A stretch of DNA of 64,000 nt from Natronorubrum aibiense. Lineage in GTDB: Archaea; Halobacteriota; Halobacteria; Halobacteriales; Natrialbaceae. Within the stretch, counting starts at the first letter, position 1, and the number at the start of each line of letters is the position of its first letter. The notes beneath the pieces are model-generated. The model saw only the letters and a program-made list of their open reading frames with translations. It made no database searches and was not told the origin of the DNA. Shown piece by piece: positions 1-64,000 of the stretch. The DNA is taken from the NCBI RefSeq assembly GCF_009392895.1, contig NZ_CP045488.1, positions 1,488,001 through 1,552,000 on the forward strand, written 5' to 3'. A program made the translations under genes and the position numbers.

Positions 1-109
1 GCACTGGTCATACAGCGTGCCGTTGTGACGGATTCTGACAACGGTTGCTCGTTTATTGGTCGGTCTTCTCGTGACTCGAGCGAGCGGATCGCTCGTGAGT
101 GCTGTGATG

Positions 110-150
110 CCAAAAAAGTCGAAGTTCGGAAAGGGCCGGATAAAATCCGG
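110..150 (-). terminator. Likely terminator of the S-layer gene
   Basis: Read on the minus strand, just past the stop of the S-layer gene, there is a short hairpin (136-150, 6-bp stem CCGGAT/ATCCGG) followed about 17 bases later by a run of six T (113-118 on the plus strand is A6). T-rich tracts terminate transcription in archaea; the hairpin may add stability. Confidence 0.5.
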
Positions 151-164
151 TAGTTAGTTAGGCC

Positions 165-2573
165 TTAGTTCTGGCGGCGGAGCGCCAGCATGGCGGCTGC
201 GAGCAGAGCGACGACTGCGACAGCGACGCCGAAGCCGGGCGTGCCTTCAGATTCGCCGTCGTCGGAGCTGCCGTCGTCGGAGCTGCCGTCGTCTTCAGTC
301 GTCTCCTCGGAGACGGTCAGCGTACCGGATTCTTCGACCTCACCGTCGACCTTGAGCTCCCACTCGTAGTCGCCGGCTTCTTCGGCCGTCACGGTTTCGC
401 TCCACGAGTCGGACTCGCCACCCTCGAGGGAGACGTCGTCACCCTCGAGCAGGGTGTCGCCACCGAAGATGAACTCGTAGGATGCGTTACCGGTCTCGTC
501 GCCGAGGTTCTCGGCGGAGACGGTCACGTCAACATCGTCACCGGCGACAGGCTCGGCGGGGTCGGTGTTAACGTTCCAGTCGAGGTCAGCTTCTGCTTCT
601 TCTTCGCCTCCGACGAGGACGAGGTCTTCGACATCATCGCCGAGCACACGCTCTTCGAGGTCGAATTCGGTGCCGGGTTCTGCGTCACTGAAGTCGAACG
701 TTGGCGCGAAGATGCCATCAGCGTTGACTTCGGACTGGTTGTCCTCAACGAAGTTGCCCGAGGAACTCGCCTTTGCGTCGAGTTCCGTACCGGGTGCGAC
801 GTTCGTCTCGCCCGTGATCTCAGTTGCGTTCGAGATCTCGACTTCGTCTTCATCTTCGACGTTCCAGTCGAATTCGGCGTCTTCGTATGCGAGTTCGTGG
901 GTTTCTTCGATCTCGTCGTCTTCGTCGTCGATGTAGTTGCCGTCGACTTCGTCGACGTTGTAGGTCACTTCGTACTGCTGTTCGTCGTCACTGAAGTCTT
1001 CATCGCTGTCCAGGACAACGTACAGGTTCTCACCATCGTAATCGAGATCGTTGATCGATTTTAGGGAGAGACCGTACGGGTTGTCTTCGCTACCGTCTTC
1101 GGTTTCACCAGTGGAGCTGTTGTAGTAGACAGGATCCGCGTTGGTTCCTGCGTTGGTTTCTTCAAGACCGATCGTCACGCCAAGGTCAGCGAGGTCACCG
1201 CTGATGTCCTCGCCACTCTCAGCAGCGTCTTCGAGTGCGGCGCTGTGGCCGAGATCCTCGATGTTGACAATCGTCTTGTCACCATCGGCGATGGTGTCCG
1301 TCTCAGTCAGCGTGGTGTCCTCGAAGTCTTCCTCGTCGTCGAGGCTGTCGTCAGCAGGTGCCGTCCACGTGCTGATGTCGCTGTTTTCGGTCCGCTCGGA
1401 CAGCGTCAGGAACGCGGAGTCTTCCTCGTTGTCAATTTCTCCTTCGGTGTTATCGACCGTGGTGAAATCGTCGCCAACAGTGAGCTCGTACTCACCGTCG
1501 CCGAGCAGACCTGGGAGAGTGCTGTCTTCTGTACTGTCAGAGATGTTAGCGTACTCGACGTTCACAGTAACGTCATCTTCGACGTCACCATCCTCGTCGA
1601 TGGCCGTGAAGACATCGTCCTCACCAGAAACACCATTTTGACCTGCAAGGTAGGTGTTCATCTGGATGATGACTTCATCGTCATCGTAGTCGGAGGTGTC
1701 GATGTCAAGGCCAACTTCGTAGTTGGTATCTTCGTGGACACCGACTTGCAGGGCACTGTTGTCAGTGCCGTCAGTGTCGACGAGCATGTGTGCGAGTTCG
1801 CCCTGGTCGACGGCTTCGTTAACCTCGACCGAGCGCTCGGCTTCTTCGCCTTCAGTCACTTCGATCGAGTCATTGGCTTCAGCGGTCGAATCCGTCACTT
1901 CGAAGTCGAAGTCGTATTCGCCGGCATCAATGTCCGAGAAGTTAGCGACGTGGGTACCCTCAACGTCCTCGAGGGTGACTGTATCGTCGTCCTCTTCTTC
2001 GTTATCATCGACAACGGTGAACTCGGTGTTGTCGTTGTTCGCGAAGATGTTTTTCAGATCCTCAACGTCGAGGCCGTCGGCGCTGGCGTTGACGTTGTAG
2101 GTTCCACGGTTGGAGTCAAACTCGATTTCAGTCTCCGATTCGCCTTCGTTATCTACAGAGCTGTCGTCCCATTCGACGTCAAGGCTCTGTTCGACGACTT
2201 CGAAGGTGTCGTACGGGCTGTCCGTACTGTCGTCAACAATGAAGTACTTGCCCGCATCGAGGTCATCAGTGTCGAATTCGATTTCACCGTCTGCGTTAGC
2301 GGTCAGTTGCGTGACAAGGCGATCGTCGTCATCGCCCAGATCTTCTCGGAGCTGGACTTCGTCGCCTTCGGAATAGCCACCGACAGCGATTTCTTGTCCT
2401 TGCCAGAGCAACGCGTTTTCGGTGCTACTAGCGTCGGTAAAGGTTGTGTCAGCATGGTCATCGGCTGCTGCGCCGCCCGCAAACGCTGCGGACATGGCGA
2501 ACACCGACATTACCATAAGCGCGGCCAGGAACAGTGCGCGTCCCTTTTCGCGATAAGTTGCGTCGTTTGTCAT
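165..2573 (-). CDS. S-layer-like surface glycoprotein with PGF-CTERM anchor
   Basis: Probable cell-surface (S-layer) glycoprotein, 802 residues. The N-terminus has a secretion signal with the haloarchaeal S-layer pattern (REKGRALFLAALMV, cleavage likely near AGGAAA at about residue 37). The mature part is extremely Asp/Glu-rich with many N-x-S/T sequons. The C-terminus has a low-complexity TTEDDGSSDDGSS-type linker, then the PGF motif, a hydrophobic helix and an RRQN tail, the PGF-CTERM signal processed by archaeosortase A (known for the family). Length and layout fit haloarchaeal S-layer proteins, but whether this is the main lattice protein or a paralogue cannot be told. The gene stands alone, and its 3' side carries a hairpin/T-run terminator. 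Confidence 0.85.
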   Translation of the reverse strand: MTNDATYREKGRALFLAALMVMSVFAMSAAFAGGAAADDHADTTFTDASSTENALLWQGQEIAVGGYSEGDEVQLREDLGDDDDRLVTQLTANADGEIEFDTDDLDAGKYFIVDDSTDSPYDTFEVVEQSLDVEWDDSSVDNEGESETEIEFDSNRGTYNVNASADGLDVEDLKNIFANNDNTEFTVVDDNEEEDDDTVTLEDVEGTHVANFSDIDAGEYDFDFEVTDSTAEANDSIEVTEGEEAERSVEVNEAVDQGELAHMLVDTDGTDNSALQVGVHEDTNYEVGLDIDTSDYDDDEVIIQMNTYLAGQNGVSGEDDVFTAIDEDGDVEDDVTVNVEYANISDSTEDSTLPGLLGDGEYELTVGDDFTTVDNTEGEIDNEEDSAFLTLSERTENSDISTWTAPADDSLDDEEDFEDTTLTETDTIADGDKTIVNIEDLGHSAALEDAAESGEDISGDLADLGVTIGLEETNAGTNADPVYYNSSTGETEDGSEDNPYGLSLKSINDLDYDGENLYVVLDSDEDFSDDEQQYEVTYNVDEVDGNYIDDEDDEIEETHELAYEDAEFDWNVEDEDEVEISNATEITGETNVAPGTELDAKASSSGNFVEDNQSEVNADGIFAPTFDFSDAEPGTEFDLEERVLGDDVEDLVLVGGEEEAEADLDWNVNTDPAEPVAGDDVDVTVSAENLGDETGNASYEFIFGGDTLLEGDDVSLEGGESDSWSETVTAEEAGDYEWELKVDGEVEESGTLTVSEETTEDDGSSDDGSSDDGESEGTPGFGVAVAVVALLAAAMLALRRQN

Positions 2574-3370
2574 TTATTGTCTTGTTATTGTCTTCTTAGT
2601 TGATTAACGCGCGATTCAAAGGAGGCGACTTAGGGCATCGGTCAATCTATCAACATCGACCAATCGGCCTCCCGAGTAGGGGTATTAGATTCGTCTTGCA
2701 CAATCCGGCATAAGTCTTCTGTTGTGATATATGAAAACGTGTGTATTTACAAAGAACGTGACTTTACAAATGCGATAATCAGATGTGCGACTCGAGACTC
2801 GCACAAATCTTCGATTTGCCGACGTTCACCGTATCAAAACAGTCAAGTAAATTCTTTCTCCATTACATACCACGAGGCATCATATTGCGTGCCTCGTCCA
2901 AGCGAATTGCGCCACGGCGCACGACGAAAACCGGGTAGGGACCGTTTTTATGTCGGCGCGTCGTGGGGTTTTCTTGGCTGTATCATTTGCGACTGGAAAG
3001 GCTCACTTCCAAGCTCTGATCTGAATCACTGTACAGGTCAACGACCACGGGTCAGGTGACCCGTGGAATCCTGCCTCGACCGCTGTTGAATCCGATAGGC
3101 AAGGATATGTGACATCACGATCATATCTCTGAAACCAACAAGCAGCGATGGAGTACAGTCACTGCTATACGCGCGCACCCGATACAAAACTCTATAGTTT
3201 CGGTGTGTGGCTACCTAGCATGGGCAACTACTGTCGCACTCTGCTTCACATCGGGAGAGGGTGTCTTCCGTGTAGACGCAGGGAATCCGATACTGTCCGA
3301 GTAAGCGGACGGGTAGACCGCCTCGAGTACTAACGAAGAGACGTCAGTGCCGTCGCATCTTCGAGACTGA
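2574..3370. other. Long non-coding gap with several hairpins
   Basis: About 800 bp with no convincing gene. It holds two adjacent hairpins around 2784-2818 (stems TGTGCGA/TCGCACA and CAAATC/GATTTG), another pair around 2873-2920 (stems CGAGGCA/TGCCTCG and TGCGCC/GGCGCA), a 22-nt near-perfect palindrome at 3045-3066, and at 3148 the 13-mer ATGGAGTACAGTC. That 13-mer is identical to the first 13 bases of the intact tnpB gene at 57786, hinting at a decayed IS end. Open frames here have codon use unlike the real genes. Confidence 0.5.
3045..3066. repeat. 22-nt palindrome, copy 1 (core GGTCAGGTGACC)
   Basis: A 9-bp stem (CCACGGGTC/GACCCGTGG) closes on the loop AGGT. A second palindrome with the same core and loop but a different outer stem lies at 22057-22078. 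Role unknown; it could be an IS end or a terminator. Confidence 0.5.
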
Positions 3371-4117
3371 CTACGGAACGTTCGACAGTTGTTCTTCGAG
3401 TTCTTCTGTCGTCGTCCACGAAAAGCACTGATCTAGTGAATCGAGATGAACGAGGGAATCAGTTATCACGCCGCTATAGGATGGCGTACGACCGCCGAGT
3501 TCGGATTCCAGATACGATTCGAGATCCTGCGTCGAGATGTCCAGGCCGTGATCACGAGCGCGTTCAGCAAGCACATCCAGTTCCTCCTCGAGGTCATCAG
3601 CATGATATGCCAACTCGACGGCTCGAGCAAGTATCGAATCTTGTGTTGTGAGTAGGGAATCATCATCGTAGTGTTCGTCCTGCGCTCGAGGGAAGAGATA
3701 TGTGCGATCGAGCAGCGTCGGGCGTTCAACGCGTCCAAACTCGGCGACCGCCCCACCAGTGTCGTGTTCAAGAATTAGCGGAATCGAATCCGCGTAGAGA
3801 GCGTGGAGAAAGAACTTTACTTTGAGGTCCGGGATGTCATCCGACACATCGAGATTGGGCTGTGTGGCGAGCAAGTACGCATAGGCATTGTGCCGATGAT
3901 TCAGCACGTCAAGCGCCTCGTCGAGACGATACTTGAACGGTGGTTCGTAGCTGCCCAGAACGAAATACGTCGAATGCGGGCCAAAGAGATGCTCGTGTCG
4001 ATCTCGCATATACGAAAGGAGTCGTTCGCTATCTACTGGATCGAGGTCTAAGCGGTAGAGGATATCGTTCAGAATGAAGTCCGTGAGTTCGTCGGTGCTC
4101 TCCGGTATCTTCGCCAT
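3371..4117 (-). CDS. Uncharacterised haloarchaeal protein, possible N-ribosyltransferase/TIR-like fold
   Basis: 248-residue soluble protein. The start is taken at the ATG at 4117 (MAKIPES); the frame runs three codons further up only through a TTG. I do not recognise a named family with confidence. Visible landmarks are a YFVLGSYEPP strand-turn near residue 54, a KFFLHALYADSIPLILEH hydrophobic strand, then DTGGAVAEFGRV. An early 'LGxY' strand and a late 'GGAxxExGR' with a Glu resemble nucleoside deoxyribosyltransferase/TIR-like folds; this is inference only. The C-terminal third is acidic and helical. It is divergent from a winged-helix regulator (next gene), with paired CCAnnnTGG sites between them. 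Confidence 0.55.
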   Translation of the reverse strand: MAKIPESTDELTDFILNDILYRLDLDPVDSERLLSYMRDRHEHLFGPHSTYFVLGSYEPPFKYRLDEALDVLNHRHNAYAYLLATQPNLDVSDDIPDLKVKFFLHALYADSIPLILEHDTGGAVAEFGRVERPTLLDRTYLFPRAQDEHYDDDSLLTTQDSILARAVELAYHADDLEEELDVLAERARDHGLDISTQDLESYLESELGGRTPSYSGVITDSLVHLDSLDQCFSWTTTEELEEQLSNVP

Positions 4118-4122
4118 GCTAA

Positions 4123-4156
4123 CCAATATGGAAATATTACCTAATAACCATACTGG
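4123..4156. promoter_or_regulatory. Paired CCAnnnTGG sites between divergent genes
   Basis: Two dyad-symmetric 9-mers, CCAATATGG (4123-4131) and CCATACTGG (4148-4156), share CCAnnnTGG and are 25 bp apart in an AT-rich intergenic strip separating the start of the minus-strand gene (4117) from the plus-strand wHTH gene (4218). The position suits an operator for the wHTH protein. Not proven. Confidence 0.35.
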
Positions 4157-4217
4157 TCTAACTTAGTAAAGTTGTTCCCGTGTGCTTATGTGGCCCGGAA
4201 CCGTACATCCAATCAAC

Positions 4218-4691
4218 ATGGCCGACATCTCTGCGCATTCGAAAGCCGACAACGAGGAAAACCCCTTAGAGCGACAGCGTGAGCTGATGGAGCTGCTGTC
4301 ACAGGAAACTCGACACAGCATCATTCAGGCACTCGTGGGCCACCCGAAAATCCTCGCATCGGCGGCTGAAATCAACCATTTCATCCCGAGTAAATCGAAA
4401 AAGACCGTCGAAGAGCAGTTGGACGTACTCGTTGACGCGGACATCCTTGCGATCTACGAGTATCCCCCAAACAAGAAAAAACGCGGCTTGCCGTGGAAAT
4501 TCTACGGCTTTACCGAGTATGGTGCCAATATCCTCGGGGACTTCAACTATCTCAAGGGCGTTCCAATGGCACGAGCCGTTCACCAGAAAACAAGAAAGCC
4601 CGAGAAAATTGAGCGACACGAAACAGCCCCACGACCGCCTCTCCCAGAACCGGTCCGTACGACGTTCCGACTTGACGAAGAAACAGAATAG
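4218..4691 (+). CDS. Winged-helix transcriptional regulator (ArsR/MarR-like)
   Basis: 157-residue protein taken from the ATG at 4218 (MADISAHSK); the frame opens 12 codons earlier at a GTG, but that stretch is poorly coding. Residues about 20-110 form a wHTH: LMELLSQETRHSIIQALVGHP is the typical haloarchaeal first helix pair, followed by the recognition-helix region SAAEINHFIPSKSKKTVEEQ and a wing around EYPPNKKKRGLPWKFYGFTEYG. The basic tail ends in REPVRT-like residues and an acidic end. Likely an autoregulated DNA-binding protein. It sits between its divergent neighbour and the 20-bp repeat cluster, so either could be its target. Confidence 0.75.
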   Translation: MADISAHSKADNEENPLERQRELMELLSQETRHSIIQALVGHPKILASAAEINHFIPSKSKKTVEEQLDVLVDADILAIYEYPPNKKKRGLPWKFYGFTEYGANILGDFNYLKGVPMARAVHQKTRKPEKIERHETAPRPPLPEPVRTTFRLDEETE

Positions 4692-4907
4692 CGGAACCGT
4701 CTGCAAGTGCTGATATCCTCTCCGTGCTGAAGTGCGAAGATTCCGTCGTGGAACCGCACGTCGGTCGTGTACCCCCGAAAGCCCCGACCGAGACCATATG
4801 GGCCTCGAGGCAGTTTGCTTACTCAACCGACACGTAACAGCTGTTTCGCAAAATCTTTCTGACAAAGAAATCGCGCCACCAGTTCCTGTTGAGACTGAGA
4901 CTTCTCG

Positions 4908-5030
4908 CACACCTTTTTCGAAGTGAAATCTATTGTGAACCGCCTCGGGGTCAAGCCCCGAGGCATTCGGCCTGCTCCGCCTGTAGAAGATCTAGAGAAC
5001 TTGCCTCACCCACACCTTTGTCGAAATGAA
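4908..5030 (-). repeat. Two inverted copies of the 20-bp iteron-like motif
   Basis: Read on the minus strand, 4908-4927 is TTCACTTCGAAAAAGGTGTG and 5011-5030 is TTCATTTCGACAAAGGTGTG. Both match TTCAnTTCGAnnnnGGT and are 103 bp apart, pointing toward the regulator gene, opposite to the five downstream copies. Confidence 0.8.
4935..4987 (+). repeat. TGAAC-hairpin repeat, copy 1
   Basis: Starts TGAACCGCC, followed by a strong hairpin (GCCTCGGGG, loop TCAA, CCCCGAGGC) and then ATTCGGCCTGCTCC and CTGTAGA. Related copies follow at 5415-5467 and 9742-9850. Here it is not attached to a recognisable gene end. Confidence 0.6.
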
Positions 5031-5110
5031 ATCTAACCGCTGGACGCAGATTCAGTGGCTCACCGGCCACAAAAGTCGTACATCTCGCTTCTGTACACTC
5101 CTTTTGCAAA

Positions 5111-5130
5111 TTCACTTCGATTACGGTGTC
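5111..5130 (+). repeat. 20-bp iteron-like motif, single direct copy
   Basis: TTCACTTCGATTACGGTGTC matches the consensus TTCAnTTCGAnnnnGGTnnn. It lies about 80 bp before the four-copy tandem block and in the same orientation. Confidence 0.75.
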
Positions 5131-5206
5131 TCACTTGGCCGAGATTGACCTGATTAATGTGCTTTCAGACGGAGACAGGAAGGTTCCTATCTTCTTTTTC
5201 TCCGGT

Positions 5207-5286
5207 TTCATTTCGATAGTGGTGCCTTCATTTCGAAGCAGGTAACATCAATTCGATCACGGTTCCTTCATCTCGAAATAGGTATT
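5207..5286 (+). repeat. Four exactly tandem 20-bp iteron-like repeats
   Basis: Units at 5207-5226, 5227-5246, 5247-5266 and 5267-5286 abut without a spacer. The conserved columns are TTCA at 1-4, TTCGA at 6-10 and GGT at 15-17; unit 3 differs at base 1 and unit 4 at base 6. A 20-bp period is close to two helical turns, so bound protein would sit on one DNA face. This is the architecture of plasmid iterons or cooperative operators. A 40-codon frame starts 9 bp downstream, and the large ATPase gene lies about 670 bp downstream. Confidence 0.8.
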
Positions 5287-5294
5287 ACGGGCTA

Positions 5295-5417
5295 ATGTTC
5301 ACGTTCACTGAACCGGTTGAAGCCGTCATTGAGACGCTTGAAGAAGACGATACGTTCGATGATATTGAATTATCCACCACCCGGTCGATCGCACGCCAAT
5401 CTCTCCGTGACACGTGA
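5295..5417 (+). CDS. Possible 40-residue acidic small protein after the repeats
   Basis: Frame MFTFTEPVEAVIETLEEDD..., ending ARQSLRDT. It begins 9 bp after the last 20-bp repeat. It is acidic and predicted helical, with haloarchaeal-looking composition, but no family is recognised and it may be the 5' relic of a longer gene. Its TGA stop forms the first bases of a TGAAC-hairpin repeat, as also happens at the end of the large ATPase gene. Too short to be sure it is translated. Confidence 0.4.
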   Translation: MFTFTEPVEAVIETLEEDDTFDDIELSTTRSIARQSLRDT

Positions 5418-5467
5418 ACGGCTCGGGGTCGAAGACCCGAGATACTCGACTTGCCTCGTCTATGCAT
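5415..5467 (+). repeat. TGAAC-hairpin repeat, copy 2
   Basis: TGAACGGCTCGGGGTCGAAG then ACCCGAG forms a hairpin (stem CTCGGG/CCCGAG), followed by ATACTCGACTTGCCTCG, which aligns with the tail of copy 1. The stop codon of the 40-codon frame is the first triplet of the repeat. Confidence 0.5.
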
Positions 5468-5955
5468 TCACCTGTGGAAACGCTATTGGCCGAACGAACC
5501 ACCGCTGTCAATGCAATAGTTGTGTCGCAACGGCTATCTCCTCCTGTCACAACCGGCAGGCGGTCGAAATCTTGTTGCGGTGCGGTTGCTGTCCAGCTAT
5601 AGCAGTCGCTCATAACAAGCTACTAATATCAACATATACACCCAGCACGAAACCAACACAGAATACGAACTCGAGGCCGAATCGCTGACCGGTCGAACGA
5701 AAAAAACACACAAACCCTCGTACTCGAGAGATCACTTCAACCAGTCTATTTTGGTAGCTACTGTTATCGCCACTGTACCACCAGATGGTGTCGAGATCGC
5801 TCACCATCTCTGAAACACGACTGCATCGAACACCTATGTCAGTTGTAAATCCATTCTCAAAACACTCTTTTTAATACAAACTAAAAATAGTATATTATAA
5901 GAACCACAACAGCACGATAGTCTTCCACCGACGCAAGCTGTGTGACTCACTCATA
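5468..5955. promoter_or_regulatory. Gap and AT-rich promoter region of the large ATPase gene
   Basis: No supported gene in 5468-5860. From about 5862 to 5902 the sequence is strongly AT-rich (CTTTTTAATAC ... AAAATAGTATATTATAAG), the best candidate for the TATA/BRE region of the ATPase gene starting at 5956, about 50 bp downstream of it. Confidence 0.45.
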
Positions 5956-8900
5956 ATGGCAACACACAAACACACTTCATCCACTGACGATGCGTCCGAG
6001 GCTGATGCCAATGCCGACAGAAACACACTAGCCTCGGATTCGATGAACGACCCACGAGCGCAGACAGCAGCAAAACCACTGACAGAAAACCTCGAGTTAC
6101 GATCGTATATCGAAATTCGGCCGTCAACAAAACCGCTCAATCACGCCTCGGTTACCCAGTCGATGACGATGCTGTATGAACAACTGAACGAACCCTCAAA
6201 TCTAGGCATCAGTTCGGTGTTCAAATCCACATCGCCGACACCAACCATCGAATGGCTGCTCGTTGCAGATGGCCGCTCAGACACACAGATCAGATATCTC
6301 GTTGGAACCACTGACGATACATTTCTCGACGATCTCGAGGCGATTCTTCGAACAGCCCTTCCAAAGACGTACGAACTAACACACGTCGACTGGCATCCAC
6401 GATTGGTCGAGCAGCATCTCTCAGCCTCTGATGAAGCCCCCCAGTATGCTGCTGGCATCGAGTATCGCGGCCACACGCCCCTCCGAAAAGATTGGCTCAC
6501 ATCACTAACGTCATTTGAGGAGCAAACCACCTCGACTCCCAACGACACATCACATCGTGTCCCGCTTTCAATTCTTCTCGAGACGCTGTCCGATGCGGAT
6601 GTTCCGGTGATCTACCAACTCGTCTGTCGGCCTTTTGGTGACCAGCGCGCGGACACAGAACTGTATCGAGCCGACCTTGAGAACGGTGTCGTCACGACAG
6701 CGGACAAAGCACTCAACTTCGTCTTCCCGAACGAAACCAAAGAAAGCCAAGATCGCAGCGCACTCGCGACGTCCTACCGTGATCGCCTTGCAGATCTCGA
6801 AACGCGAGCGCTTCAGCGGACGTTTTGTCTCTCCGCTCGAGCAGTGGCACTCACACGCGGAGCACAACAGAACGCAGACACAGTCGTTCGCAGACTTGAA
6901 AACGAGTTTGCTCACCTAGGCGGCCCATTTCACGAAATCCGCGGGCATGTCTATACTGATCAGGACCTCCACACAGGCACGCTTCCGCCAGCCAGTCGAC
7001 TCTTTGAGGACCTCATTGACCGAACCTGTCACGAGCCAACATACGAAGCCACTGAAAACCGACTCCCATGGAACACACACGAAAGTGCTGGAATCGTCGC
7101 CACACCCGACGAACTCCCTGGATTTTGTTTCATCGACGGCGCTGGTCTTACCACACACGGCCAGCGAGCGCTGCGAACGCGCCAGTCAGAGCGAACCGGT
7201 CTCTCGCTTCCATCATCACACCACCTCGAGCGATACGCTGGCGAGGGACAAGCACTGTGTATGCCACTGACTGAAGATCGCCAGCCATACGGAGAGCCGT
7301 TTGTCTTACCGCCATCACTCCAAGATAGACACCTCTTCGTCGTCGGCGATACCGGCTCTGGGAAATCCGTCCTCACTATCGGTGCCCTGGGTTCTAACGT
7401 TGAAGCAACAGCAGGCCCAGAGATCCTGTTTGATTACAAAGGGAGTACAACTGCCGAAGAGTACCTCCAAACACATTACGCACAGTATGGCACCCTCGAG
7501 GACGTCCTGTATTTTGACCTCACAAAAACACTGCCAGCACTGTCGGTTTTCGATATTCGACCACTACTCGATGCCGGACTGTCACGCGAAGAGGCACGCT
7601 CGAGAATTGCAGGACACTACGAAGAGATCCTTGCCGGCTTGTTGGGAAAAGAACAGTACCACGGCGCGCCAGAGTCAACCAAAGCAATACGCAACCATCT
7701 TCGAGCGTTGTATGATCCAGTCCATGGTACCGATGCCGTCTCTCATGCAGAGCTCTTCGAGGCACTTCAACAGACGCTGAGCGATCGGACGCCACCTCCG
7801 ACATCGGATGAACGACTCACCGCGTATTTCGATGGATTGCTCGAACGCGATCGAGACGTCTTCAACAAGGTGCTTGGTGGCGCTGTTGGGCGAGTCGAAC
7901 GCATCGCGACTGATGACCGACTCGCCCCGTTATTTGATTACGTGCCCTCGAGGCACACAGACGATGAAACTGAAACTTCGAACCAAGTCGCGTCTGAGAA
8001 CGGAGACGACGCGAGTCCGCAGTTCGATTTTATCGACGTCATTGACGACGACACGGTCGTTATCTTTGATTTCGGCGGCATGGAAGAGCAAGTCAAGCGT
8101 GCGCTCACGCTCGTCTTACTCTCGAATTTGTGGACTGCGTTGAAAGCCCGCACAGAAGCCTCGCCGACGACACAACAGCTACCGCTGGTCAACCTCTATC
8201 TCGAGGAAGCAAAAGACGTCGCAGCGACACAGCTAGTCGATACGTTACTCTCACAAGGGCGCTCGTTTGGCCTGTCGGTGATGCTTGGTGTCCAATTCCC
8301 CGGGCAACTTGAATCCCCTGACCCGTCGAATCACACGTACGAAGAAGCACTCAACGAAATCGGCACGTTCGTCGTCGGCAACGTCAGTATCGGAGACGAA
8401 CTTGCGAAAGCGCTTGCGACTGACGACCTTCCACCTGGCAAGGTTGCAAGACGGCTTGCAGCGATTCGTCACGGGGAGTGGCTTATCCGCCCGGCTGCAG
8501 CGTTCGGTTCACCGCCACCACGGCCATTTCTCGGCCGGTCACTCCCTGCACCAGATGGCCATCCAGCAAGCGAGACACCGCTTACACGTGACCAACGAAC
8601 GCAGTTTACAACAGCGTTCGAACTGGCCGAACTCGAGACCTGGAACGAAGCCGGTCTCCGATCGAACTACGAACTCACACCAGCCGATGCCAATGGGAAT
8701 ACGAGAGAGGGCACATCGAATCCCAATCCAACAGCCACTGAGAGTCGTTCTCTCCGGGTCGATTCGTTGCTTCCCCACACGACACGGTTGCCCGACTGTG
8801 TCACGTACGACGAAGTGATGGATGCACTGTGTTGTGAAGCCTGTGACAATCGCTACGATCCAACGATCGATGGGATGCGGCGCACAATCGAGTGTTGTCA

Positions 8901-9744
8901 CACGCTTGATGACGTCGACTCCGATGATATCCCAGTCTGTGAACTCTCGCTCAAGCTCACACCGGACGAACGTGAGGCATCCGAGTGGACGGATCGCCAG
9001 CTACTCTTCCTTCAGGCGGTGTATAACGCCCAGCAACTTCGATACGATCCGCTCGAGTACGATCTCCTCCATGACTCGATGATCAGACTCCAAGAGTACG
9101 TTGGGATTGAAACCGACGAAATCACACCACTTCTCGAGGCAGATCTCTTACGACACGATACGGATCATCCACACCGGCTGTACACGGTTTCGTCTGCTGG
9201 CCGGACAGAAATCGGCGAGAGTTATCGACAGGGTGTCGACTACGGACATGGTATCGGCGATCTCGAAGAATCAAGCCAACACGTCTTCGGAATCGAAGTT
9301 ACCAGACGATATCTCGAAAAAGCCTATGCTGACGATCCTGATTCGCCAGTTTGTGAGGTTATCCCGTACTATGATCTCGGTGACGATGATAACCACCGCC
9401 TCGACCTCGCAGGCACCGACGCCGATGGTGAGATTATCGTCACCGCAGAAGTCGAACGGATCAACAACGACGTTCACCGTGCAGTTCCTGACGACTACGA
9501 CAAGATGGCCGCCTGTGATCCCGAGGAGGCAATTTGGGTCGTTATGAAGCAAGCTGACGGCCACAAGGTCCTCTCTGCGCTTACTGATCCACTCGAAGGC
9601 GATCCTCGAGTCGAGAAAACATACGCCAAAACGACACCACCACAACAGTTCCGTATTGATACCCCTGGTATGACTGCTGTCTATCCAGCGGAGTGGTTAC
9701 TAGACCGAACGGAAGCTGGCGAATTCCCCAGTCGGAGTGAGTGA
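5956..9744 (+). CDS. HerA/VirB4-like ATPase with Cys cluster and nuclease-like C-terminus
   Basis: 1262-residue P-loop ATPase of the FtsK/HerA/TraG-VirB4 superfamily, the DNA- or substrate-pumping motors of conjugation, end processing and some defence systems. Walker A GDTGSGKS is at 464-471, the Walker B-like strand LVNLYLEEAKD has the acidic pair at E750-E751, and the sensor-like GVQFPGQ spans 778-784. The first 450 residues match nothing I recognise. Residues 956-982 carry a Cys cluster (CCEAC at 959-963, ECCH at 979-982), possibly zinc-binding. Near the C-terminus, a D at 1150 and EVE at 1165-1167 between predicted strands resemble a PD-(D/E)xK nuclease core lacking the Lys; this is inference. 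No transmembrane segment is seen. Codon use is AT-richer than the window's core genes, suggesting transfer. The stop codon is the start of a TGAAC-hairpin repeat. Confidence 0.75.
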   Translation: MATHKHTSSTDDASEADANADRNTLASDSMNDPRAQTAAKPLTENLELRSYIEIRPSTKPLNHASVTQSMTMLYEQLNEPSNLGISSVFKSTSPTPTIEWLLVADGRSDTQIRYLVGTTDDTFLDDLEAILRTALPKTYELTHVDWHPRLVEQHLSASDEAPQYAAGIEYRGHTPLRKDWLTSLTSFEEQTTSTPNDTSHRVPLSILLETLSDADVPVIYQLVCRPFGDQRADTELYRADLENGVVTTADKALNFVFPNETKESQDRSALATSYRDRLADLETRALQRTFCLSARAVALTRGAQQNADTVVRRLENEFAHLGGPFHEIRGHVYTDQDLHTGTLPPASRLFEDLIDRTCHEPTYEATENRLPWNTHESAGIVATPDELPGFCFIDGAGLTTHGQRALRTRQSERTGLSLPSSHHLERYAGEGQALCMPLTEDRQPYGEPFVLPPSLQDRHLFVVGDTGSGKSVLTIGALGSNVEATAGPEILFDYKGSTTAEEYLQTHYAQYGTLEDVLYFDLTKTLPALSVFDIRPLLDAGLSREEARSRIAGHYEEILAGLLGKEQYHGAPESTKAIRNHLRALYDPVHGTDAVSHAELFEALQQTLSDRTPPPTSDERLTAYFDGLLERDRDVFNKVLGGAVGRVERIATDDRLAPLFDYVPSRHTDDETETSNQVASENGDDASPQFDFIDVIDDDTVVIFDFGGMEEQVKRALTLVLLSNLWTALKARTEASPTTQQLPLVNLYLEEAKDVAATQLVDTLLSQGRSFGLSVMLGVQFPGQLESPDPSNHTYEEALNEIGTFVVGNVSIGDELAKALATDDLPPGKVARRLAAIRHGEWLIRPAAAFGSPPPRPFLGRSLPAPDGHPASETPLTRDQRTQFTTAFELAELETWNEAGLRSNYELTPADANGNTREGTSNPNPTATESRSLRVDSLLPHTTRLPDCVTYDEVMDALCCEACDNRYDPTIDGMRRTIECCHTLDDVDSDDIPVCELSLKLTPDEREASEWTDRQLLFLQAVYNAQQLRYDPLEYDLLHDSMIRLQEYVGIETDEITPLLEADLLRHDTDHPHRLYTVSSAGRTEIGESYRQGVDYGHGIGDLEESSQHVFGIEVTRRYLEKAYADDPDSPVCEVIPYYDLGDDDNHRLDLAGTDADGEIIVTAEVERINNDVHRAVPDDYDKMAACDPEEAIWVVMKQADGHKVLSALTDPLEGDPRVEKTYAKTTPPQQFRIDTPGMTAVYPAEWLLDRTEAGEFPSRSE

Positions 9745-9850
9745 ACTGCTTCCGGGTCAAGTCCTTCGAGAATCTTCGGTTCTCGTGATCATGACCACAG
9801 ATATCCTCAAGTTCCGGACGCCCCAAAGCACTCGGCCTCTTCCATCCGTA
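9742..9850 (+). repeat. TGAAC-hairpin repeat, copy 3, apparently interrupted
   Basis: Begins at the ATPase stop codon (TGAACTGCTTCCGGGTCAAG). It resumes with GCCCCAAAGCACTCGGCCT and CCGTAGA (9819-9850), which align with copy 1. About 58 bp lie between the halves, including a hairpin (CGAGAA/TTCTCG at 9768-9786) followed by TGATCATGACC. It looks like the same repeat with a small palindromic insertion. Confidence 0.45.
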
Positions 9851-10214
9851 GACCGAGACGAACGCAACTCATATTTGGACTCCAGTTCACACGCGCCTCG
9901 AAACAGCACCTAAACCGTTCGGAGTTAATCTCCTCCAGTTCATAATCGGCATAACTGCCCGAAAGAAGGAGTATGATGCCCTCTCGAGGGTGAGCTAGGA
10001 ATTGATTGGCCGATGTCTCTCTCAATGAGGATCGAAGAGCGAACTCGAGGGCGGTATGCAAAGCAATCAGGGAACTGGCAGTCGTGGTGACACCGTGATC
10101 GGCGACATCTTCTCGATACCGGGCGACGGTGCCACAATAATGTCACTCGAGTCGTAGCCATACCCGAAAAATATCAATCGGAAATGACTAAACCCAGGGC
10201 AGAAAATATGATAT
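9851..10214. other. Gap after the ATPase gene
   Basis: No confident gene. A minus-strand frame of 84 codons (9807-10061) has some protein-like character, but no family is recognised and its reading frame runs through the repeat. AAAATATGATATAT just before 10215 may be part of the promoter of the next gene. Confidence 0.35.
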
Positions 10215-10742
10215 ATGGCTAACATTGGCGATGACCTATCTGCGAAAATGGCCGAGAAATTTTTCGCGAGTCGTGGCCACGGCGTGCTTTCACTTGCGGA
10301 CAGTAACGATGGACATGGGTTTCCGATTTCGTATGGGTATGACCTGGAGATGGAACATTGTATCATACAGTTCGTGCTTGACTCAGCGAGTCACAAACAG
10401 CAAAGTCACAAACAGCAAAGTCACAAACAGCAAAGTCACAAACAGCAGTTTCTCGAGGCGAGCAACACTGTCACGTTGACGACCTACGAGTACGCCGCTG
10501 ACGGTACGTGGCAGAGTGCGATCGCCACCGGATCGTTGGTTCCGCTCTCGAGTGAAGCCGTTGCAAACTGGGCTGCAGCGATCTTTTTTACGAACGCTGC
10601 GTATGTTGAGACACCCGTCAGACAGGACTCGACTGACACGGAGATCAAATGGTATGAACTCGAGATTGAATCCCTCACCGGGCGCGAAAATCTCAGTGAT
10701 GGGAGGTCAGAGACGAAACTCGAACCTGAACTCGAGCAGTGA
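10215..10742 (+). CDS. Pyridoxamine 5'-phosphate oxidase-fold (flavin-binding) protein with pentapeptide repeat
   Basis: 175-residue protein resembling haloarchaeal PPOX/FMN-binding split-barrel proteins: GHGVLSLADSNDGHGFPISYGYD is the typical first strand pair, then CIIQFVLDSASHKQQ and a strand with TVTLTTYEYAADGTWQSAIATGSLVPL. Such proteins bind flavin or F420 and reduce small molecules; substrate unknown. Oddity: SHKQQ is repeated four times in a row (residues about 59-78) because of a 15-bp tandem repeat in the DNA, where relatives would be expected to have one copy before FLEAS. The expansion lies between two barrel strands and may form a loop. Confidence 0.7.
   Translation: MANIGDDLSAKMAEKFFASRGHGVLSLADSNDGHGFPISYGYDLEMEHCIIQFVLDSASHKQQSHKQQSHKQQSHKQQFLEASNTVTLTTYEYAADGTWQSAIATGSLVPLSSEAVANWAAAIFFTNAAYVETPVRQDSTDTEIKWYELEIESLTGRENLSDGRSETKLEPELEQ
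10389..10447 (+). repeat. 15-bp minisatellite inside the PPOX gene, four copies
   Basis: AGTCACAAACAGCAA repeats at 10389, 10404, 10419 and 10434 with no differences until the last base or two. Each unit adds SHKQQ in frame, so copy-number change would alter protein length without frameshift. Confidence 0.95.
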
Positions 10743-12046
10743 CTCTTAACGTCGTATACGGTTTGGAATCCAATCGTCTCTCTTTCCTCCATCTTTGAGA
10801 CGAGTTGTAGTTCTGATATCCACGGTGGTGGTTAGATCACGCTCTTCGTCCCAAATCGATAGCCTGGAACCGATTATGAACGATCAGGCCACCTAATGAT
10901 GGCTTGGTCAGCACTGCCGAACTCTCGAGGAGCCCTTATATGCGGAACAGGCGCAATACCACGGCCTTCTGGCCGTGGATACGCGCCGTCACTCGATGAT
11001 GCCACCCACTGACAGAAGCATAGCCCGAGTTTCCAATCCTAACGTTCAAATCACAAGAAACCCTACATTATGGCGAGGTCAGGTCGGAACAGAGCGGATT
11101 CCGAACGACCTTCGGAGGCGGTCAACCCGCTAATCCAATGAGACAGTATCCGAAACGCCAACGCGGTGAACGCGAATCCTTGAAGGATTCGGCTCGTGCC
11201 CGTCGGTTGAGCAAGCCCGATGATACCTCCGAGTCCGTCGATGCGTCAGCGACTTCCTGCTGGCAAAAACAACAGATGGGTGTCAACGATGCTGAGGATA
11301 GGAGTAACGGCCACTTGGCATGGCCAGACAGCCACCGACCACGACGACTGGGTTAGACGCGAACTCCCGAAAAGTGGCGGAGTCATGGTTGTAAACCTGA
11401 AACTCCCACCGCTCGGGATTCCTGCGTCTTCAGGCGCAGGAGGATGTCAATGTACATTGCTGTGGCTGTGTCTCTTCGAAACCCCATCCTGTCCTCGTCC
11501 TCGAGATAGCGTATCGATTTGGAGCGGGCACATCTTTTTTGCGACTTAGCTCAGCAGTAGTTCTCTTCCGGACTAGAGTTGTGGTTATGAAAACAAGCAG
11601 GTCACAGTAAAGCGTCGTAAAAGCAGTGTGGTTGGACTGAGCGCCGTAGTTTTGATTAGGGTAACGAGAGACAAAGGCTCTCGAACGACTGACCTGCGGC
11701 AGTTACCATGATTCGTGACGAGTAATGATCGGATCGCTTATTGAACAATTTCTGCAAGTAATAAGATACGTGAAAAAATCCTTCTTGTGCGGCCCAGGGA
11801 ATGCGTATACGACCACGCTCTGATTCGGTCCCGATGAGCGATTCCTGCGTCTCGCGTGTCTCGAGCTCGGGGATCTCGATTGTGTTGGTAAGGCGGGCAC
11901 CTATAGTACCAACTGATATGATGGACACACTGATCGCACAGCCGTCATGCGATCTGGTGTGCAGGGATGTTCCATGGCTACTATAGTACCGCCCAGCAGC
12001 CGCCTTCGGCGATGGCTATTTATTCTTGGTTGGTGGGCGGTAACAT
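10743..12046. other. 1.3-kb gap containing a deleted IS element
   Basis: No intact gene. The central part (about 10950-11450) is a deletion derivative of an IS200/IS605-type element, described separately. The flanks, 10743-10949 and 11451-12046, contain only short frames with atypical composition. Confidence 0.55.
10950..11450 (+). mobile_element. Deletion derivative of an IS200/IS605-family element
   Basis: The right end is clear: 11421-11450 is a hairpin (CCTGCG, loop TCTTCAGG, CGCAGG) followed by AGGATGTCAA. It is preceded by GTTGTAAACC and GGGATT, the same layout as the right end of the tnpB element at 48.2 kb. At the other side a nested hairpin (CCACGGCC, TTCT, GGCCGTGG at 10959-10978, inside a GGCGC/GCGCC outer stem) could be the left end. 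Between them there are further hairpins (GAATCC/GGATTC near 11175) but no tnpA or tnpB frame. Confidence 0.5.
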
Positions 12047-12517
12047 ATGTCGCTCGAATCGATACAGGAATCCGAGTCCCTTGAGGCCCCACCCAAGCCG
12101 GACGAGGGAACGACCGTACGACTGCTTTCGGAGCACCACTCGTTCGTGACACTGCCACCCGCCCCCGACGAGGCGACCGTCGCCGTCGTATGGACCGATC
12201 CGGGTGTCCAGGTGGTGACTGCCGTCGCCAACGACGGCGATGCGCTCTGGCCGACGGTAACGCAGGCACGCGGCACACGCACCGAGACTGACGACGGCCC
12301 GCGGCGCGAGTTTCGGCTGGATGCCGACGTGCTCGCAGACGCGGACGTGCTGGACGTGACTGATGAGACCGGAACGAGCCGTGTGCGCTACCTAGCCGTC
12401 GGCTATCGGCGTGAATCGGTCCTCGAGCGATACAAACGGCGACTCCGGACGTGGTGGGACGGGACGCGCGAGCACCGGGCGTCGCTATCAAAACCGATAT
12501 CGTGGGACCGAGAGTGA
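12047..12517 (+). CDS. Uncharacterised haloarchaeal protein
   Basis: 156-residue acidic soluble protein. From about residue 20 to 125 it alternates short strands (TTVRLLSEHHSFVTLP, ATVAVVWTDPGVQVVTAV, RVRYLAVGYR), suggesting a small beta domain. The last 30 residues are basic and aromatic (YKRRLRTWWDGTREHRASL), perhaps for nucleic-acid or membrane contact. No signal peptide, Cys or known motif. The ATG start at 12047 lies shortly after an AT-rich patch. Codon use is typical of the host, so it is probably a real gene of unknown role. Confidence 0.55.
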   Translation: MSLESIQESESLEAPPKPDEGTTVRLLSEHHSFVTLPPAPDEATVAVVWTDPGVQVVTAVANDGDALWPTVTQARGTRTETDDGPRREFRLDADVLADADVLDVTDETGTSRVRYLAVGYRRESVLERYKRRLRTWWDGTREHRASLSKPISWDRE

Positions 12518-12685
12518 AGACGCGTGTCGCCTCGAGGGCGGCCGACGGCATCGACGCCGACTAGAGAAACGGCGGGAACCGTGAGTTCGTCCGACCGTGT
12601 GTGGTAACGCCCTTCTTGTCCGTCTTTTCTTTTTCAGGCTTTTCGACCTTCTCCTTTATTCGAGCCTCTGTCTGGGTTTTCTCTT

Positions 12686-13531
12686 TCACGCCGTCAGCAG
12701 CGTCACGATGCCGCCGCCGACGATTGCCAGTCCGCCGAGGCCGAAGCAGACGATCCAGAACGGAATCCGCTCGACGACCCGCATCAGGAGGCCGATCATC
12801 GCATAGCCGACGACCGCGCTCGTCGCGAGCGCAAGAGTCGCGGCCTCGAGGCCGACACCCGGAATCCCACCTTCGGTCGCGAACGTCAGCGCGCCGGCGC
12901 CGAGTCCGGCCGGAATCGACAGCAGAAACGAGAGTCGGAACGCCGAGGGGGCCTGGTAGGACCGGAAGAGCAACACGCTCGTGGTAATTCCGGATCGAGA
13001 AACGCCAGGCAGGATCGACAGGCCCTGGAACGCGCCCACGAGCACAGCGTCCCGCAGCGTCGGCTCGGCCCTGTCGGCGAGTTCGACGGACTCCGAGGCC
13101 AGTTGAACGACGCCGGTCGCAACGAGCAAGAGGCCGATCGCCGCGATGAACAGTCCGCCGCTCAACTCGCTCGCGAAGTCGATGGCCAGAAAGTAGATCG
13201 GCAATCCGATCAGTCCTGTCGCCACACACGCCACGACGACGAACGTCGTCACCGCGTTCGGCCCCGTAAACGCCGTCCGGGGTCGCCACTCGGGCACCGC
13301 CGCGAGACTCTCGGCGATGTCCTCGCGGTAGTACAGCGTCGAGGAGAGCGTCGTCCCCAGTTGCAAGAACAGCGCCAGCTGGAGGGCGTGCTCTGGCGAC
13401 GTTCCGACGAGTGTCAGAAACAGCGAGAGATTTCCCTGTGAGGAGACGGGCAACCACTCGACGATTCCCTGAACGATCCCGGCCAGCACGGCCACGACGA
13501 GCTCCCAGTCGATCGGTCGTTCCAGCCACAT
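12686..13531 (-). CDS. uppP: Undecaprenyl/polyprenyl-diphosphate phosphatase (UppP/BacA)
   Basis: 281-residue polytopic membrane phosphatase that converts C55-type polyprenyl diphosphate to the monophosphate; in archaea it probably recycles the dolichyl or undecaprenyl carriers used for glycosylation. Both family signatures are visible: EWLPVSSQG at 25-33 and PGVSRSG at 175-181 (catalytic Arg 179). The usual His after the first motif is replaced (GNL rather than GHL). At least seven hydrophobic segments, normal length. A short frame ends 6 bp upstream and may be cotranscribed. In an organism with a glycosylated S-layer the carrier-recycling role is sensible. Confidence 0.88.
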   Translation of the reverse strand: MWLERPIDWELVVAVLAGIVQGIVEWLPVSSQGNLSLFLTLVGTSPEHALQLALFLQLGTTLSSTLYYREDIAESLAAVPEWRPRTAFTGPNAVTTFVVVACVATGLIGLPIYFLAIDFASELSGGLFIAAIGLLLVATGVVQLASESVELADRAEPTLRDAVLVGAFQGLSILPGVSRSGITTSVLLFRSYQAPSAFRLSFLLSIPAGLGAGALTFATEGGIPGVGLEAATLALATSAVVGYAMIGLLMRVVERIPFWIVCFGLGGLAIVGGGIVTLLTA

Positions 13532-13537
13532 CTCGTC

Positions 13538-13669
13538 TCAGTCTCGCCCAGCTGGCGACGTGTCCACGTCACGGTTCGCTGCCCACACGTTGTTCTCGTC
13601 GCCTGCGATGACGCGACCGTTGCGCCGGTCGCCGCTGTCCCCTGCGCCGCCGGTGCTGTCTGCCTGCAT
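13538..13669 (-). CDS. Possible 43-residue small protein upstream of uppP
   Basis: Frame MQADSTGGAGDSGDRRNGRV... ending DVDTSPAGRD, stopping 6 bp before the uppP start on the same strand. It is acidic/polar and its third codon positions are strongly GC-rich like expressed genes here. A longer in-frame extension upstream looks much less coding. No known family. It could be a small leader gene of uppP or a chance frame. Confidence 0.35.
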   Translation of the reverse strand: MQADSTGGAGDSGDRRNGRVIAGDENNVWAANRDVDTSPAGRD

Positions 13670-13909
13670 TCCTCGTTCACTTCGAGTCTTCGCTCGAGGG
13701 CCCTTTTCAATTGCTATTCCGTCGATCTGCTCGGCCACGAGCGGGTCTCGGAGACCGATTAGGTGACTTTCAAGCCGTGCGCTTGGACGGCAGCCGACGC
13801 TCGAGTCCACTGCTATACTCGACAGTCGCGCTGCTACCAAACGATGACTCAAAAAATCGATGACGGTTTCGACAGCACCCGCGTGCCGCACAACGCGTGT
13901 CTGCGTTGT

Positions 13910-14299
13910 TTAAATGACGCGGTTCTGCAGGTAGTCGAGGTGTTTCGCGTTGTAGACGATCTGAACCTCATCGGTCTCTGCGGAACCGATGCAGGTCAGA
14001 CGGACGTTTTTGTCCTCGACTTCCTCGTCCGAGAGGATCTGCTGCATGTCCATTTCGATCTCGCCTTCGTAGACGATCGCGGCACAGTTCGCACAGGCGC
14101 CTGCACGGCACGAGAAGGGCCAGTCGTAGCCCTGGGCCTCAGCGGCCTCGAGGATGTACTCGCCTTCGGCGACTTCGAGGGAGCCGTAGTCCTCTTCGTC
14201 GAGGCCGGCGTCGGCAGCTTGATCGAAGAGGTCGTCGTCGTCCATTTCCCAGCCCTGGTCGTCCAGTACTTCGTAGTTGAGGTATTCTACCGTGGGCAT
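13910..14299 (-). CDS. fer: 2Fe-2S ferredoxin, haloarchaeal plant-type
   Basis: 129-residue electron carrier. The four cluster ligands are C64, C69, C72 (C-x4-C-x2-C) and C103. The N-terminal acidic insertion ([15 protein letters not shown]) is the haloarchaeal hyperacidic extension of plant-type ferredoxins. The start is the ATG at 14299 ([10 protein letters not shown]); a GTG one codon earlier is not needed. In halophiles this protein accepts electrons from pyruvate and 2-oxoglutarate:ferredoxin oxidoreductases. Stands alone. Confidence 0.95.
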
Positions 14300-14563
14300 C
14301 ACTCCCCGGTTCGAGTCCCGTACTGGTATAGCTTGCTGTTCGGTCCTAAATTGACTTTCAGGTTAAATTGACACATTTGGATCGGTGACTGTCGCCGTAC
14401 GTTGAACGAAATGGCGGAAAACGGCGGGTAAACCGAAAAAACCGCCACGAACGGGCACATGTCTCGTCACGTTTGCCGCTTTCGATGACGATGCTGGCTG
14501 CCGCGCTCGGGAACGGTCGAATGCGGGCCGATCGGACTCGAGCGGCCGACCACGACGGCTCGC

Positions 14564-15757
14564 CTAGAAGCCGAAGATCGGAAGGAATCGGAAGGTGAGA
14601 AACGCCCCGACGGTCGAGAGGATCGGGACGACGTTTTGCATCAGGATGACACGAGCGGTCGTCGAGGGGTCGAAGAGATCGGAGGCTTTCGGGATGTCTT
14701 CGGGCTCTTCCTCGCCGATCTCTGGTGAGCGTTCGCCCTCCGCTTCGGCGGTCAGGGCACCGACGGAGACGCGGGTCTCTTCGCCGGCCCTGACCTCTGA
14801 CAGCGTCGTCGTCCGGGTTGCGCGCCCCCAGCCCAGTCCGATGATGCTCATCGTCGCGATGACGACGAAACTCGCTGGAATCCCGATCCACGAGAGCCCG
14901 ATGACGATCCCCGAACTGATGATCGCGACGACGATCGCAGCGGTTAGCGGGAGGTTCGTGATGTCGTTACCGAGCGTATCGAGGGTACGACGGGCGATCG
15001 TGAAACAGCCGACGGCGACGGCTGCCGAGCCGATCAGGATCAGGGGCACCATCTCGACATCGCCGGTGCCGTAGATCGGCGCGATTGCGTTCGCGATGTT
15101 GCTCGTCCCGGAAGAAAAGGCCATCAGACAGCCGATGCCGACGACGACCAGCGCGCCCGTGATCTCGCGTCGGTTGGCATTCTCTCCGAACTGCAGTCGC
15201 GGAACGAGGCCCGTGCGGTCGATCGTGACCATCTCGCGCCCCTCCCGGTTACCCTCGATAGCGACCCACGCATTGATCCGCGGGTAAAAGTAACGACCGA
15301 CGATGCCGGCCACCCAGAATCCGATGATTGGGGCAACAATCCACCAGACGACGATCTCGCCCAGCACCGCGAGATTGAGTTCGCCGGTTGCGAGTCCGAG
15401 GGCAGCGATCGCTCCCACCGCGGTCATCGAAGTCGAGGCGGGGACACCGGCATAGTTGCCCACGAACAACGCCCCGCCGATGAAAAAGAGGACGGCGACG
15501 TTCGAGCGCAGGGTGAAGATGGCGGTGTCCTCGACGAGCTCTCCGCCGAGGGTTTCGACGACCTGCGGACCGATGGTGATCGCACCGACGAAAAAGAAAA
15601 TCGACATCAGTGTCGCAGCCATCAATTTTGTGATCACATTGGCACCGACGGCTGGCCCGAACGCGGGTCCTGTCGTTGCGCCTCCAATATTGTAGCCTAC
15701 GAATACCGAAACGAGAAGCCCCACGATAAGCAGTACTTCTGTCACATCCGTATCCAC
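14564..15757 (-). CDS. PiT-family (inorganic phosphate/anion) permease, paralogue 1
   Basis: 397-residue polytopic protein (about ten hydrophobic segments) with the two-fold PiT repeat. The repeat signatures are visible but diverged: GYNIGGATTGPAFGPAVGAN near residue 21 and FSSGTSNIANAIAP near residue 215. The family moves phosphate (or sulfate) with cations. A GTG start (MDTDVTEV) is used. A cytosolic acidic stretch (GERSPEIGEEEPEDIPKA) precedes the last helices. A second, closely related permease lies at 17425-18588, with the octapeptide-repeat protein and UspA between them. The ion carried is not determined. Confidence 0.82.
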   Translation of the reverse strand: MDTDVTEVLLIVGLLVSVFVGYNIGGATTGPAFGPAVGANVITKLMAATLMSIFFFVGAITIGPQVVETLGGELVEDTAIFTLRSNVAVLFFIGGALFVGNYAGVPASTSMTAVGAIAALGLATGELNLAVLGEIVVWWIVAPIIGFWVAGIVGRYFYPRINAWVAIEGNREGREMVTIDRTGLVPRLQFGENANRREITGALVVVGIGCLMAFSSGTSNIANAIAPIYGTGDVEMVPLILIGSAAVAVGCFTIARRTLDTLGNDITNLPLTAAIVVAIISSGIVIGLSWIGIPASFVVIATMSIIGLGWGRATRTTTLSEVRAGEETRVSVGALTAEAEGERSPEIGEEEPEDIPKASDLFDPSTTARVILMQNVVPILSTVGAFLTFRFLPIFGF

Positions 15758-15860
15758 ATCATCCGCCCCTAAAAACGCGCCTATTTGTGGCCGCAGCGGC
15801 CGACTAGGCTCGGTTCGATCCTAAAGAACTTCAATCATCCACACCAAGGAATACAATGTC

Positions 15861-16001
15861 ATGGACTTCGACTGGAAACTCGACTCGAGAGACTATCAGG
15901 GACGAACCGGGTCGTCTCCTCGATACGTCGGAATCGACCCTGTCGACGAACGCTCGGGAACGGTCCGATTCACACGTGTCGGTGGCGATCATCCGTGCTG
16001 A
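15861..16001 (+). CDS. Possible 46-residue small protein overlapping the repeat-protein start
   Basis: Frame MDFDWKLDSRDYQGRTG... ending TRVGGDHPC. It has host-like codon use and its TGA overlaps the GTG start region of the following octapeptide-repeat gene (15995), an arrangement typical of translational coupling. No known family. It might equally be the displaced N-terminus of the next gene if there is a frameshift. Confidence 0.4.
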   Translation: MDFDWKLDSRDYQGRTGSSPRYVGIDPVDERSGTVRFTRVGGDHPC

Positions 16002-16750
16002 ATCCGGTCCGAGTCGACGCGGCCGTCGACCTTGCCTATGGGGCATTGATTGCGCTCTCGATCCTGCTGATCATGGTTCTCGGCACGAACGTTGGAATCG
16101 CGTTCGGGATCGGTGTGTTTGCCTCGTACGTCATCCACGTCGTCTGGAAGATGGCACGCTTCGATCCCGATTGGATGACCAGGGCCGTCCAGGAATCGGT
16201 CGAGGAGAGCGTGGGCGAAACCGTCGAAGAGACTGTGGGCGAAACCGTCGAGAAACAGGTCGGAGAGACCGTCGAAGAGACAGTAGGTGAAACCGTCGAG
16301 AAGACGGTGGGCGAGACCGTCGAGAAACAGGTCGGAGAGACTGTTGAGGAAACGGTGGGCGAGACCGTCGAGAAGACGGTGGGCGAGACCGTCGAGAAAC
16401 AGGTCGGAGAGACTGTTGAGGAAACGGTGGGCGAGACCGTCGAGAAACAGGTCGGAGAGACTGTTGAGGAAACGGTAGGCGAGACTGTCGAGGAAACGGT
16501 AGGCGAGACTGTCGAGGAAACGGTGGGCGAGACCGTCGAGAAACAGGTTGGAGAGACTGTCGAGGAGACGGTGGGCGAAACCGTCGAAGAGGCCATCGAA
16601 CGAACCGTCGGAGAACAGCTCAACGAGATGCAAGCGGAGGTCAAAGCCGTCGACGAGCGCATCGATCGCCGTCCTCGCGAGGACGAAATCGAGGAGTTGA
16701 TCGATAGATCTACTGACGACGATCAGACGGAGCGCACCGACGACAACTGA
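15995..16750 (+). CDS. Membrane-anchored octapeptide-repeat (coiled-coil) protein
   Basis: About 251 residues from the GTG at 15995 (V/MLNPVRVDAAVD); the frame continues upstream but that part looks non-coding. Two hydrophobic segments (about residues 11-45) come first, then a basic/aromatic patch VWKMARFDPDWM. Sixteen consecutive 8-residue units follow (VGETVEET, VGETVEKQ or VGETVEKT; nucleotides 16211-16594), then EAIERTVGEQLNEMQAEVKAVDERI and an acidic tail. Val at positions 1 and 5 of each unit suggests a long amphipathic helix. No family recognised. It lies between two PiT permeases and a UspA gene. Confidence 0.65.
   Translation: MLNPVRVDAAVDLAYGALIALSILLIMVLGTNVGIAFGIGVFASYVIHVVWKMARFDPDWMTRAVQESVEESVGETVEETVGETVEKQVGETVEETVGETVEKTVGETVEKQVGETVEETVGETVEKTVGETVEKQVGETVEETVGETVEKQVGETVEETVGETVEETVGETVEETVGETVEKQVGETVEETVGETVEEAIERTVGEQLNEMQAEVKAVDERIDRRPREDEIEELIDRSTDDDQTERTDDN
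16211..16594 (+). repeat. 24-bp tandem repeat, 16 units, coding for octapeptides
   Basis: Sixteen head-to-tail 24-bp units encode VGETVExx. Neighbouring units are near-identical and share higher-order order (ET, KQ, ET, KT, KQ, ET, KT, KQ), which points to recent unequal exchange or slippage. Confidence 0.95.
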
Positions 16751-16810
16751 TCGATATCGGTGCCGATAGCGACGGACCGACGCAGCGCTACCGTCTTTTA
16801 CAGAACATCG

Positions 16811-16850
16811 AGGAGAAAGCCCACGACTTCAGTCGTGTGGAGGATGTCAA
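16811..16850 (+). mobile_element. Solo IS200/IS605-type end
   Basis: GAGAAAGCC followed by a hairpin (CCACGAC, TTCA, GTCGTGtGG) and AGGATGTCAA. The tail is identical to the right ends at 11441-11450 and 48.18 kb, while GAGAAAGCC matches the left end of the 48-49.7 kb element. No transposase nearby, so it is a relic or minimal derivative. Confidence 0.6.
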
Positions 16851-16913
16851 GACGTTCGTCCACTAGTTCATCACATTTCGCAGCGGATTCTCAGGCAGTT
16901 GACCACGCATCGG

Positions 16914-17339
16914 TCACCGAACGACCACGACCGGAACCGGCGATCGACGAACGATTTTTTGGGCGACGTTGCCAATATAGAGGGAATCTGTAATGGAGCC
17001 ACCATGGCTCCCCATCACGACCGTATCGTAGTCGTCGGCTCGGTTGAGGATCGCACGAACGGGATGGCCGAGTTCGACCATGGTCTCGAGACCCGCATCG
17101 CCGTCGGCGTCCGCAACGATTTCACGTGCACGATTGAATGTCGGCGCTGCAAGATCCTGTGCTGCATCTTCGAGATTTTCGGCGAGTGCGAGGCCTGATG
17201 CCTCTCCCCACAGCGGTGACGGTTCGCCAACGACGCGCAAGACGGTTATCTCGGCGTCCGGATAGGCTTTGAGTGCATGTTTGAGAGCATGTTCGCTCAT
17301 CTCGGAGCCGTCCATCGGAACAAGAACGCGCGAAACCAT
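16914..17339 (-). CDS. Universal stress protein, UspA family
   Basis: 141 residues from the ATG at 17339 (MVSRVLVPMDGSEMSEHALKHAL). It has the Usp alpha/beta fold with the N-terminal VLVPMDGS strand and the C-terminal ATP-binding loop GSHGGSITDSLYIGNVAQKIVRRSPVPVVVV. Usp proteins are small ATP/AMP-binding factors induced under stress. It sits directly downstream of a PiT permease on the same strand; a PiT-UspA pairing would suggest regulation of transport. Confidence 0.9.
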   Translation of the reverse strand: MVSRVLVPMDGSEMSEHALKHALKAYPDAEITVLRVVGEPSPLWGEASGLALAENLEDAAQDLAAPTFNRAREIVADADGDAGLETMVELGHPVRAILNRADDYDTVVMGSHGGSITDSLYIGNVAQKIVRRSPVPVVVVR

Positions 17340-17424
17340 AACGCAAGCTACAACACCGACCCGAATAAACGCGGCGGGACCTGACTTCCTCGCCGTTCCA
17401 GACGAGGCTTCCGCTACCTTTCTG

Positions 17425-18588
17425 TCAGACGAACGGGACCGCAAGGAAGAACCCGTAGGCGAGAAGCGTCGACATCGACGGGCCGATGATCCACATTGAG
17501 ACGTACTTCATGATGGCTCGGGGGTTGAAGAGATTATCTGCATTCAAGGCCTCTTCAGACTCTTCCTCGCCGATCCGTGTGACTGGAGCGTCCGGTTCTG
17601 TCTTCAGTGCCCCCATCGACATTTCTCTGTCGACATCCCCACGAATGGCCTCTCGAGCCGTCACGGGACGGGTTGCTCGCCCCCAGCCCAGGCCGACAAT
17701 CGTCATCACCGACGCCATTACGAGACTGATCGGAATGCCGGCCCACGAGAGTGCGGTCGTGATCGTCGAGGCAGTGATCATGACGATCAGCGCTGCCAGA
17801 AGTGGGATATCGCTGAGTTCGCTTCCGACGGATTCCATCGTCCGTCGGGCGATGGTGAACCCGCCGAGACCGATCGCGACCGTCGCGACGATGATGGCGG
17901 TGTTCACCTCGAGTGCGCCGCTGCTGACCAGCGGCGCGACGGCGTTCGGGACGTTGCTCGCACCGGCGCTGAACGCCATGTAACAGCCGATGATCAAGAC
18001 AGTGATCGTTCCACCGAGTTCCTGGTATGTCGTGTTCGGCCCGAGACCGATCGTCGGAATCGAGCCGCTGCGATTCAGAGCAAGCAACGGCCCCTCCGAG
18101 GCGGTGATCTCGAACCGTCGATTGAGTTCGGGGTAAATATACCGGCCGACGGTCGCACCGATCCAGAGTGCGAGGATCGGCGTGACGATCCACCACGAGA
18201 TGATCCATCCGATCGTCTCGAAATTAAGCGTATTCGTCACCAATCCTAGCCCGGCGATCGCACCGACGGTTGTCATCGATGTCGGGACGGGGACGCCGAA
18301 GATATTCGCGATGAGAATGCCCAGCCCGATAAAAAAGAGGACGGCGACGCCCGCTGCGAGCGAGATTTCGATCGCGATGATGTCGCCGCTGAGGGTGTCC
18401 ATGACGTTCCGTCCGACGGTCCAGCCACCGAGAAAGACGAAGAACGTCATCAGTGCGGCCGCCGTGACTTTTCGGAGGAGCCCCGCTCCCACGGCCGGCC
18501 CCCACGCGATCCCGGTTGACGAGCCGCCGATATTGAATCCGACGAAAATCGAGGCTACGATACCGACCAACAGCACGGTTTCGACCAT
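17425..18588 (-). CDS. PiT-family (inorganic phosphate/anion) permease, paralogue 2
   Basis: 387-residue polytopic protein, clearly paralogous to the 14.6-15.8 kb permease: same start (VLLVGIVASIFVGFNIGG), same second signature (FSAGASNVPNAVAP) and a matching cytosolic acidic loop (TRIGEEESEEALNADNLF). The canonical PiT first motif NDAANA is replaced by NIGGSSTG in both. ATG start. The UspA gene follows 85 bp downstream and is probably cotranscribed. Substrate unproven; phosphate or another tetrahedral anion is expected from the family. Confidence 0.82.
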   Translation of the reverse strand: MVETVLLVGIVASIFVGFNIGGSSTGIAWGPAVGAGLLRKVTAAALMTFFVFLGGWTVGRNVMDTLSGDIIAIEISLAAGVAVLFFIGLGILIANIFGVPVPTSMTTVGAIAGLGLVTNTLNFETIGWIISWWIVTPILALWIGATVGRYIYPELNRRFEITASEGPLLALNRSGSIPTIGLGPNTTYQELGGTITVLIIGCYMAFSAGASNVPNAVAPLVSSGALEVNTAIIVATVAIGLGGFTIARRTMESVGSELSDIPLLAALIVMITASTITTALSWAGIPISLVMASVMTIVGLGWGRATRPVTAREAIRGDVDREMSMGALKTEPDAPVTRIGEEESEEALNADNLFNPRAIMKYVSMWIIGPSMSTLLAYGFFLAVPFV

Positions 18589-18737
18589 CAGTGAATACTA
18601 CCAGTGTGCTAATGAAATAAGTGCTGGGACACACAACACTAATAGCTGAATATTATCACTGTTCGCCAAGCGATGACGCGGCCGATATCAGCCACTCGGC
18701 AATTGCCGGGATCTATCAGGCCAAAATACAATGCCAG

Positions 18738-20594
18738 TCATACACCCCAGAAGAACGCGATCCCGAGCACGGTGACGACCGACAGAAGCAGTTGCAGCGG
18801 TGCGCCGATCCGGAAGTAGTCGCTAAAACGGTAGCCGCCGGGCCCGTAGACGAACAGATTCGTCTGGTAGCCGATCGGGCCGAGGAAGGCGGTGCTCGCG
18901 GCGAAGGTGACCGCCAACACGAACGCGAACGGATTCGCGCCGATCCCCGCCGCCGCGGCCGCCGCGACCGGAATCAGCAGGACCACGCTGGCGTTGTTGC
19001 TGATCACCTCCGTGATCAGCCCGGTCATGATGTAAAACAACCACAACACGACCAGCGTCGGCAAAAAGCCCGCTGACTGCACCACGAGGAAGGCGAGATA
19101 GGCGGCCGCACCGGTCTGCTCGAGGGCGATTCCCAGCGGGATCACCCCCGCCAGCAGGAAGATGATGTCCCACTCGACGGCGTCGTACAGTTCGTTCGGC
19201 TCGAGGACGCCTGTGACGACCATCGCAACCACGCCCGCGAGCGCTGAGAGCAAGATGGGGTAGAGCTCGAGGGCGGCGACGGCGACGACACCGATCATGA
19301 TGGCGACGGCGACGGGGGCTTTGTCGGCGCGGTACTCCGGCCGCGGCGGCTCGCGAGCGACGATCACGTCGTCGCGTCGCGAGAGGCGGTCGAGCGTGTC
19401 CGGCGGAGCCTGAACGAGGAGCGTGTCACCGACGTCGAGTCGCTTGCCGACGATGCGATCGCTGACAAGCGACCCGTGGTGGCGCAGGCCGAGGACGGCA
19501 GCGTTGAACTCCTCGCGAAACGCCTCGGGATCGAGTCGCTCGCCGACCAGCCGCGAGTCGAGCGAGACGACGAGTTCCGTGATGATCCCCGCCTCGTTGT
19601 CGGTCGACAACTCCGCATCGGAGCGGGGATCACCGACGAGTTCGACGCCCGGGGCGTCCTCGAGCATCGTAATCGCGTCCCGGTTAGTGCGGACGACCAG
19701 CACGTCGCCCTCGTCGAGTCGCGTCTCCTGTCGCGGGGCGACCGACCGATCCTCGTCGTGGACGACCTGCACGACGTCGATCTCGGGACCGAGCGCGTCG
19801 GTCGCGGTGCCGACCGTCTCGTCGACGTACGGCGACCCGGGGACGACGGCGACTTCGACGATATAGTCGCCGACCTCGTACTCTTCGACGTAGTTCGCCC
19901 GCGCCGGGACCCGCTCGGGAAGGAGGTAGTGGCCGACGAAGATCAGATACAGCGCGCCGACGATGACGACGATGGCTCCCAGTTGCGTGAACTCGAACAT
20001 CGAAAACCGGTGAAGTTCAGGGTAGTCAGCGCCGAGTCGGGCGCTGATGTCGCTCGCGAGGATGTTCGTCGAGGTCCCGATGAGGGTGAGCATGCCGCCG
20101 ACCTGTGAGGCATAGGACAGCGGGATCAACAGCTTCGACGGCGATGTGTTCCCGCGGTTGGCGACGTCGGTGACGACCGGCACCAGCAACGCGACGACGG
20201 GCGTATTGTTCAGAAAGCCGGAGACGGGGCTCGTCGCGACGACGGTGGCGAACAGTTGTTTCCGGATGCTGGTGCCCGCAAAGTTCGCCATGCGCCGTCC
20301 CAGCTCCTGAACGATCCCCGTGCGGGCGATCCCACCGCTCAAAATCAACATCGCGAGCACCGTGATCGTCGCGTCGTTGGCGAATCCGGAGATCCCGGTG
20401 CTCGGGTCGATGCCCGTCCACGGCTCGAGGACGACCAGCACGACGATCAACAGAATCGCGGTGACATCGATCGGCAGCCGCTCGGTGAGAAACATCACGA
20501 GCGCGAACGCAACGACGCCAAAGACGACGAGTATGTCAGTCGTCAGCGCTGGCTGGGTCACCGGCTCCTGAGCGAGCGCCAGACTACCTGCCAT
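18738..20594 (-). CDS. SLC13/DASS-type permease with two RCK_C domains
   Basis: 618 residues from the ATG at 20594 (MAGSLALAQEP); the frame extends far upstream over hisA, but that part is antisense. N- and C-terminal membrane halves each carry the transporter signature (SGFLNNTPVVALLVP; ISNNASVVLLIP). Between them are two TrkA-C-like regulatory domains (around YIVEVAVVPGSPYVDETVG and ELVVSLDSRLVGERLDP). This architecture is that of Na+-coupled di/tricarboxylate or sulfate permeases of the SLC13/ArsB superfamily. Divergent from hisA. Confidence 0.85.
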   Translation of the reverse strand: MAGSLALAQEPVTQPALTTDILVVFGVVAFALVMFLTERLPIDVTAILLIVVLVVLEPWTGIDPSTGISGFANDATITVLAMLILSGGIARTGIVQELGRRMANFAGTSIRKQLFATVVATSPVSGFLNNTPVVALLVPVVTDVANRGNTSPSKLLIPLSYASQVGGMLTLIGTSTNILASDISARLGADYPELHRFSMFEFTQLGAIVVIVGALYLIFVGHYLLPERVPARANYVEEYEVGDYIVEVAVVPGSPYVDETVGTATDALGPEIDVVQVVHDEDRSVAPRQETRLDEGDVLVVRTNRDAITMLEDAPGVELVGDPRSDAELSTDNEAGIITELVVSLDSRLVGERLDPEAFREEFNAAVLGLRHHGSLVSDRIVGKRLDVGDTLLVQAPPDTLDRLSRRDDVIVAREPPRPEYRADKAPVAVAIMIGVVAVAALELYPILLSALAGVVAMVVTGVLEPNELYDAVEWDIIFLLAGVIPLGIALEQTGAAAYLAFLVVQSAGFLPTLVVLWLFYIMTGLITEVISNNASVVLLIPVAAAAAAGIGANPFAFVLAVTFAASTAFLGPIGYQTNLFVYGPGGYRFSDYFRIGAPLQLLLSVVTVLGIAFFWGV

Positions 20595-20720
20595 CCACCA
20601 TCGTCCGAGACCACACTGACGGGACATGTAATAATTCTGCACGGAGTTCGAACAGTGTTCGGTCGATGGCTGTTCCTCGAAACCGTCGCCTTTACTCGAG
20701 TCCGGCGCCCGTTTACGGGT

Positions 20721-21464
20721 ATGAACAGCGATGACGAGGCGCGCGAGGCGTTCGAGGTCATTCCGGCAGTCGACGTCCAAGACGGCGAGGTCGTCCAGCT
20801 CGTCCAGGGCGAACGCGGCACCGAGAAAACGTACGGCGACCCGGTCGAAGCCGCACAGCGGTGGATCGACGCCGGCGCACAGTCGCTCCATCTCGTCGAT
20901 CTCGACGGGGCGTTCGAGGGTGAACGGCGGAACGCGGATGCCATCGACGCCGTCCTCGAGACCGTCGACGTCCCCACCCAACTCGGTGGCGGGATTCGGA
21001 CCGCTGAGGGCGCGATCGACCTCCTCGAGCGCGGCCTCGATCGCGTCATCCTCGGGACGGCGGCCGTCGAGAACCCCGAGATCGTCGCCGAGATCAGCGA
21101 GTCCCACCCCGACAGCGTCGTCGTCAGTCTCGACGCGAAAGACGGCGAGGTCGTCGTCGAGGGCTGGACCGAAGGCGCGGGCATCACCCCCGTCGAAGCC
21201 GCCGAACGCTACGCGGAACTGGGTGCGGCCGCGATCCTCTTTACAAACGTCGACGTCGAGGGGCAACTCGAGGGCGTCGCAACGGAGCCGGTTCGAGAGT
21301 TAGTCGACGCGACCGAGATCCCGGTCATTGCGAGCGGTGGCGTCGCGACTCTCGAGGACGTGCGCACGCTCGCGGATACCGGCGCAGCGGCGGTGGTCGT
21401 CGGCAGTGCACTGTACGAGGGGAACTTCACGCTCGAGGACGCGCAGGCGGCCGTCAACGAGTAA
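20721..21464 (+). CDS. hisA: HisA, ProFAR isomerase of histidine biosynthesis
   Basis: 247-residue TIM barrel catalysing the Amadori rearrangement of ProFAR to PRFAR. Catalytic Asp 18 (VIPAVDVQDG) and Asp 138 (VSLDAKDG) are present, with the phosphate-binding glycines LGGGIRT (88-94) and IASGGVATLEDV, VGSALYEG. The start is the ATG at 20721; the open frame upstream is the antisense of the SLC13 gene. hisB is about 3.8 kb downstream rather than adjacent, so the pathway genes are scattered. Confidence 0.95.
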   Translation: MNSDDEAREAFEVIPAVDVQDGEVVQLVQGERGTEKTYGDPVEAAQRWIDAGAQSLHLVDLDGAFEGERRNADAIDAVLETVDVPTQLGGGIRTAEGAIDLLERGLDRVILGTAAVENPEIVAEISESHPDSVVVSLDAKDGEVVVEGWTEGAGITPVEAAERYAELGAAAILFTNVDVEGQLEGVATEPVRELVDATEIPVIASGGVATLEDVRTLADTGAAAVVVGSALYEGNFTLEDAQAAVNE

Positions 21465-21762
21465 CCGGAGTTGGAGAGACGGTTTCTTCAATCAGCGTGA
21501 TCTGTGAAACCCACGCTCAGTACAGGTGAGGCACATACCACTCAAAAAGAGGAGGTAAGTCGTGTCATTTATATATCTTTAAGCGTCTGAGGAACTCATA
21601 TCTCATACGGAATAACGATTCACATCGTGTGTTCATGTCCCAGCAATGAAGGGGCCGCTTGAACCAGATTCTCGTTCTGTCGCGGAACGCACCTTGTTCT
21701 CTCCACGTTGCGGTCACGTGTGACACATTGTAGTGGAGACGAATTCCTCAGATATGATACAC
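21465..21762. other. Intergenic region after hisA
   Basis: No gene supported. TTTATATATCTTTAAG around 21569-21585 is a good TATA-like element that could drive the small zinc-protein gene downstream, though the leader would be about 160 nt. Confidence 0.35.
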
Positions 21763-21954
21763 ATGACTGGAGACAAGGACACCCCAACAAATGAAGCCGT
21801 ACAAATTTCACAGAAAATCCGTATTGTGTGTACGGAATGCAACTTCTCGAAACTGGTAACGAAAGAAGGACAAAAGTCCTCAGAAGTGATTGTGGAACAC
21901 GGGCGGGAAACTGGCCATAAACTTACTGCTGAGGAACTTGACGATGATACGTAA
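21763..21954 (+). CDS. Small C-x2-C (zinc-finger-like) protein
   Basis: About 63 residues from the ATG at 21763 (MTGDKDTPTNEAV); ATG 21754 and GTG 21733 are alternatives in the same frame. Core IRIVCTECNFSKLV holds one C-x2-C knuckle, followed by a His pair in VEHGRETGHKL that could complete a zinc site. Acidic C-terminus. Such one-domain 60-70 residue zinc-finger-like proteins are common in haloarchaea, often regulatory; the function here is unknown. Confidence 0.65.
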   Translation: MTGDKDTPTNEAVQISQKIRIVCTECNFSKLVTKEGQKSSEVIVEHGRETGHKLTAEELDDDT

Positions 21955-22056
21955 GCCATGTACTTATCAAACAGCTCTACTCGGTTTCAATTGCCGCTCT
22001 AAATAGAGAATCCGTGTCCCTATCTACTAATAAAAATCAAAACCGTGTCGTCATTA

Positions 22057-22078
22057 CGCGCGGTCAGGTGACCGCGCG
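22057..22078. terminator. 22-nt palindrome, copy 2; likely terminator of ppaC
   Basis: Stem CGCGCGGTC/GACCGCGCG on the loop AGGT, 35 bp past the ppaC stop; on the minus strand it is followed by a T-rich run (GATTTTTATTAG). It shares the core GGTCAGGTGACC and loop with 3045-3066, while the outer stem differs and still pairs. Confidence 0.55.
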
Positions 22079-22112
22079 AGCGAAACGATATGTTGAGACC
22101 TGACCAACTCTT

Positions 22113-23033
22113 TCAAAATGCGTCCTCGAGCGGCGGCACGACCTGCTTTTTGCGGGACATGACGCCGGGCAGGAAGGCCTCGCGGTCCTCGACGGTGGTG
22201 TCGAGGGCGTCTTCGACGGTGTCGGTGTGGTCGCCGGCGATCAGTGCGGTGGACTCCTCCTCAAGGAGGTCCGTGACGAGCAAGACGAGGAGGGCGTACT
22301 CGCGTTCCGCGACGACTTCATCCATCGCCTCGAGGACGGCGTCGCGCTGGTCGAGCACCGGGGCCGGTTCGACGGTTTCGATCTGGCCGATGCCGACGTC
22401 GGAGTCGCCGAACTCGAACTCCTTGAAGTCGCCGAGCACCATCTCCCGAGGCTCTTTCTCGCCGAGCTTGCTCTTCTGTTTGAGCAGTTCTTTGCCGTAC
22501 TCCTCGTAGTCGACGCCGGCGATCTCCGCGAGGCGTTCGGCGACGACCTCGTCCGTCTCGGTCGTCGTTGGCGAGCGGAGCACGACGGTGTCGCTCAGCA
22601 GGCCGCTGAGCAACAGGCCGGCGGTCTGTTCGTCGATCTCGACGTCGGCCTCGTCGTACAGGCCCGTAAGAATCGTCGCGGTCGAGCCGACCGGCTCGTT
22701 CCGGAAGCGAATCGGGTTGCTCGTCTCGACGTCACCGATTCGGTGGTGGTCGATGATCTCGACGACGTCAGCGTCCCGCGCACCCTCGACGGTCTGGCTG
22801 TGTTCGTTGTGGTCGACGAGGAGCAGCTGTTCGTCCGTCGCATCTTCGAGCAGCGTCGGCTCTTCGACGTCCCAGCGTTCGAGGACGAACTGCGTCTCCG
22901 GGTTCAGTTCGCCGGCTCGCGCGGCGACGACGTCTTCGCCCTGTGCCTGCTTCAGGCGTGCGTGGGCGATGGCGGAGATGATCGTGTCCGTGTCTGGCTG
23001 CTGGTGTCCGATAACGTAACTGGTCTGTGACAT
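22113..23033 (-). CDS. ppaC: Manganese-dependent inorganic pyrophosphatase (DHH family)
   Basis: 306-residue family II pyrophosphatase that hydrolyses PPi to phosphate. The metal site is visible: GHQQPDTDT with H10, D14 and D16, LVDHNE, and the DHH triplet in EIIDHHRIGD. The C-terminal DHHA2 domain ends in MSRKKQVVPPLEDAF with the substrate-binding SRKKQ motif. Length is normal. Stands alone between hisA and trkH. Confidence 0.95.
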   Translation of the reverse strand: MSQTSYVIGHQQPDTDTIISAIAHARLKQAQGEDVVAARAGELNPETQFVLERWDVEEPTLLEDATDEQLLLVDHNEHSQTVEGARDADVVEIIDHHRIGDVETSNPIRFRNEPVGSTATILTGLYDEADVEIDEQTAGLLLSGLLSDTVVLRSPTTTETDEVVAERLAEIAGVDYEEYGKELLKQKSKLGEKEPREMVLGDFKEFEFGDSDVGIGQIETVEPAPVLDQRDAVLEAMDEVVAEREYALLVLLVTDLLEEESTALIAGDHTDTVEDALDTTVEDREAFLPGVMSRKKQVVPPLEDAF

Positions 23034-23136
23034 GGTCGCTATCTCGTGCTACAGTTTTAAAAAGTGAGGTCTTTTCGGTCGCCAAATGAAACCGGATCTT
23101 CGCCCTTGAGCCTCTCTGTGCGTGTGGTTTTCACAC

Positions 23137-24666
23137 TCACGATTTCCAGAACGCCGGCGTCAGCAGCACGAGCACGGGGATGATCTCGATGCGGCCGACC
23201 CACATCATGACGACCATGACGGCGCGCGTGGTGGTAGGAAAGCCGGCGTAGTTGTCCATCGGGCCGGCCATCCCGAACGCGGGACCGATGTTGAGAAAGA
23301 TCGAGGCGGAGGCACCGAGCGCTTCGAACTCGGTGACGGGCGTGCCGGCTCTGGCGGCGTCGACGACGACGAAGATCGTCAGCAGAAAAAAGAGCATGAT
23401 CGCCAGCAGGACGTAGGCGTAGATGTCTCGAATCGTCTCCTCATCGACGACGGTGTTACTGAGACGAAGCGGGCGAATCGCTTCCGGGTGGATCGATGTA
23501 AACAGGTTGCGGCGGAACGCCTTGAGCACCACCAGCCAGCGCAGCGACTTGATCGAACAGGTCGTCGATCCAGCCATCCCGCCGATGAACATGCCGAGAA
23601 ACAGCATGTGCGTCGCTCCCGGCGACCAGAGCGCGAAATCGGTCGAGGCGTAGCCCGTCGTCGTCACCATCGAGACCACGTTGAACAGCGCGTGTCTGAT
23701 CGTCGGCTCGAGGCCTTTGCCGATTTCCGGATCGGCCCAGAGGATCGCCGCCACGATCGCACTAAAGCTCCCGAGGACGCCGAGATAGAACCGGAACTCC
23801 TCGGACTCGAAGGGGTGGCGGAACTCGCCCTGCGTGATGTAGTACAGCAGGACGAAGTTGGTCGCCCCGAGGATCATAAAGGGGATGACGGCCCACTGGA
23901 CGATCGGGGTAAACGCGCCGACGCTTTCGGGTTCCGGCGAGAAGCCGGCGGTCGAGACGCTCGTTAGTGCGTGCGAGACGGCGTTGAAGAAGTCCATGTT
24001 CGGAGCCACGCCAAGCAGGTGGAGCGCGTAGAACGTCCCCGCGGCCAGCACTGTCAGGCCGACGTACAGCCCCCAGATGAGTCGGGCCGTCTCATCGATG
24101 TGTGGCCGGAGTTTGCGGACGTTTCTGGTCTGGGTTTCGGTCTCCATGAGCTGTGCCCCACCGACCATCAGGCTCGAGAGCAGGCCGATGGCGACGACCA
24201 GGATGCCGAGGCCGCCGAGCCACTGGAGGAGCTGTCGCCAGAGGAGAATTGCACGCGACTGATTGTCGAAGTCCCAGCCGCTCATCACCGTCGCGCCGGT
24301 CGTCGTAATACCGCTCATGCTTTCGAACAGCGCGTTGACGAGGCCCGCAATGGAGCCGGCAAACGCAGAACTCGAGTCGGCACCGAGTCCGACGACCGCG
24401 AACGGAATCGCACCGATGACGCCGACGCCGAGCCACGTCAGGGCGACCATCAGGAACGCTTCCCGCTGTCCGAGATCGGGGTCCTCGCGCAACTGCTCGA
24501 GTGCGACGCCGAGTACGGCCGTCGTCGCGATTGCAGCAACGAACGGGAACACGGCATCACCGTCGAGGACCGCGAGCACGAGCGGCACCGCGAGCGGGAC
24601 GGCAAGCCACTTCAGGACCGTCCCGGTGAGGCTACAACTCGAGCGCCAGTCGACACGAATCGTCAT
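23137..24666 (-). CDS. trkH: TrkH-family potassium uptake channel subunit
   Basis: 509-residue polytopic K+ transporter. The four pore-loop repeats with their selectivity glycines are recognisable: MSGITTTGATVMSG, LTSVSTAGFSPE, VVSMVTTTGYASTD and ASIFLNIGPAFGMAGP; the signature GMFIGGMAGSTTCSIKSLR lies between repeats 3 and 4. TrkH works with a cytosolic NAD/ATP-binding TrkA ring; no trkA is in this window. Potassium uptake is central to the salt-in strategy of haloarchaea. Confidence 0.93.
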   Translation of the reverse strand: MTIRVDWRSSCSLTGTVLKWLAVPLAVPLVLAVLDGDAVFPFVAAIATTAVLGVALEQLREDPDLGQREAFLMVALTWLGVGVIGAIPFAVVGLGADSSSAFAGSIAGLVNALFESMSGITTTGATVMSGWDFDNQSRAILLWRQLLQWLGGLGILVVAIGLLSSLMVGGAQLMETETQTRNVRKLRPHIDETARLIWGLYVGLTVLAAGTFYALHLLGVAPNMDFFNAVSHALTSVSTAGFSPEPESVGAFTPIVQWAVIPFMILGATNFVLLYYITQGEFRHPFESEEFRFYLGVLGSFSAIVAAILWADPEIGKGLEPTIRHALFNVVSMVTTTGYASTDFALWSPGATHMLFLGMFIGGMAGSTTCSIKSLRWLVVLKAFRRNLFTSIHPEAIRPLRLSNTVVDEETIRDIYAYVLLAIMLFFLLTIFVVVDAARAGTPVTEFEALGASASIFLNIGPAFGMAGPMDNYAGFPTTTRAVMVVMMWVGRIEIIPVLVLLTPAFWKS

Positions 24667-24745
24667 CGAGTGGCTCTATCTGTGAGCGGCGAGGCATTAA
24701 TCGGTTCGGAAGCGGGAATGCAAGCCACTCGTTGGCTGGCGGTTG

Positions 24746-25027
24746 TCAGGCCTCGCCGTCGCTGCCGTAGCCGTGACCGATGTAGAGTGCAAAGACGTTG
24801 AGTGCGAGCAGCGTCAGGAAGACGAGCGTGACCTGTGGATCGCCGAGCCCCTGCATGAGAAGCGGGAGATAGACGAACGGCAGGGCGATCGCAACCCAAA
24901 ACGACAGGAACTGCGTCGGCCCTTTCAGCGAGTGGATAAATCTACGAGTGCACTGCTCCTGGTCCCGATCCGGATCGGGACTGGACGGCGTGACCGAGTC
25001 GTTCGAGAGCGGGGTGTGATTGGGCAT
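24746..25027 (-). CDS. Small two-helix membrane protein
   Basis: 93 residues from the ATG at 25027 (MPNHTPLSND). A polar, acidic N-terminus (TPSSPDPDRDQEQ) is followed by GPTQFLSFWVAIALPFVYLP and VTLVFLTLLALNVFALYIGHGYG, two clear membrane helices. Haloarchaeal-specific by appearance, no known family. It follows hisB divergently and lies downstream of trkH's start on the same strand; no functional link is evident. Confidence 0.65.
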   Translation of the reverse strand: MPNHTPLSNDSVTPSSPDPDRDQEQCTRRFIHSLKGPTQFLSFWVAIALPFVYLPLLMQGLGDPQVTLVFLTLLALNVFALYIGHGYGSDGEA

Positions 25028-25303
25028 CGATCCAGGTCTCCTCTTCATCGAACCCAACAGTCTCGGACGTTATATAATGGGTCGAACACTAGCGTCGTTT
25101 CGGTCCGTTTCAGCCCCGGTAACGTCTCCGATACGACGTTTCGAAACGCCTCGAGAGACAGCTAGAAATTTTATACTTCTTTCTGAGACAATCGCTGAAA
25201 CTGACTGACCGAGGGGCCCATAGAGAGCGCCGAACCCGACTGTCCCACCCGAGCCGGGACGACGAGCGCAATCGCCTTGTACCGGCGGGGACATCGATCC
25301 GAC

Positions 25304-25891
25304 ATGAGCGAGCGAGCCGCGACTGTCACGCGCGAGACGGGCGAGACGTCGATCGAGTGTACGGTAGCGATCGACGGGACCGGCGACGCCGACGTCGACA
25401 CCGGAATCGGCTTTTTCGACCACATGCTGACGGCGTTTGCCAAACACGGGCTGTTCGATCTGGCCGTCGACTGCGACGGCGACCTCGAGATTGACGACCA
25501 TCACACGGTCGAAGACGTTGCCATCGTCCTCGGCGAGGCCATCGACGAGGCGCTCGGCGATCGGTCGGGGATCGTCCGCTACGCCGATCGAAAGGTGCCG
25601 CTGGACGAAGCCGTCGCCGGTGCCGTCGTCGACGTCAGCGGTCGGCCCCGATTCTACTTCGATGGCGAGTTCTCACAGGAACAGATCGGCGGGTTCACGA
25701 GCGATATGGCCCGTCACTTCGGCGAGTCGCTGGCGATGCACGCCGGTCTGACGGTTCATCTCGAGGTCTCCGGCGAGAACGCCCACCACGAGGTCGAGGC
25801 GCTGTTCAAGGCGCTTGCACGGACGCTCGACGACGCGACGCGGGTCGACGACCGACGGACGGACACGCCGAGTACGAAAGGAACGCTGTAG
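25304..25891 (+). CDS. hisB: HisB, imidazoleglycerol-phosphate dehydratase
   Basis: 195-residue enzyme of histidine synthesis that dehydrates IGP. Both metal-binding repeats are present: FFDHMLTAF with [16 protein letters not shown], and the second [26 protein letters not shown]. The Mn-liganding HHxxE signatures DHHTVED and NAHHEVEA are intact. The start is the ATG at 25304 ([18 protein letters not shown]); an in-frame earlier start lacks similarity to the family. Monofunctional as in most archaea. Confidence 0.95.
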
Positions 25892-25896
25892 CGTCG

Positions 25897-26661
25897 CTAC
25901 GGTCGACGTAGTTCCCCGCGTTCTTCGATGAACTCGCCGTCCTCGAGTGCGTGCTCGATGATCGCGTCGACCTCCTCCGACTCGAGGTCGTAGGCCCCGG
26001 CGGCCAGCCCTTCGACGGCACTGCGGGCCATCGGGAACTCTCGGTTCTGAAGCAGTCGGAGGACCTTGCCGTACCCCGTCGGCGTTCGACGCGTCGTCTG
26101 CCCTGCCGTCGCCGCAGTGGTCGTCTCAGCACTCGAGTCGGCCTCGGTCGGTTCCGTGTCCGATTCGCTGGGTGGGGTTTCGGCGCGCTGTTCGTCGTTG
26201 CCCGTCGTCGCGTCGCCGGCCGACGACTCGCTGGTGGCGGCCGCGTCGGCGGCGTCGAACGTGATCCCGCCCTCGAGTTCCGGCGTCGGCCGATTATCGT
26301 CGGCGTCGACCGCAGACCTCGTCGCGTTCGAGTCGGTCGTCTCTGTTCGGGGCTGGCTCGAGCCGTCCCCGTCGACGCTGTCGCGGTCAGCATCCCCTTC
26401 AGCGCTCGCTTCGTCGACAGCCCCGTCGGTCGCTCCTCGCGCCGTGCGGTCGGCAGGGCGTTCTGTCGCTGTTGCAGCCGATTTGTCGTCGTCGAGACGG
26501 GCGAACAGCGGCTCGAGGACGTCCTCGAGTGTCGCCTTGCAGTCGGGACAGAGCACGACGCGGCGCTGTTCGGCGTCCGTTGGCTCGAATTCAGGCGGGA
26601 TGACCTCGAACGTGCCGGCGGCGTCGCCGCCACAGAAGTCACAGGTCCGGAGTGCGCGCAT
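25897..26661 (-). CDS. Zinc-ribbon protein with long acidic linker
   Basis: 254 residues from the ATG at 26661 (MRALRTCDFCGGDAAGTF). The N-terminus is a four-Cys zinc ribbon (C-x2-C ... VVLCPDCKATLEDVLEP). Residues about 70-185 are an Asp/Glu/Ser/Thr-rich disordered linker. The C-terminal 65 residues form a helical domain (TGYGKVLRLLQNREFPMARSAVEGLAAGAYDLESEEVDAIIEHAL). No named family; a nucleic-acid- or protein-binding adaptor is possible. It is convergent with hisB (stop codons 5 bp apart). Confidence 0.65.
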   Translation of the reverse strand: MRALRTCDFCGGDAAGTFEVIPPEFEPTDAEQRRVVLCPDCKATLEDVLEPLFARLDDDKSAATATERPADRTARGATDGAVDEASAEGDADRDSVDGDGSSQPRTETTDSNATRSAVDADDNRPTPELEGGITFDAADAAATSESSAGDATTGNDEQRAETPPSESDTEPTEADSSAETTTAATAGQTTRRTPTGYGKVLRLLQNREFPMARSAVEGLAAGAYDLESEEVDAIIEHALEDGEFIEERGELRRP

Positions 26662-26822
26662 ACTCGGTGCTACTTGCCGGTCCCTCAAAAAGAGTCCGTC
26701 AGACTGACTGTCCACGACACCGTCGAATCCACCATCAACCGGCCAATGCCGACACGAGCGGCGGGTGCCACCGTAGTCGATCACCGACAATTATACGATA
26801 GCCCGCATACGTTGGACAACGA

Positions 26823-27326
26823 ATGTTCGACGAGATCATGGAGAAATTCGAGGGCTCGCCGAGCCAGCAGGCCGTTATTCGGCTCTTGCTGGAGCGTGGG
26901 TTCTCGGTCAACGACGACGGCCGCGTCGTCTCGGGCGGGATCGAAATTCCGAACACGGGAATCGCTCGCGAAATCGGCGTCGACCGTCGGGTCGTCGACT
27001 CGACCACCGACGTCATCCTCGAGGACCCCGAACTGCGGCGGATCTTCCAGAACATCTCGCAGGTGCCGAGTCTGATGGACCTCGCACCGGTGCTCGATCT
27101 GACGGTGCTCACGATCACGCCCGCTGACGCCGAACAGAAAGGGATCGTCGCGGGAATCACCGGCACGCTGGCCGATCACGACATCTCGATCCGCCAGACG
27201 ATCAGCGAGGACCCGGAGTTCACCGACGAGCCGCGCCTCTACTTGATCACGGATCAGGAACTTCCCGGTGACGTGATCACCGCGATTCGAGACCTCGAAT
27301 TCGTCCGGAAAATCGAAATCCAGTAG
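26823..27326 (+). CDS. HTH-ACT amino-acid-responsive regulator
   Basis: 167 residues. The first half is a helix-turn-helix (SQQAVIRLLLERGFSV ... TGIAREIGVDRRVVDSTTDVILEDPELRRIFQNI). The second half is an ACT domain (LTVLTITPADAEQKGIVAGITGTLADHDISIRQTISEDPEF ... LYLITDQELPGDVITAIRDLEFVRKIEI). The combination predicts a ligand-sensing regulator of amino-acid metabolism; its nearness to hisB fits, but the ligand is unknown. ATG start at 26823. Confidence 0.82.
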   Translation: MFDEIMEKFEGSPSQQAVIRLLLERGFSVNDDGRVVSGGIEIPNTGIAREIGVDRRVVDSTTDVILEDPELRRIFQNISQVPSLMDLAPVLDLTVLTITPADAEQKGIVAGITGTLADHDISIRQTISEDPEFTDEPRLYLITDQELPGDVITAIRDLEFVRKIEIQ

Positions 27327-27329
27327 CGA

Positions 27330-27731
27330 TTACGCCGAGGCCGCGACGTCGTCTGCGAACTCCTCGAGGACTACCTCGAGGGCGCTCGTGAGTTCCTCGA
27401 ACCGTTCCATCGACATGGCGTCGGTCGTCACCCAGACGCCGTGGGGGCCGCGAATCACCCGCGAGAGATAGCCGTTTTCGAACATCCGGATCGTCGCCTG
27501 ATACTCGCCGAGTTGGGTGTTGCGATACGCCGACTGGGCGTGAAAACCGCGCCGCTCGTGGTCGGCGAAACCGACGAGATCGGCCGTTCGATCGAGATCC
27601 GACCGGAGGTACAGCTGCTCGACGTCGTCGTCGGTGAAGTACGTAATGCTCCGGAGTTCGTCGCCGACGGTCGTCCGACAGATGCTTCGCAGTTCCTCGG
27701 CGAGCGTCGGATCGATTGTCTCCTCGTTCAT
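27330..27731 (-). CDS. Uncharacterised haloarchaeal protein
   Basis: 133 residues from the ATG at 27731 (MNEETIDPTLAEELRSICRTTVGDELRSI). Mixed alpha/beta: DVEQLYLRSDLDRTADLVGFADHERRGF, then YQATIRMFENGYLSRVIRGPHGVWVTTDAMSMERFEELTSALEVVLEEFA. The pattern resembles the widespread haloarchaeal short sensor-like proteins that occur near regulators. Convergent with the ACT regulator (stop codons 3 bp apart). No catalytic motif seen. Confidence 0.6.
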   Translation of the reverse strand: MNEETIDPTLAEELRSICRTTVGDELRSITYFTDDDVEQLYLRSDLDRTADLVGFADHERRGFHAQSAYRNTQLGEYQATIRMFENGYLSRVIRGPHGVWVTTDAMSMERFEELTSALEVVLEEFADDVAASA

Positions 27732-27936
27732 GGGCGTGATAGCACAGGCCACGCTAATAACGTACTGGTCGCCGTAGTTTTGGCCACCCCACCTCGACGC
27801 GCTGCCCCGGTTTGCGTCGCTCGAGGCATTCTCACGGCGACCGATGGGCTCTTTTCGCCCGCGACCGCAGTGCCGGCATGGGCAAGCGAGAGCGATGGGC
27901 GAGCCGTCACGCTCGAGACCGGCGGGGTGAGAACCG

Positions 27937-28554
27937 GTGAGCCGAACCTACCGGACCGTCGCGGAGCCGGCCACCGCGGAGTTCGTCGTGCAGGGCTCCG
28001 AGTTCATCGGCCACATCCGGCCCGTCGACTCCGTCGCGGCTGCCGAGTCGTTCATCGACGCCGTCTGCGAGGAGTACGCCGACGCGACCCACAACGTCCC
28101 TGCCTACCGGGTGCGGACCGGCGACGACGGAACGGGCGGCCAGTTTCTCCGCGAGTACTCGAGTGACGAGGGCGAACCCTCCGGTTCGGCGGGCAAACCC
28201 GCGCTGAACGTCCTCACCCAGCAGGACATCGAGAACGTCGCCGTCGTCGTCACGCGCTACTACGGCGGGACGAACCTCGGCGTCGGCGGGCTCGTCCGGG
28301 CCTACTCCACGGCGGTGAAAGACGCCGTCGAGGCGGCGGGCATCGTCGAGCAGCGCCCGCACGAGCGCGTTTCGATCACCGTCGCCTACGACGACTCGGG
28401 GACGGTTCGCGGCATCGTCGAAAGCGAGGGCTACGAGTTCGAAGCCGACTATCAGGAAGAGGTTTCTTTCGACGTGCGGGTGCCACTCGAGGAAGCCGAC
28501 GCGTTCCGGGATCGACTCCGGAGCGCGACCAGCGGGCGCGCCGACCTCGAGTGA
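27937..28554 (+). CDS. IMPACT/YigZ family protein (UPF0029)
   Basis: 205 residues, GTG start. The N-terminal domain has the family signature: KGSxF-like QGSEFIGHIRPV, AYRVRTGDDGTGGQFLREYSSDEGEPSGSAGKPALN, and NVAVVVTRYYGGTNLGVGGLVRAYSTAVKDAV. A C-terminal DUF1949-like domain follows (RVSITVAYDDSGTVRGIVESEGYEFEADYQ). The family occurs in all domains; in eukaryotes IMPACT modulates the GCN2 translation response, the archaeal role is not defined. Confidence 0.88.
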   Translation: MSRTYRTVAEPATAEFVVQGSEFIGHIRPVDSVAAAESFIDAVCEEYADATHNVPAYRVRTGDDGTGGQFLREYSSDEGEPSGSAGKPALNVLTQQDIENVAVVVTRYYGGTNLGVGGLVRAYSTAVKDAVEAAGIVEQRPHERVSITVAYDDSGTVRGIVESEGYEFEADYQEEVSFDVRVPLEEADAFRDRLRSATSGRADLE

Positions 28555-28575
28555 GCCCGACGCGTATCCGGCGGC

Positions 28576-29445
28576 CTACGACGGTTCCTGCGCCGCCAGC
28601 CGTCGATCGATCGCCTCGAGAAAGGCGTCCGGGTCCTCGAGTTCGCCGCGGTCGAAGCGGACGTCACGGAGCCCGCGGTCGACGACGAGGTCGCCGCGTT
28701 GCATGCGCACGTGATTGATCTCGTCCCAGCGGACGAGCGATCGGGTGTACGGTCGTCGTTTGACGAGCCCGGCGTCGTGAAACTGGATCTCGGTACGGTC
28801 GGTTCCGGGGCCAATCCGCCACCGACCATCGACGAGGCAGTTCCCGACCCAGAGCCCGCCGAGACTGACCCACAAAAGCGTTTGTAGCCAGTTGCCGACG
28901 GCGGCGTTGCCCGTTGCCAAGAGCAGATACAGGCCGACGAGGATGCCGTCCAGTTTCAGCGAGCCGGGTGGCTCCCACGCCCACGTGGTATCGGGGTTGC
29001 CGTTGACGACCCGATCGACGTACCGGTTTTCGGCCAGTTGTGAGAGCATGTGCCCTGTCACGAACACGAGGATCGCCGACGGGAGCGCTACCGCGTCGAC
29101 GTACGACTCGAGGCCGGCGAGCCATGCGCCGACGACGACCAGTCCCAGCGGCACGACGGGGCCGATGAGCGCGAGTCGTCGAGTGAACGTGCGACCGAGA
29201 CGGGTCGGAAGCTGTCGATCGACGCTCGCGAGCGCGAGCCCGCCGCTGGCACCGACGACGAAGCTGCCCGCGTACGTCGCGGCGAGGACGGTCAGCGACT
29301 CACTCACCAGCGCGGTGGCTGTCGTGACGAACCCTGCGAGGAGCGCTCCGCCGTAGACAGCGGCGACGAACTGAAACGCGATATCTGGTGTGTCGCGCTC
29401 GCGATCGTCGTTTTCGAACGAATCCGATGCGTTACTGACGGCCAC
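28576..29445 (-). CDS. Membrane protein with C-terminal PH-like domain
   Basis: 289 residues, GTG start (MAVSNASDSFENDD). Six or so hydrophobic segments between residues 25 and 205, then a C-terminal soluble part TEIQFHDAGLVKRRPYTRSLVRWDEINHVRMQRGDLVVDRGLRDVRFDRGELEDPDAFLEAIDRRL. That part has the strand order of bacterial PH-like (YdbT/YdbS) modules that follow membrane helices. Function unknown. Convergent with the IMPACT gene (22 bp apart). Confidence 0.6.
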   Translation of the reverse strand: MAVSNASDSFENDDRERDTPDIAFQFVAAVYGGALLAGFVTTATALVSESLTVLAATYAGSFVVGASGGLALASVDRQLPTRLGRTFTRRLALIGPVVPLGLVVVGAWLAGLESYVDAVALPSAILVFVTGHMLSQLAENRYVDRVVNGNPDTTWAWEPPGSLKLDGILVGLYLLLATGNAAVGNWLQTLLWVSLGGLWVGNCLVDGRWRIGPGTDRTEIQFHDAGLVKRRPYTRSLVRWDEINHVRMQRGDLVVDRGLRDVRFDRGELEDPDAFLEAIDRRLAAQEPS

Positions 29446-29559
29446 TACCAGACAGTCGCCGTGCTCGAGTCATAATAGTTCCTCAACGCGACCTCTCCGA
29501 GTTGGGGCTGGCGACTGGGGTTCGTCTCACGCCCGGCGAAAGTAGCCGGCAAAAAACGG

Positions 29560-29620
29560 GTCAACTACCCCACCCTACTTCGCTCGGCCTGACGGCCTCG
29601 CTCGTTGAGGATGGGGCTTG
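29560..29620 (-). mobile_element. Solo right end of a tnpB-type IS
   Basis: Read on the minus strand: AAGCCCCATCCTCAACGAGC, then a GC-rich stem, GAGCGAAGTAGGGTGGGG and TAGTTGAC. The same layout closes the intact tnpB element at 59.09-59.135 kb (CCTCAAGGAACGAGC ... GAGTGAGTAGGCAGGGG then TAGTTCAC). Only this end remains here, in the gap between the PH-like gene and the TRAP operon. Confidence 0.5.
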
Positions 29621-29678
29621 TCCATGAACTCAGCCTCGACCCCTTCCGAGTAGGCGTTGAAAAGCGACGGTGATGGTC

Positions 29679-32369
29679 TCAGGCGTCGCCTGCCGTCGAA
29701 GACGCGACAGCTGACTCGCCGCTCTCGGTTCGCTTTCCGCCCTTCTCAGCGCCCGAGCGGTTGCTGTAGCTCAGGCCGGCGAGCAGCGCCAACCCGACGG
29801 CACGAAGCGGGAACGTCACCGCGAACATCGTCAGCGAGAGGTTGACTCCGGCGGCGGCCGCCAGCCCTTCGACGACGAGCAAGAGCAGCTCCGGCACCAT
29901 CAGCAACACCGACGCGAGCGAGTAGGCGACCCGCTCGACGGACGAGACGCTCGAGTACTGGTGACCGATGATCGTCACGCCGAGGGCGTAGACGCCGAGG
30001 AACATCCCGACTACGGGAATTACCACTGCGGGGAGGAAGAAGCCGAGGTCGGTAACGTCGGCCCAGCCGATGACGCTCCCTTCCCGAAGCATAAGAATTC
30101 CAGGCGAGAAGACGAACGCAAACGGCACCAGGATCTTGTTCAGTGAGAGCAAGAACGCGGTGATTGCCGTCTGGAGTTCGTCGGCCTTGGCGACGCCGGC
30201 ACCGGCGAACGCCGCGACGGCGACCGGCGGCGTGACGTCGGCCATCAGCCCGAAGTAGAGGATAAAGAGGTGGCCGGCCAGCACTGTGATGCCGAAATCC
30301 TGGATCGGCGACCCGAGCATCGCGACGAGAATGATGTACATCGCGGTCGTCGGCATCCCCATGCCGAAGACGATCGCGGCGAAGCCGGTCAACACGAGCA
30401 GGAGCAGGACCGACCCGCCGCTGACAGTGTTGATGAGCGCCGCGAGGTTGGGACCGAGGCCGGAGACGCTGATGATCCCTGGCACAACGCCGGCGGCGGC
30501 GACGGCGACGACGACAGTCGTCGCGGTTCGCGCACCGGAATCCATCGATTGCCCGATGAACATCGCGTACCGATAGGCTCGATTCGAGGCCAGTTTCGGA
30601 CGCCCGATTGCCGTCGCGGTCCGCGTGGCGGTTGTGTTGACGTCGTCGGAGAAATCAAGCAGCGGCGTGTCACCGTGTGGTCGAACGAGTAGGAACGCGA
30701 CGCTGACGAGAATCACGATCGTCCCGAGATCCGACACCGCCGCGGTCGCGGCCGCCCCGATCGTGTACGCGTCGGCAGTCGTGCCGGCACCGGCGAGCGT
30801 CTGCAGTGCCGAGATGAGGCCGCTACCGGCAACCGCGTAGGCCGCGGTCTGTGCCAGATACAGTGTCCCAATCGTACCCAGCAGTGGGACACGCGTTCGT
30901 TTGTTGTAGGCCGCGATGACAGCGAGTAAGGCGATGACGGCAACGATCGTATACCAGCCAGCCCGATTGATCGAGAGTCGGGCAATGACGAGGAAGTACA
31001 ACAGCAGTACGATCGGGATGAGGTAGAACCAGCCCGAACGAAGCTCCGTGATCGGGTTCGGCAGTTCGTCTCTCGAGAGACCGCCGATACCGCCCTGAAC
31101 CGCCTCGAAGTGGACCATGACCCACATCCCGAAAAAGAAGGCGATCGCGGGCAGCGCCGCGGCGATGATGACGTCCCCGTAGGCCGTCCCCGTGAACTCG
31201 ACGATGAGGAACGCAGCGGCTCCCATCACCGGCGGGAGCATCTGCCCGCCGGAGGACGACGACGACTCGACGGCCCCGGAGAACTCGGGGGAGTACCCGG
31301 CTCGCTTCATCAGCGGGATCGTGAACGCGCCCGTCGTGACCGTGTTCGCGATCGACGATCCGGAGAGCATCCCCATGAAGCCACTCGAGACGACGCTCGC
31401 TTTGGCCGGGCCGCCGCGTTTCGTCCCGGTCAGCGAGTACGCCAGATCGATGAACCACTTACCCGCGCCGCTCATCTCGAGGAACGCCCCGAAGAGGATG
31501 AAGATGTAGATGAAGCGAACGCTGACGGTGACGGGTGTGCTCATGATCCCAGCTTCCGTGATGTACCAGAGGTTGTAGACGATGTTGCCCCAGTTCGCGG
31601 GCGGGATCGCCATCGCACCGATCACCGAATCACTTGGAATCAGATATCCAAATCGTGCATAAATGATGAACGCCGAAACCAGCGACATGAGCAACAACCC
31701 GAGCGTCCGCCGGGTCGCCTCAAGCACCAGCAGGATACCGAGGATCCCGAGCAGGTAGCCATAGGAGATACCGTCGAGCGGGATTCCAACCATAGAGAGA
31801 GTCGTCACGACCGGTTCAAGCGTCGGGTAGATTTCGTGGATCGGACGGACGCCCTGAATGCCAAAGAGGGACATCTGCTGGATTTCGTCGTACTCGGTGG
31901 CGGTGTAGTAGGCCGGCAGCAACGAGAGACCGATCAGCACGACGTCGAGTGGCGTCACTCGACGCAGGTCCCGGTCGACAGCTGCCCAGCGAACGCCGTC
32001 GCCGAGTCGCTCGAAGACGCTAGTTATCACACTATCTGTTCCGAATCGGTCACGGATGGCTGCCTCGAGTGCACCGAGTCGTTGGGCGACGAAGCCGTCG
32101 CCTCGACTCGCCGGGAACAACAGGAACGCAAGCACCAGCGCGAACGTCACGTGGATTGCGTTGACTTGCAGTTGCTGGAGCGATCCGAACGGGCCGAACT
32201 GATAGCTTTGGGCGGCGATCCAGAGCTGGAACGCCGAGAACCCGATCGCGATCAGTGCGACGAGCGCAGCGATGGTGCCGCGGTGGGTTCGACTCCGTTC
32301 GATCTCCTGTAATACGTCGTCCTGTTCGTCGTCCGAGAGTGCCTCCGTCTCGCGGTTGTCTACGCTCAT
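29679..32369 (-). CDS. TAXI-TRAP transporter, fused 4TM/12TM permease
   Basis: 896 residues from the ATG at 32369 (MSVDNRETEALSDDEQDD); a TTG three codons up is not needed. DctQ-like small and DctM-like large subunits are fused, as in TAXI-class TRAP systems. Visible are GFMGMLSGSSIANTVTTGAFTIPLMKR, SSSSGGQMLPPVMGAAAFLI and the second GMGMPTTAMYIILVAM/LGSPI block with FGLMADVTPPVAVAAFAGAGVAK. Na+-driven secondary uptake of an organic acid or amino acid delivered by the binding protein. It is the last gene of a three-gene operon (binding protein, DUF1850, permease), starting 9 bp after the DUF1850 stop. Confidence 0.93.
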   Translation of the reverse strand: MSVDNRETEALSDDEQDDVLQEIERSRTHRGTIAALVALIAIGFSAFQLWIAAQSYQFGPFGSLQQLQVNAIHVTFALVLAFLLFPASRGDGFVAQRLGALEAAIRDRFGTDSVITSVFERLGDGVRWAAVDRDLRRVTPLDVVLIGLSLLPAYYTATEYDEIQQMSLFGIQGVRPIHEIYPTLEPVVTTLSMVGIPLDGISYGYLLGILGILLVLEATRRTLGLLLMSLVSAFIIYARFGYLIPSDSVIGAMAIPPANWGNIVYNLWYITEAGIMSTPVTVSVRFIYIFILFGAFLEMSGAGKWFIDLAYSLTGTKRGGPAKASVVSSGFMGMLSGSSIANTVTTGAFTIPLMKRAGYSPEFSGAVESSSSSGGQMLPPVMGAAAFLIVEFTGTAYGDVIIAAALPAIAFFFGMWVMVHFEAVQGGIGGLSRDELPNPITELRSGWFYLIPIVLLLYFLVIARLSINRAGWYTIVAVIALLAVIAAYNKRTRVPLLGTIGTLYLAQTAAYAVAGSGLISALQTLAGAGTTADAYTIGAAATAAVSDLGTIVILVSVAFLLVRPHGDTPLLDFSDDVNTTATRTATAIGRPKLASNRAYRYAMFIGQSMDSGARTATTVVVAVAAAGVVPGIISVSGLGPNLAALINTVSGGSVLLLLVLTGFAAIVFGMGMPTTAMYIILVAMLGSPIQDFGITVLAGHLFILYFGLMADVTPPVAVAAFAGAGVAKADELQTAITAFLLSLNKILVPFAFVFSPGILMLREGSVIGWADVTDLGFFLPAVVIPVVGMFLGVYALGVTIIGHQYSSVSSVERVAYSLASVLLMVPELLLLVVEGLAAAAGVNLSLTMFAVTFPLRAVGLALLAGLSYSNRSGAEKGGKRTESGESAVASSTAGDA

Positions 32370-32378
32370 AGCTAGCAA

Positions 32379-32909
32379 TCAGTGAATCAGTTGTGAGGAC
32401 CGATCGTCGACCTGGAGTGCCAGTGGTAACTGGCCCGGCAGTCGCTGCTCGGTCACCGAAATGGTGACCGAGCCATCGGTCATCGCGACTAGATCGTGTC
32501 GCTCGCCGTCAACGACGAGCTCGTGACCGGGGACGGGCCGCGGTGCGACGACGACGTCCTCGTAGGATTCGTTTATCCAGAGTTCGAATCCGTCACCGTC
32601 CGCAGTCCGCGTGATATTTTCGTCCGTCGGTAATCCAGCGCCGTGTGAGTGGAAGACCGTCCGCTCCATGCGAAGCGTCGGGCCATCCACGACGTAGACA
32701 TCATCGACCGGCGTTTTCTCGACGCTGTGTGTGTAGGTGAGGGTTACGTTCGTGCCGTCATCGACTGGTTCTTCGAGCAGCGTCTCCCCGGAGTCGGCGT
32801 CGGTAACGACGAGTGTCTGCTCCGGTGGGACCGCAGCGAAGACGACTCCAGTTGCTATCAGAACGGCGATAACGACGACGACAACGTACCGGTGAATCGG
32901 GAAATGCAC
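32379..32909 (-). CDS. DUF1850 protein of the TRAP operon
   Basis: 176 residues with an N-terminal membrane anchor or signal (RYVVVVVIAVLIATGVVFAA). The domain has the DUF1850 pattern: early VVTDADSGETLLEEPV, LTYTHSVEKTPVDDVYVV, METVFHSHGAGLP-like MERTVFHSHGAGLPTD, and a C-terminal VTISVTEQ. DUF1850 genes typically sit between the TAXI binding protein and the fused permease, exactly as here, so an accessory role in transport is likely. Biochemical function unknown. Confidence 0.85.
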   Translation of the reverse strand: MHFPIHRYVVVVVIAVLIATGVVFAAVPPEQTLVVTDADSGETLLEEPVDDGTNVTLTYTHSVEKTPVDDVYVVDGPTLRMERTVFHSHGAGLPTDENITRTADGDGFELWINESYEDVVVAPRPVPGHELVVDGERHDLVAMTDGSVTISVTEQRLPGQLPLALQVDDRSSQLIH

Positions 32910-32942
32910 GACTGTGAACTGTCGGCTGTGCCGAGCCGATGG

Positions 32943-33905
32943 TTAGTTGAAGTACGCTTCCGCACCGGGGTGGAGGTCGATCGGCATCCCGTCCTGTGCC
33001 GTCTCGACGTCGATGAACTCCGCTTTTTGCGACACGTCGTCGAGGTTCTCGAAGATCGCTTCCGTCACTGCTTCGACGACTTCCTCGTCGACGCCCTCGT
33101 GCGTGGCGATCATCGCCTGCACTGAGACCGTCTCGACGTCTTCTTCGACGCCGTCGTAGCTGTCTGCCGGAATCGTGTCCTCGGCGAACCACTCGGCTTC
33201 GCTCATGACTGCGTCACGGGTGTCGCCGCTGATCTCGACCAGCGAGATGTCGTTGGTCGTAGCGAGGTTTTCGACGGAGCCGGCGGGCCAGCCCGCGACG
33301 ACGAACGCGGCGTCGACGTCACCGTCACTGATCTGGTCGGTCGCCGTATCGAAGTCGGCGTTCTGTTCGTCGAAGTCGTCTTCGCTGATGCCGGCGGACT
33401 CGAGGATCTGCAAGGCGTTGACCTGCGTACCACTGCCGGCGTCGCCGGTGTTGACCGTCTGTCCCTCGAGGTCTTCGATCGTCTCGATACCCGAGTCGGC
33501 CTGCGTGATGACGTGGATCGTCTCGGGGTACAGCGACGCGACTCCACGGAGGTTCGTCATCTCGGTTCCCTGAAGCTCTTCGATGCCAGTGCCGGTGTAC
33601 GCGAAGTGGGCGACGTCGTTTTGAATCAGTGCGAAGTCGGCCTCTTCGCGGTTGAGGCTGCCGACGTTTGCGGTGCTTGCGCCTGTCGACTGGACCTGCA
33701 GCGAGTAGTCCGTCTCGTTTTCGACGATCGTCTTGAAGTCACCGGACAGCGGGTAGTAAGTCCCGCCCTGACCGCCGGCGTGCCACGAAAGCTGGTTGCT
33801 GTTGCCACCGTCTCCGCCGTCATCACCGGAACAGCCGGCCAGTCCGGCCAGTCCCACGGCACCGCTCAGTGCGATGAAATTCCGCCTCTTGATATGTCCA
33901 ACCAT
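32943..33905 (-). CDS. TAXI-family TRAP solute-binding lipoprotein
   Basis: 320 residues. The N-terminus HIKRRNFIALSGAVGLAGLAGC combines a twin-arginine motif with a lipobox; C25 is the lipidation site, so it is a Tat-exported lipoprotein facing outward, the usual route for haloarchaeal binding proteins. A Gly/Asn linker follows, then the TAXI domain starting QLSWHAGGQGGTYYPLSGDFKTIVEN, with GSGTQVNALQILESAGI and FVVAGWPAGSVENLATTNDISLVEI. First gene of the TRAP operon. Substrate unknown; glutamate/2-oxoglutarate or other carboxylates are typical of the family. Confidence 0.93.
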   Translation of the reverse strand: MVGHIKRRNFIALSGAVGLAGLAGCSGDDGGDGGNSNQLSWHAGGQGGTYYPLSGDFKTIVENETDYSLQVQSTGASTANVGSLNREEADFALIQNDVAHFAYTGTGIEELQGTEMTNLRGVASLYPETIHVITQADSGIETIEDLEGQTVNTGDAGSGTQVNALQILESAGISEDDFDEQNADFDTATDQISDGDVDAAFVVAGWPAGSVENLATTNDISLVEISGDTRDAVMSEAEWFAEDTIPADSYDGVEEDVETVSVQAMIATHEGVDEEVVEAVTEAIFENLDDVSQKAEFIDVETAQDGMPIDLHPGAEAYFN

Positions 33906-34069
33906 ACCCGCTTTTACCCATAGTCTGTTAATAGCTGCTTCGATCTACCTTATCAATGTGAACAATTCACTGATTTCAACTGGAATATGATTATTAATCC
34001 ATACGTCAGTGACTGTTGTGACATTTGTGAACACAAAACGCTTTCAGCCGCGCTTCGAGTGCACAGCAC

Positions 34070-36151
34070 ATGAACGAAATCGCTGCAGGCGACTACCACG
34101 ACCTCCACGTCGTCTCGGATCCACAGCTCTCGCCCGACGACGAACGGATCGCATTCGTCCGGCAAACGCCTACCGCTGACGAGTCGTATACGGCGACGAT
34201 CCATGTCGTCCCTATCGGCGGCGACGAGCCGACGCCGTTTACTGCACGTGAGGGTGTCGACAGCCAGCCACGGTGGCACCCCGACGGCGACCGACTCGCG
34301 TTCGTCAGCACCCGCGGGGAGACCGACCGCCAGCAACTCTGGGTCGTGCCCACCGACGGCGGCGAGGCACGGCAACTCACCGCGGTCGTCGGTGGGATCG
34401 ACGCCCTCGAGTGGAGTCCGGACGGCTCTCGTCTGCTCTTTACGCAGCGGGTCAGTGCGGCCGACCGCGAGGCGAGCCGCGATTTCGCCGTCGCCGCCGA
34501 CTACGAACCCGACGAGCCGGATCCGCGAGTGATCGACCGCATGATCTATCGTGCGGAGACGGCGTACTTCGACGGCACTCGAAGCCACGTCTACGTCCTC
34601 GCGGTCGACGATGCCCTCGAGGCCGCCATCGGTGCCGACCCCGACCCTGACCCCGACGACGTCGACTGGCTGACTCGGCTGACCGACGGCGATGCCGACT
34701 ACGTCGCCCCTACGTGGGGCGACAGCGAGACGGTCTACTATGCCAGCAAGGCCGGCGACGAACCCGACGACTCGCTGACGTACGACCTGTCTGCACACAA
34801 TCTCGAGTCGGATACCGTCGAGACGTTCACACAGACGACCGGCTGGCTCGAGGCCGACTCCATCGACGCGACGGCCGACGGGCGCGTCGCCTTTGAGTAC
34901 ACGCCCGAGGAGCGAACGTCGATGCGTCAGACCGAGATTCGCGTCCACGACCGCGAGACCGGCGACGAACGGACGCCGACGGCCCCGCTCGACCGCACCA
35001 TCGGCCACCGCTGTCGGTTCGAGTGGGCACCCGACGGCGACGCGATTTATTTCACGACACCTGACGAGGGCTCGAGGGTCTGCTGGTCGGTGCCGGGGGA
35101 CGCGAGCGACGCGCCGACCAAAATCTACGGCGACGGCGTCGACATCGCGGACTTCTCGGTCGGTAACAACGCCGTCGCCTACGTCTACAGCGAGTGGGAC
35201 CACCCCGGCGACGTCTTCGCCACGACCCGCGGCGGCAACGAACTGTACCGACTGACCCGCGTCAACGACGACCTCCTCGCGAACCGGGCGATCCGCCAGC
35301 CCGAAGAAGTGTGGTTCGAAAGCGACGGTGAGTCGATTCAGGGCTGGCTCCTGACGCCGCCCGAGTTCGACGCCGACGCCGTTCCCGGCGAGCGCTACCC
35401 GCTCGTCGTCGAGATCCACGGCGGCCCCCACGCCCATTGGACGACCGCGGGGACGATGTGGCACGAGTTCCAGACGCTCGCCGCCGCGGGCTACGTCGTC
35501 TTCTGGTGCAATCCGCGCGGGTCGACTGGCTACGGCGAGGACCACGCGACGGCGATCGACCGCGACTGGGGCGCGGTCACGCTGACCGATATTCTCGCGG
35601 GCCTCGAAACGGTCTGTGACCGCGAGTACGTCGACGACGAGGAAGTGTTCGTTACCGGTGGCAGTTTCGGCGGCTTCATGACCGCGTGGGCAGTCACCCA
35701 GACCGACCGCTTCCGAGCGGCCGCCGCCCAGCGCGGCGTCTACGATCTCACCGGCTTCTACGGCTCGACGGACGCGTTCAAACTGGTCGAAGGCGACTTC
35801 GATACGACGCCGTGGGACGAACCCGACTTCCTCTGGGCGCAGTCGCCTGTCGCCCACGTCGACGCCGTCGAAACGCCGACGCTCGTGATGCACTCGGATC
35901 GGGACTACCGAACCCCGGCGAACACGGCCGAACTGTTCTACCTCGGCCTCAAGAAACACGGCGTCGACACCCGCCTCGTGCGCTACCCCCGCGAGGGCCA
36001 CGAACTCTCCCGTTCGGGCGAACCCGCCCACGTCGTCGACCGCCTCGAGCGCATCGTCCGCTGGTTCGACGGCTACTCGACACACCGCGACGTTTCGCCG
36101 GCGCTCGAGCAGTCTCGAAACGAGGGCCGCTCGAGTGCGAGCGGGGAGTAG
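34070..36151 (+). CDS. S9 family prolyl oligopeptidase-like serine peptidase
   Basis: 693 residues, cytosolic. The N-terminal half is a beta-propeller of WD40-like PD40 repeats (SPDDERIAFV, HPDGDRLAFVSTRG, SPDGSRLLFTQ). The C-terminal alpha/beta hydrolase has the triad: nucleophile S532 in GGSFGG, D612 in HSDRDYRTP and H644 in REGHELSRSGEP. The oxyanion region is HGGPHAHW. Predicted acylaminoacyl- or dipeptidyl-peptidase activity on short peptides. A long antisense open frame on the other strand is a codon-bias shadow. Confidence 0.93.
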   Translation: MNEIAAGDYHDLHVVSDPQLSPDDERIAFVRQTPTADESYTATIHVVPIGGDEPTPFTAREGVDSQPRWHPDGDRLAFVSTRGETDRQQLWVVPTDGGEARQLTAVVGGIDALEWSPDGSRLLFTQRVSAADREASRDFAVAADYEPDEPDPRVIDRMIYRAETAYFDGTRSHVYVLAVDDALEAAIGADPDPDPDDVDWLTRLTDGDADYVAPTWGDSETVYYASKAGDEPDDSLTYDLSAHNLESDTVETFTQTTGWLEADSIDATADGRVAFEYTPEERTSMRQTEIRVHDRETGDERTPTAPLDRTIGHRCRFEWAPDGDAIYFTTPDEGSRVCWSVPGDASDAPTKIYGDGVDIADFSVGNNAVAYVYSEWDHPGDVFATTRGGNELYRLTRVNDDLLANRAIRQPEEVWFESDGESIQGWLLTPPEFDADAVPGERYPLVVEIHGGPHAHWTTAGTMWHEFQTLAAAGYVVFWCNPRGSTGYGEDHATAIDRDWGAVTLTDILAGLETVCDREYVDDEEVFVTGGSFGGFMTAWAVTQTDRFRAAAAQRGVYDLTGFYGSTDAFKLVEGDFDTTPWDEPDFLWAQSPVAHVDAVETPTLVMHSDRDYRTPANTAELFYLGLKKHGVDTRLVRYPREGHELSRSGEPAHVVDRLERIVRWFDGYSTHRDVSPALEQSRNEGRSSASGE

Positions 36152-36309
36152 CCGTCGCGGTCGGGGATGTATCACAGGGGTCCGTTTCGATTGGACTTCC
36201 AGACATCAATACCCCCGAATACGCCCGCAGGAGACGAGTTCGACCGGAAATGAGGGGGTTCGGAGGGGCGGGGAAAAGCACTACACTCGAGCCACCCGTT
36301 TGAGTACGT

Positions 36310-36513
36310 ATGAAGCAAAACGTCGGTGGAATCGATCGCGTGCTGCGGTTCGGCCTCGGAATCGTGCTACTCGTCGTCGGCTATCGGAACCGCGACCGCA
36401 CGGCCGGCACGCTCGCGTTCATCGCCGGCAGCGATATTTGTGCGACCGCGATCATCAAACGCTGCCCAGTGAACGCGCTCGTCGGCCTCGATACCTCGGG
36501 CGCTGATCGATAG
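36310..36513 (+). CDS. DUF2892 small membrane protein (YgaP-like)
   Basis: 67 residues. MKQNVGGIDRVLRFGLGIVLLVVGYRNRD is the DUF2892 opening; a second hydrophobic segment GTLAFIAGSDICATAIIKRCPVN carries two Cys. The family corresponds to the membrane part of rhodanese YgaP and is often found alone. It may be involved in sulfur or thiol handling, which is not evident from the context here. Confidence 0.8.
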   Translation: MKQNVGGIDRVLRFGLGIVLLVVGYRNRDRTAGTLAFIAGSDICATAIIKRCPVNALVGLDTSGADR

Positions 36514-36568
36514 CGAGCGTCGCCCGTGGCTCCGGTACTGCAGTTTGAACTCGGACGCCCGCCAACTG

Positions 36569-36946
36569 CTACTCATCGGGGTCGTACGCAACTGCGTCGT
36601 CGTCGGCCGGCGGCGCACCGATCGCGATGACCTCGACCGCGTCGTCGGCGCTCTCAGGGTTGTACGCCCGATGAGGGGCTTCGGCCGTAGCCGTAAACAC
36701 CTCGCCTTCGATCACCTCGAACTCGCCGTCGGGCGTCTCGACGTGCAGCGTTCCCGAGAAGACGACGAACGCCTCCTCCTGGTGTTCGTGGTAGTGATAC
36801 GCCAGCGGAAGCTGTTCGCCGGGGTCGGCGCGAAAGCGGTTGATCGCGACGGAACTCAGTCCCGCCGCCTCGCTCAGCCGCCGCAGGTCACAGGGACGGC
36901 CGTCGACTGACTCGAGGTCGTCGGGATCGATGACGTGGTAGCCCAT
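36569..36946 (-). CDS. Single-domain cupin protein
   Basis: 125 residues from the ATG at 36946 (MGYHVIDPDDLESVDGRPCDLRRL). Cupin motif 1 is visible as LAYHYHEHQEEAFVVFSGTLHVETPDG (two metal-binding His, Glu) and motif 2 as TATAEAPHRAYNPE (third His). A small metal-binding beta-barrel whose substrate cannot be told. Possibly cotranscribed with upp, whose stop is 59 bp upstream. Confidence 0.85.
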   Translation of the reverse strand: MGYHVIDPDDLESVDGRPCDLRRLSEAAGLSSVAINRFRADPGEQLPLAYHYHEHQEEAFVVFSGTLHVETPDGEFEVIEGEVFTATAEAPHRAYNPESADDAVEVIAIGAPPADDDAVAYDPDE

Positions 36947-37005
36947 AGCAGCGACTCGCAGTCGACCATAAAAAAGACGATGGCTGCTCGATCTCGAGGG
37001 CGTCC

Positions 37006-37683
37006 TTACGTCGTTCGGAACGCGCGGTCGCCGGCGTCGCCCAGTCCGGGGACGATGAAGCCGTCGTCGTCGAGTCGGTCGTCGATCGAGACCGTCAGCA
37101 GGTCGGCCTCGGGACGTTCGTCGTCGACGCGGAGCAGGCCTTCGGGTGCCGACACTGCCGAGAGGACGATCAGGTTCTCGGGTTCGGGCGAGTTCTCGAT
37201 GACGTGGCCGAGGACGGTACACATCGTACTGCCCGTCGCGAGCATCGGGTCGGCGATGATGACGGTGTCGTCCTCGGTGATCTCGGGCAGTTTCACGTAG
37301 TCGACGGTAATCGGGAACGAGCCGTCCTCGTCGCGGCCGGCCTCTTCGTCGCGGCTCGCGCTGATGACGCCCTGTCGGGCGCGGGGGAACGCCTTCAACA
37401 GGCCTTCGACGAACGGCGTCGCCGCGCGCAGAACGTTGATGATCACGACGTCGTCGAGACCGCGAACGCGCTCGCCCATCGTCGGCTCGAGGGGCGTCTC
37501 GATCTCGACGTACTCAGTTTCCATCCGGCCGTCGATGATCTCGTAGCCACAGATGCGCCCGAGTTTCACCAGCCCTTTCCGGAAGCTGACCTGCTCGGTT
37601 TCGACGTCCCGAAGCCGTGAGAGCGTGTCTTTTGCCAGTGCGTGGGTAATGAGATGTGCGTTGTCCCGGTCTTCAATCGGCAT
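37006..37683 (-). CDS. upp: Uracil phosphoribosyltransferase
   Basis: 225-residue salvage enzyme making UMP from uracil and PRPP. The PRPP loop [14 protein letters not shown], the hood region around [11 protein letters not shown] and the C-terminal uracil-binding end [15 protein letters not shown] are all typical. The start is the ATG at 37683 ([18 protein letters not shown]); the open frame upstream is not conserved in type. Cupin gene follows on the same strand. Confidence 0.95.
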
Positions 37684-37946
37684 ACCCGTAAGGGCAGTCG
37701 CCGGATAGTTCACGTTATCGATCAGCGCCGACCGTGTGAACGGCTTCCCATCGATATGGTTCCGTCCCACATCCGGACCGGCCTCGAGTGTCGAGTGCCG
37801 AGTCCCCACATATTCCGGTCGTATGCCTGTCTCAACGGTGCTCGAGGCGTCATCGATAGATATGCAGCCGATGCCACACGTGGGGTGCCGTCGATCGTCG
37901 GCGAAGAAGTTTATACGGGTCCATCGCTTATCACCCGACCAGCCGA

Positions 37947-38669
37947 ATGGAAGAGAGTATCTCGGGATTCAAGGTTCGCGGTGACTGGGGCGACGTCGTC
38001 GAACACGGCGAACGGATCACGCATGCGCTCCGAGACGCGGGTGTCCACGACCCGGATCACGATTACGGCGCGCGCTTTACCCGCGCGTTCGACGACTGGG
38101 AGGAGTGGCGGCCGAAAGCCCACGAAACCCTCGAGTCGGACGTCAGCGAGAAGACAGCCGATCAGGCAAGCGTCGAGGAGGGCAAGGGCGAAAAGGCCGG
38201 CAAGGAGCCCGACGAGGACATCAAAACGGCCGGTGAGAAGCTCTCGGAGTCTTACGAGCAACTCGAGGAGGACGACCCCAGCGCCGCGATGGATAACTGG
38301 AAAGAGTCGATCGACTACGTCGCGCGGGCGGCTGACTCCGCCGGGCGGAAGGCGCTCCGTCGAGTCGAGGACACGGTCTATCAGAACGTGATGACCCAGC
38401 TCGCGCCGTACTACTTCGACAACGAACTCATCAGCGCCAACATCCAGCAATCGACTCGCGGCGGCGACAACGGCGAGCAGTTCGTCTTCGAGGTCAACGT
38501 CAACGATGACGCCCTCAAAGAGGACGTCTCCAATCGACTCGCCGAATTAGACGAGGAGATCGACCGCTGGCACGTCGAAGTCGAGAAAGACACCGACGCA
38601 GCCGAGGCGATCGAGGGCGCGGAACCGCCGCCGGAACCCGACGACAATTCGAAGTCGACGACGAACTAA
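37947..38669 (+). CDS. Haloarchaeal DUF5828-type protein
   Basis: 240-residue acidic protein starting [30 protein letters not shown]. The first 60 residues look folded ([26 protein letters not shown]). A Lys/Glu-rich helical linker ([20 protein letters not shown]) follows, then a second domain with [46 protein letters not shown] and [36 protein letters not shown] associate it with DUF5828 from memory. Function unknown. Confidence 0.6.
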
Positions 38670-38698
38670 CCGAAGCCCGCGGGAGTTGACGGCGGGTG

Positions 38699-38862
38699 CT
38701 ACTCTTTTGTCCCCTGTTGGCGGCCCTCGACGTTCCCGAGTCCGGGAACCGCAACGCGGTGTTCGACGTCGCCGCGGTCGATCTCGAGGTCGATGCCACG
38801 AAGCACCTCCTCGTCGCCGTAGGACTTCCAGACGTCCTCGACGCGGAGTAACGGCAGTATGA
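38699..38862 (-). pseudogene. N-terminal fragment of an ABC transporter ATPase
   Basis: The minus-strand translation LLRVEDVWKSYGDEEVLRGI continues DLEIDRGDVE, the unmistakable opening of an ABC ATPase (A-loop Tyr in WKSYGD). It then runs into EHRVAVPGLGNVEGRQQGTKE and a stop before any Walker A. No start codon is found upstream before a stop. It is therefore a remnant, lying about 25 bp from an IS-end relic (38889-38966), so deletion during IS activity is likely. Confidence 0.6.
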
Positions 38863-38888
38863 CCCTACCAGCGGCCTGTCATGCCGCA

Positions 38889-38966
38889 GGTCGTAAACCA
38901 GCAAATATCCCAACCTAGTGGTGCGGTGCCGTGGGAAGCCTCGCCGTTTACGGCGAGGAGGAGGTC
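38889..38966 (+). mobile_element. Decayed IS200/IS605-type right end
   Basis: GTCGTAAACCA ... ATATCCCAAC, then a spacer, GGGAAG, a hairpin (CCTCGCCG, TTTA, CGGCGAGG) and AGGAGGTCAC. The right end of the 48.2-kb tnpB element (minus strand) has the same order: CGTAAACCACAATATCCCAA, GGGAAT, hairpin, AGGATGTCAA. Only the end remains. Confidence 0.55.
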
Positions 38967-39098
38967 ACTTCCGGTTTCTTTCGATGTGATCTACCCATCT
39001 CCCCAATCAATTGTGTGTTGTAAACTATTCATCGTGTTACGAAACTGTTGATCGACAGTCGGCACACACTTGTAGGGCTAGCTGGAAAAGCGGGATAG

Positions 39099-40292
39099 AT
39101 GGTCGAGCTCGTGACGATCGGGACGTTTCTGGTGGCTGCACTTGCCAGTCTGTTCATGGCCTGGGCGATTGGCGCGGGCTCGAGCGGCTCGACGCCGTTC
39201 GCCCCAGCCGTCGGCGCGAACGCGATTTCGGTGATGCGAGCCGGCTTCCTCGTCGGCATTCTTGGCTTCGCTGGTGCCGTGTTACAGGGGGCGAACGTCT
39301 CCGAGGCCGTCGGGGCCGACTTGATCGGGGGCGTCACGCTATCGCCGATGGCAGCGACGATTGCGCTCATCATTGCGGCAGCACTCGTGGCAACTGGTGT
39401 CTTCGCGGGATATCCGATCGCGACCGCCTTTACCGTCACTGGCGCGGTGATCGGCGTCGGAATCGCGATGGGTGGCGATCCCGCGTGGGCGAAGTATACG
39501 GAGATCGCAACGCTCTGGATCTTGACTCCCTTCGTCGGCGGCGGGCTCGCCTATACGATCGCGCGTCTATTGCGCAGTGAACCGATCGCCGAGGAGTATC
39601 TCATTATGGCGCTTGCGGCGCTGGTCGGCGTGATCGTCGCCAACATCGAGTTCGCGATCCTCGGCTCGGGCGGCTCCGGCGGGGCCTCGATCGCACAGGC
39701 CTCGAGTCGGGGGCTCCCCGGGCCGGAACTGGTCGGCGTCGCCGCCGTGACGGCCGTTATCGCGGCGATTTGGGCGGGTGCGATCGCCTTCGATCTCCGC
39801 TCCGAGATCGAACGCGGCGAACGCCACTTCCTGCTCGTCCTCGGCGGCTTGGTCGCGTTCTCCGCGGGTGGGAGTCAGGTTGGGTTGGCCGTCGGCCCAT
39901 TGATTCCCCTATCGGGTGACCTCGAGTTGCCACTGCTGGCTCTGCTCGTCGGTGGCGGCTTCGGACTCTTGCTCGGCTCGTGGACCGGCGCGCCGCGGAT
40001 GATCAAGGCGATCTCACAGGACTACTCCTCGCTCGGCCCGCGACGGTCGATCGCCGCGCTCATCCCGTCATTTCTGATCGCACAGACGGCCGTCCTCTAC
40101 GGCATCCCGGTCTCGTTCAACGAGATCATCGTCAGTGCGATCATCGGCAGCGGCTACGCCGCGGCCGGCGCTGGCGGCGGCGTCAGCGCCCGCAAAATGG
40201 GCTACACCGTCCTCGCGTGGATCGGCTCACTCGCCGGGTCGATCATCGTCTCCTACGTCGGCTTCACCGTGATCGAAGCCATGCTCTCCTGA
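39099..40292 (+). CDS. PiT-family permease, paralogue 3
   Basis: 397-residue polytopic protein with ten or more hydrophobic segments. The PiT double repeat is recognisable from WAIGAGSSGSTPFAPAVGANAISV (residues about 22-45) and the second-half VAFSAGGSQVGLAVGPLIP and SGYAAAGAGGGVSARKMGYTVLAW. The polar NDAANA signature is replaced by small residues in both halves, more so than in the two paralogues at 14.6 and 17.4 kb. Inorganic anion transport is expected, the ion is not defined. Followed 43 bp later by a membrane protein. Confidence 0.8.
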   Translation: MVELVTIGTFLVAALASLFMAWAIGAGSSGSTPFAPAVGANAISVMRAGFLVGILGFAGAVLQGANVSEAVGADLIGGVTLSPMAATIALIIAAALVATGVFAGYPIATAFTVTGAVIGVGIAMGGDPAWAKYTEIATLWILTPFVGGGLAYTIARLLRSEPIAEEYLIMALAALVGVIVANIEFAILGSGGSGGASIAQASSRGLPGPELVGVAAVTAVIAAIWAGAIAFDLRSEIERGERHFLLVLGGLVAFSAGGSQVGLAVGPLIPLSGDLELPLLALLVGGGFGLLLGSWTGAPRMIKAISQDYSSLGPRRSIAALIPSFLIAQTAVLYGIPVSFNEIIVSAIIGSGYAAAGAGGGVSARKMGYTVLAWIGSLAGSIIVSYVGFTVIEAMLS

Positions 40293-40335
40293 GCGACATC
40301 GAACAGGCTTTACACGACGCGTGGTGAGTCCACGT

Positions 40336-41064
40336 ATGGACGAGGACGCCGTGGATTCACCCGACTCCGAACTGATCCAGTGGCGACGCGACGCCTCAAC
40401 GTCTCGAACCATTCGTCTCCTCTGGTCGCTCGGCGTCGGCACGTTTTTCGCCGCGATCGGGATCATCGTCTTCTGGCGACTGTACGACATGGCCACTCAG
40501 ATCGGCGGTGGCTCGATCGTCGTCGCCATCTTCGTCGCACTCGCCGTGACCGTGGTCGCTTTTGCCGCCACCAGTAACACTGAACGGCGACTCGAGGCCC
40601 TCTCCCGGCGGCTGCCGTTCGATCTGCCCGCCGGCCCCGGATTCCAGCGGGGGCTGGACGCCGCCCTCGGCACGATCGTGATGATGGCTCTCATCGGCAG
40701 CCTGATGATCGCCGGCCGGGTCCTCACTCAACGGGGGGTGATTCCCGGAGCCGGCCCGTTTACCGGTCTGGCTGCGCTTTCTATCCCGCTCGCCCTGCTC
40801 GCGCTCGTTCTCGCCTCGTTTCTGCAATCTGTTGGCGCGATCGACCCTGACGAACGGACGGTATACCTCTACGACCCGGAGCAGGCGATCGATCTCGAGG
40901 TAATCAACTCGGTCTCGGCGCGACAGGTCGGTGACGCGACGATCCTGACACTCGAGTACGCCCAGCCGGGCGGCCAGTACGTCGCCGGCCCCCGCCGACT
41001 CGTCGTGCCGCCGACCATCGCGCGCGAACTGCAGTCGCTCGTCGAAGAACGAGCCGCTCAATAG
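40336..41064 (+). CDS. Uncharacterised membrane protein
   Basis: 242 residues from the ATG at 40336 (MDEDAVDSPDSELIQWRRD). Four hydrophobic segments (IRLLWSLGVGTFFAAIGIIVFW; SIVVAIFVALAVTVVAFAA; LGTIVMMALIGSLMIAG; LAALSIPLALLALVLASFL). They are followed by a cytosolic C-terminal domain DPDERTVYLYDPEQAIDLEVINSVSARQVGDATILTLEYAQPGGQYV that looks like a PH-like strand set. It follows the third PiT permease closely and may be cotranscribed. Confidence 0.6.
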   Translation: MDEDAVDSPDSELIQWRRDASTSRTIRLLWSLGVGTFFAAIGIIVFWRLYDMATQIGGGSIVVAIFVALAVTVVAFAATSNTERRLEALSRRLPFDLPAGPGFQRGLDAALGTIVMMALIGSLMIAGRVLTQRGVIPGAGPFTGLAALSIPLALLALVLASFLQSVGAIDPDERTVYLYDPEQAIDLEVINSVSARQVGDATILTLEYAQPGGQYVAGPRRLVVPPTIARELQSLVEERAAQ

Positions 41065-41182
41065 GATACTGCGGACAAAGTGATTCACGAACCGGTCGCA
41101 CGTACGGCTGCCATCTTCGGCTCCGCGCCGTGACCCGCGATCGAGCGGTTACTGACTGTTGGCCGACGGGACACTGCCCACG

Positions 41183-42763
41183 TTACCGTCGCCGCGGCGA
41201 CTCGAGTTCGATATCGGCGTCCTCGAGCAACTCCTCGACTTCGTCTCGTTTCTCCTGGTGGTCCGCGAGGAACTCTCGCATCAACTGCGCCGCTTGCTCC
41301 TTACAGTCGCCACAGAGGCGTTCGCCGCCGACACACTCGTCGTAGACGCGTTTGGCGAACTCGTCGTCGTCGCCGGCGAGCAGGTAGGCGTACAGTTCGT
41401 AGACGGGACACTCGTCGGCCTTGCCACCCTTTTCGCGCTGTTCTTCGGCGGTCTCGCGACCACCAGTGGTCGCCGCTTTCACCTTGTCGTAGCCGTCCTC
41501 GGGATCGTCGAGCAGCGAAATGTGGCTCGCCGGAATCGAAGAGGACATCTTGCCGCCGGTCAGCCCGGTCATAAAGCGGTGATAGATCGACGACGGCGGG
41601 CGGAAGCCGTAGCCGCCGGTGTCGACTTCGACCTGTCGGGCGAGTTCTTCGGCCTCGTCGCGCTCGAGTTCGAAGGCATCGACGTGGTTCTCGTAGACGC
41701 GTTTTTCACCCTCGATGGCGTCGATCAACGCGTCGAACGCCTCCTCGGTCGCTCGCCGGTCGGAAAACCGGGTCCGCGGCCGAATCGGCTCCATCCCGGC
41801 CTCGTTCAGTTTCGTCAGCACTGAACGCAGGACGTCCGCGGTGACGCCGAGTTCCGACAGCGGTGCCTCCTCGATCGCCTCGGCGACGTGCACACAGCGC
41901 AGCGTATCGTCGTCGAAGTCGCCAGGGTCGAGTCGCTCGTAGAACTCCGCGACGAGGTCGCGTTCGACGGGCTCGAGTTCGAAGCTGGCGTAGGCTTCTG
42001 AGACCTTGAAAAACCGCATTCGCTCGGCGAGGTCGCGAGCCAGCCTGACGTGGGGGTCCTGGTCCGGGCCGACGGGGATGACGGTCGGCTTTGGCTCCTC
42101 GAGTTGCGGGTAGAGGATGTCTGCCATCTGCGTGACGACCGACTGCATGTGCGAGACGTCGGTCTCGCCGTCGAAGCCGTAGATCGCCTGCAGCTCCGAG
42201 AAGTTAGTCTCCGCGCCGAGTTCGAACGCCAGATCCTGTAACTCACGGTTTTCCGACTGGCGGTAGAGTTCGCCCTCCTCGAGGTCGAAGCCGAGTGCGA
42301 GCAAGGAGAGCAGGTAGTCGCGGGCGTGTTCGTCGATCTCGTCCCAGCGCATTCCGCGCGCGGAGTTGGCCTCTAAGTCGGCGATCAGGGCGTAGGCGTC
42401 GGCGCCCTGCTGTTGGTGCCAGATGATCTCGTCGAAGACGAGTTTGTGGCCGATGTGCGGATCGCCGGTCGGCATAAAGCCCGAGAGCACCGCCGCGGGC
42501 TCGTCGTTTTGCAGCGCTCGTGCCACGTGTCGATAGTCCCGGTGGCCGAATATGACGCCGCGTCGCATCAGGTAGTGGGGGTTCGGCACCTCCTCGAGCA
42601 CCTCGTCGAACTCCTCGATACCGAACTCCTCGAACAGTTTGCGGTAGTCGGAGACGCTCGAGGAACCCCAGGGGTCGAGCGCGACATCATCTGCACCTGC
42701 GGCTCCGCCGTCGGGCAACGGTTCCCCCTGCGCTGACTCCTCGAGTGGATCGTCTCCGGTCAT
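41183..42763 (-). CDS. trpS: Tryptophan--tRNA ligase
   Basis: 526 residues from the ATG at 42763 (MTGDDPLEESAQGEPLPDGG). Class I aminoacyl-tRNA synthetase. HIGH motif as PTGDPHIGHKLVFDEI, KMSKS equivalent as TGGKMSSSIPASH, and the Trp-specific insertion DIEANSARGM-like ADLEANSARGMRWDEI of archaeal/eukaryotic enzymes. The long form with an N-terminal acidic extension is normal for haloarchaea. endA lies about 5 kb away on the same strand with three genes between. Confidence 0.95.
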   Translation of the reverse strand: MTGDDPLEESAQGEPLPDGGAAGADDVALDPWGSSSVSDYRKLFEEFGIEEFDEVLEEVPNPHYLMRRGVIFGHRDYRHVARALQNDEPAAVLSGFMPTGDPHIGHKLVFDEIIWHQQQGADAYALIADLEANSARGMRWDEIDEHARDYLLSLLALGFDLEEGELYRQSENRELQDLAFELGAETNFSELQAIYGFDGETDVSHMQSVVTQMADILYPQLEEPKPTVIPVGPDQDPHVRLARDLAERMRFFKVSEAYASFELEPVERDLVAEFYERLDPGDFDDDTLRCVHVAEAIEEAPLSELGVTADVLRSVLTKLNEAGMEPIRPRTRFSDRRATEEAFDALIDAIEGEKRVYENHVDAFELERDEAEELARQVEVDTGGYGFRPPSSIYHRFMTGLTGGKMSSSIPASHISLLDDPEDGYDKVKAATTGGRETAEEQREKGGKADECPVYELYAYLLAGDDDEFAKRVYDECVGGERLCGDCKEQAAQLMREFLADHQEKRDEVEELLEDADIELESPRRR

Positions 42764-43016
42764 TACTGACTGCCTTGGCGCGCCAGCGCGCAAAAGGCTT
42801 CGGCTTCGCTGCGGTGGTCCGACTCAGGACTGTCGGTCGCTCCCCGATTCGTTTCGTCGCTGTCCGATCGTCATCGCTGGCTGTTACTGCACATCTGCTC
42901 ACACGCTGGCTGTGCGAGAGGTGTATCAACCGTTTTAATCCTTCATATAACTGTTTGTGCAGACGAAATTGAAATAGTTCGTACATAAGAATACATCGTC
43001 CAGTGACAGGACGCGT

Positions 43017-44672
43017 ATGGTCGAACGAACCAGACGATCGATGTTGGCCATCGGGGCAGCAGCGCTGGCAGGCGGGGTACTCACCACGGTCGGGACAAGC
43101 AGTGCCGACGAGCAGTGTTCTTGTCCACCAGCACCGATGGATACGAACGGCTGGTCGTCCTATCGGGGGACGGCAGCGAATACCGCACACGTCGAGACTG
43201 ACGCGTTCCCGCGACTGGAGACGATCGCCTGGGAGTACGAACACACCGGTGCGCTCGCCGCCGTCGACGACTGGGTCTACGTACGGACCGATGACGGCGA
43301 GGTCCACGCACTCGACGCGGCTGACGGCGAACGCGAGTGGAAACGCGCCGAGCTCGACGCCACGGGAACCCCTGCAGTCGCCGATGGTGCGGTGTACGTC
43401 GCCGGGGAGCAACTGACCGCACTTGACGGCGCGACCGGCGACGTGTTGTGGGAGTTGGCGTTCGACGAGGGCGAGTCAGTAGCGAGTCCGACGGTTGCGG
43501 ACGGGACGGTGTACGTCGTCGCCGACGGATCGCTCTACGCGGTCGACGCCCACGACGGGTCGATCGTCTGGCAGCACGACAGCATCGAACTCGGCGTCTA
43601 CGACGAGACCGAAGACGGCACCGCAGAGGTCCGTGCGTTCGCGGCGAACCCCGTCACCGTCGCCGATGCTACCGTTTACGCACCCACCTCGCCGTCGGGG
43701 TTCGTCGCCCTCGAGGCTGCCTCGGGCGAGACGCTGTGGACGACGGACCTGCGGACGGGTGGCAATCTCATTATCCCGACCGAGGACGGAATCTACGTGG
43801 ACCGCTTCGAAGCGGGCCACATGGCTGGCGAGGCGTATCGGACGGCATACGAAAGTGACCCGGAGAACGTTGGTCCCTCGAGGCACCAGGAGTCTGCGGA
43901 TCCCTTCACGGAATCGACTGCCTTCGCGACGTCGGGTGCGGTAAGGATCGTCATTTCTCCGGATGGACGATATCTCAAGGCGTGGGACCGCGAGCGCGAC
44001 GAATTCCGGTGGAAATACGATTATCTCTCCGAAACCCACCTCTTTCAGTGGCCAGTAATTGCCGGTGACACCGCAATCGTCTCCTACCAGCCGCCATCGA
44101 TGTCCGACGAGGAGGCGGACGCGGTCATCGAAGAATCCAGAACAGACCCATCGGCTCTCGAAGTGTTCGGAACTGAACCATCGATTATTGGAGTCGATCT
44201 GACGGACGGCTCTAAACGATGGGCGGTTCCCTACGAGGCTCTCGAGGACGTCGACACCGCCGGTGACGAGTTTCCCTACGCCGTCAGCGAAGACACCCTC
44301 TATGTCAACGCCGACAGACTCGTCGCCGTTCGATCGTCCGAGGCCGTCGACGACGGCGAGGCTGACTCCGATGATGGCACAGCTGATAACTCCGATGACG
44401 GTGAGGCGAAAGACGAGAGTGACGCCGACGAAACGCCGGTGGACGAACGCGATAGCGAAGCCGACCGCGACGACGAAACGGACACAGGCTCCGTGACGGC
44501 CGACCCAAAAGATAGTTCCGAAACGGAAGCCGCCAACGAGGGTGAGTCGGCCGGAGACACGGCTGAGACCGATCGCGTTCCCGGCTTCACCGCCGGCGCT
44601 GGGCTCGTTGGCAGCGGACTCTCGCTTGAGTGGCTCCGCCGTCGAGCGACGACCGACGAGTCGACGGAGTGA
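43017..44672 (+). CDS. Tat-exported PQQ-repeat beta-propeller protein
   Basis: 551 residues. The N-terminus RTRRSMLAIGAAALAGGVL is a twin-arginine signal. Residues about 45-430 are PQQ-like/WD40-like blade repeats (DDGEVHALDAADGEREWK, LTALDGATGDVLWEL, LYAVDAHDGSIVWQHD, VALEAASGETLWTTDL). A 110-residue Asp/Glu/Ser-rich linker follows, then RVPGFTAGAGLVGSGLSLEWLRRR, a PGF-CTERM-like anchor. Probably a surface-tethered propeller; the ligand (a metal-PQQ cofactor or none) cannot be deduced. Confidence 0.85.
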   Translation: MVERTRRSMLAIGAAALAGGVLTTVGTSSADEQCSCPPAPMDTNGWSSYRGTAANTAHVETDAFPRLETIAWEYEHTGALAAVDDWVYVRTDDGEVHALDAADGEREWKRAELDATGTPAVADGAVYVAGEQLTALDGATGDVLWELAFDEGESVASPTVADGTVYVVADGSLYAVDAHDGSIVWQHDSIELGVYDETEDGTAEVRAFAANPVTVADATVYAPTSPSGFVALEAASGETLWTTDLRTGGNLIIPTEDGIYVDRFEAGHMAGEAYRTAYESDPENVGPSRHQESADPFTESTAFATSGAVRIVISPDGRYLKAWDRERDEFRWKYDYLSETHLFQWPVIAGDTAIVSYQPPSMSDEEADAVIEESRTDPSALEVFGTEPSIIGVDLTDGSKRWAVPYEALEDVDTAGDEFPYAVSEDTLYVNADRLVAVRSSEAVDDGEADSDDGTADNSDDGEAKDESDADETPVDERDSEADRDDETDTGSVTADPKDSSETEAANEGESAGDTAETDRVPGFTAGAGLVGSGLSLEWLRRRATTDESTE

Positions 44673-44748
44673 GCCGGGCTGTTGCTCGCATAGTGTGACC
44701 CTCGAACGCCACGAATCGTTATGATCGTTCCCGCGCGAGTGGTCAACT

Positions 44749-45681
44749 ATGGCTGGCTTTCCCATCCTGACGGACGACGACGTCTACGCCCAGTTCGACT
44801 ACGAGACCGTCGTCGACGCGATGCGTGACGCCTTCGTCGAACGCGCCGCCGGCACGCTCGAGGCCCCGCCGCGCTGGTACGTCGACGCCGGCGCGGGTGA
44901 GCTGGTGTTCACCGTGGGGGCTGCGACCGGGCCGACGAACGCGTCCGGATTCCGCGTCTACGGCAATTATTCTGACTCCGGCGACGATCAGACGCAACTG
45001 GTAGCGGTCTTCGACGCGACCAGTGGCACGTTCGAGGGCCTGCTCGTCGGCCACGCCACAGGTGGCCTGCGAACCGGCGGGATCGGCGGTGTCGCGATCG
45101 ACGCGCTCGCTACCGCCGACAGCGAGACGCTCGGTGTTCTCGGCAGCGGCTTTCAGGCCCGAACGCAGGTTGGTGCGGCCTCTGCAGTCCGTGAGTTCGA
45201 GGAGATTCTGGTCTACAGTCCGACGGCCGAGAACCGGACGACGTTCGCGGAGACGGTCGCCGACGACGTCGACCCACCAGTCCGGGCGGTTGATGAGCCA
45301 GAACCCGTCGTCCGAGCGGCCGACGCGCTGATATGTGCAACAGACAGCGAGACCCCCGTTTTCGACCCCGACTGGCTCGAGTCCGGCATGCACGTGACGA
45401 CGATCGGTCCTCGGTTCGAAGACGCCCACGAACTCCCCCTTGAGGTCGTCGACCGCGCCGACGTCATCACGACCGACTCGCTGCCGCAGGTCGACGACTA
45501 CGACCGCCCGTACATCGCGTCCGGAACGGATCGCGAGCGGATGGTCGAACTCGCCGACGTGCTCGAGAAGCCTGAACTGGGGCGGACGTCCGACGACGAT
45601 ATCACGCTGTTTTGCTCGGTCGGACTGGCCGGGACGGAGGTCGTACTCGGGACACGATTTCTCGAGAAATTCGCGGCGTAG
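44749..45681 (+). CDS. Ornithine cyclodeaminase/mu-crystallin family dehydrogenase
   Basis: 310 residues. Rossmann NAD(P)-binding motif LGVLGSGFQARTQV, the family opening FPILTDDDVYAQFDYETVVDAMRDAFVERAAG, APPRWYVDAGAG and the GxxxxGRxR-like conserved end VGLAGTEVVLGTRFLEKF. The family includes ornithine cyclodeaminase, archaeal alanine dehydrogenase and imine reductases; the substrate cannot be fixed from sequence alone. Convergent with the tubulin-like gene. Confidence 0.88.
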   Translation: MAGFPILTDDDVYAQFDYETVVDAMRDAFVERAAGTLEAPPRWYVDAGAGELVFTVGAATGPTNASGFRVYGNYSDSGDDQTQLVAVFDATSGTFEGLLVGHATGGLRTGGIGGVAIDALATADSETLGVLGSGFQARTQVGAASAVREFEEILVYSPTAENRTTFAETVADDVDPPVRAVDEPEPVVRAADALICATDSETPVFDPDWLESGMHVTTIGPRFEDAHELPLEVVDRADVITTDSLPQVDDYDRPYIASGTDRERMVELADVLEKPELGRTSDDDITLFCSVGLAGTEVVLGTRFLEKFAA

Positions 45682-45705
45682 CTGCCCGGTGAGTGTCCGA
45701 CCACC

Positions 45706-46857
45706 TCAGTCGGCCAGCGTCCGCAGCCGCTCGAGTCGTTCCGTCTCGACGCCGGCCAACACGACCGCGGCGAAGACGGCCTCACCGTCGGGTCGGGGCG
45801 CATCGCCGCCCAGTACGCCGGTGCCACCGACGGTTGCTTGGAGTTCCCGTCGGCCTCCGGCGATCGCCCGCCGGTTGAGCCAGGCTGGCGGCCCACCGAC
45901 AATCAGCAGGCCGCGATCGGCCGTCTCGGGCTCGCACTCGAAGGAGAGCTTCCCATAAATTCCCTTTCTGACGACGGTCTCGACGGCGCTGACGGCCTCG
46001 CTCGTCTCGACGTCTCGTTCGGTTGGCAGGAGGCCGAGACCGAATCGCGAACTGGTCGTCTCGACTGTTTGCTCGCCGTAGCCGAGGCTGACGATGGCCG
46101 ACTCGGTACCGAGGATGCGCTCGATATCGCTCGCGTCGACGACGGTCTGGGCGACGGGGCCCGCTGAGTCGCCGCCGCTGCCGGCGAAGACGGCTGCGAC
46201 TCGAGTCGCCAGCTCTCGATTGGACCGCGTCCGTGAGTCTGCGAGCGTCTCGCCGGGGCGAAGCCACGCCTCGTTGTCGAACAGCACGATCGCGCTCGCA
46301 ACACCCTCGAGGGCCTCGAGCGTCCGGATCGCGTGTGATGCCGCGGCCGGCCGCGGTGGCTCGTCGCCTCCGGTGTTTGCGGTCACTCCTGTGTGTGGCC
46401 CACGGTCGGCCGCTGCGGCGTCCGGATCGAACTCCCGATCGGCCGGCAGCGTTGCGAGAACGTACACCGGCGCGTCGACGCTCCGCTGGAGCGCGGCGAT
46501 CAGCGCGGGTGCCGTCGGCCCGCCGGTCGTGCCACCGAGGCCGACCGTGACGAGAATCGCGTCCGGCGTCGTCGAGTTCGCGCGTTCGCGGACCTTGAGG
46601 AGATCGTCGACGACCGCCTGACCGGCCTCGAAGCCCTGATCGAGATCGCCGTCGAGCCCAGTCGACCCCTCGAGGGCGGTCCCCTGACCGTACTGGGCGC
46701 GATGTGACTCCGGAATAACGGTCTCCTGAAGCGTCGCTTCGTCCGTATCGAACGCGAAGACGTCAGTGAGAAACGCGCGATCTACCGGCGCTGTGGCCCG
46801 AATCGCGTCGGCGAGCCGACAGCCCGCGCCACCGAGTCCGACTACCTCGAGTTGCAT
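45706..46857 (-). CDS. Divergent tubulin/FtsZ-superfamily GTPase (CetZ-like)
   Basis: 383 residues. It has the tubulin-superfamily start VVGLGGAGCRLADAI (T1 loop, residues 5-18) and a T4 loop at 104-113, TVGLGGTTGG, instead of the canonical GGGTG(S/T)G. The N-terminal Rossmann-like half then shows VYVLATLPADREFD and a helix H7-like SHAIRTLEALEGVASAIVLFDNEAWL. CetZ-type proteins control haloarchaeal cell shape. The degenerate T4 loop raises doubt about canonical GTP use; it may be a regulatory paralogue. Confidence 0.75.
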   Translation of the reverse strand: MQLEVVGLGGAGCRLADAIRATAPVDRAFLTDVFAFDTDEATLQETVIPESHRAQYGQGTALEGSTGLDGDLDQGFEAGQAVVDDLLKVRERANSTTPDAILVTVGLGGTTGGPTAPALIAALQRSVDAPVYVLATLPADREFDPDAAAADRGPHTGVTANTGGDEPPRPAAASHAIRTLEALEGVASAIVLFDNEAWLRPGETLADSRTRSNRELATRVAAVFAGSGGDSAGPVAQTVVDASDIERILGTESAIVSLGYGEQTVETTSSRFGLGLLPTERDVETSEAVSAVETVVRKGIYGKLSFECEPETADRGLLIVGGPPAWLNRRAIAGGRRELQATVGGTGVLGGDAPRPDGEAVFAAVVLAGVETERLERLRTLAD

Positions 46858-46943
46858 GCTGGAATCCTCGTCCGCCGAGACTTATATAATTCCGTTCACG
46901 AGAGAACGGGACGAAGCTGATCCGGCAGCGGAAACAGGGGTTG

Positions 46944-47996
46944 TCAGGGCGTCAGTCGCTCGATCGACCACCAGTCGATCGCGCCGTCGTCGGCGACGAG
47001 GGCGAACACCATCGTCTTGCGAACCCCGTGGGCCAGGCGAACGTCGAGGGCGAGGTCGCGCGGCTCGAAGACGTGGTCGTCGGGATGGACCCGGACCAAC
47101 AACTCGGAGTGGCCGAGGTTCTCGACAGACTCGACGTCGGCGTACGTCCGGAAATCTGCGCCGAACTTGTAGCCCGTCTTGGGGACGACGTCGCGCTCTC
47201 GCAGGGCGGTGTAGACCGCCAGTCGACGGGTGAAGCGTTCGCCTTCGACCTCCCGGCCCCGCTTTCGGACCGTCTCCGGCTCGAGGTCGATCACGCCGCG
47301 TTCGGCGAGGGAAGCCGCCTCGAGCAGCGAACACTGGAGCGTGGGTTCATCGTATTCCCGTCCCTCGAGTGGCTGGCCGTAGAAGCCGTGCTCGTAGAGT
47401 TCGAGCGGGGGCTCCCAGACGACGACGCGGTCCTCGAGCAGGTCGGCGTCACAGCCCTCGGGCAGCGCCGCTGTCGACGACCCCGAGGGATCGCGCTCCG
47501 AGACCTCGAAGTAGGTAATCTCGCTTTCCTCGTCGACGACGGCGAGCACGCCGGTCTCGAGTTCGGCCGTCGGGACGTCGGTTCGTTCGCCGAGCACGCG
47601 CATGACGTACTCGATCTCGCCGTCGCCGGGACCTTTCCCGCGGGGGAACACCGCGAAATCTGCCTCGCCGTCGGGTGGGTCGACCCACGGCTCGCGGGCC
47701 GGCGCGAGGTAGAAGCCGCGCTCGCGCAGGTCGGCGTAGACGAGGAATCGGACGCCGAACTTCTCGCCGGGTTCGCGGGCCATAAACGAGCGAAACTCGA
47801 GTCGCTCGCCCGACTCGGTGACGACTGCTCCGAGATCGCCCCGATAGAGCAGGTGGGCCGCTTCGACGGGTGCCAGTGCGATCTCGTTGCCCTCGAGCGG
47901 ATAGCCATACCCCCGCGAATCGTGATAGCGCTGGCGTGCGTCGCCGCTCACGCGGACGACGCCCGCCGCTTCATCGAACCGCCCCTCGAGTGTCAT
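46944..47996 (-). CDS. endA: tRNA-intron endonuclease EndA, fused two-repeat form
   Basis: 350 residues from the ATG at 47996 (MTLEGRFDEAAGVVRV). Two tandem endonuclease units: the first (YRGDLGAVV ... FLVYADLRERGFYLAP) is degenerate, the second (RLAVYTALRERDVVPKTGYKFGADFRTYADV ... HSELLVRVH) keeps the Tyr/His/Lys-type catalytic core (Y in FRTY, H in GHSELLVRVH, K in VRKTMVFALV). This doubled form is the haloarchaeal alpha2-type enzyme that cuts tRNA introns at bulge-helix-bulge sites. A tnpB element lies immediately upstream. Confidence 0.93.
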   Translation of the reverse strand: MTLEGRFDEAAGVVRVSGDARQRYHDSRGYGYPLEGNEIALAPVEAAHLLYRGDLGAVVTESGERLEFRSFMAREPGEKFGVRFLVYADLRERGFYLAPAREPWVDPPDGEADFAVFPRGKGPGDGEIEYVMRVLGERTDVPTAELETGVLAVVDEESEITYFEVSERDPSGSSTAALPEGCDADLLEDRVVVWEPPLELYEHGFYGQPLEGREYDEPTLQCSLLEAASLAERGVIDLEPETVRKRGREVEGERFTRRLAVYTALRERDVVPKTGYKFGADFRTYADVESVENLGHSELLVRVHPDDHVFEPRDLALDVRLAHGVRKTMVFALVADDGAIDWWSIERLTP

Positions 47997-48230
47997 ACCC
48001 GGGCGTTGGCCGGCCGTGACTAAGTGGCTGCGGATCGATTCCCGGTCGGTTTTGTGACTCGAGGATTTCGTGAGCGGAGTCGCAACCACGACACCTCGAA
48101 AGCCCCCTCTCAGCCCCACCCACTGCAAATGGGTGGTCGGATGGCTGTCGTTCGGTGGCGGAGTCGGTCACTCGCGTTGACATCCTCCCCGCCCTGAAGG
48201 GCGAGGATTCCCGCGTTGGGATATTGTGGT

Positions 48231-49566
48231 TTACGACGTGACCTGTTCTTGAGGTGCGAACGCACCAGTTTCCTTGTCAAACAAGAACGTCGATGGCTGT
48301 GCCAACCAGCCGTTACTCCTATCACCGCCATCTGTGGCGAGACTCGGAGATACTTTCTGTCGAATATTCTCAGCGCCGTTCACATCAGCGTTCGCTACTG
48401 TACCACACTCATCGCACACGTACAACCCGCGTTCAACACGGTTCGCCTTACGCTTCCGACCACAACACGAACACGACTTCGACGTATCACGTTCAGACAC
48501 CTGCTCGACCGCGATTCCTTCCATCTCGGCCTTGTATTCAAGTAGGTCGGTGAAGCGGTCGAACGCCCACGAATGCAGGTCAAGGTTGCCGTGATTGCCC
48601 CAGCTCTTCGACTCGTCGTTCTCCTCGTCCTCACGGATACCAGTGAGGTCACCAACCACAATCGTTCCAACATCTTCGTCTACACATCGCTGAACGATAT
48701 GTTTGGAGAGGGTATGGAAGTAGTGGGTTCGGCGAGCGGACTTCTTCTGGTTCAACCGAGTGGCTTGCTCGGAACCAGAGTCATCACAGCTAGCGATACG
48801 CTTGCTGAAGTAGTAGTCGTCCTGCTTCAGGCAGTTCAGCGGGTACAGTTCGGCGTGACCGTCTTCGTAGGCGAGTGCGGCGAAGTTGTTGATGCCAAGG
48901 TCAACACCCACTGTCTTCTCACCCGGTGCTTCGGACACTTCGACCTCGACTTTACACACGAAGTGCAGTTCCCATTCATCCCCTGTCCAAACGGCCCTGA
49001 CTTGTTGAACGCCCTCCACGATAGAGAGGTCAACGTCGGGACGAGTTTGGTATTCGCAGAGGATGAAGTCCGACCAGTACTCCTTGAGGTTCGACCCTTT
49101 TGAGAGTCGAACGCGGTTGTACTGGGTGTCGAGTTTGAAACCAGCGGCTTTGAACGTGACTGTGGAACGTGGGTGTTTGTCGCCGTGTTTGCGGTAGCCG
49201 GGCGGGTTCGCGTTCGTATCTCCGTTGCGTCGTTTGCCGTACCAGCCGTTGAACGCTTCAGCGAGTTCTTGAAGAACGCGCTGTGCTCAATGAGCGAAGC
49301 TCATTGGCATCACGAGACGGCTTCGCCGTCTCGAACGAACTTGACTGAGAATGCAGGTCATCATAGCGTTCGTGGGACTTGAGGTAGGCGGTGAGTTCGT
49401 CGTGTTCGGGGATGTAGTCGATTTCATCCCAGATGCGACTGCACGTCCACCGTCCGACGTTCCAGAGTTTCGAGGCGGCGAACCCGAGCGAATCGAGGTC
49501 GTCTTGCACCTGTTGCTGGTTCCTGATGGAAGCAGTGTAGGTACAGGTGACAACCTGTTTCGCCAT
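48231..49566 (-). pseudogene. tnpB: tnpB (RNA-guided nuclease) broken by a 55-bp palindromic insertion
   Basis: The N-terminal part runs from the ATG at 49566 (MAKQVVTCTYTASIRNQQQ) to about HSQSS. There, two adjacent hairpins (49288-49306 and 49313-49333) interrupt it and shift the frame by 55 bp, producing a stop just downstream. The reading resumes in another frame (QELAEAFNGWYGKRR, then DLSIVEGVQQV) and is open to the stop at 48231. RuvC-I Asp is in VGVDLGINNF, the zinc ribbon is CSCCG ... CDECG, RuvC-III Asp in NADVNGAENI. The usual RuvC-II Glu position reads VVGDLTGIREDE; Gly here seems usual in this haloarchaeal subgroup as I recall it. Confidence 0.8.
49288..49337 (+). repeat. Twin-hairpin micro-insertion in the broken tnpB
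   Basis: Hairpin A (CAATGAGC, GAA, GCTCATTG; 49288-49306), a 6-base spacer, hairpin B (CGAGACGGC, TTC, GCCGTCTCG; 49313-49333), then AACG. Same order and same closing AACG as the insert at 58950-59009, but the stems have no sequence in common with it. Confidence 0.75.
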
Positions 49567-49750
49567 ACGTAACCTATGTAGACAAACCTACTTGAAGGAG
49601 GGGATTACGCAGCGTGGAATATCCAGCTGTGCCATCGAACGGTGGACTGTGAAGGGTAGTGTCGGATTCATCCCCGCGCTAAAGCACGGGGCTTTCTCCT
49701 TGACTTTCCGTAAACCCGCGGGTGCTCGAGGCAGGGTCAGCCGCGACGGC

Positions 49751-49981
49751 TCAGTCGAGACAGACGTACGTTCGCGTCGCCCCGACGCCCTCGAGGGGCC
49801 GGACGGATTCGGTGATCGTCGCGAGAATGTCTTGGGTATCGTCGCCTGCTAACTCGACTATGACGTCGAAATCACCTGTGATGACGTGAGCTTCGACGAC
49901 GCCGTCGGTATCGCGCAGGGTCTGGCAGACGTCTTCGGCGGTTCCAGTTGCCGTGTCGATCGTCGCATACGCGTGGGCCAT
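49751..49981 (-). CDS. Stand-alone Lrp/AsnC ligand-binding (RAM) domain
   Basis: 76 residues, only the C-terminal regulatory module of Lrp/AsnC regulators: AYATIDTATGTAEDVCQTLRDTDGVVEAHVITGDFDVIVELAG ... ILATITESVRPLEGVGATRTYVCLD. No DNA-binding domain. Such stand-alone modules bind amino acids and can co-assemble with full-length Lrp proteins. ATG start (MAHAYATID). Confidence 0.88.
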   Translation of the reverse strand: MAHAYATIDTATGTAEDVCQTLRDTDGVVEAHVITGDFDVIVELAGDDTQDILATITESVRPLEGVGATRTYVCLD

Positions 49982-50037
49982 CCCACTGTGCTACGGTACC
50001 AGAAGACAAAAAACGAAAGTGCGACCGCGGCCGCTGT

Positions 50038-50736
50038 TCAGTTCCCGTCCGACGCCGCTGTGCTTCCGCGTTCGCTATCGTCGTCCCGGTCGTCGGCCTG
50101 GCTTTCTCCGGGACGGTCGGTCGACCCACCGGGTGCACGGTAGTCGGTTGTCGCTCGATCGACGTCGTCGCCAGCAATCGAGCGAGCGATCGCCGCAGTC
50201 TCCGGCCCGCCGCGGTCGCCGGCGCGGTCTCTGAGCGCGCGGATCGCTTCGACGTCGACGTTCTGCTCCTCGAGTACGCCCTCGGGGAGTTCCGCTGCGG
50301 CCGTCTCGGCTGCTGTAGCCTGTCGTTCGACGGTCCGCATCTCGGCAACGGTTGTCGCGACTTCCGCCTGGTAGCGGCCCTCACTGAGTTCGCCGGCGGT
50401 GCGGGACTCGTTCAACTCCGCGAGTCGATTCTCGAGTTCCGTCTGGCGCGTTTCGCTTGCGTTGAACTGGTCGACGATGACGGCTGCTTTCGATTCGTTT
50501 GACGCTGCGTTCGCGACTCTGGCTTCGAACGTCCGTTCCGAGACGTTGCCGTTGATTTCGGCGTTCTGGACGCCGACGGCGGCAGCGAACCGCTCACCGG
50601 GGGCGATCGATTCGTTCCCCGCGTCGGATTCGGATTGGACACTACTACTCGGGACGACGTTCGCCGCAGCGAGTGGAACCGCGACCGTCGCGACGACGAG
50701 TATCACGGCCAGCGTGATGGACGTGGTTCGATTCAT
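50038..50736 (-). CDS. Secreted acidic coiled-coil protein
   Basis: 232 residues with a Sec signal (MNRTTSITLAVILVVATVAVPLAAAN). A predicted long helix from about residue 75 to 165 (FEARVANAASNESKAAVIVDQFNASETRQTELENRLAELNESRTAGELSEGRYQAEVATTVAEMRTVERQ). The C-terminus is disordered and highly acidic. Many N-x-S/T sequons fit a glycosylated exported protein. The start resembles that of the secreted protein at 52.4-52.9 kb (MNRTT). Function unknown; the wHTH gene upstream on the same strand may be its partner. Confidence 0.65.
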   Translation of the reverse strand: MNRTTSITLAVILVVATVAVPLAAANVVPSSSVQSESDAGNESIAPGERFAAAVGVQNAEINGNVSERTFEARVANAASNESKAAVIVDQFNASETRQTELENRLAELNESRTAGELSEGRYQAEVATTVAEMRTVERQATAAETAAAELPEGVLEEQNVDVEAIRALRDRAGDRGGPETAAIARSIAGDDVDRATTDYRAPGGSTDRPGESQADDRDDDSERGSTAASDGN

Positions 50737-50910
50737 TGGTGGATGTTGTATTCGGTTACTGATATACGCTCGAGACGATAACTCCGGTTCAACGACTGTT
50801 AACGTGATTTAACGCCGTTTTCGACCCGCTCTCGTCTATCGATTTCGTCGATTTGACCGAGTCGTCGGCACCCGTTCGATCGAATCCGTCGCGGACAGGT
50901 ATCATGTCTG

Positions 50911-52044
50911 TCATTCCGTCCCGTTACCTCTGGTCTCCGCCGTCACCTCGTCGTCCGCGTCGGGCAGCGAGAGCACGTTCTCGCGACCGAGGCGGAACGA
51001 CTCGAGGTCACCCTCTTCGCGCAGCCCGCTGACGACTTTGCTGGTTTTGGCGTCGGTCCATTCCAGTTCCTCGACGACCGTTTGCTGTTTCATCCGCCCG
51101 CCGTTGTCCCTGACGAGCCGGAGGACCTGTTCTTCGTTGCTGAGCAGTTCCGTTTCGGCGGGCTCGGTCGTACTCGAGGCCGCCGACTCGTCGGTCGTCG
51201 AGGCCGTCGTGGTCGCGGTATCCGTGCTGGCTGCGGGGACAGATCCCGACCCAGAGCCGGAGTCCTCGTCTCCGCCGGCCGGCCGGTCCGCCGTCGGATC
51301 GCGGGTTCGGAACCACCAGACACCGACGGCGCCGAGCCCGAGTGCGACGACTGTGGCACCCGCGATTATCGCCGTACTCGGTCCACCTCCGGCAGTGATG
51401 ACGACCTGTGGCTCTCCGGCGATGAAGTCGGTCTCGTCGCCGCGCCAGATCACCGCGTGCTCGCGTTCTTCGTCCGGGTCGGGCGCGGCCGACTGCAGTT
51501 CGTAGCCGTTCGGCCACGCGACCAACAGCCGCGTTCCGTCGTCGATGTAGATCCCCTCGATGGCGTCGCCCGCGCGGATCTCGTCGCCCTCGACGGCACC
51601 GAACCCGTGCCAGTCGAACGTGTATCTGACAACGCCGTACTCGCGTGCGAACGACTGTCGCTCAGTACTCACGCTGTATCCCTCGGCGGACATCTCGCGA
51701 CCCGTGGCGTCGCTCGCCGCGACGACTGTCTCGTCCATCCGGTCGGCAAACGACTGCGTGTGATTGTCGGGATCGTCTCGAATATCCTCCTGGAGTGATT
51801 CGAACGCCGTCGTGCTCTCCTCGTCGTCCAGCCGGACCCAGAACTCGAGGGTCCACTCGGCGGTCCCGTTCTCCCGGAGTGTGACGTCCATTCGGACCTC
51901 GTCCGCGTCGAGCTGATCCTGCTGGAGTGTAAACAGCGCTGACTGACGCTGATCGACGACTGTGGGTCCGCTTGCGGCCGCAATCGGCCCCGTCCCGACC
52001 AGAAGTACCGCGACGACGACTGTCAAGCCGACGCGAACGTTCAT
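50911..52044 (-). CDS. Membrane-anchored exported protein with cytosolic winged helix
   Basis: 377 residues. Signal peptide (MNVRVGLTVVVAVLLVGTGPIAAAS), an outside beta-rich domain (MDVTLRENGTAEWTLEFWVRLDDEE ... YTFDWHGFGAV), a single membrane helix (STAIIAGATVVALGLGAVGVWWF), an S/T/E-rich linker, then a C-terminal wHTH (LLSNEEQVLRLVRDNGGRMKQQTVVEELEWTDAKTSKVVSGLREEGDLESFRLGRENVLSL). This is a common haloarchaeal architecture for signal-transducing membrane regulators. ATG start at 52044. Nearby secreted proteins on both sides suggest possible targets. Confidence 0.8.
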   Translation of the reverse strand: MNVRVGLTVVVAVLLVGTGPIAAASGPTVVDQRQSALFTLQQDQLDADEVRMDVTLRENGTAEWTLEFWVRLDDEESTTAFESLQEDIRDDPDNHTQSFADRMDETVVAASDATGREMSAEGYSVSTERQSFAREYGVVRYTFDWHGFGAVEGDEIRAGDAIEGIYIDDGTRLLVAWPNGYELQSAAPDPDEEREHAVIWRGDETDFIAGEPQVVITAGGGPSTAIIAGATVVALGLGAVGVWWFRTRDPTADRPAGGDEDSGSGSGSVPAASTDTATTTASTTDESAASSTTEPAETELLSNEEQVLRLVRDNGGRMKQQTVVEELEWTDAKTSKVVSGLREEGDLESFRLGRENVLSLPDADDEVTAETRGNGTE

Positions 52045-52191
52045 ACGAGTCAGTACCTGCCACCTCCATTAAAGCATGCGAAAATCAGAGCATCGGTTCT
52101 TTCTGTACTGTACTGGTTCCATTCGACTAATTCGGCACAAAAAAGTCAATCAGAAAACTTGCGCGTGTGGATGCGTCAGCGGGGAAGTGGT

Positions 52192-52422
52192 TCAGGACCC
52201 CGGCACACCGAGTGCCGAGAGCGGGCCGATGTCGACCAACTCGAGGAGCGCCCAGACCAGTGCCCCAAGCAGCGCGGTCAACACCGCGTGGGCGTAGTCT
52301 CGAGCGCTCGAGACGGCGTAGATGCCGGCGTGGAGGGCAACACCGCCGACCAGCAGGCTCACGGCGAACGTCAGAAGCCGTTCCTCGAACCCGATGGCCG
52401 TCGGCGGAGCGAGTGGAGGTAT
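52192..52422 (-). pseudogene. Small membrane protein gene lacking a standard start
   Basis: Minus-strand translation IPPLAPPTAIGFEERLLTFA, then VSLLVGGVALHAGIYAV and DYAHAVLTALLGALVWALLE, ends IGPLSALGVPGS. It has host-like codon use and two membrane helices. The first codon where homologues would be expected to start (by position before PPLAPPTA) is ATA, and no ATG/GTG/TTG lies between it and an upstream stop. Translation could only begin at a GTG inside (before SLLVGG). A pseudogene, an ATA start, or a sequencing error are all possible. Confidence 0.45.
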
Positions 52423-52445
52423 GGAATGGTCAGTTGTGTCTCAGG

Positions 52446-52949
52446 TTATTCGTCGTCCTGCTCGTCTCCGTCGTCGCCCTGCTCATCTTCGCTCGCCTGC
52501 TCGTCTCCGTTGTCGTCTTCGCTCGCGTCGTCGGCCTCGTCGGTGCCGTCGTCACCGTCGGCAGCCTCGTCATTTTCGTCAGCTGGCTCGTCGTCCGGCG
52601 TCTCCTCGCTGACCGCGTCGCCGAGCGGGCTCTCGAGAGCGCCGCTCAGGAACGACGAAATTCGGTCGTGGATCGCGGAGACGTGATCAGGGACTTGGTC
52701 GGGGAGGTCAGCGTTCGGTCCCTGTCCGCTCCGTTCGTCGGCAGCGCCGTTGTCAGCGGCTCCGTTTGCGCTTCTGTCGTTGCGTTCATCTGCGTGTTCT
52801 CGTTCGGTTGCGTTCTCAGCGTCTTGATTGTCGGCACTGTCCGCACCCGCGTCCACGGACACAGGTGCGTTTCCTGGTGCGGCGGCGACGAATCCGGTCG
52901 CCACGAGCAATACCGCGAAGACGGCTGCGATGAGCGTTGTTCGGTTCAT
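52446..52949 (-). CDS. Secreted highly acidic protein
   Basis: 167 residues from the ATG at 52949 (MNRTTLIAAVFAVLLVATGFVAAAPG), a Sec signal with likely cleavage after AAA. The mature protein has a short helical part in the middle (LPDQVPDHVSAIHDRISSFLSGALESPLGDAV). The rest is Asp/Glu/Ala-rich and disordered (DENDEAADGDDGTDEADD and so on). It shares its start (MNRTT) and design with the protein at 50.0-50.7 kb. No known domain. Confidence 0.6.
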   Translation of the reverse strand: MNRTTLIAAVFAVLLVATGFVAAAPGNAPVSVDAGADSADNQDAENATEREHADERNDRSANGAADNGAADERSGQGPNADLPDQVPDHVSAIHDRISSFLSGALESPLGDAVSEETPDDEPADENDEAADGDDGTDEADDASEDDNGDEQASEDEQGDDGDEQDDE

Positions 52950-53216
52950 AGCTGCATCCGATCCTGGGTGGCTCGACCGACTTGAAGGGGGGATGCTGTA
53001 AACGCGGTTTTCGACGGTTTGCATCCGTTTCCCGGGACGTTTTCGTTGCTTTGGCTCCCGTTTGACGCGGTTGGAACAGAATCGAACCGGTGTGCCACGC
53101 CGTAGCGGCGACCCATGGGGCCTCGCCGCGGCGCGCTCGCCACCACGACGATGGCCGAGTAGTGTCACCACCTAGCTAGACACAACGAATTTCTCCACTG
53201 TCCGTGACAATCGGGT

Positions 53217-53810
53217 ATGGTCGAGACGACTGCGGAGATCGTGCTGTTCGACGGGTTCGACGAACTCGACGCGATTGGACCCTACGAAGTGTTCGAAAAC
53301 GCGGCCCAGTTCGGCGCGTCACTCGAGACGTCTCTGGTCACGCTTGAGGAGACCGATCTCGTGACTGCCAGCCACGACCTGCGCGTCGAACCGCAGGGAA
53401 CGCTCGGCGAGCCCGATATCCTGCTCGTCCCCGGCGGCGGCTGGACGACGACGGGCGGCGCTCGAGCCGTCGTCGAGGACGGTGTTTTGCCGCAGGAAGT
53501 CGACGACTGCTACACGGCGGGGGCGACGGTCGCGTCGGTCTGTACCGGTGCGATGATCCTCGCCGAAGCGGGGCTGCTCGAGGGGCGTCCCGCCGCGACC
53601 CATCCCGTCGCCGTGGACGACCTCGAGGCCTACGCTGGACGGGTGGTCGACGAGCGGGTTGTCGACGACGGCGACGTGTTGACTGCGGGCGGGGTCACCT
53701 CCGGAATCGATCTGGCGCTGTGGCTCGTCGAACGGGAGTTCGGCGCGGACATCGCAACCGAGGTCGCTGATCTGATGGTCCACGAGCGCCGCGGCGAGGT
53801 GTTCGGGTAG
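53217..53810 (+). CDS. DJ-1/PfpI family protein
   Basis: 197 residues. Class I glutamine-amidotransferase-like fold with the nucleophile elbow ASVCTGAMILAEAGLLEGRPAATHP; C109 is the reactive Cys, and E24 (GPYEVF) is the conserved partner. The fold family covers protein deglycases, chaperones and proteases; this subgroup is close to the transcription-regulator-like ThiJ/PfpI enzymes without a DNA-binding part. Followed 59 bp later by a HAD gene; possibly cotranscribed. Confidence 0.88.
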   Translation: MVETTAEIVLFDGFDELDAIGPYEVFENAAQFGASLETSLVTLEETDLVTASHDLRVEPQGTLGEPDILLVPGGGWTTTGGARAVVEDGVLPQEVDDCYTAGATVASVCTGAMILAEAGLLEGRPAATHPVAVDDLEAYAGRVVDERVVDDGDVLTAGGVTSGIDLALWLVEREFGADIATEVADLMVHERRGEVFG

Positions 53811-53869
53811 GGTTCGAGAATCGGATGCGTGCCAAACGGCTATACGCGACGGCCCGGTAGTCGGCCCAC

Positions 53870-54547
53870 ATGAACGCAGTGCTGTTCGATATGGACGGCG
53901 TTATCGTCAACAGCGAGGACTACTGGGTCGAGTTCCAGCGCGACGACATTCTCCCCGCAGCGGTGCCCGACGCGGACGTCGACGTCGCCGAGACGACCGG
54001 AATGAACTACCGCGAGATCTACGACTATCTCGAGGCCGAGTATGGCACCGACATCTCCCGTGAGGTGTTCGTCGAACGCTTTGCTGAGGCCGCCGAGGCG
54101 ATCTACACCGAGCACGTCGAGCTGCTGGACGGCCTCCCCGAACTGCTCGCGGAACTCGAGGACAGCGGCGTCGAGACGGCGGTCGTCTCCTCGTCGCCCC
54201 ACGACTGGATCAACATCGTCCTCGAACGGTTCGACCTCGAGGGCGCGTTCGATCACGTGATCAGCGCCGACGACATCGACGGGGCGAGCAAGCCCGAACC
54301 CGACGTCTTCGAGTACGCCGCCGACGAGGTCGGCGTTTCCCCAGCGGAGTGTCTCGTTGTCGAAGATTCGGAAAACGGAGTCGAAGCGGCGGCGCGTGCC
54401 GGCACCACGGTTGTCGCCTACCGGATCGACGCCCACGACGGGCTCAATCTCTCGTCGGCCGACGTGATCGTCGATTCGGCCGCCGAGCTTCGGGAGACGG
54501 TTCTCGAGGCTGTCGAGACTGATCCGGCAACACAGTACACGGACTGA
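53870..54547 (+). CDS. HAD phosphatase, beta-phosphoglucomutase-like
   Basis: 225 residues. HAD motif I FDMDGVIVNSE (nucleophile D7, acid D9), motif II VVSSSPHDW, the motif III Lys in GASKPEPDVFEYAADEV, and motif IV VVEDSENGVEAAARAGTTVV. The helical cap between residues 18 and 85 matches the phosphoglycolate phosphatase/beta-PGM group. Substrate unknown; sugar phosphates or phosphoglycolate are typical. Confidence 0.88.
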   Translation: MNAVLFDMDGVIVNSEDYWVEFQRDDILPAAVPDADVDVAETTGMNYREIYDYLEAEYGTDISREVFVERFAEAAEAIYTEHVELLDGLPELLAELEDSGVETAVVSSSPHDWINIVLERFDLEGAFDHVISADDIDGASKPEPDVFEYAADEVGVSPAECLVVEDSENGVEAAARAGTTVVAYRIDAHDGLNLSSADVIVDSAAELRETVLEAVETDPATQYTD

Positions 54548-54571
54548 CAGGGGGAGAGAAAGCGAGCGCCC

Positions 54572-56929
54572 TCAGACGACGTCGACGGTTCGGGACTCCT
54601 CGAGCGGCACCAGCGGCTCCTCGGGGATGGCGACGCTGACGGTAAACTCGAGGTCGTCGGCGTCGGCCCCGAAGACACCGACGGGAAGCGTCTCCGTGTC
54701 GCGCAGATACGTGCTCGTACTGCTCATTTCGACCCCGTTTACGGTGACGCGAATTCCAGCGCGTGCGGGTTCGCCGACGTTGCGGACCGTCACCTCGCGG
54801 ACGTCGTTCTCACCCGTCGCGATCGACTCGGGGAACGCCCCCCAGTCGACCTCGAGGACGGGCAGCGACTGGGCCCCTTCGTAGACGCGTTCGGCGACGC
54901 CCTCCGAGAGGCTGGCCGAAACGAGGCCCTCGAGGCCGGCGTCCATGACGGCTTCGGGGGTCGAGATGCCCTCCGTCGCGAGTTTACTCGCCCGGCCGGG
55001 GCCGACGCCGTCGATAGCTGTGAGCCCGACTGCGTCCTCGGCAACGCCGTTTTCGATTCGGGCTTCGACCCGGCGGGCGAGATTCGCCGCGTGTGGGCCG
55101 GCGAGTCGGTCGAGAAACGCCCCCAGCGCCGAGATGAGCCGCGTCGCGTTGCGCCGGATGACCCAGGCGTCGCTGCGCAGTTCCGACGGCGTCGAGCCGC
55201 TGGCCGCCCCGCGCAAGATCGCGAGCACCTTCCGCTGGCCGGCCTCGAGGTCGCCCGTCTCTTGGCCGACGAGGACGGCGTTGATCGCGTCGCGTTCTGA
55301 CTGACGGGCCGACACCGAGTCGAACTCACTGGCGGTCGCGACGGCCTCGAGGACATCTGCAGGCTCGAGTGTCGCACCCTCGTCGACCCGATCACACAGT
55401 TCGGCGAACGTCGCGGCCGTCTCGAGGCGCAGGTAGTACTTCGAGGCCAGCACGCCCCGCGGCGTCGCCTCGATCGACAGCTCCGGCCCGGTCTCGACGA
55501 AGCCACGATCGACCAGTCCCTCGAGGCAGTCCCGGACGCGCTGGCGAAGGTTCGGGAAGTCGTACGCGTCGGGTTTCGACTGGCCGCGGACGTAGTAGAA
55601 GGTCGTCTCGAGCCAGTCCATCACATCGTCGAGATCGGTGATCGTCCCCATTGCGATCTCGGCGTTGAGATGGGTCTCTAAGGTTTCGGCGAGTCGTGAC
55701 TCGATCTCTTTGCCGTCTCGGAGCAGTCGGCGGTACTTGTCCGCGTCCGCCCCGTCGCAGACGACCCAGCCGTAGCCGACGTCGTCGTAGCCGGGTCGTC
55801 CAGCACGGCCGAGCATCTGGAGGACGTCGAGCGGACTCATATCGACTTCGCCCTCGAGTGGGTCGTGGTGCTTCGTGTCCCGAATCACAACACAGCGGGC
55901 GGGGAGATTGACGCCCCACGCGAGCGTCGACGTCGAAAACAGGAGTTCGATGTGGCCCTCTTTGAACCACTGCTCAACGAGGTCGCGCTCGTCTTTCGAG
56001 AGGCCGGCGTGGTGGAAAGCGACGCCGTCGAGCACCGAGTTGCGCAGTGTGTCGTTGTCGAGTGCCTCCTTCGACTCCTCGTGGAAGTCGATGTCACCCC
56101 GAACGCCCATTGGAATGTCCCGTTCGGCGATCTCGTCTCTGGCTTTTTCGGCCGCGCGGACGGTGTCTTGCCGGGAGGAGACGAACACGAGCGCCTGCCC
56201 GTCATCGCGGAGGTGGGGTTCTGCGATATCGAGCGCGCGGTAGAGTCGGCGGTACTTATCGGCAAACGAGTTCTCGCCGTGGGTGTAGGTTTTGACGCCC
56301 GCGTGCAAGTCGACGGGGCGGTACTCCTCGCCGAACTCGAAGGTAGTCTCTTCGGGTGCGTCGAGCCACGCCGCGACGTCGTCGACGTTCGGCATCGTCG
56401 CCGACAGCGCAATGACGCGAGGCGCACAGAGTCGTCGCAGCCGCGAAATCGTGACCTCGAGAACCGAGCCTCGGCGGTCGGCGTCGAGCAGATGGACTTC
56501 ATCGATCACGCAGACGTCGATGTCGGTGACGAAGTCGTATCGTCGCGAGTCGTGTTTGCGCGTCGCCGAGTCGAGTTTCTCGGGCGTCATCACGAGGATG
56601 TCCGCGCGTCGCGCGCGCCGCGGGTTCAACTCACGCTCGCCCGTGACGACGTACACGGAGTAGTCCAGTTCCTCGAAGCGATCCCAGTCGTCCTCTTTCT
56701 CGTTGGTCAGCGCCCGCAGCGGGGCGATAAACAGCGCCGTGCCTCCGTCGGAAAGCTCCTTACAGATCGCCAGTTCGGCGAGGGCGGTCTTGCCCGACGC
56801 CGTCGGCGCGCTCGCAACCACGTTTTCGTCGGACTCGAGCAGCCCTGGCAGTGCCTCGCGTTGCATTCGGTTGAACTCCTCGAAGGCAAAGGCGTCGGCG
56901 AACTCGGGGAGAACCTCGGCGACCTCCAT
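54572..56929 (-). CDS. Ski2/Hel308-like DNA or RNA helicase
   Basis: 785 residues from the ATG at 56929 (MEVAEVLPEFADAFAFEEFNRMQREALPGL). Superfamily 2: Walker A APTASGKT at 41-48, DEVH box at 143-146, SAT motif ALSATMPN, motif VI QMLGRAGRPGYD. The winged helix and ratchet domains follow, then a helix-hairpin-helix (GLTAIDGVGPGRASKLATEGI). The extra C-terminal beta domain (DVREVTVRNVGEPARAGIRVTVNGVEM, CARDB-like) is unusual for Hel308. Likely a paralogue of canonical Hel308 acting at stalled forks or on RNA. Confidence 0.85.
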   Translation of the reverse strand: MEVAEVLPEFADAFAFEEFNRMQREALPGLLESDENVVASAPTASGKTALAELAICKELSDGGTALFIAPLRALTNEKEDDWDRFEELDYSVYVVTGERELNPRRARRADILVMTPEKLDSATRKHDSRRYDFVTDIDVCVIDEVHLLDADRRGSVLEVTISRLRRLCAPRVIALSATMPNVDDVAAWLDAPEETTFEFGEEYRPVDLHAGVKTYTHGENSFADKYRRLYRALDIAEPHLRDDGQALVFVSSRQDTVRAAEKARDEIAERDIPMGVRGDIDFHEESKEALDNDTLRNSVLDGVAFHHAGLSKDERDLVEQWFKEGHIELLFSTSTLAWGVNLPARCVVIRDTKHHDPLEGEVDMSPLDVLQMLGRAGRPGYDDVGYGWVVCDGADADKYRRLLRDGKEIESRLAETLETHLNAEIAMGTITDLDDVMDWLETTFYYVRGQSKPDAYDFPNLRQRVRDCLEGLVDRGFVETGPELSIEATPRGVLASKYYLRLETAATFAELCDRVDEGATLEPADVLEAVATASEFDSVSARQSERDAINAVLVGQETGDLEAGQRKVLAILRGAASGSTPSELRSDAWVIRRNATRLISALGAFLDRLAGPHAANLARRVEARIENGVAEDAVGLTAIDGVGPGRASKLATEGISTPEAVMDAGLEGLVSASLSEGVAERVYEGAQSLPVLEVDWGAFPESIATGENDVREVTVRNVGEPARAGIRVTVNGVEMSSTSTYLRDTETLPVGVFGADADDLEFTVSVAIPEEPLVPLEESRTVDVV

Positions 56930-56980
56930 CACACGAACGCGGGGCGTGACAGGTCAAAGGCGTTTCCTTCGAGCGCGCGG

Positions 56981-57586
56981 TTACCGCGCGTTAAACAGCG
57001 CCGCGAGGATCGCCCCAGCGGTCGCGAACACGAGCGGGTAGAGTACACCACCGAGGACGAACGCGGGGACGAACGCCGGCGCGATCGAGCCGGTCGCTTC
57101 GACGCCGAACACCTCTATTTCGGTGCTCGACTCGGCGACGAGCGCGCCAAGGGCCATGACCGCCGCGTAGCCGAGCGTCACCGGCGCGCCGACGACGACG
57201 GCCGCACCGATATCGGTGACGTTCCACTGGACAGCCGCGATCGCGCCGACCGTGAGCAATACGAGCGGCGGAATCACGTACAGGAGGTCGGCCCCCGCGG
57301 CGTTCGACTGCGCGATTAAGTCGACCGTGCTCGTGCCGCCAAGCGAGCCGAACGCGCCGCTGGCTTCGACGTCGACCATATGGGCGTTGTAGAAGTACCA
57401 GGCGACGCCCTTCCAGTCGGCAATTTCGTCGCCGAAGGCCTCGTGCACCTCGCTGACGATCAGCACGTACGTCACGAGATAGCCGATCGCGGCGGCCAGC
57501 ACCCCAAGGCCCGCACTCGCCGCGACGCTCGAGCCACGCGGTACGCCACCGGCTCCGTCATCGGTTCCCGTCAACTGTGACGTCAT
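56981..57586 (-). CDS. Haloarchaeal membrane protein (DUF7978-like)
   Basis: 201 residues, ATG start (MTSQLTGTDDGAGGVPRGSS). Hydrophobic segments at about 25-47, 100-125, 130-152 and 175-198, the first with AAASAGLGVLAAAIGYLVTYVLIV. Between the first two is a hydrophilic extracellular part WKGVAWYFYNAHMVDVEASG. The resemblance to the haloarchaeal DUF7978 group is from memory. Function unknown. The helicase gene begins 52 bp downstream on the same strand. Confidence 0.6.
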   Translation of the reverse strand: MTSQLTGTDDGAGGVPRGSSVAASAGLGVLAAAIGYLVTYVLIVSEVHEAFGDEIADWKGVAWYFYNAHMVDVEASGAFGSLGGTSTVDLIAQSNAAGADLLYVIPPLVLLTVGAIAAVQWNVTDIGAAVVVGAPVTLGYAAVMALGALVAESSTEIEVFGVEATGSIAPAFVPAFVLGGVLYPLVFATAGAILAALFNAR

Positions 57587-57785
57587 CGTACCGACTCCCG
57601 AACAGAGTCGATCGTATGGGCTTTGTGGTTTAGCTGAAAGAGAGGGCGCTAAGCCCCCTTCCTCAGGGAGCGAACGGAACAGCGTGGAGTGAGCGAGCAG
57701 GGAGGGGATACAGCGTCCGCTCGATTCTCTACCACTCTAATCAGAGTGTTTAATTAACCACATCCACTAGCAGGAGACAAGTCGC

Positions 57786-59120
57786 ATGGAGTACAGTCCA
57801 CGATACCGACTCTTCCCGACAACCGAACAGTGGGAGAGTCTCGACTGGACTCGAAACATTGTGCGACAACTCTACAATCACGCGCTCCACGAATTCAACA
57901 AAATCCCACAAGACGAAGGAACACTTCGACAGCGAGTCTGGCACGTCCGCGATGAACTCCCCAGTCTCAAACAACAGTGGACTGACCTCAAACAGATCTA
58001 CTCTACCGTGTTGCAGAAAGCTGTCGAACGTATCCGCACCAACATCAACAACCTCGGCAAGCTGAAAGCCAAGGGGTACGATGTTGGCTCGTTGAACTGG
58101 AAAGCGCCGCGTGAATTTCGGAGTTTCACGTATCGGCAATCGGGCTTCGAACTCGACACCAAGAGTGGCTCGAATAACCGAGCAATCCTCCGACTCAAGA
58201 AAGTCCGCGGCGAAACCCTGGAGATTCCAATCCAACTCCACCGCGACCTTCCTGATCACGACGCTATCAAGGAAGTCACGGTGAAGAAAGAACCCACAGG
58301 AGCATGGTACGCCTCGTTCTGTATCAGCACCAACGAACCTGAGAAACCCGCCCCAGAAAACATCGATGCAGAGGACACCGTCGGTCTCGACCTCGGCGTC
58401 CTCAACTTCGTCCACGACTCAGATGGTCGCTCCATCGGACGCCTCGACTTGTCCGACGAGCGAGAACGCCTCGAACGTGAGCAACGCTCGCTCTCTCGCA
58501 AGCAATACGAGTCGAATAACTGGGAGAAACAGCGCCTTCGAGTCGCTGAGGTTCATGCGTGTATGTCGAACAAGAAACACGACTACAAGCACAAACTCGC
58601 CCATGCGTATACAACACTGTCCGACGCGGTGTTCGTCGAGAACTTGAACGTGAAGTCGATGCTCGAAGGTGAAGGTAACGCTCGAAACAAGGCTGAAGTT
58701 GGATGGCGTGACTTCATATCACTTCTCAAGCATCACGGTCGAAAGAACGGGTGCCACGTGGTCGAGGTTGAACCGTCTGGGACGACGAAAGAGTGTGCAT
58801 CTTGCGGCGTGGAAACCGAGAAACCCCTTTGGGTTCGTGAACACTCGTGTCCCTCTTGTGGGCTTGAACTGGATCGGGATTGGAACGCGGCGTTGAACGT
58901 GAAGTCGCGTGGGCTGTCGAAACTAGGAGTGGTTCACTCCGAAGGAACGTCCTCAGAATTGCATGGCAATTCTGATGGACTGCGAAAATCGTCCGACGAT
59001 TTTCGAACGCCCGTGGAGACTGCGACCGCTGTGGACACTGTTTCCGTGTCTGCAAGTCGCGTCGTTGAAACAGGAAGCTCCTGCCTCAAGGAACGAGCGG
59101 CTGCCACCGCGAGTGAGTAG
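57786..59120 (+). CDS. tnpB: TnpB RNA-guided DNA nuclease with a 20-residue in-frame insert
   Basis: 444 residues. RuvC-like core: D202 in VGLDLGVLNF, E285 in FVENLNVKSM, and the DRDWNAALNV motif at 363-372. The zinc ribbon is CASCGVETEKPLWVREHSCPSCG. N-terminal part MEYSPRYRLFPTTEQWESLDWTRNIVRQLYNHALHEF. Near the C-terminus, 60 bp (58950-59009) with two hairpins add the 20 residues SSELHGNSDGLRKSSDDFRT between VVHSEGT and PVETATAVDT; GAACG flanks the insert on both sides. All catalytic residues are upstream of it, so the nuclease may still work. Confidence 0.88.
   Translation: MEYSPRYRLFPTTEQWESLDWTRNIVRQLYNHALHEFNKIPQDEGTLRQRVWHVRDELPSLKQQWTDLKQIYSTVLQKAVERIRTNINNLGKLKAKGYDVGSLNWKAPREFRSFTYRQSGFELDTKSGSNNRAILRLKKVRGETLEIPIQLHRDLPDHDAIKEVTVKKEPTGAWYASFCISTNEPEKPAPENIDAEDTVGLDLGVLNFVHDSDGRSIGRLDLSDERERLEREQRSLSRKQYESNNWEKQRLRVAEVHACMSNKKHDYKHKLAHAYTTLSDAVFVENLNVKSMLEGEGNARNKAEVGWRDFISLLKHHGRKNGCHVVEVEPSGTTKECASCGVETEKPLWVREHSCPSCGLELDRDWNAALNVKSRGLSKLGVVHSEGTSSELHGNSDGLRKSSDDFRTPVETATAVDTVSVSASRVVETGSSCLKERAAATASE
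58950..59009 (+). repeat. Twin-hairpin micro-insertion in the intact tnpB
   Basis: Hairpin A (CAGAATTGC, ATG, GCAATTCTG; 58954-58974), an 8-base spacer, then hairpin B (CGAAAATCGTC ... GACGATTTTCG; 58983-59005) and AACG. Bordered by GAACG at 58945-58949 and 59005-59009. 60 bp in total, so the frame is kept. Confidence 0.75.
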
Positions 59121-59186
59121 GCAGGGGTAGTTCACGTGCTGGGCCGGGACTCGAGTGGTGTGGGTGAGGAGCTGCCGCTCGGCCGT

Positions 59187-59702
59187 TCAAACCGTCGAAC
59201 CGTCGGCTGTGGTCTCCTCGAGTTGGTCGCTCAGCAGTTGCGAGGCGCGCTCGGGGTTCGCCACACGCTCGAAGACGAGCTCGGGGTCGCCCGAGCCGGC
59301 GGTGTAGACCGTCAGGTCGCCGTAGCCGAGCGCGCGGCCGGCGGCGCTCTGACTGAGGCTCGTGTTCTGGACGCGGTCGAGACGGAACTGGGTGACGTCC
59401 CTCGAGACGACGCCGTGTTTTTTGTACAGTTCCGAACTCGTGATCACGTAGCGGGTGTTGGTCCAGACGAGATACCGGGCGAACGCGAGGCCGACGCCGA
59501 CGACCGCCACGAGGAGGCCAACGGCCGTCAGGAGGCCGGCCCCATTGGTCGCCGTCCAACCGGCGAGGACGAGACCGACGAGTGCGAGGCCAACCCCGAC
59601 CGGGAGTCCGAGCCCCATCGTGATCGGGTGCGGTCGGCTCTCCCAGATGACGTCCTCGTCGTCACTGATGTGAAACCAGTCGGGGGTCGTGCCAAACGCC
59701 AT
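59187..59702 (-). CDS. PH-domain (bPH2/YdbS-like) membrane protein
   Basis: 171 residues (MAFGTTPDWFHISDDEDVIWESRP). Two membrane helices (PITMGLGLPVGVGLALVGLVLAGW and AGLLTAVGLLVAVVGVGLAFARYLVW), then the bacterial PH module NTRYVITSSELYKKHGVVSRDVTQFRLDRVQNTSLSQSAAGRALGYGDLTVYTAGSGDPELVFERVANPERASQLL. The family occurs as membrane-linked adaptors of unknown function. Divergent from lipA. Confidence 0.85.
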   Translation of the reverse strand: MAFGTTPDWFHISDDEDVIWESRPHPITMGLGLPVGVGLALVGLVLAGWTATNGAGLLTAVGLLVAVVGVGLAFARYLVWTNTRYVITSSELYKKHGVVSRDVTQFRLDRVQNTSLSQSAAGRALGYGDLTVYTAGSGDPELVFERVANPERASQLLSDQLEETTADGSTV

Positions 59703-59887
59703 CGATACCGTCTAGGGGCGCGCCCAACGTATAGCTATCAGGAGGCTACCGTGGGTAACCGCGGCATACTCCGCCGAACGGGGTCTCGAGGCTCGATTTT
59801 GCCACTCTCGCTGTGATGACCGACACAACGTGCCGGCTGGACCGCCGTAACCACCACGATTTTCACGTCGTAACCCGTTGTTCGGGT

Positions 59888-60850
59888 ATGAGCAGCGCAC
59901 GCAAACCCGACTGGTTGAAGATGCGGCCACCGTCGGGTCGGGAGTTCGCGGGCATCCGGGAGACGCTGCGCGAGCGCAACCTCCATACCGTCTGTGAAGA
60001 GGCCAACTGTCCGAACCTCGGCGAGTGCTGGTCCGGCGGCGCTGGCACCGGCGAGGGCGAGGGCGGGACAGCGACGTTCATGTTGATGGGGGATCGCTGC
60101 TCTCGAGCCTGTAACTTCTGTGACGTCCAGACCGGCGGGATGGAGCCGCTCGATCCCGACGAACCCGCGAACGTCGCCGAGGCGATCGCGGAGATCGGGC
60201 TGGATTACGTCGTCCTGACGAGCGTCGACCGGGACGATCTGCCGGATCAGGGCGCAGGCCACTTCGCAGAGACGATCCGCGAAATCAAGGCCCGCCATCC
60301 CGGCATTCTCGTCGAAGTCTTGATTCCCGACTTTCAGGGCGAAGAACACCTCGTCCGGAAGATCATCGACGCCGACCCGGACGTGATCGCCCACAACGTC
60401 GAGACCGTCTCCCGCCTACAGTTCCCCGTTCGGGATCGGCGTGCGGGCTACGAACAGAGTCTGGGCGTGCTCGAGCAGGTCGAGCGCGAGTCCGACATTT
60501 ATACGAAAACCTCGATCATGCTCGGCCACGGCGAGTACGACCACGAGGTCTACCAGACGCTCGCGGACTGTCGCGAACGCGGCGTCGACATCGTCACGCT
60601 CGGGCAGTACCTTCGGCCCTCGAGAACCCATCTCGAGGTCAAGCGTTACGACCACCCGGATAAGTACGAAACGTGGCGCCGAGTCGCCGAGGAGGAGTTG
60701 GGGTTCCTCTACTGTGCAAGCGGCCCGATGGTGCGCTCGTCGTACAAGGCGGGCGAGCTGTTCGTCGATGCCATCCTGCGCGAGGGGAAAAGCGTCGAGG
60801 CGGCTCGAGCCGACGCGCGACGCCAACAGTCACCGCAGACTGAGTCCTAA
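59888..60850 (+). CDS. lipA: Lipoyl synthase
   Basis: 320 residues from the ATG at 59888 (MSSARKPDWLKMRPPSGREF). Radical SAM enzyme that inserts two sulfurs into octanoyl groups on E2 and H proteins. First [4Fe-4S] cluster C36, C41, C47 (CEEANCPNLGEC); SAM cluster C71, C75, C78 (CSRACNFC). The auxiliary C-terminal Ser motif RSSYKAGEL is present. It precedes the pyruvate dehydrogenase genes by about 270 bp on the same strand, and its product would modify the lipoyl Lys of their E2. Confidence 0.95.
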   Translation: MSSARKPDWLKMRPPSGREFAGIRETLRERNLHTVCEEANCPNLGECWSGGAGTGEGEGGTATFMLMGDRCSRACNFCDVQTGGMEPLDPDEPANVAEAIAEIGLDYVVLTSVDRDDLPDQGAGHFAETIREIKARHPGILVEVLIPDFQGEEHLVRKIIDADPDVIAHNVETVSRLQFPVRDRRAGYEQSLGVLEQVERESDIYTKTSIMLGHGEYDHEVYQTLADCRERGVDIVTLGQYLRPSRTHLEVKRYDHPDKYETWRRVAEEELGFLYCASGPMVRSSYKAGELFVDAILREGKSVEAARADARRQQSPQTES

Positions 60851-61124
60851 TCGACTGCAACAGCGTTCGATCGACGCCCACGAGCCCATTTCACCGCTTT
60901 TCTTCGACCGAATCGTATACTCGTTCAGTACCGCTCTCTGCACATGGCTTGTGCTGGACAAACGAGTTGAAATGTCGCTCTCGTCTCACCGATGTCCATA
61001 ACAAACCACTGACGGACGAAATTCTCCGATAGGACGGCAAGAATCTCGCAAATAGTAAACTATTTTGGGAAACTCCTTTATCCTGAGCGATAGTTCGTTC
61101 GGGTATGGACAGGTGGGTTTTCCT

Positions 61125-62231
61125 GTGAGTACGATACAACGCGACCCCCGGGACCGAGTACAGGTGCTCGACGACTCCGGGCAGGTCCTCGAAGATGCCG
61201 ATGTGCCCGACCTCTCCGCGGACGAGCTCGTCAAGATGTACGAGCAGATGCGATTGGTCCGTCACTTCGACGAACGTGCGGTGAGCCTCCAGCGACAGGG
61301 GCGGATGGGGACGTACCCGCCGCTGTCCGGGCAGGAAGCCGCTCAGATCGGCAGCGCCCACGCCCTCGACGTTGACGACTGGGTGTTCCCCAGCTACCGC
61401 GAACACGGTGTCGGGCTGGTTCGGGGGCTCTCGCTCGAGCGAACGCTGCTCTACTGGATGGGCCACGAGCAGGGCAACTACATCCCCGAGGACGCCAACA
61501 TCTTCACCGTCGCAGTCCCCATTGCGACCCAGATCCTGCATGCGACGGGGGCCGCCTGGGCCTCGCGCCTTCGCGACGAGGAGAAGGCGTTCATCTGTTA
61601 TTTCGGCGATGGGGCCACCTCCGAAGGCGATTTCCACGAGGGACTCAACTTCGCCGGCGTCTTCGATACCCCTACCGTCTTCTTCTGTAACAACAACCAG
61701 TGGGCGATCTCGGTGCCCCGAGAACGCCAGACGGCAAGCGCCACGCTGGCACAGAAAGCCGAAGCATACGGCTTCGAAGGCGTGCAGGTAGACGGGATGG
61801 ACCCACTTGCAGTGTACAAGGTCACCCGCGAGGCCGTCGAAAAGGCGAAGCAGCCGGACGACGACGAACTGCGACCGACGATGATCGAGGCCGTCCAGTA
61901 CCGCTTTGGCGCGCACACGACGGCGGACGACCCCTCCGTCTACCGGGACGAGGAGGAGGTCCAACGCTGGAAGGGGAAAGATCCGATTCCCCGCCTCGAG
62001 ACGTATCTCCGGGACGAAGGGATCCTTGACGACGAGCGCGTCGACGCGATCGGCGCTCGGATCACCGAGGACGTGGCCGACGCGATCGACGCTGCGGAGT
62101 CGTACGAACGCCCTGACCCCCAAGAGATTTTCGCTCACGTCTACGAGGGGATGCCCCGGCGCTTACAGCGCCAACTCGAATCCTTCGAATCGCTTCGCGA
62201 ACGCCACGGCGACGACGAACTTCTAGAATAA
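61125..62231 (+). CDS. pdhA: Pyruvate/2-oxoacid dehydrogenase E1 alpha
   Basis: 368 residues from the GTG at 61125 ([22 protein letters not shown]); an ATG 60 bp earlier is less likely. TPP-binding motif [18 protein letters not shown] from residue 161, closing NN at about 190. Conserved [15 protein letters not shown] and the C-terminal [15 protein letters not shown] phosphorylation-loop equivalent. Decarboxylates a 2-oxoacid and passes the acyl group to E2-lipoyl. In haloarchaea such complexes exist besides ferredoxin oxidoreductases and may use branched-chain 2-oxoacids; the substrate is unproven. Confidence 0.92.
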
Positions 62232-62232
62232 T

Positions 62233-63231
62233 ATGGCTGCAGACTCAGCAACACGATCGGAGAAACTCACGCTCGTACAGGCCGTCCGAGACGGCCTCCA
62301 GACGGAGATGGAACGCGACGACGACGTCATCGTCATGGGTGAAGACGTCGGGAAAAACGGCGGCGTCTTCCGCGCGACGGAGGGCTTGTACGACGAGTTC
62401 GGCGAGAACCGGGTCATCGACACCCCGCTGGCCGAGTCGGGCATCATTGGCACGGCGATCGGGATGGCTGCTTACGGAATGCGACCGGTACCCGAGATCC
62501 AGTTCCTCGGATTCATCTATCCCGCGTTCGATCAGATCGTCTCCCACGCCGCGCGCCTGCGAACGCGCTCTCGCGGGCGATACACGTGTCCGATGGTCGT
62601 CCGAGCACCCTACGGCGGCGGTATCCGCGCCCCCGAACACCACTCCGAATCGACGGAGGCGATGTTCGTCCACCAGCCCGGCCTGCAGGTCGTTATCCCG
62701 TCGACCCCCCACGACGCCAAGGGGCTGTTGGCCAGCGCGATCCGCTCGCCGGACCCGGTGATCTTCCTCGAGCCGAAACTCATCTACCGGGCGTTCCGCG
62801 AGGACGTTCCCAGCGACTCCTACGAGGTGCCACTCGGCGAGGCGGCCGTCCGCCGCGAGGGTTCGGATATCTCAGTCTACACGTGGGGTGCGATGACCCG
62901 CCCGACGATCGAGGCCGCGGAGAACCTCGCCGGCGAAATCGACGTCGAAGTGATCGATCTGCGGACGCTGTCGCCACTCGACGAGGAAACGATAGTCGAG
63001 TCGTTCAAAAAGACGGGACGGGCCGCGGTCGTCCACGAGGCTCCGAAAACGGGCGGGCTCGGTGCCGAGATCGCCGCCACCATTCAGGAGGAGGCGCTGT
63101 TGTATCAGGAAGCGCCGGTCCAGCGCATCACGGGCTTCGACACGCCGTTCCCGCTGTACGCACTCGAGGACTACTACCTGCCCGAACCGGCCCGAATCGA
63201 GGACGGCATTCGAGACGTGATGGGGTTCTAA
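62233..63231 (+). CDS. pdhB: Pyruvate/2-oxoacid dehydrogenase E1 beta
   Basis: 332 residues, ATG 1 bp after the pdhA stop (overlapping operon). MAADSATRSEKLTLVQAVRDGLQTEMERDDDVIVMGEDVGKNGGVFRATEG is the canonical beginning with the EDVG motif. RMRP-type MAAYGMRPVPEIQF, RSRGRYTCPMVVRAPYGGGI and the transketolase C-terminal half (EVPLGEAAVRREGSDISVYTWGAM ... LRTLSPLDEETIVES) follow. Forms the alpha2beta2 E1 with PdhA. Confidence 0.95.
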   Translation: MAADSATRSEKLTLVQAVRDGLQTEMERDDDVIVMGEDVGKNGGVFRATEGLYDEFGENRVIDTPLAESGIIGTAIGMAAYGMRPVPEIQFLGFIYPAFDQIVSHAARLRTRSRGRYTCPMVVRAPYGGGIRAPEHHSESTEAMFVHQPGLQVVIPSTPHDAKGLLASAIRSPDPVIFLEPKLIYRAFREDVPSDSYEVPLGEAAVRREGSDISVYTWGAMTRPTIEAAENLAGEIDVEVIDLRTLSPLDEETIVESFKKTGRAAVVHEAPKTGGLGAEIAATIQEEALLYQEAPVQRITGFDTPFPLYALEDYYLPEPARIEDGIRDVMGF

Positions 63232-63232
63232 C

Positions 63233-64000
63233 ATGGTTAGAGAGTTCGAACTCCCCGACGTCGGCGAAGGGGTCGCCGAGGGAGAACTGGTCTCGTGGCT
63301 GGTCGACGCAGGCGACGCGGTTTCCGAGGACCAGCCGGTCGCGGAGGTCGAGACCGACAAGGCACTCGTCGAAGTCCCCTCGCCGGTCAACGGCACCGTC
63401 CGCGAGTTACACGTCGAGGAAGGCGAGGTCGTCCCCGTCGGGACGGTCATCATCTCGTTCAATGTTGAAGGCGAGGATGACCTCGAGGCCGAGGCTGAAC
63501 CGGAACCGGAACCCGCCGATGAGGGCACCGACGAGACTACTGCCGGACGTCCCGGCGCAACCGGGGCCGAGACCGACGAGATCGAGACGCCCGAGGACCG
63601 CGTGTTCGCTCCCCCACGCGTGCGACGGATGGCACGCGAGGAGGGTATCGACCTCTCGAGTCTCGAGGGCAGCGGCCCTGGTGGCCGGATCACCACGGCC
63701 GACGTCCGGGCTGCTATCCACGGTGACGCCGGCGGCGAGCAGGCCCCGGTGGAACCGACGCCAACCGACGCGACGACGGCCGACGACTCGAGCGACGCGG
63801 CCGCGGCAGCCGGCGAGGGGGAGCAACCAGCCGAGCCCTCGAGTCCAGCTGTGACGACGGAACCGCCGGCGGGGATGGAGTCCGCCGACCGCGAGAAGAC
63901 CCTCGCTGCACCGGCAACCCGTCGACTCGCCGACGAGGAAGGCGTCGATATCGATGCCGTCCCCGCAACTGAGGAGCGCGACGGCGAGGCGTTCGTCACA
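63233..64000 (+). CDS. pdhC: 2-Oxoacid dehydrogenase E2 (acyltransferase), partial
   Basis: Starts 1 bp after pdhB (ATG 63233) and is cut by the window end after 256 codons. Lipoyl domain FELPDVGEGVAEGELVSWLVDAGD with lipoyl-Lys 43 in EVETDKALVEV. An acidic linker follows, then a peripheral-subunit-binding domain (VFAPPRVRRMAREEGIDLSSLEGSGPGGRITTADVRAAI, about 125-163). After a second linker, another such domain begins (TLAAPATRRLADEEGVDIDAVPATEERDG, from about 223). The catalytic domain would lie beyond the window. Confidence 0.92.
   Translation, partial: MVREFELPDVGEGVAEGELVSWLVDAGDAVSEDQPVAEVETDKALVEVPSPVNGTVRELHVEEGEVVPVGTVIISFNVEGEDDLEAEAEPEPEPADEGTDETTAGRPGATGAETDEIETPEDRVFAPPRVRRMAREEGIDLSSLEGSGPGGRITTADVRAAIHGDAGGEQAPVEPTPTDATTADDSSDAAAAAGEGEQPAEPSSPAVTTEPPAGMESADREKTLAAPATRRLADEEGVDIDAVPATEERDGEAFVT

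Follow-up and report, generated by a model that had tools for sequence, protein, structure and literature searches.

The seven 20-bp repeats of the 64-kb window (the whole stretch of DNA analysed here) are, by comparison with related loci, the origin recognition boxes (ORBs) of one Orc1/Cdc6 origin family, a family that differs from the classical oriC1 type. The block they form is probably (about 85%) a decapitated origin of the Orc1/Cdc6 type, most likely silent and decaying. The coordinates of its elements are given in Table 1.

Table 1. Elements of the putative relic origin and of the related loci used for comparison
Feature	Position	Strand	Remarks
ORB 1 (inverted, outer)	4908-4927	-	24.9 bits
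Dispersed palindromic repeat insertion	4935-4983		49 bp, splits ORB 1/ORB 2; match spans 4934-4987
ORB 2 (inverted, inner)	5011-5030	-	28.8 bits, top site of window
Spacer between divergent ORBs	5031-5110		80 bp, 50% GC; expected place of duplex unwinding
ORB 3 (direct)	5111-5130	+	27.3 bits; 96 bp to next direct copy, as in g16/g20-type origins
ORB 4 (tandem)	5207-5226	+	27.2 bits
ORB 5 (tandem)	5227-5246	+	18.2 bits
ORB 6 (tandem, one mismatch)	5247-5266	+	16.9 bits
ORB 7 (tandem, one mismatch; gene-proximal)	5267-5286	+	17.6 bits; GGTATT end, same in intact relatives
Deletion junction	5287-5300		about 1,246 bp missing relative to intact loci; possible TGTTCA microhomology
orc1/cdc6 remnant	5295-5417	+	last 40 codons and stop, open frame, MFTFTEPVEAVIETLEEDDTFDDIELSTTRSIARQSLRDT; homology to initiator C-terminus
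Mini-Orc, 68-aa open frame	G109 L165 4218-4424; G107 L182 4539-4745		in-frame internal deletion
Initiator domains (intact relative), residues	AAA+ 84-238; lid (Cdc6_lid) 258-322; Cdc6_C winged-helix 334-425		

The repeat array and its layout

All seven copies were recovered at the positions and on the strands given by a previous sequence-only reading, with four units (5207-5286) abutting at a period of exactly 20 bp. Only 0.0034 matches are expected per 380 bp (Poisson P ~1e-21). The motif TTCAnTTCGAnnnnGGT is perfect in five of the seven units, while tandem units 3 and 4 each carry one mismatch at a conserved base; the earlier statement that the conserved columns are the same in all copies was therefore slightly overstated. 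At one mismatch or less, the 4.35-Mb genome contains 46 matches, the 7 of the array and 39 scattered singles, and no second cluster was found anywhere in it. A matrix was built from 185 units of intact origins in other genomes (consensus TTCATTTCGAnnACGGTGTG). When the window was scanned with it, the array units were the seven top sites (16.9 to 28.8 bits), the next one scoring 11.6 bits. The array is real and unique in the genome.

Its layout is that of intact loci, with inverted ORBs on one side of the spacer and direct ORBs on the other. The intact origins measured consist of inverted copies, a spacer of 79-82 bp (16 of 16) and direct copies reaching to just before the gene. GC content is 46% in the next spacer of the window, 37-62% in the spacers of intact relatives and about 63% in the chromosomal part of the window. 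The step to the next direct copy is 95-96 bp in g16/g20-type origins, as in the window; most other origins have a step of about 51-55 bp, among them the one that the congener G103 carries at its rtcB locus. The residues IELST of the initiator remnant described below also resemble the g16/g20 group.

Between the inverted copies the distance is 103 bp in the window, against 54 bp in relatives. The 49 extra bases, a gap in the alignment with relatives, are a single inserted copy of a palindromic repeat about 52 bp long (GTGAACCGCCTCGGGGTCAAGCCCCGAGGCAYTCGGCCTGCTCCGCCTGTAGA). Its copies are dispersed and often 94-98% identical, with sharp ends and in unrelated contexts. This repeat is near-identical in most of the 125 genomes of the family and is also found in plasmids of other haloarchaeal families; a query with the array matched 116 of the 125 genomes, mostly through it. 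At three plasmid copies inspected, no annotated TnpB gene lies within 2 kb. The possibility that the repeat is an end of the window's sot0042 RNA was rejected, since no similarity was found.

Intact relatives and the initiator remnant

A degenerate pattern of two abutting units, run on one genome per species, gave 10 matches. Five of these are in Natrialbaceae, and all five hold arrays of the same motif with about 10 or more units each. The matches outside the haloarchaea are repeats with a period of 10 or 20 bp but a different sequence, and not the ORB motif. In the three genomes with frames listed (Haloterrigena salina, Natronorubrum halalkaliphilum and Halobiforma haloterrestris), the array stands directly upstream of an Orc1/Cdc6 gene. 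The search for motif clusters in haloarchaeal genomes and plasmids, proposed in the sequence-only reading, led to arrays upstream of Orc1/Cdc6 genes. The view expressed there that the array does not resemble ORBs has to be abandoned: the array corresponds to the ORBs of a non-oriC1 Orc1/Cdc6 family, shared with 17 intact loci. The initiator of these relatives matches the orc1/cdc6 family profile TIGR02928 with 343.8 bits (cut-off 181.3) and resembles in sequence archaeal Cdc6 proteins of solved structure (e.g. 2qby, 2v1u).

An initiator at least 80% identical occurs in 17 of the 125 family genomes, all other Natrialbaceae than the one analysed here, and in each of the 17 the same array and layout lie upstream of the full-length gene. 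Only 3 of the 108 genomes lacking this initiator contain the tandem array (Fisher P = 2.9e-18). With up to three mismatches allowed, the tandem pattern is present in 20 genomes, namely these 17, the window genome, G003 and G030. The G030 match is a single one at three mismatches, apparently due to chance, and a reversed control pattern gave no match in any genome. The site in G003 (contig C3, about 847.1 kb; L202 5111-5180) has three motif units with the GGGGTG end seen upstream of Halorubrum plasmid initiators. Its neighbours are a tyrosine integrase gene on one side and small genes on the other, no cognate Orc was found in G003, and the site is possibly an ORB mimic borne by a virus or another element.

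Across the class, initiator relatives (E <= 1e-150) have a patchy spread (36 of 391 genomes, 13 of 86 genera). Relatives are also encoded on two Halorubrum megaplasmids, with motif copies upstream of their genes. In plasmid pCBA1229 of Halorubrum sp. CBA1229 (L170 3060-5001), an annotated TnpB-family gene separates the initiator gene from the ORB array, and the initiator alignment begins only at residue 42; this is perhaps another disrupted origin.

In the window, only the end of such a gene is left. Residues 412-453 of the H. salina initiator align with positions 5289-5414 (chromosome 1493289-1493414) at 83% identity (E = 1.1e-15), with no stop within the match. The ATG of the remnant lies 8 bp past the last repeat. 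Compared over the final 40 residues, its product shows 76-88% amino-acid identity to 16 of the 17 intact orthologues, a range that omits the plasmid-like L117, with which there is no gap-free alignment in that part. The distance from the last ORB to the homologous codon is 8 bp in the window and 1,251-1,254 bp in intact loci, indicating that about 1,246 bp were lost, from just before the start of the initiator gene to about codon 412. What stayed behind is the array with its spacer and the final 40 codons. The loss includes the AAA+ domain, and of the winged helix only the last dozen residues are left, together with the tail; from this domain map, the product should be unable to work as an initiator. 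In a related intact locus (L110), TGTTCA is found upstream of the start codon and again at the downstream site, suggesting that the deletion in the window may have used a short direct repeat.

No cognate initiator was found elsewhere in the genome, where the best of many paralogues is 45% identical, nor was a second initiator fragment. With neither a full-length orc1/cdc6 gene beside the array nor a cognate copy at a distance, the site is classed as a relic rather than an intact origin. The earlier proposal of an origin that has lost its Rep gene was therefore correct as to an origin-type array deprived of its initiator, but the lost gene is orc1/cdc6, still visible as a stub, and not a plasmid rep gene.

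The same initiator has been lost elsewhere in the genus. In G103, an intact origin lies between rtcB and moaA. At the rtcB locus of G107 and G109, residues up to 40 are fused in frame to residues 423-453 and two ORBs are left. The two mini-frames differ by 8 amino-acid-changing and 7 silent codon differences. Nothing recognisable of the origin was found at the rtcB-moaA locus in the window genome and in six other genomes of the genus, and the origin copy in the window is at a separate place. The deletion shared by G107 and G109 is independent of the one in the window, so that the genus has seen at least two distinct deletions of this initiator. Together with their intact relatives, these loci make up a graded series: intact, internally deleted, decapitated and absent.

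Genomic setting and neighbouring genes

The location of the array in an AT-richer island was borne out. It lies within a low-GC stretch of about 137 kb (G000:C1, about 1.363-1.500 Mb; mostly 39-60% GC against about 63%), some 7 kb from its right end. The right end of this island forms the left part of the window. No other Orc gene and no tRNA or tested integrase genes were found in the island. Its ends likewise showed neither these genes nor long direct repeats, and a search for island-wide synteny in a congener found none. GC skew over 400 kb has its cumulative minimum at the array, but a single 5-kb bin accounts for this, and the flanks of 100 kb on either side are not different (P = 0.22).

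Two divergently oriented genes, at 3371-4126 and 4182-4691, turn up together, with sharp edges, at many unrelated chromosomal and plasmid sites. The pair (window 3331-4709) encodes a 251-aa protein of no known family and a winged-helix regulator, its copies are 77-87% identical in DNA sequence, and it looks like a mobile two-gene module. On the other side, positions 5956-9744 encode a 1262-aa HerA/VirB4-like ATPase weakly similar to the defence-system ATPase model mad8 (E 9.7e-12); its C-terminal part may be a nuclease-like domain. Among 19 ATPase relatives (46-83% identity, L022-L040) and 22 close winged-helix orthologues (L062-L083), none has the array in the 1.5-kb flanks; it belongs to neither neighbour gene. 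Further away, a coding tandem repeat (VEETVGETVEKQVGET; 24-, 48- and 72-bp periods, about 16 units) occupies positions 16199-16591 within a 321-aa frame.

Searches of mobile elements returned no phage match to the array. Plasmid matches fall on the winged-helix block, on the dispersed repeat and on a segment at about 5466-5612, and none on the array. The sole IMG/VR match, in polymerase-type genes of an apparent bacterial phage, was attributed to chance.

Fate of the origin and comparison with known systems

In the intact form, an Orc1/Cdc6 initiator would bind the 20-bp ORBs around the 80-bp spacer, with direct copies up to its own gene, and would then open the DNA and recruit the helicase, as in characterised archaeal origins. 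The window copy probably remains from an island or replicon that entered the chromosome with an origin of its own; the intact ancestral state at this very locus was seen in no genome. The deletion of the initiator, the lack of a cognate in the genome and the repeat inserted between the outer two ORBs together suggest that the origin is most likely silent and decaying. The good preservation of the ORBs and the spacer and the open frame of the stub point either to recent decay or to something being maintained. In addition, a plasmid of Natrinema J7 (pFJ6; PMC5350488) replicated from a predicted origin that has seven ORBs but lacks a neighbouring cdc6, so that a missing linked gene is not proof of inactivity.

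This J7 case, the well-preserved ORBs and the observation that H. hispanica Cdc6 proteins can act on origin plasmids in trans (PMC3936714) would all fit a still-active origin that one of the strain's many other Orc1/Cdc6 paralogues fires in trans. We consider this unlikely given that the nearest paralogue is only 45% identical while ORBs and initiators are family-specific, that no motif cluster occurs at any of the paralogue loci of the genome and that the GC-skew shift at the site is not significant. A related and rather improbable scenario is that the orphan array was retained from the island of about 137 kb as a working origin without an initiator of its own, after switching to a non-cognate Orc1/Cdc6 paralogue. 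Retention of the array and stub for a new role of the 40-residue peptide or of the ORBs, for example as an Orc decoy, is very unlikely. The stub frame is open, the mini-Orc of G107 and G109 likewise ends in the C-terminus, and oriC2 of H. hispanica is under negative control by a separate ORB-rich region (PMC3936714); against this, the stub has no AAA+ domain and hardly any of the winged helix, the codon differences between the two mini-frames look relaxed, and no cognate Orc is left for titration.

The two functions suggested by the sequence-only reading fare no better. An operator of the ATPase or of the winged-helix gene would suit tandem units in helical phase lying between both genes, but it has very little probability: the array co-occurs with Orc1/Cdc6 and not with relatives of either gene, homologous loci keep the ATPase without the tandem block, and the winged-helix and 251-aa genes move together from one unrelated context to another. 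Plasmid iterons of a rep-type origin, to which direct 20-bp repeats in helical phase would also correspond, are the least probable of all. This interpretation is already refuted by the stub, the remnant beside the repeats being Orc1/Cdc6 and not rep; the adjacent initiator is Orc1/Cdc6 in every intact case examined, and the array itself has no phage or plasmid match. Tandem, helically phased repeats beside a former initiator gene are indeed common to iterons and to the window, but the latter has inverted copies around a fixed 80-bp spacer and an initiator of another type.

The decapitated Orc1/Cdc6 origin favoured here has a close counterpart in the rtcB-moaA origin of H. salina JCM 13891 and N. 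halalkaliphilum (L051, L053), with the same motif, order and initiator family. That origin has an intact initiator and at least 13 ORBs, compared with seven in the window, and occupies a different chromosomal place. More generally, the locus is a decayed case of the haloarchaeal orc/cdc6-adjacent origins, a kind already seen broken in H. hispanica. According to Wu et al. 2012 (PMC3528665), repeated ORBs precede an orc1/cdc6 gene of a single sequence family in such origins, the ORB family matching the initiator family. In comparison with those, the initiator in the window is cut to a 40-codon stub, and its ORB is short (20 bp) and devoid of the G-string of the H. volcanii and H. hispanica origins.

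Published work favours silence of the site: the origins of H. hispanica need a co-located cdc6, although it can be supplied in trans (PMC3936714), and those with a disrupted cdc6 or origin region are inactive (PMC4441112). Like the window, oriC3-cdc6D, oriC4-cdc6G and oriC5-cdc6H of this species (Wu et al. 2014, PMC4441112) combine ORBs with a broken initiator. They are nonfunctional and lie in variable regions, disrupted by a transposase in the origin, by loss of the cdc6 promoter and start, or by separation of the C-terminal winged helix (PMC4441112). The window differs in that the initiator is almost wholly missing, with only its extreme C-terminus beside the ORBs. Haloarchaea hold many origins, and the gain and switching-off of surplus ones are only partly documented. 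The value of this locus lies in the graded decay series and in a clean ORB consensus rather than in a new kind of system: a clear 20-bp consensus for one Orc1/Cdc6 family makes initiator-origin specificity directly testable, as is revival of the orphan array once its initiator is supplied.
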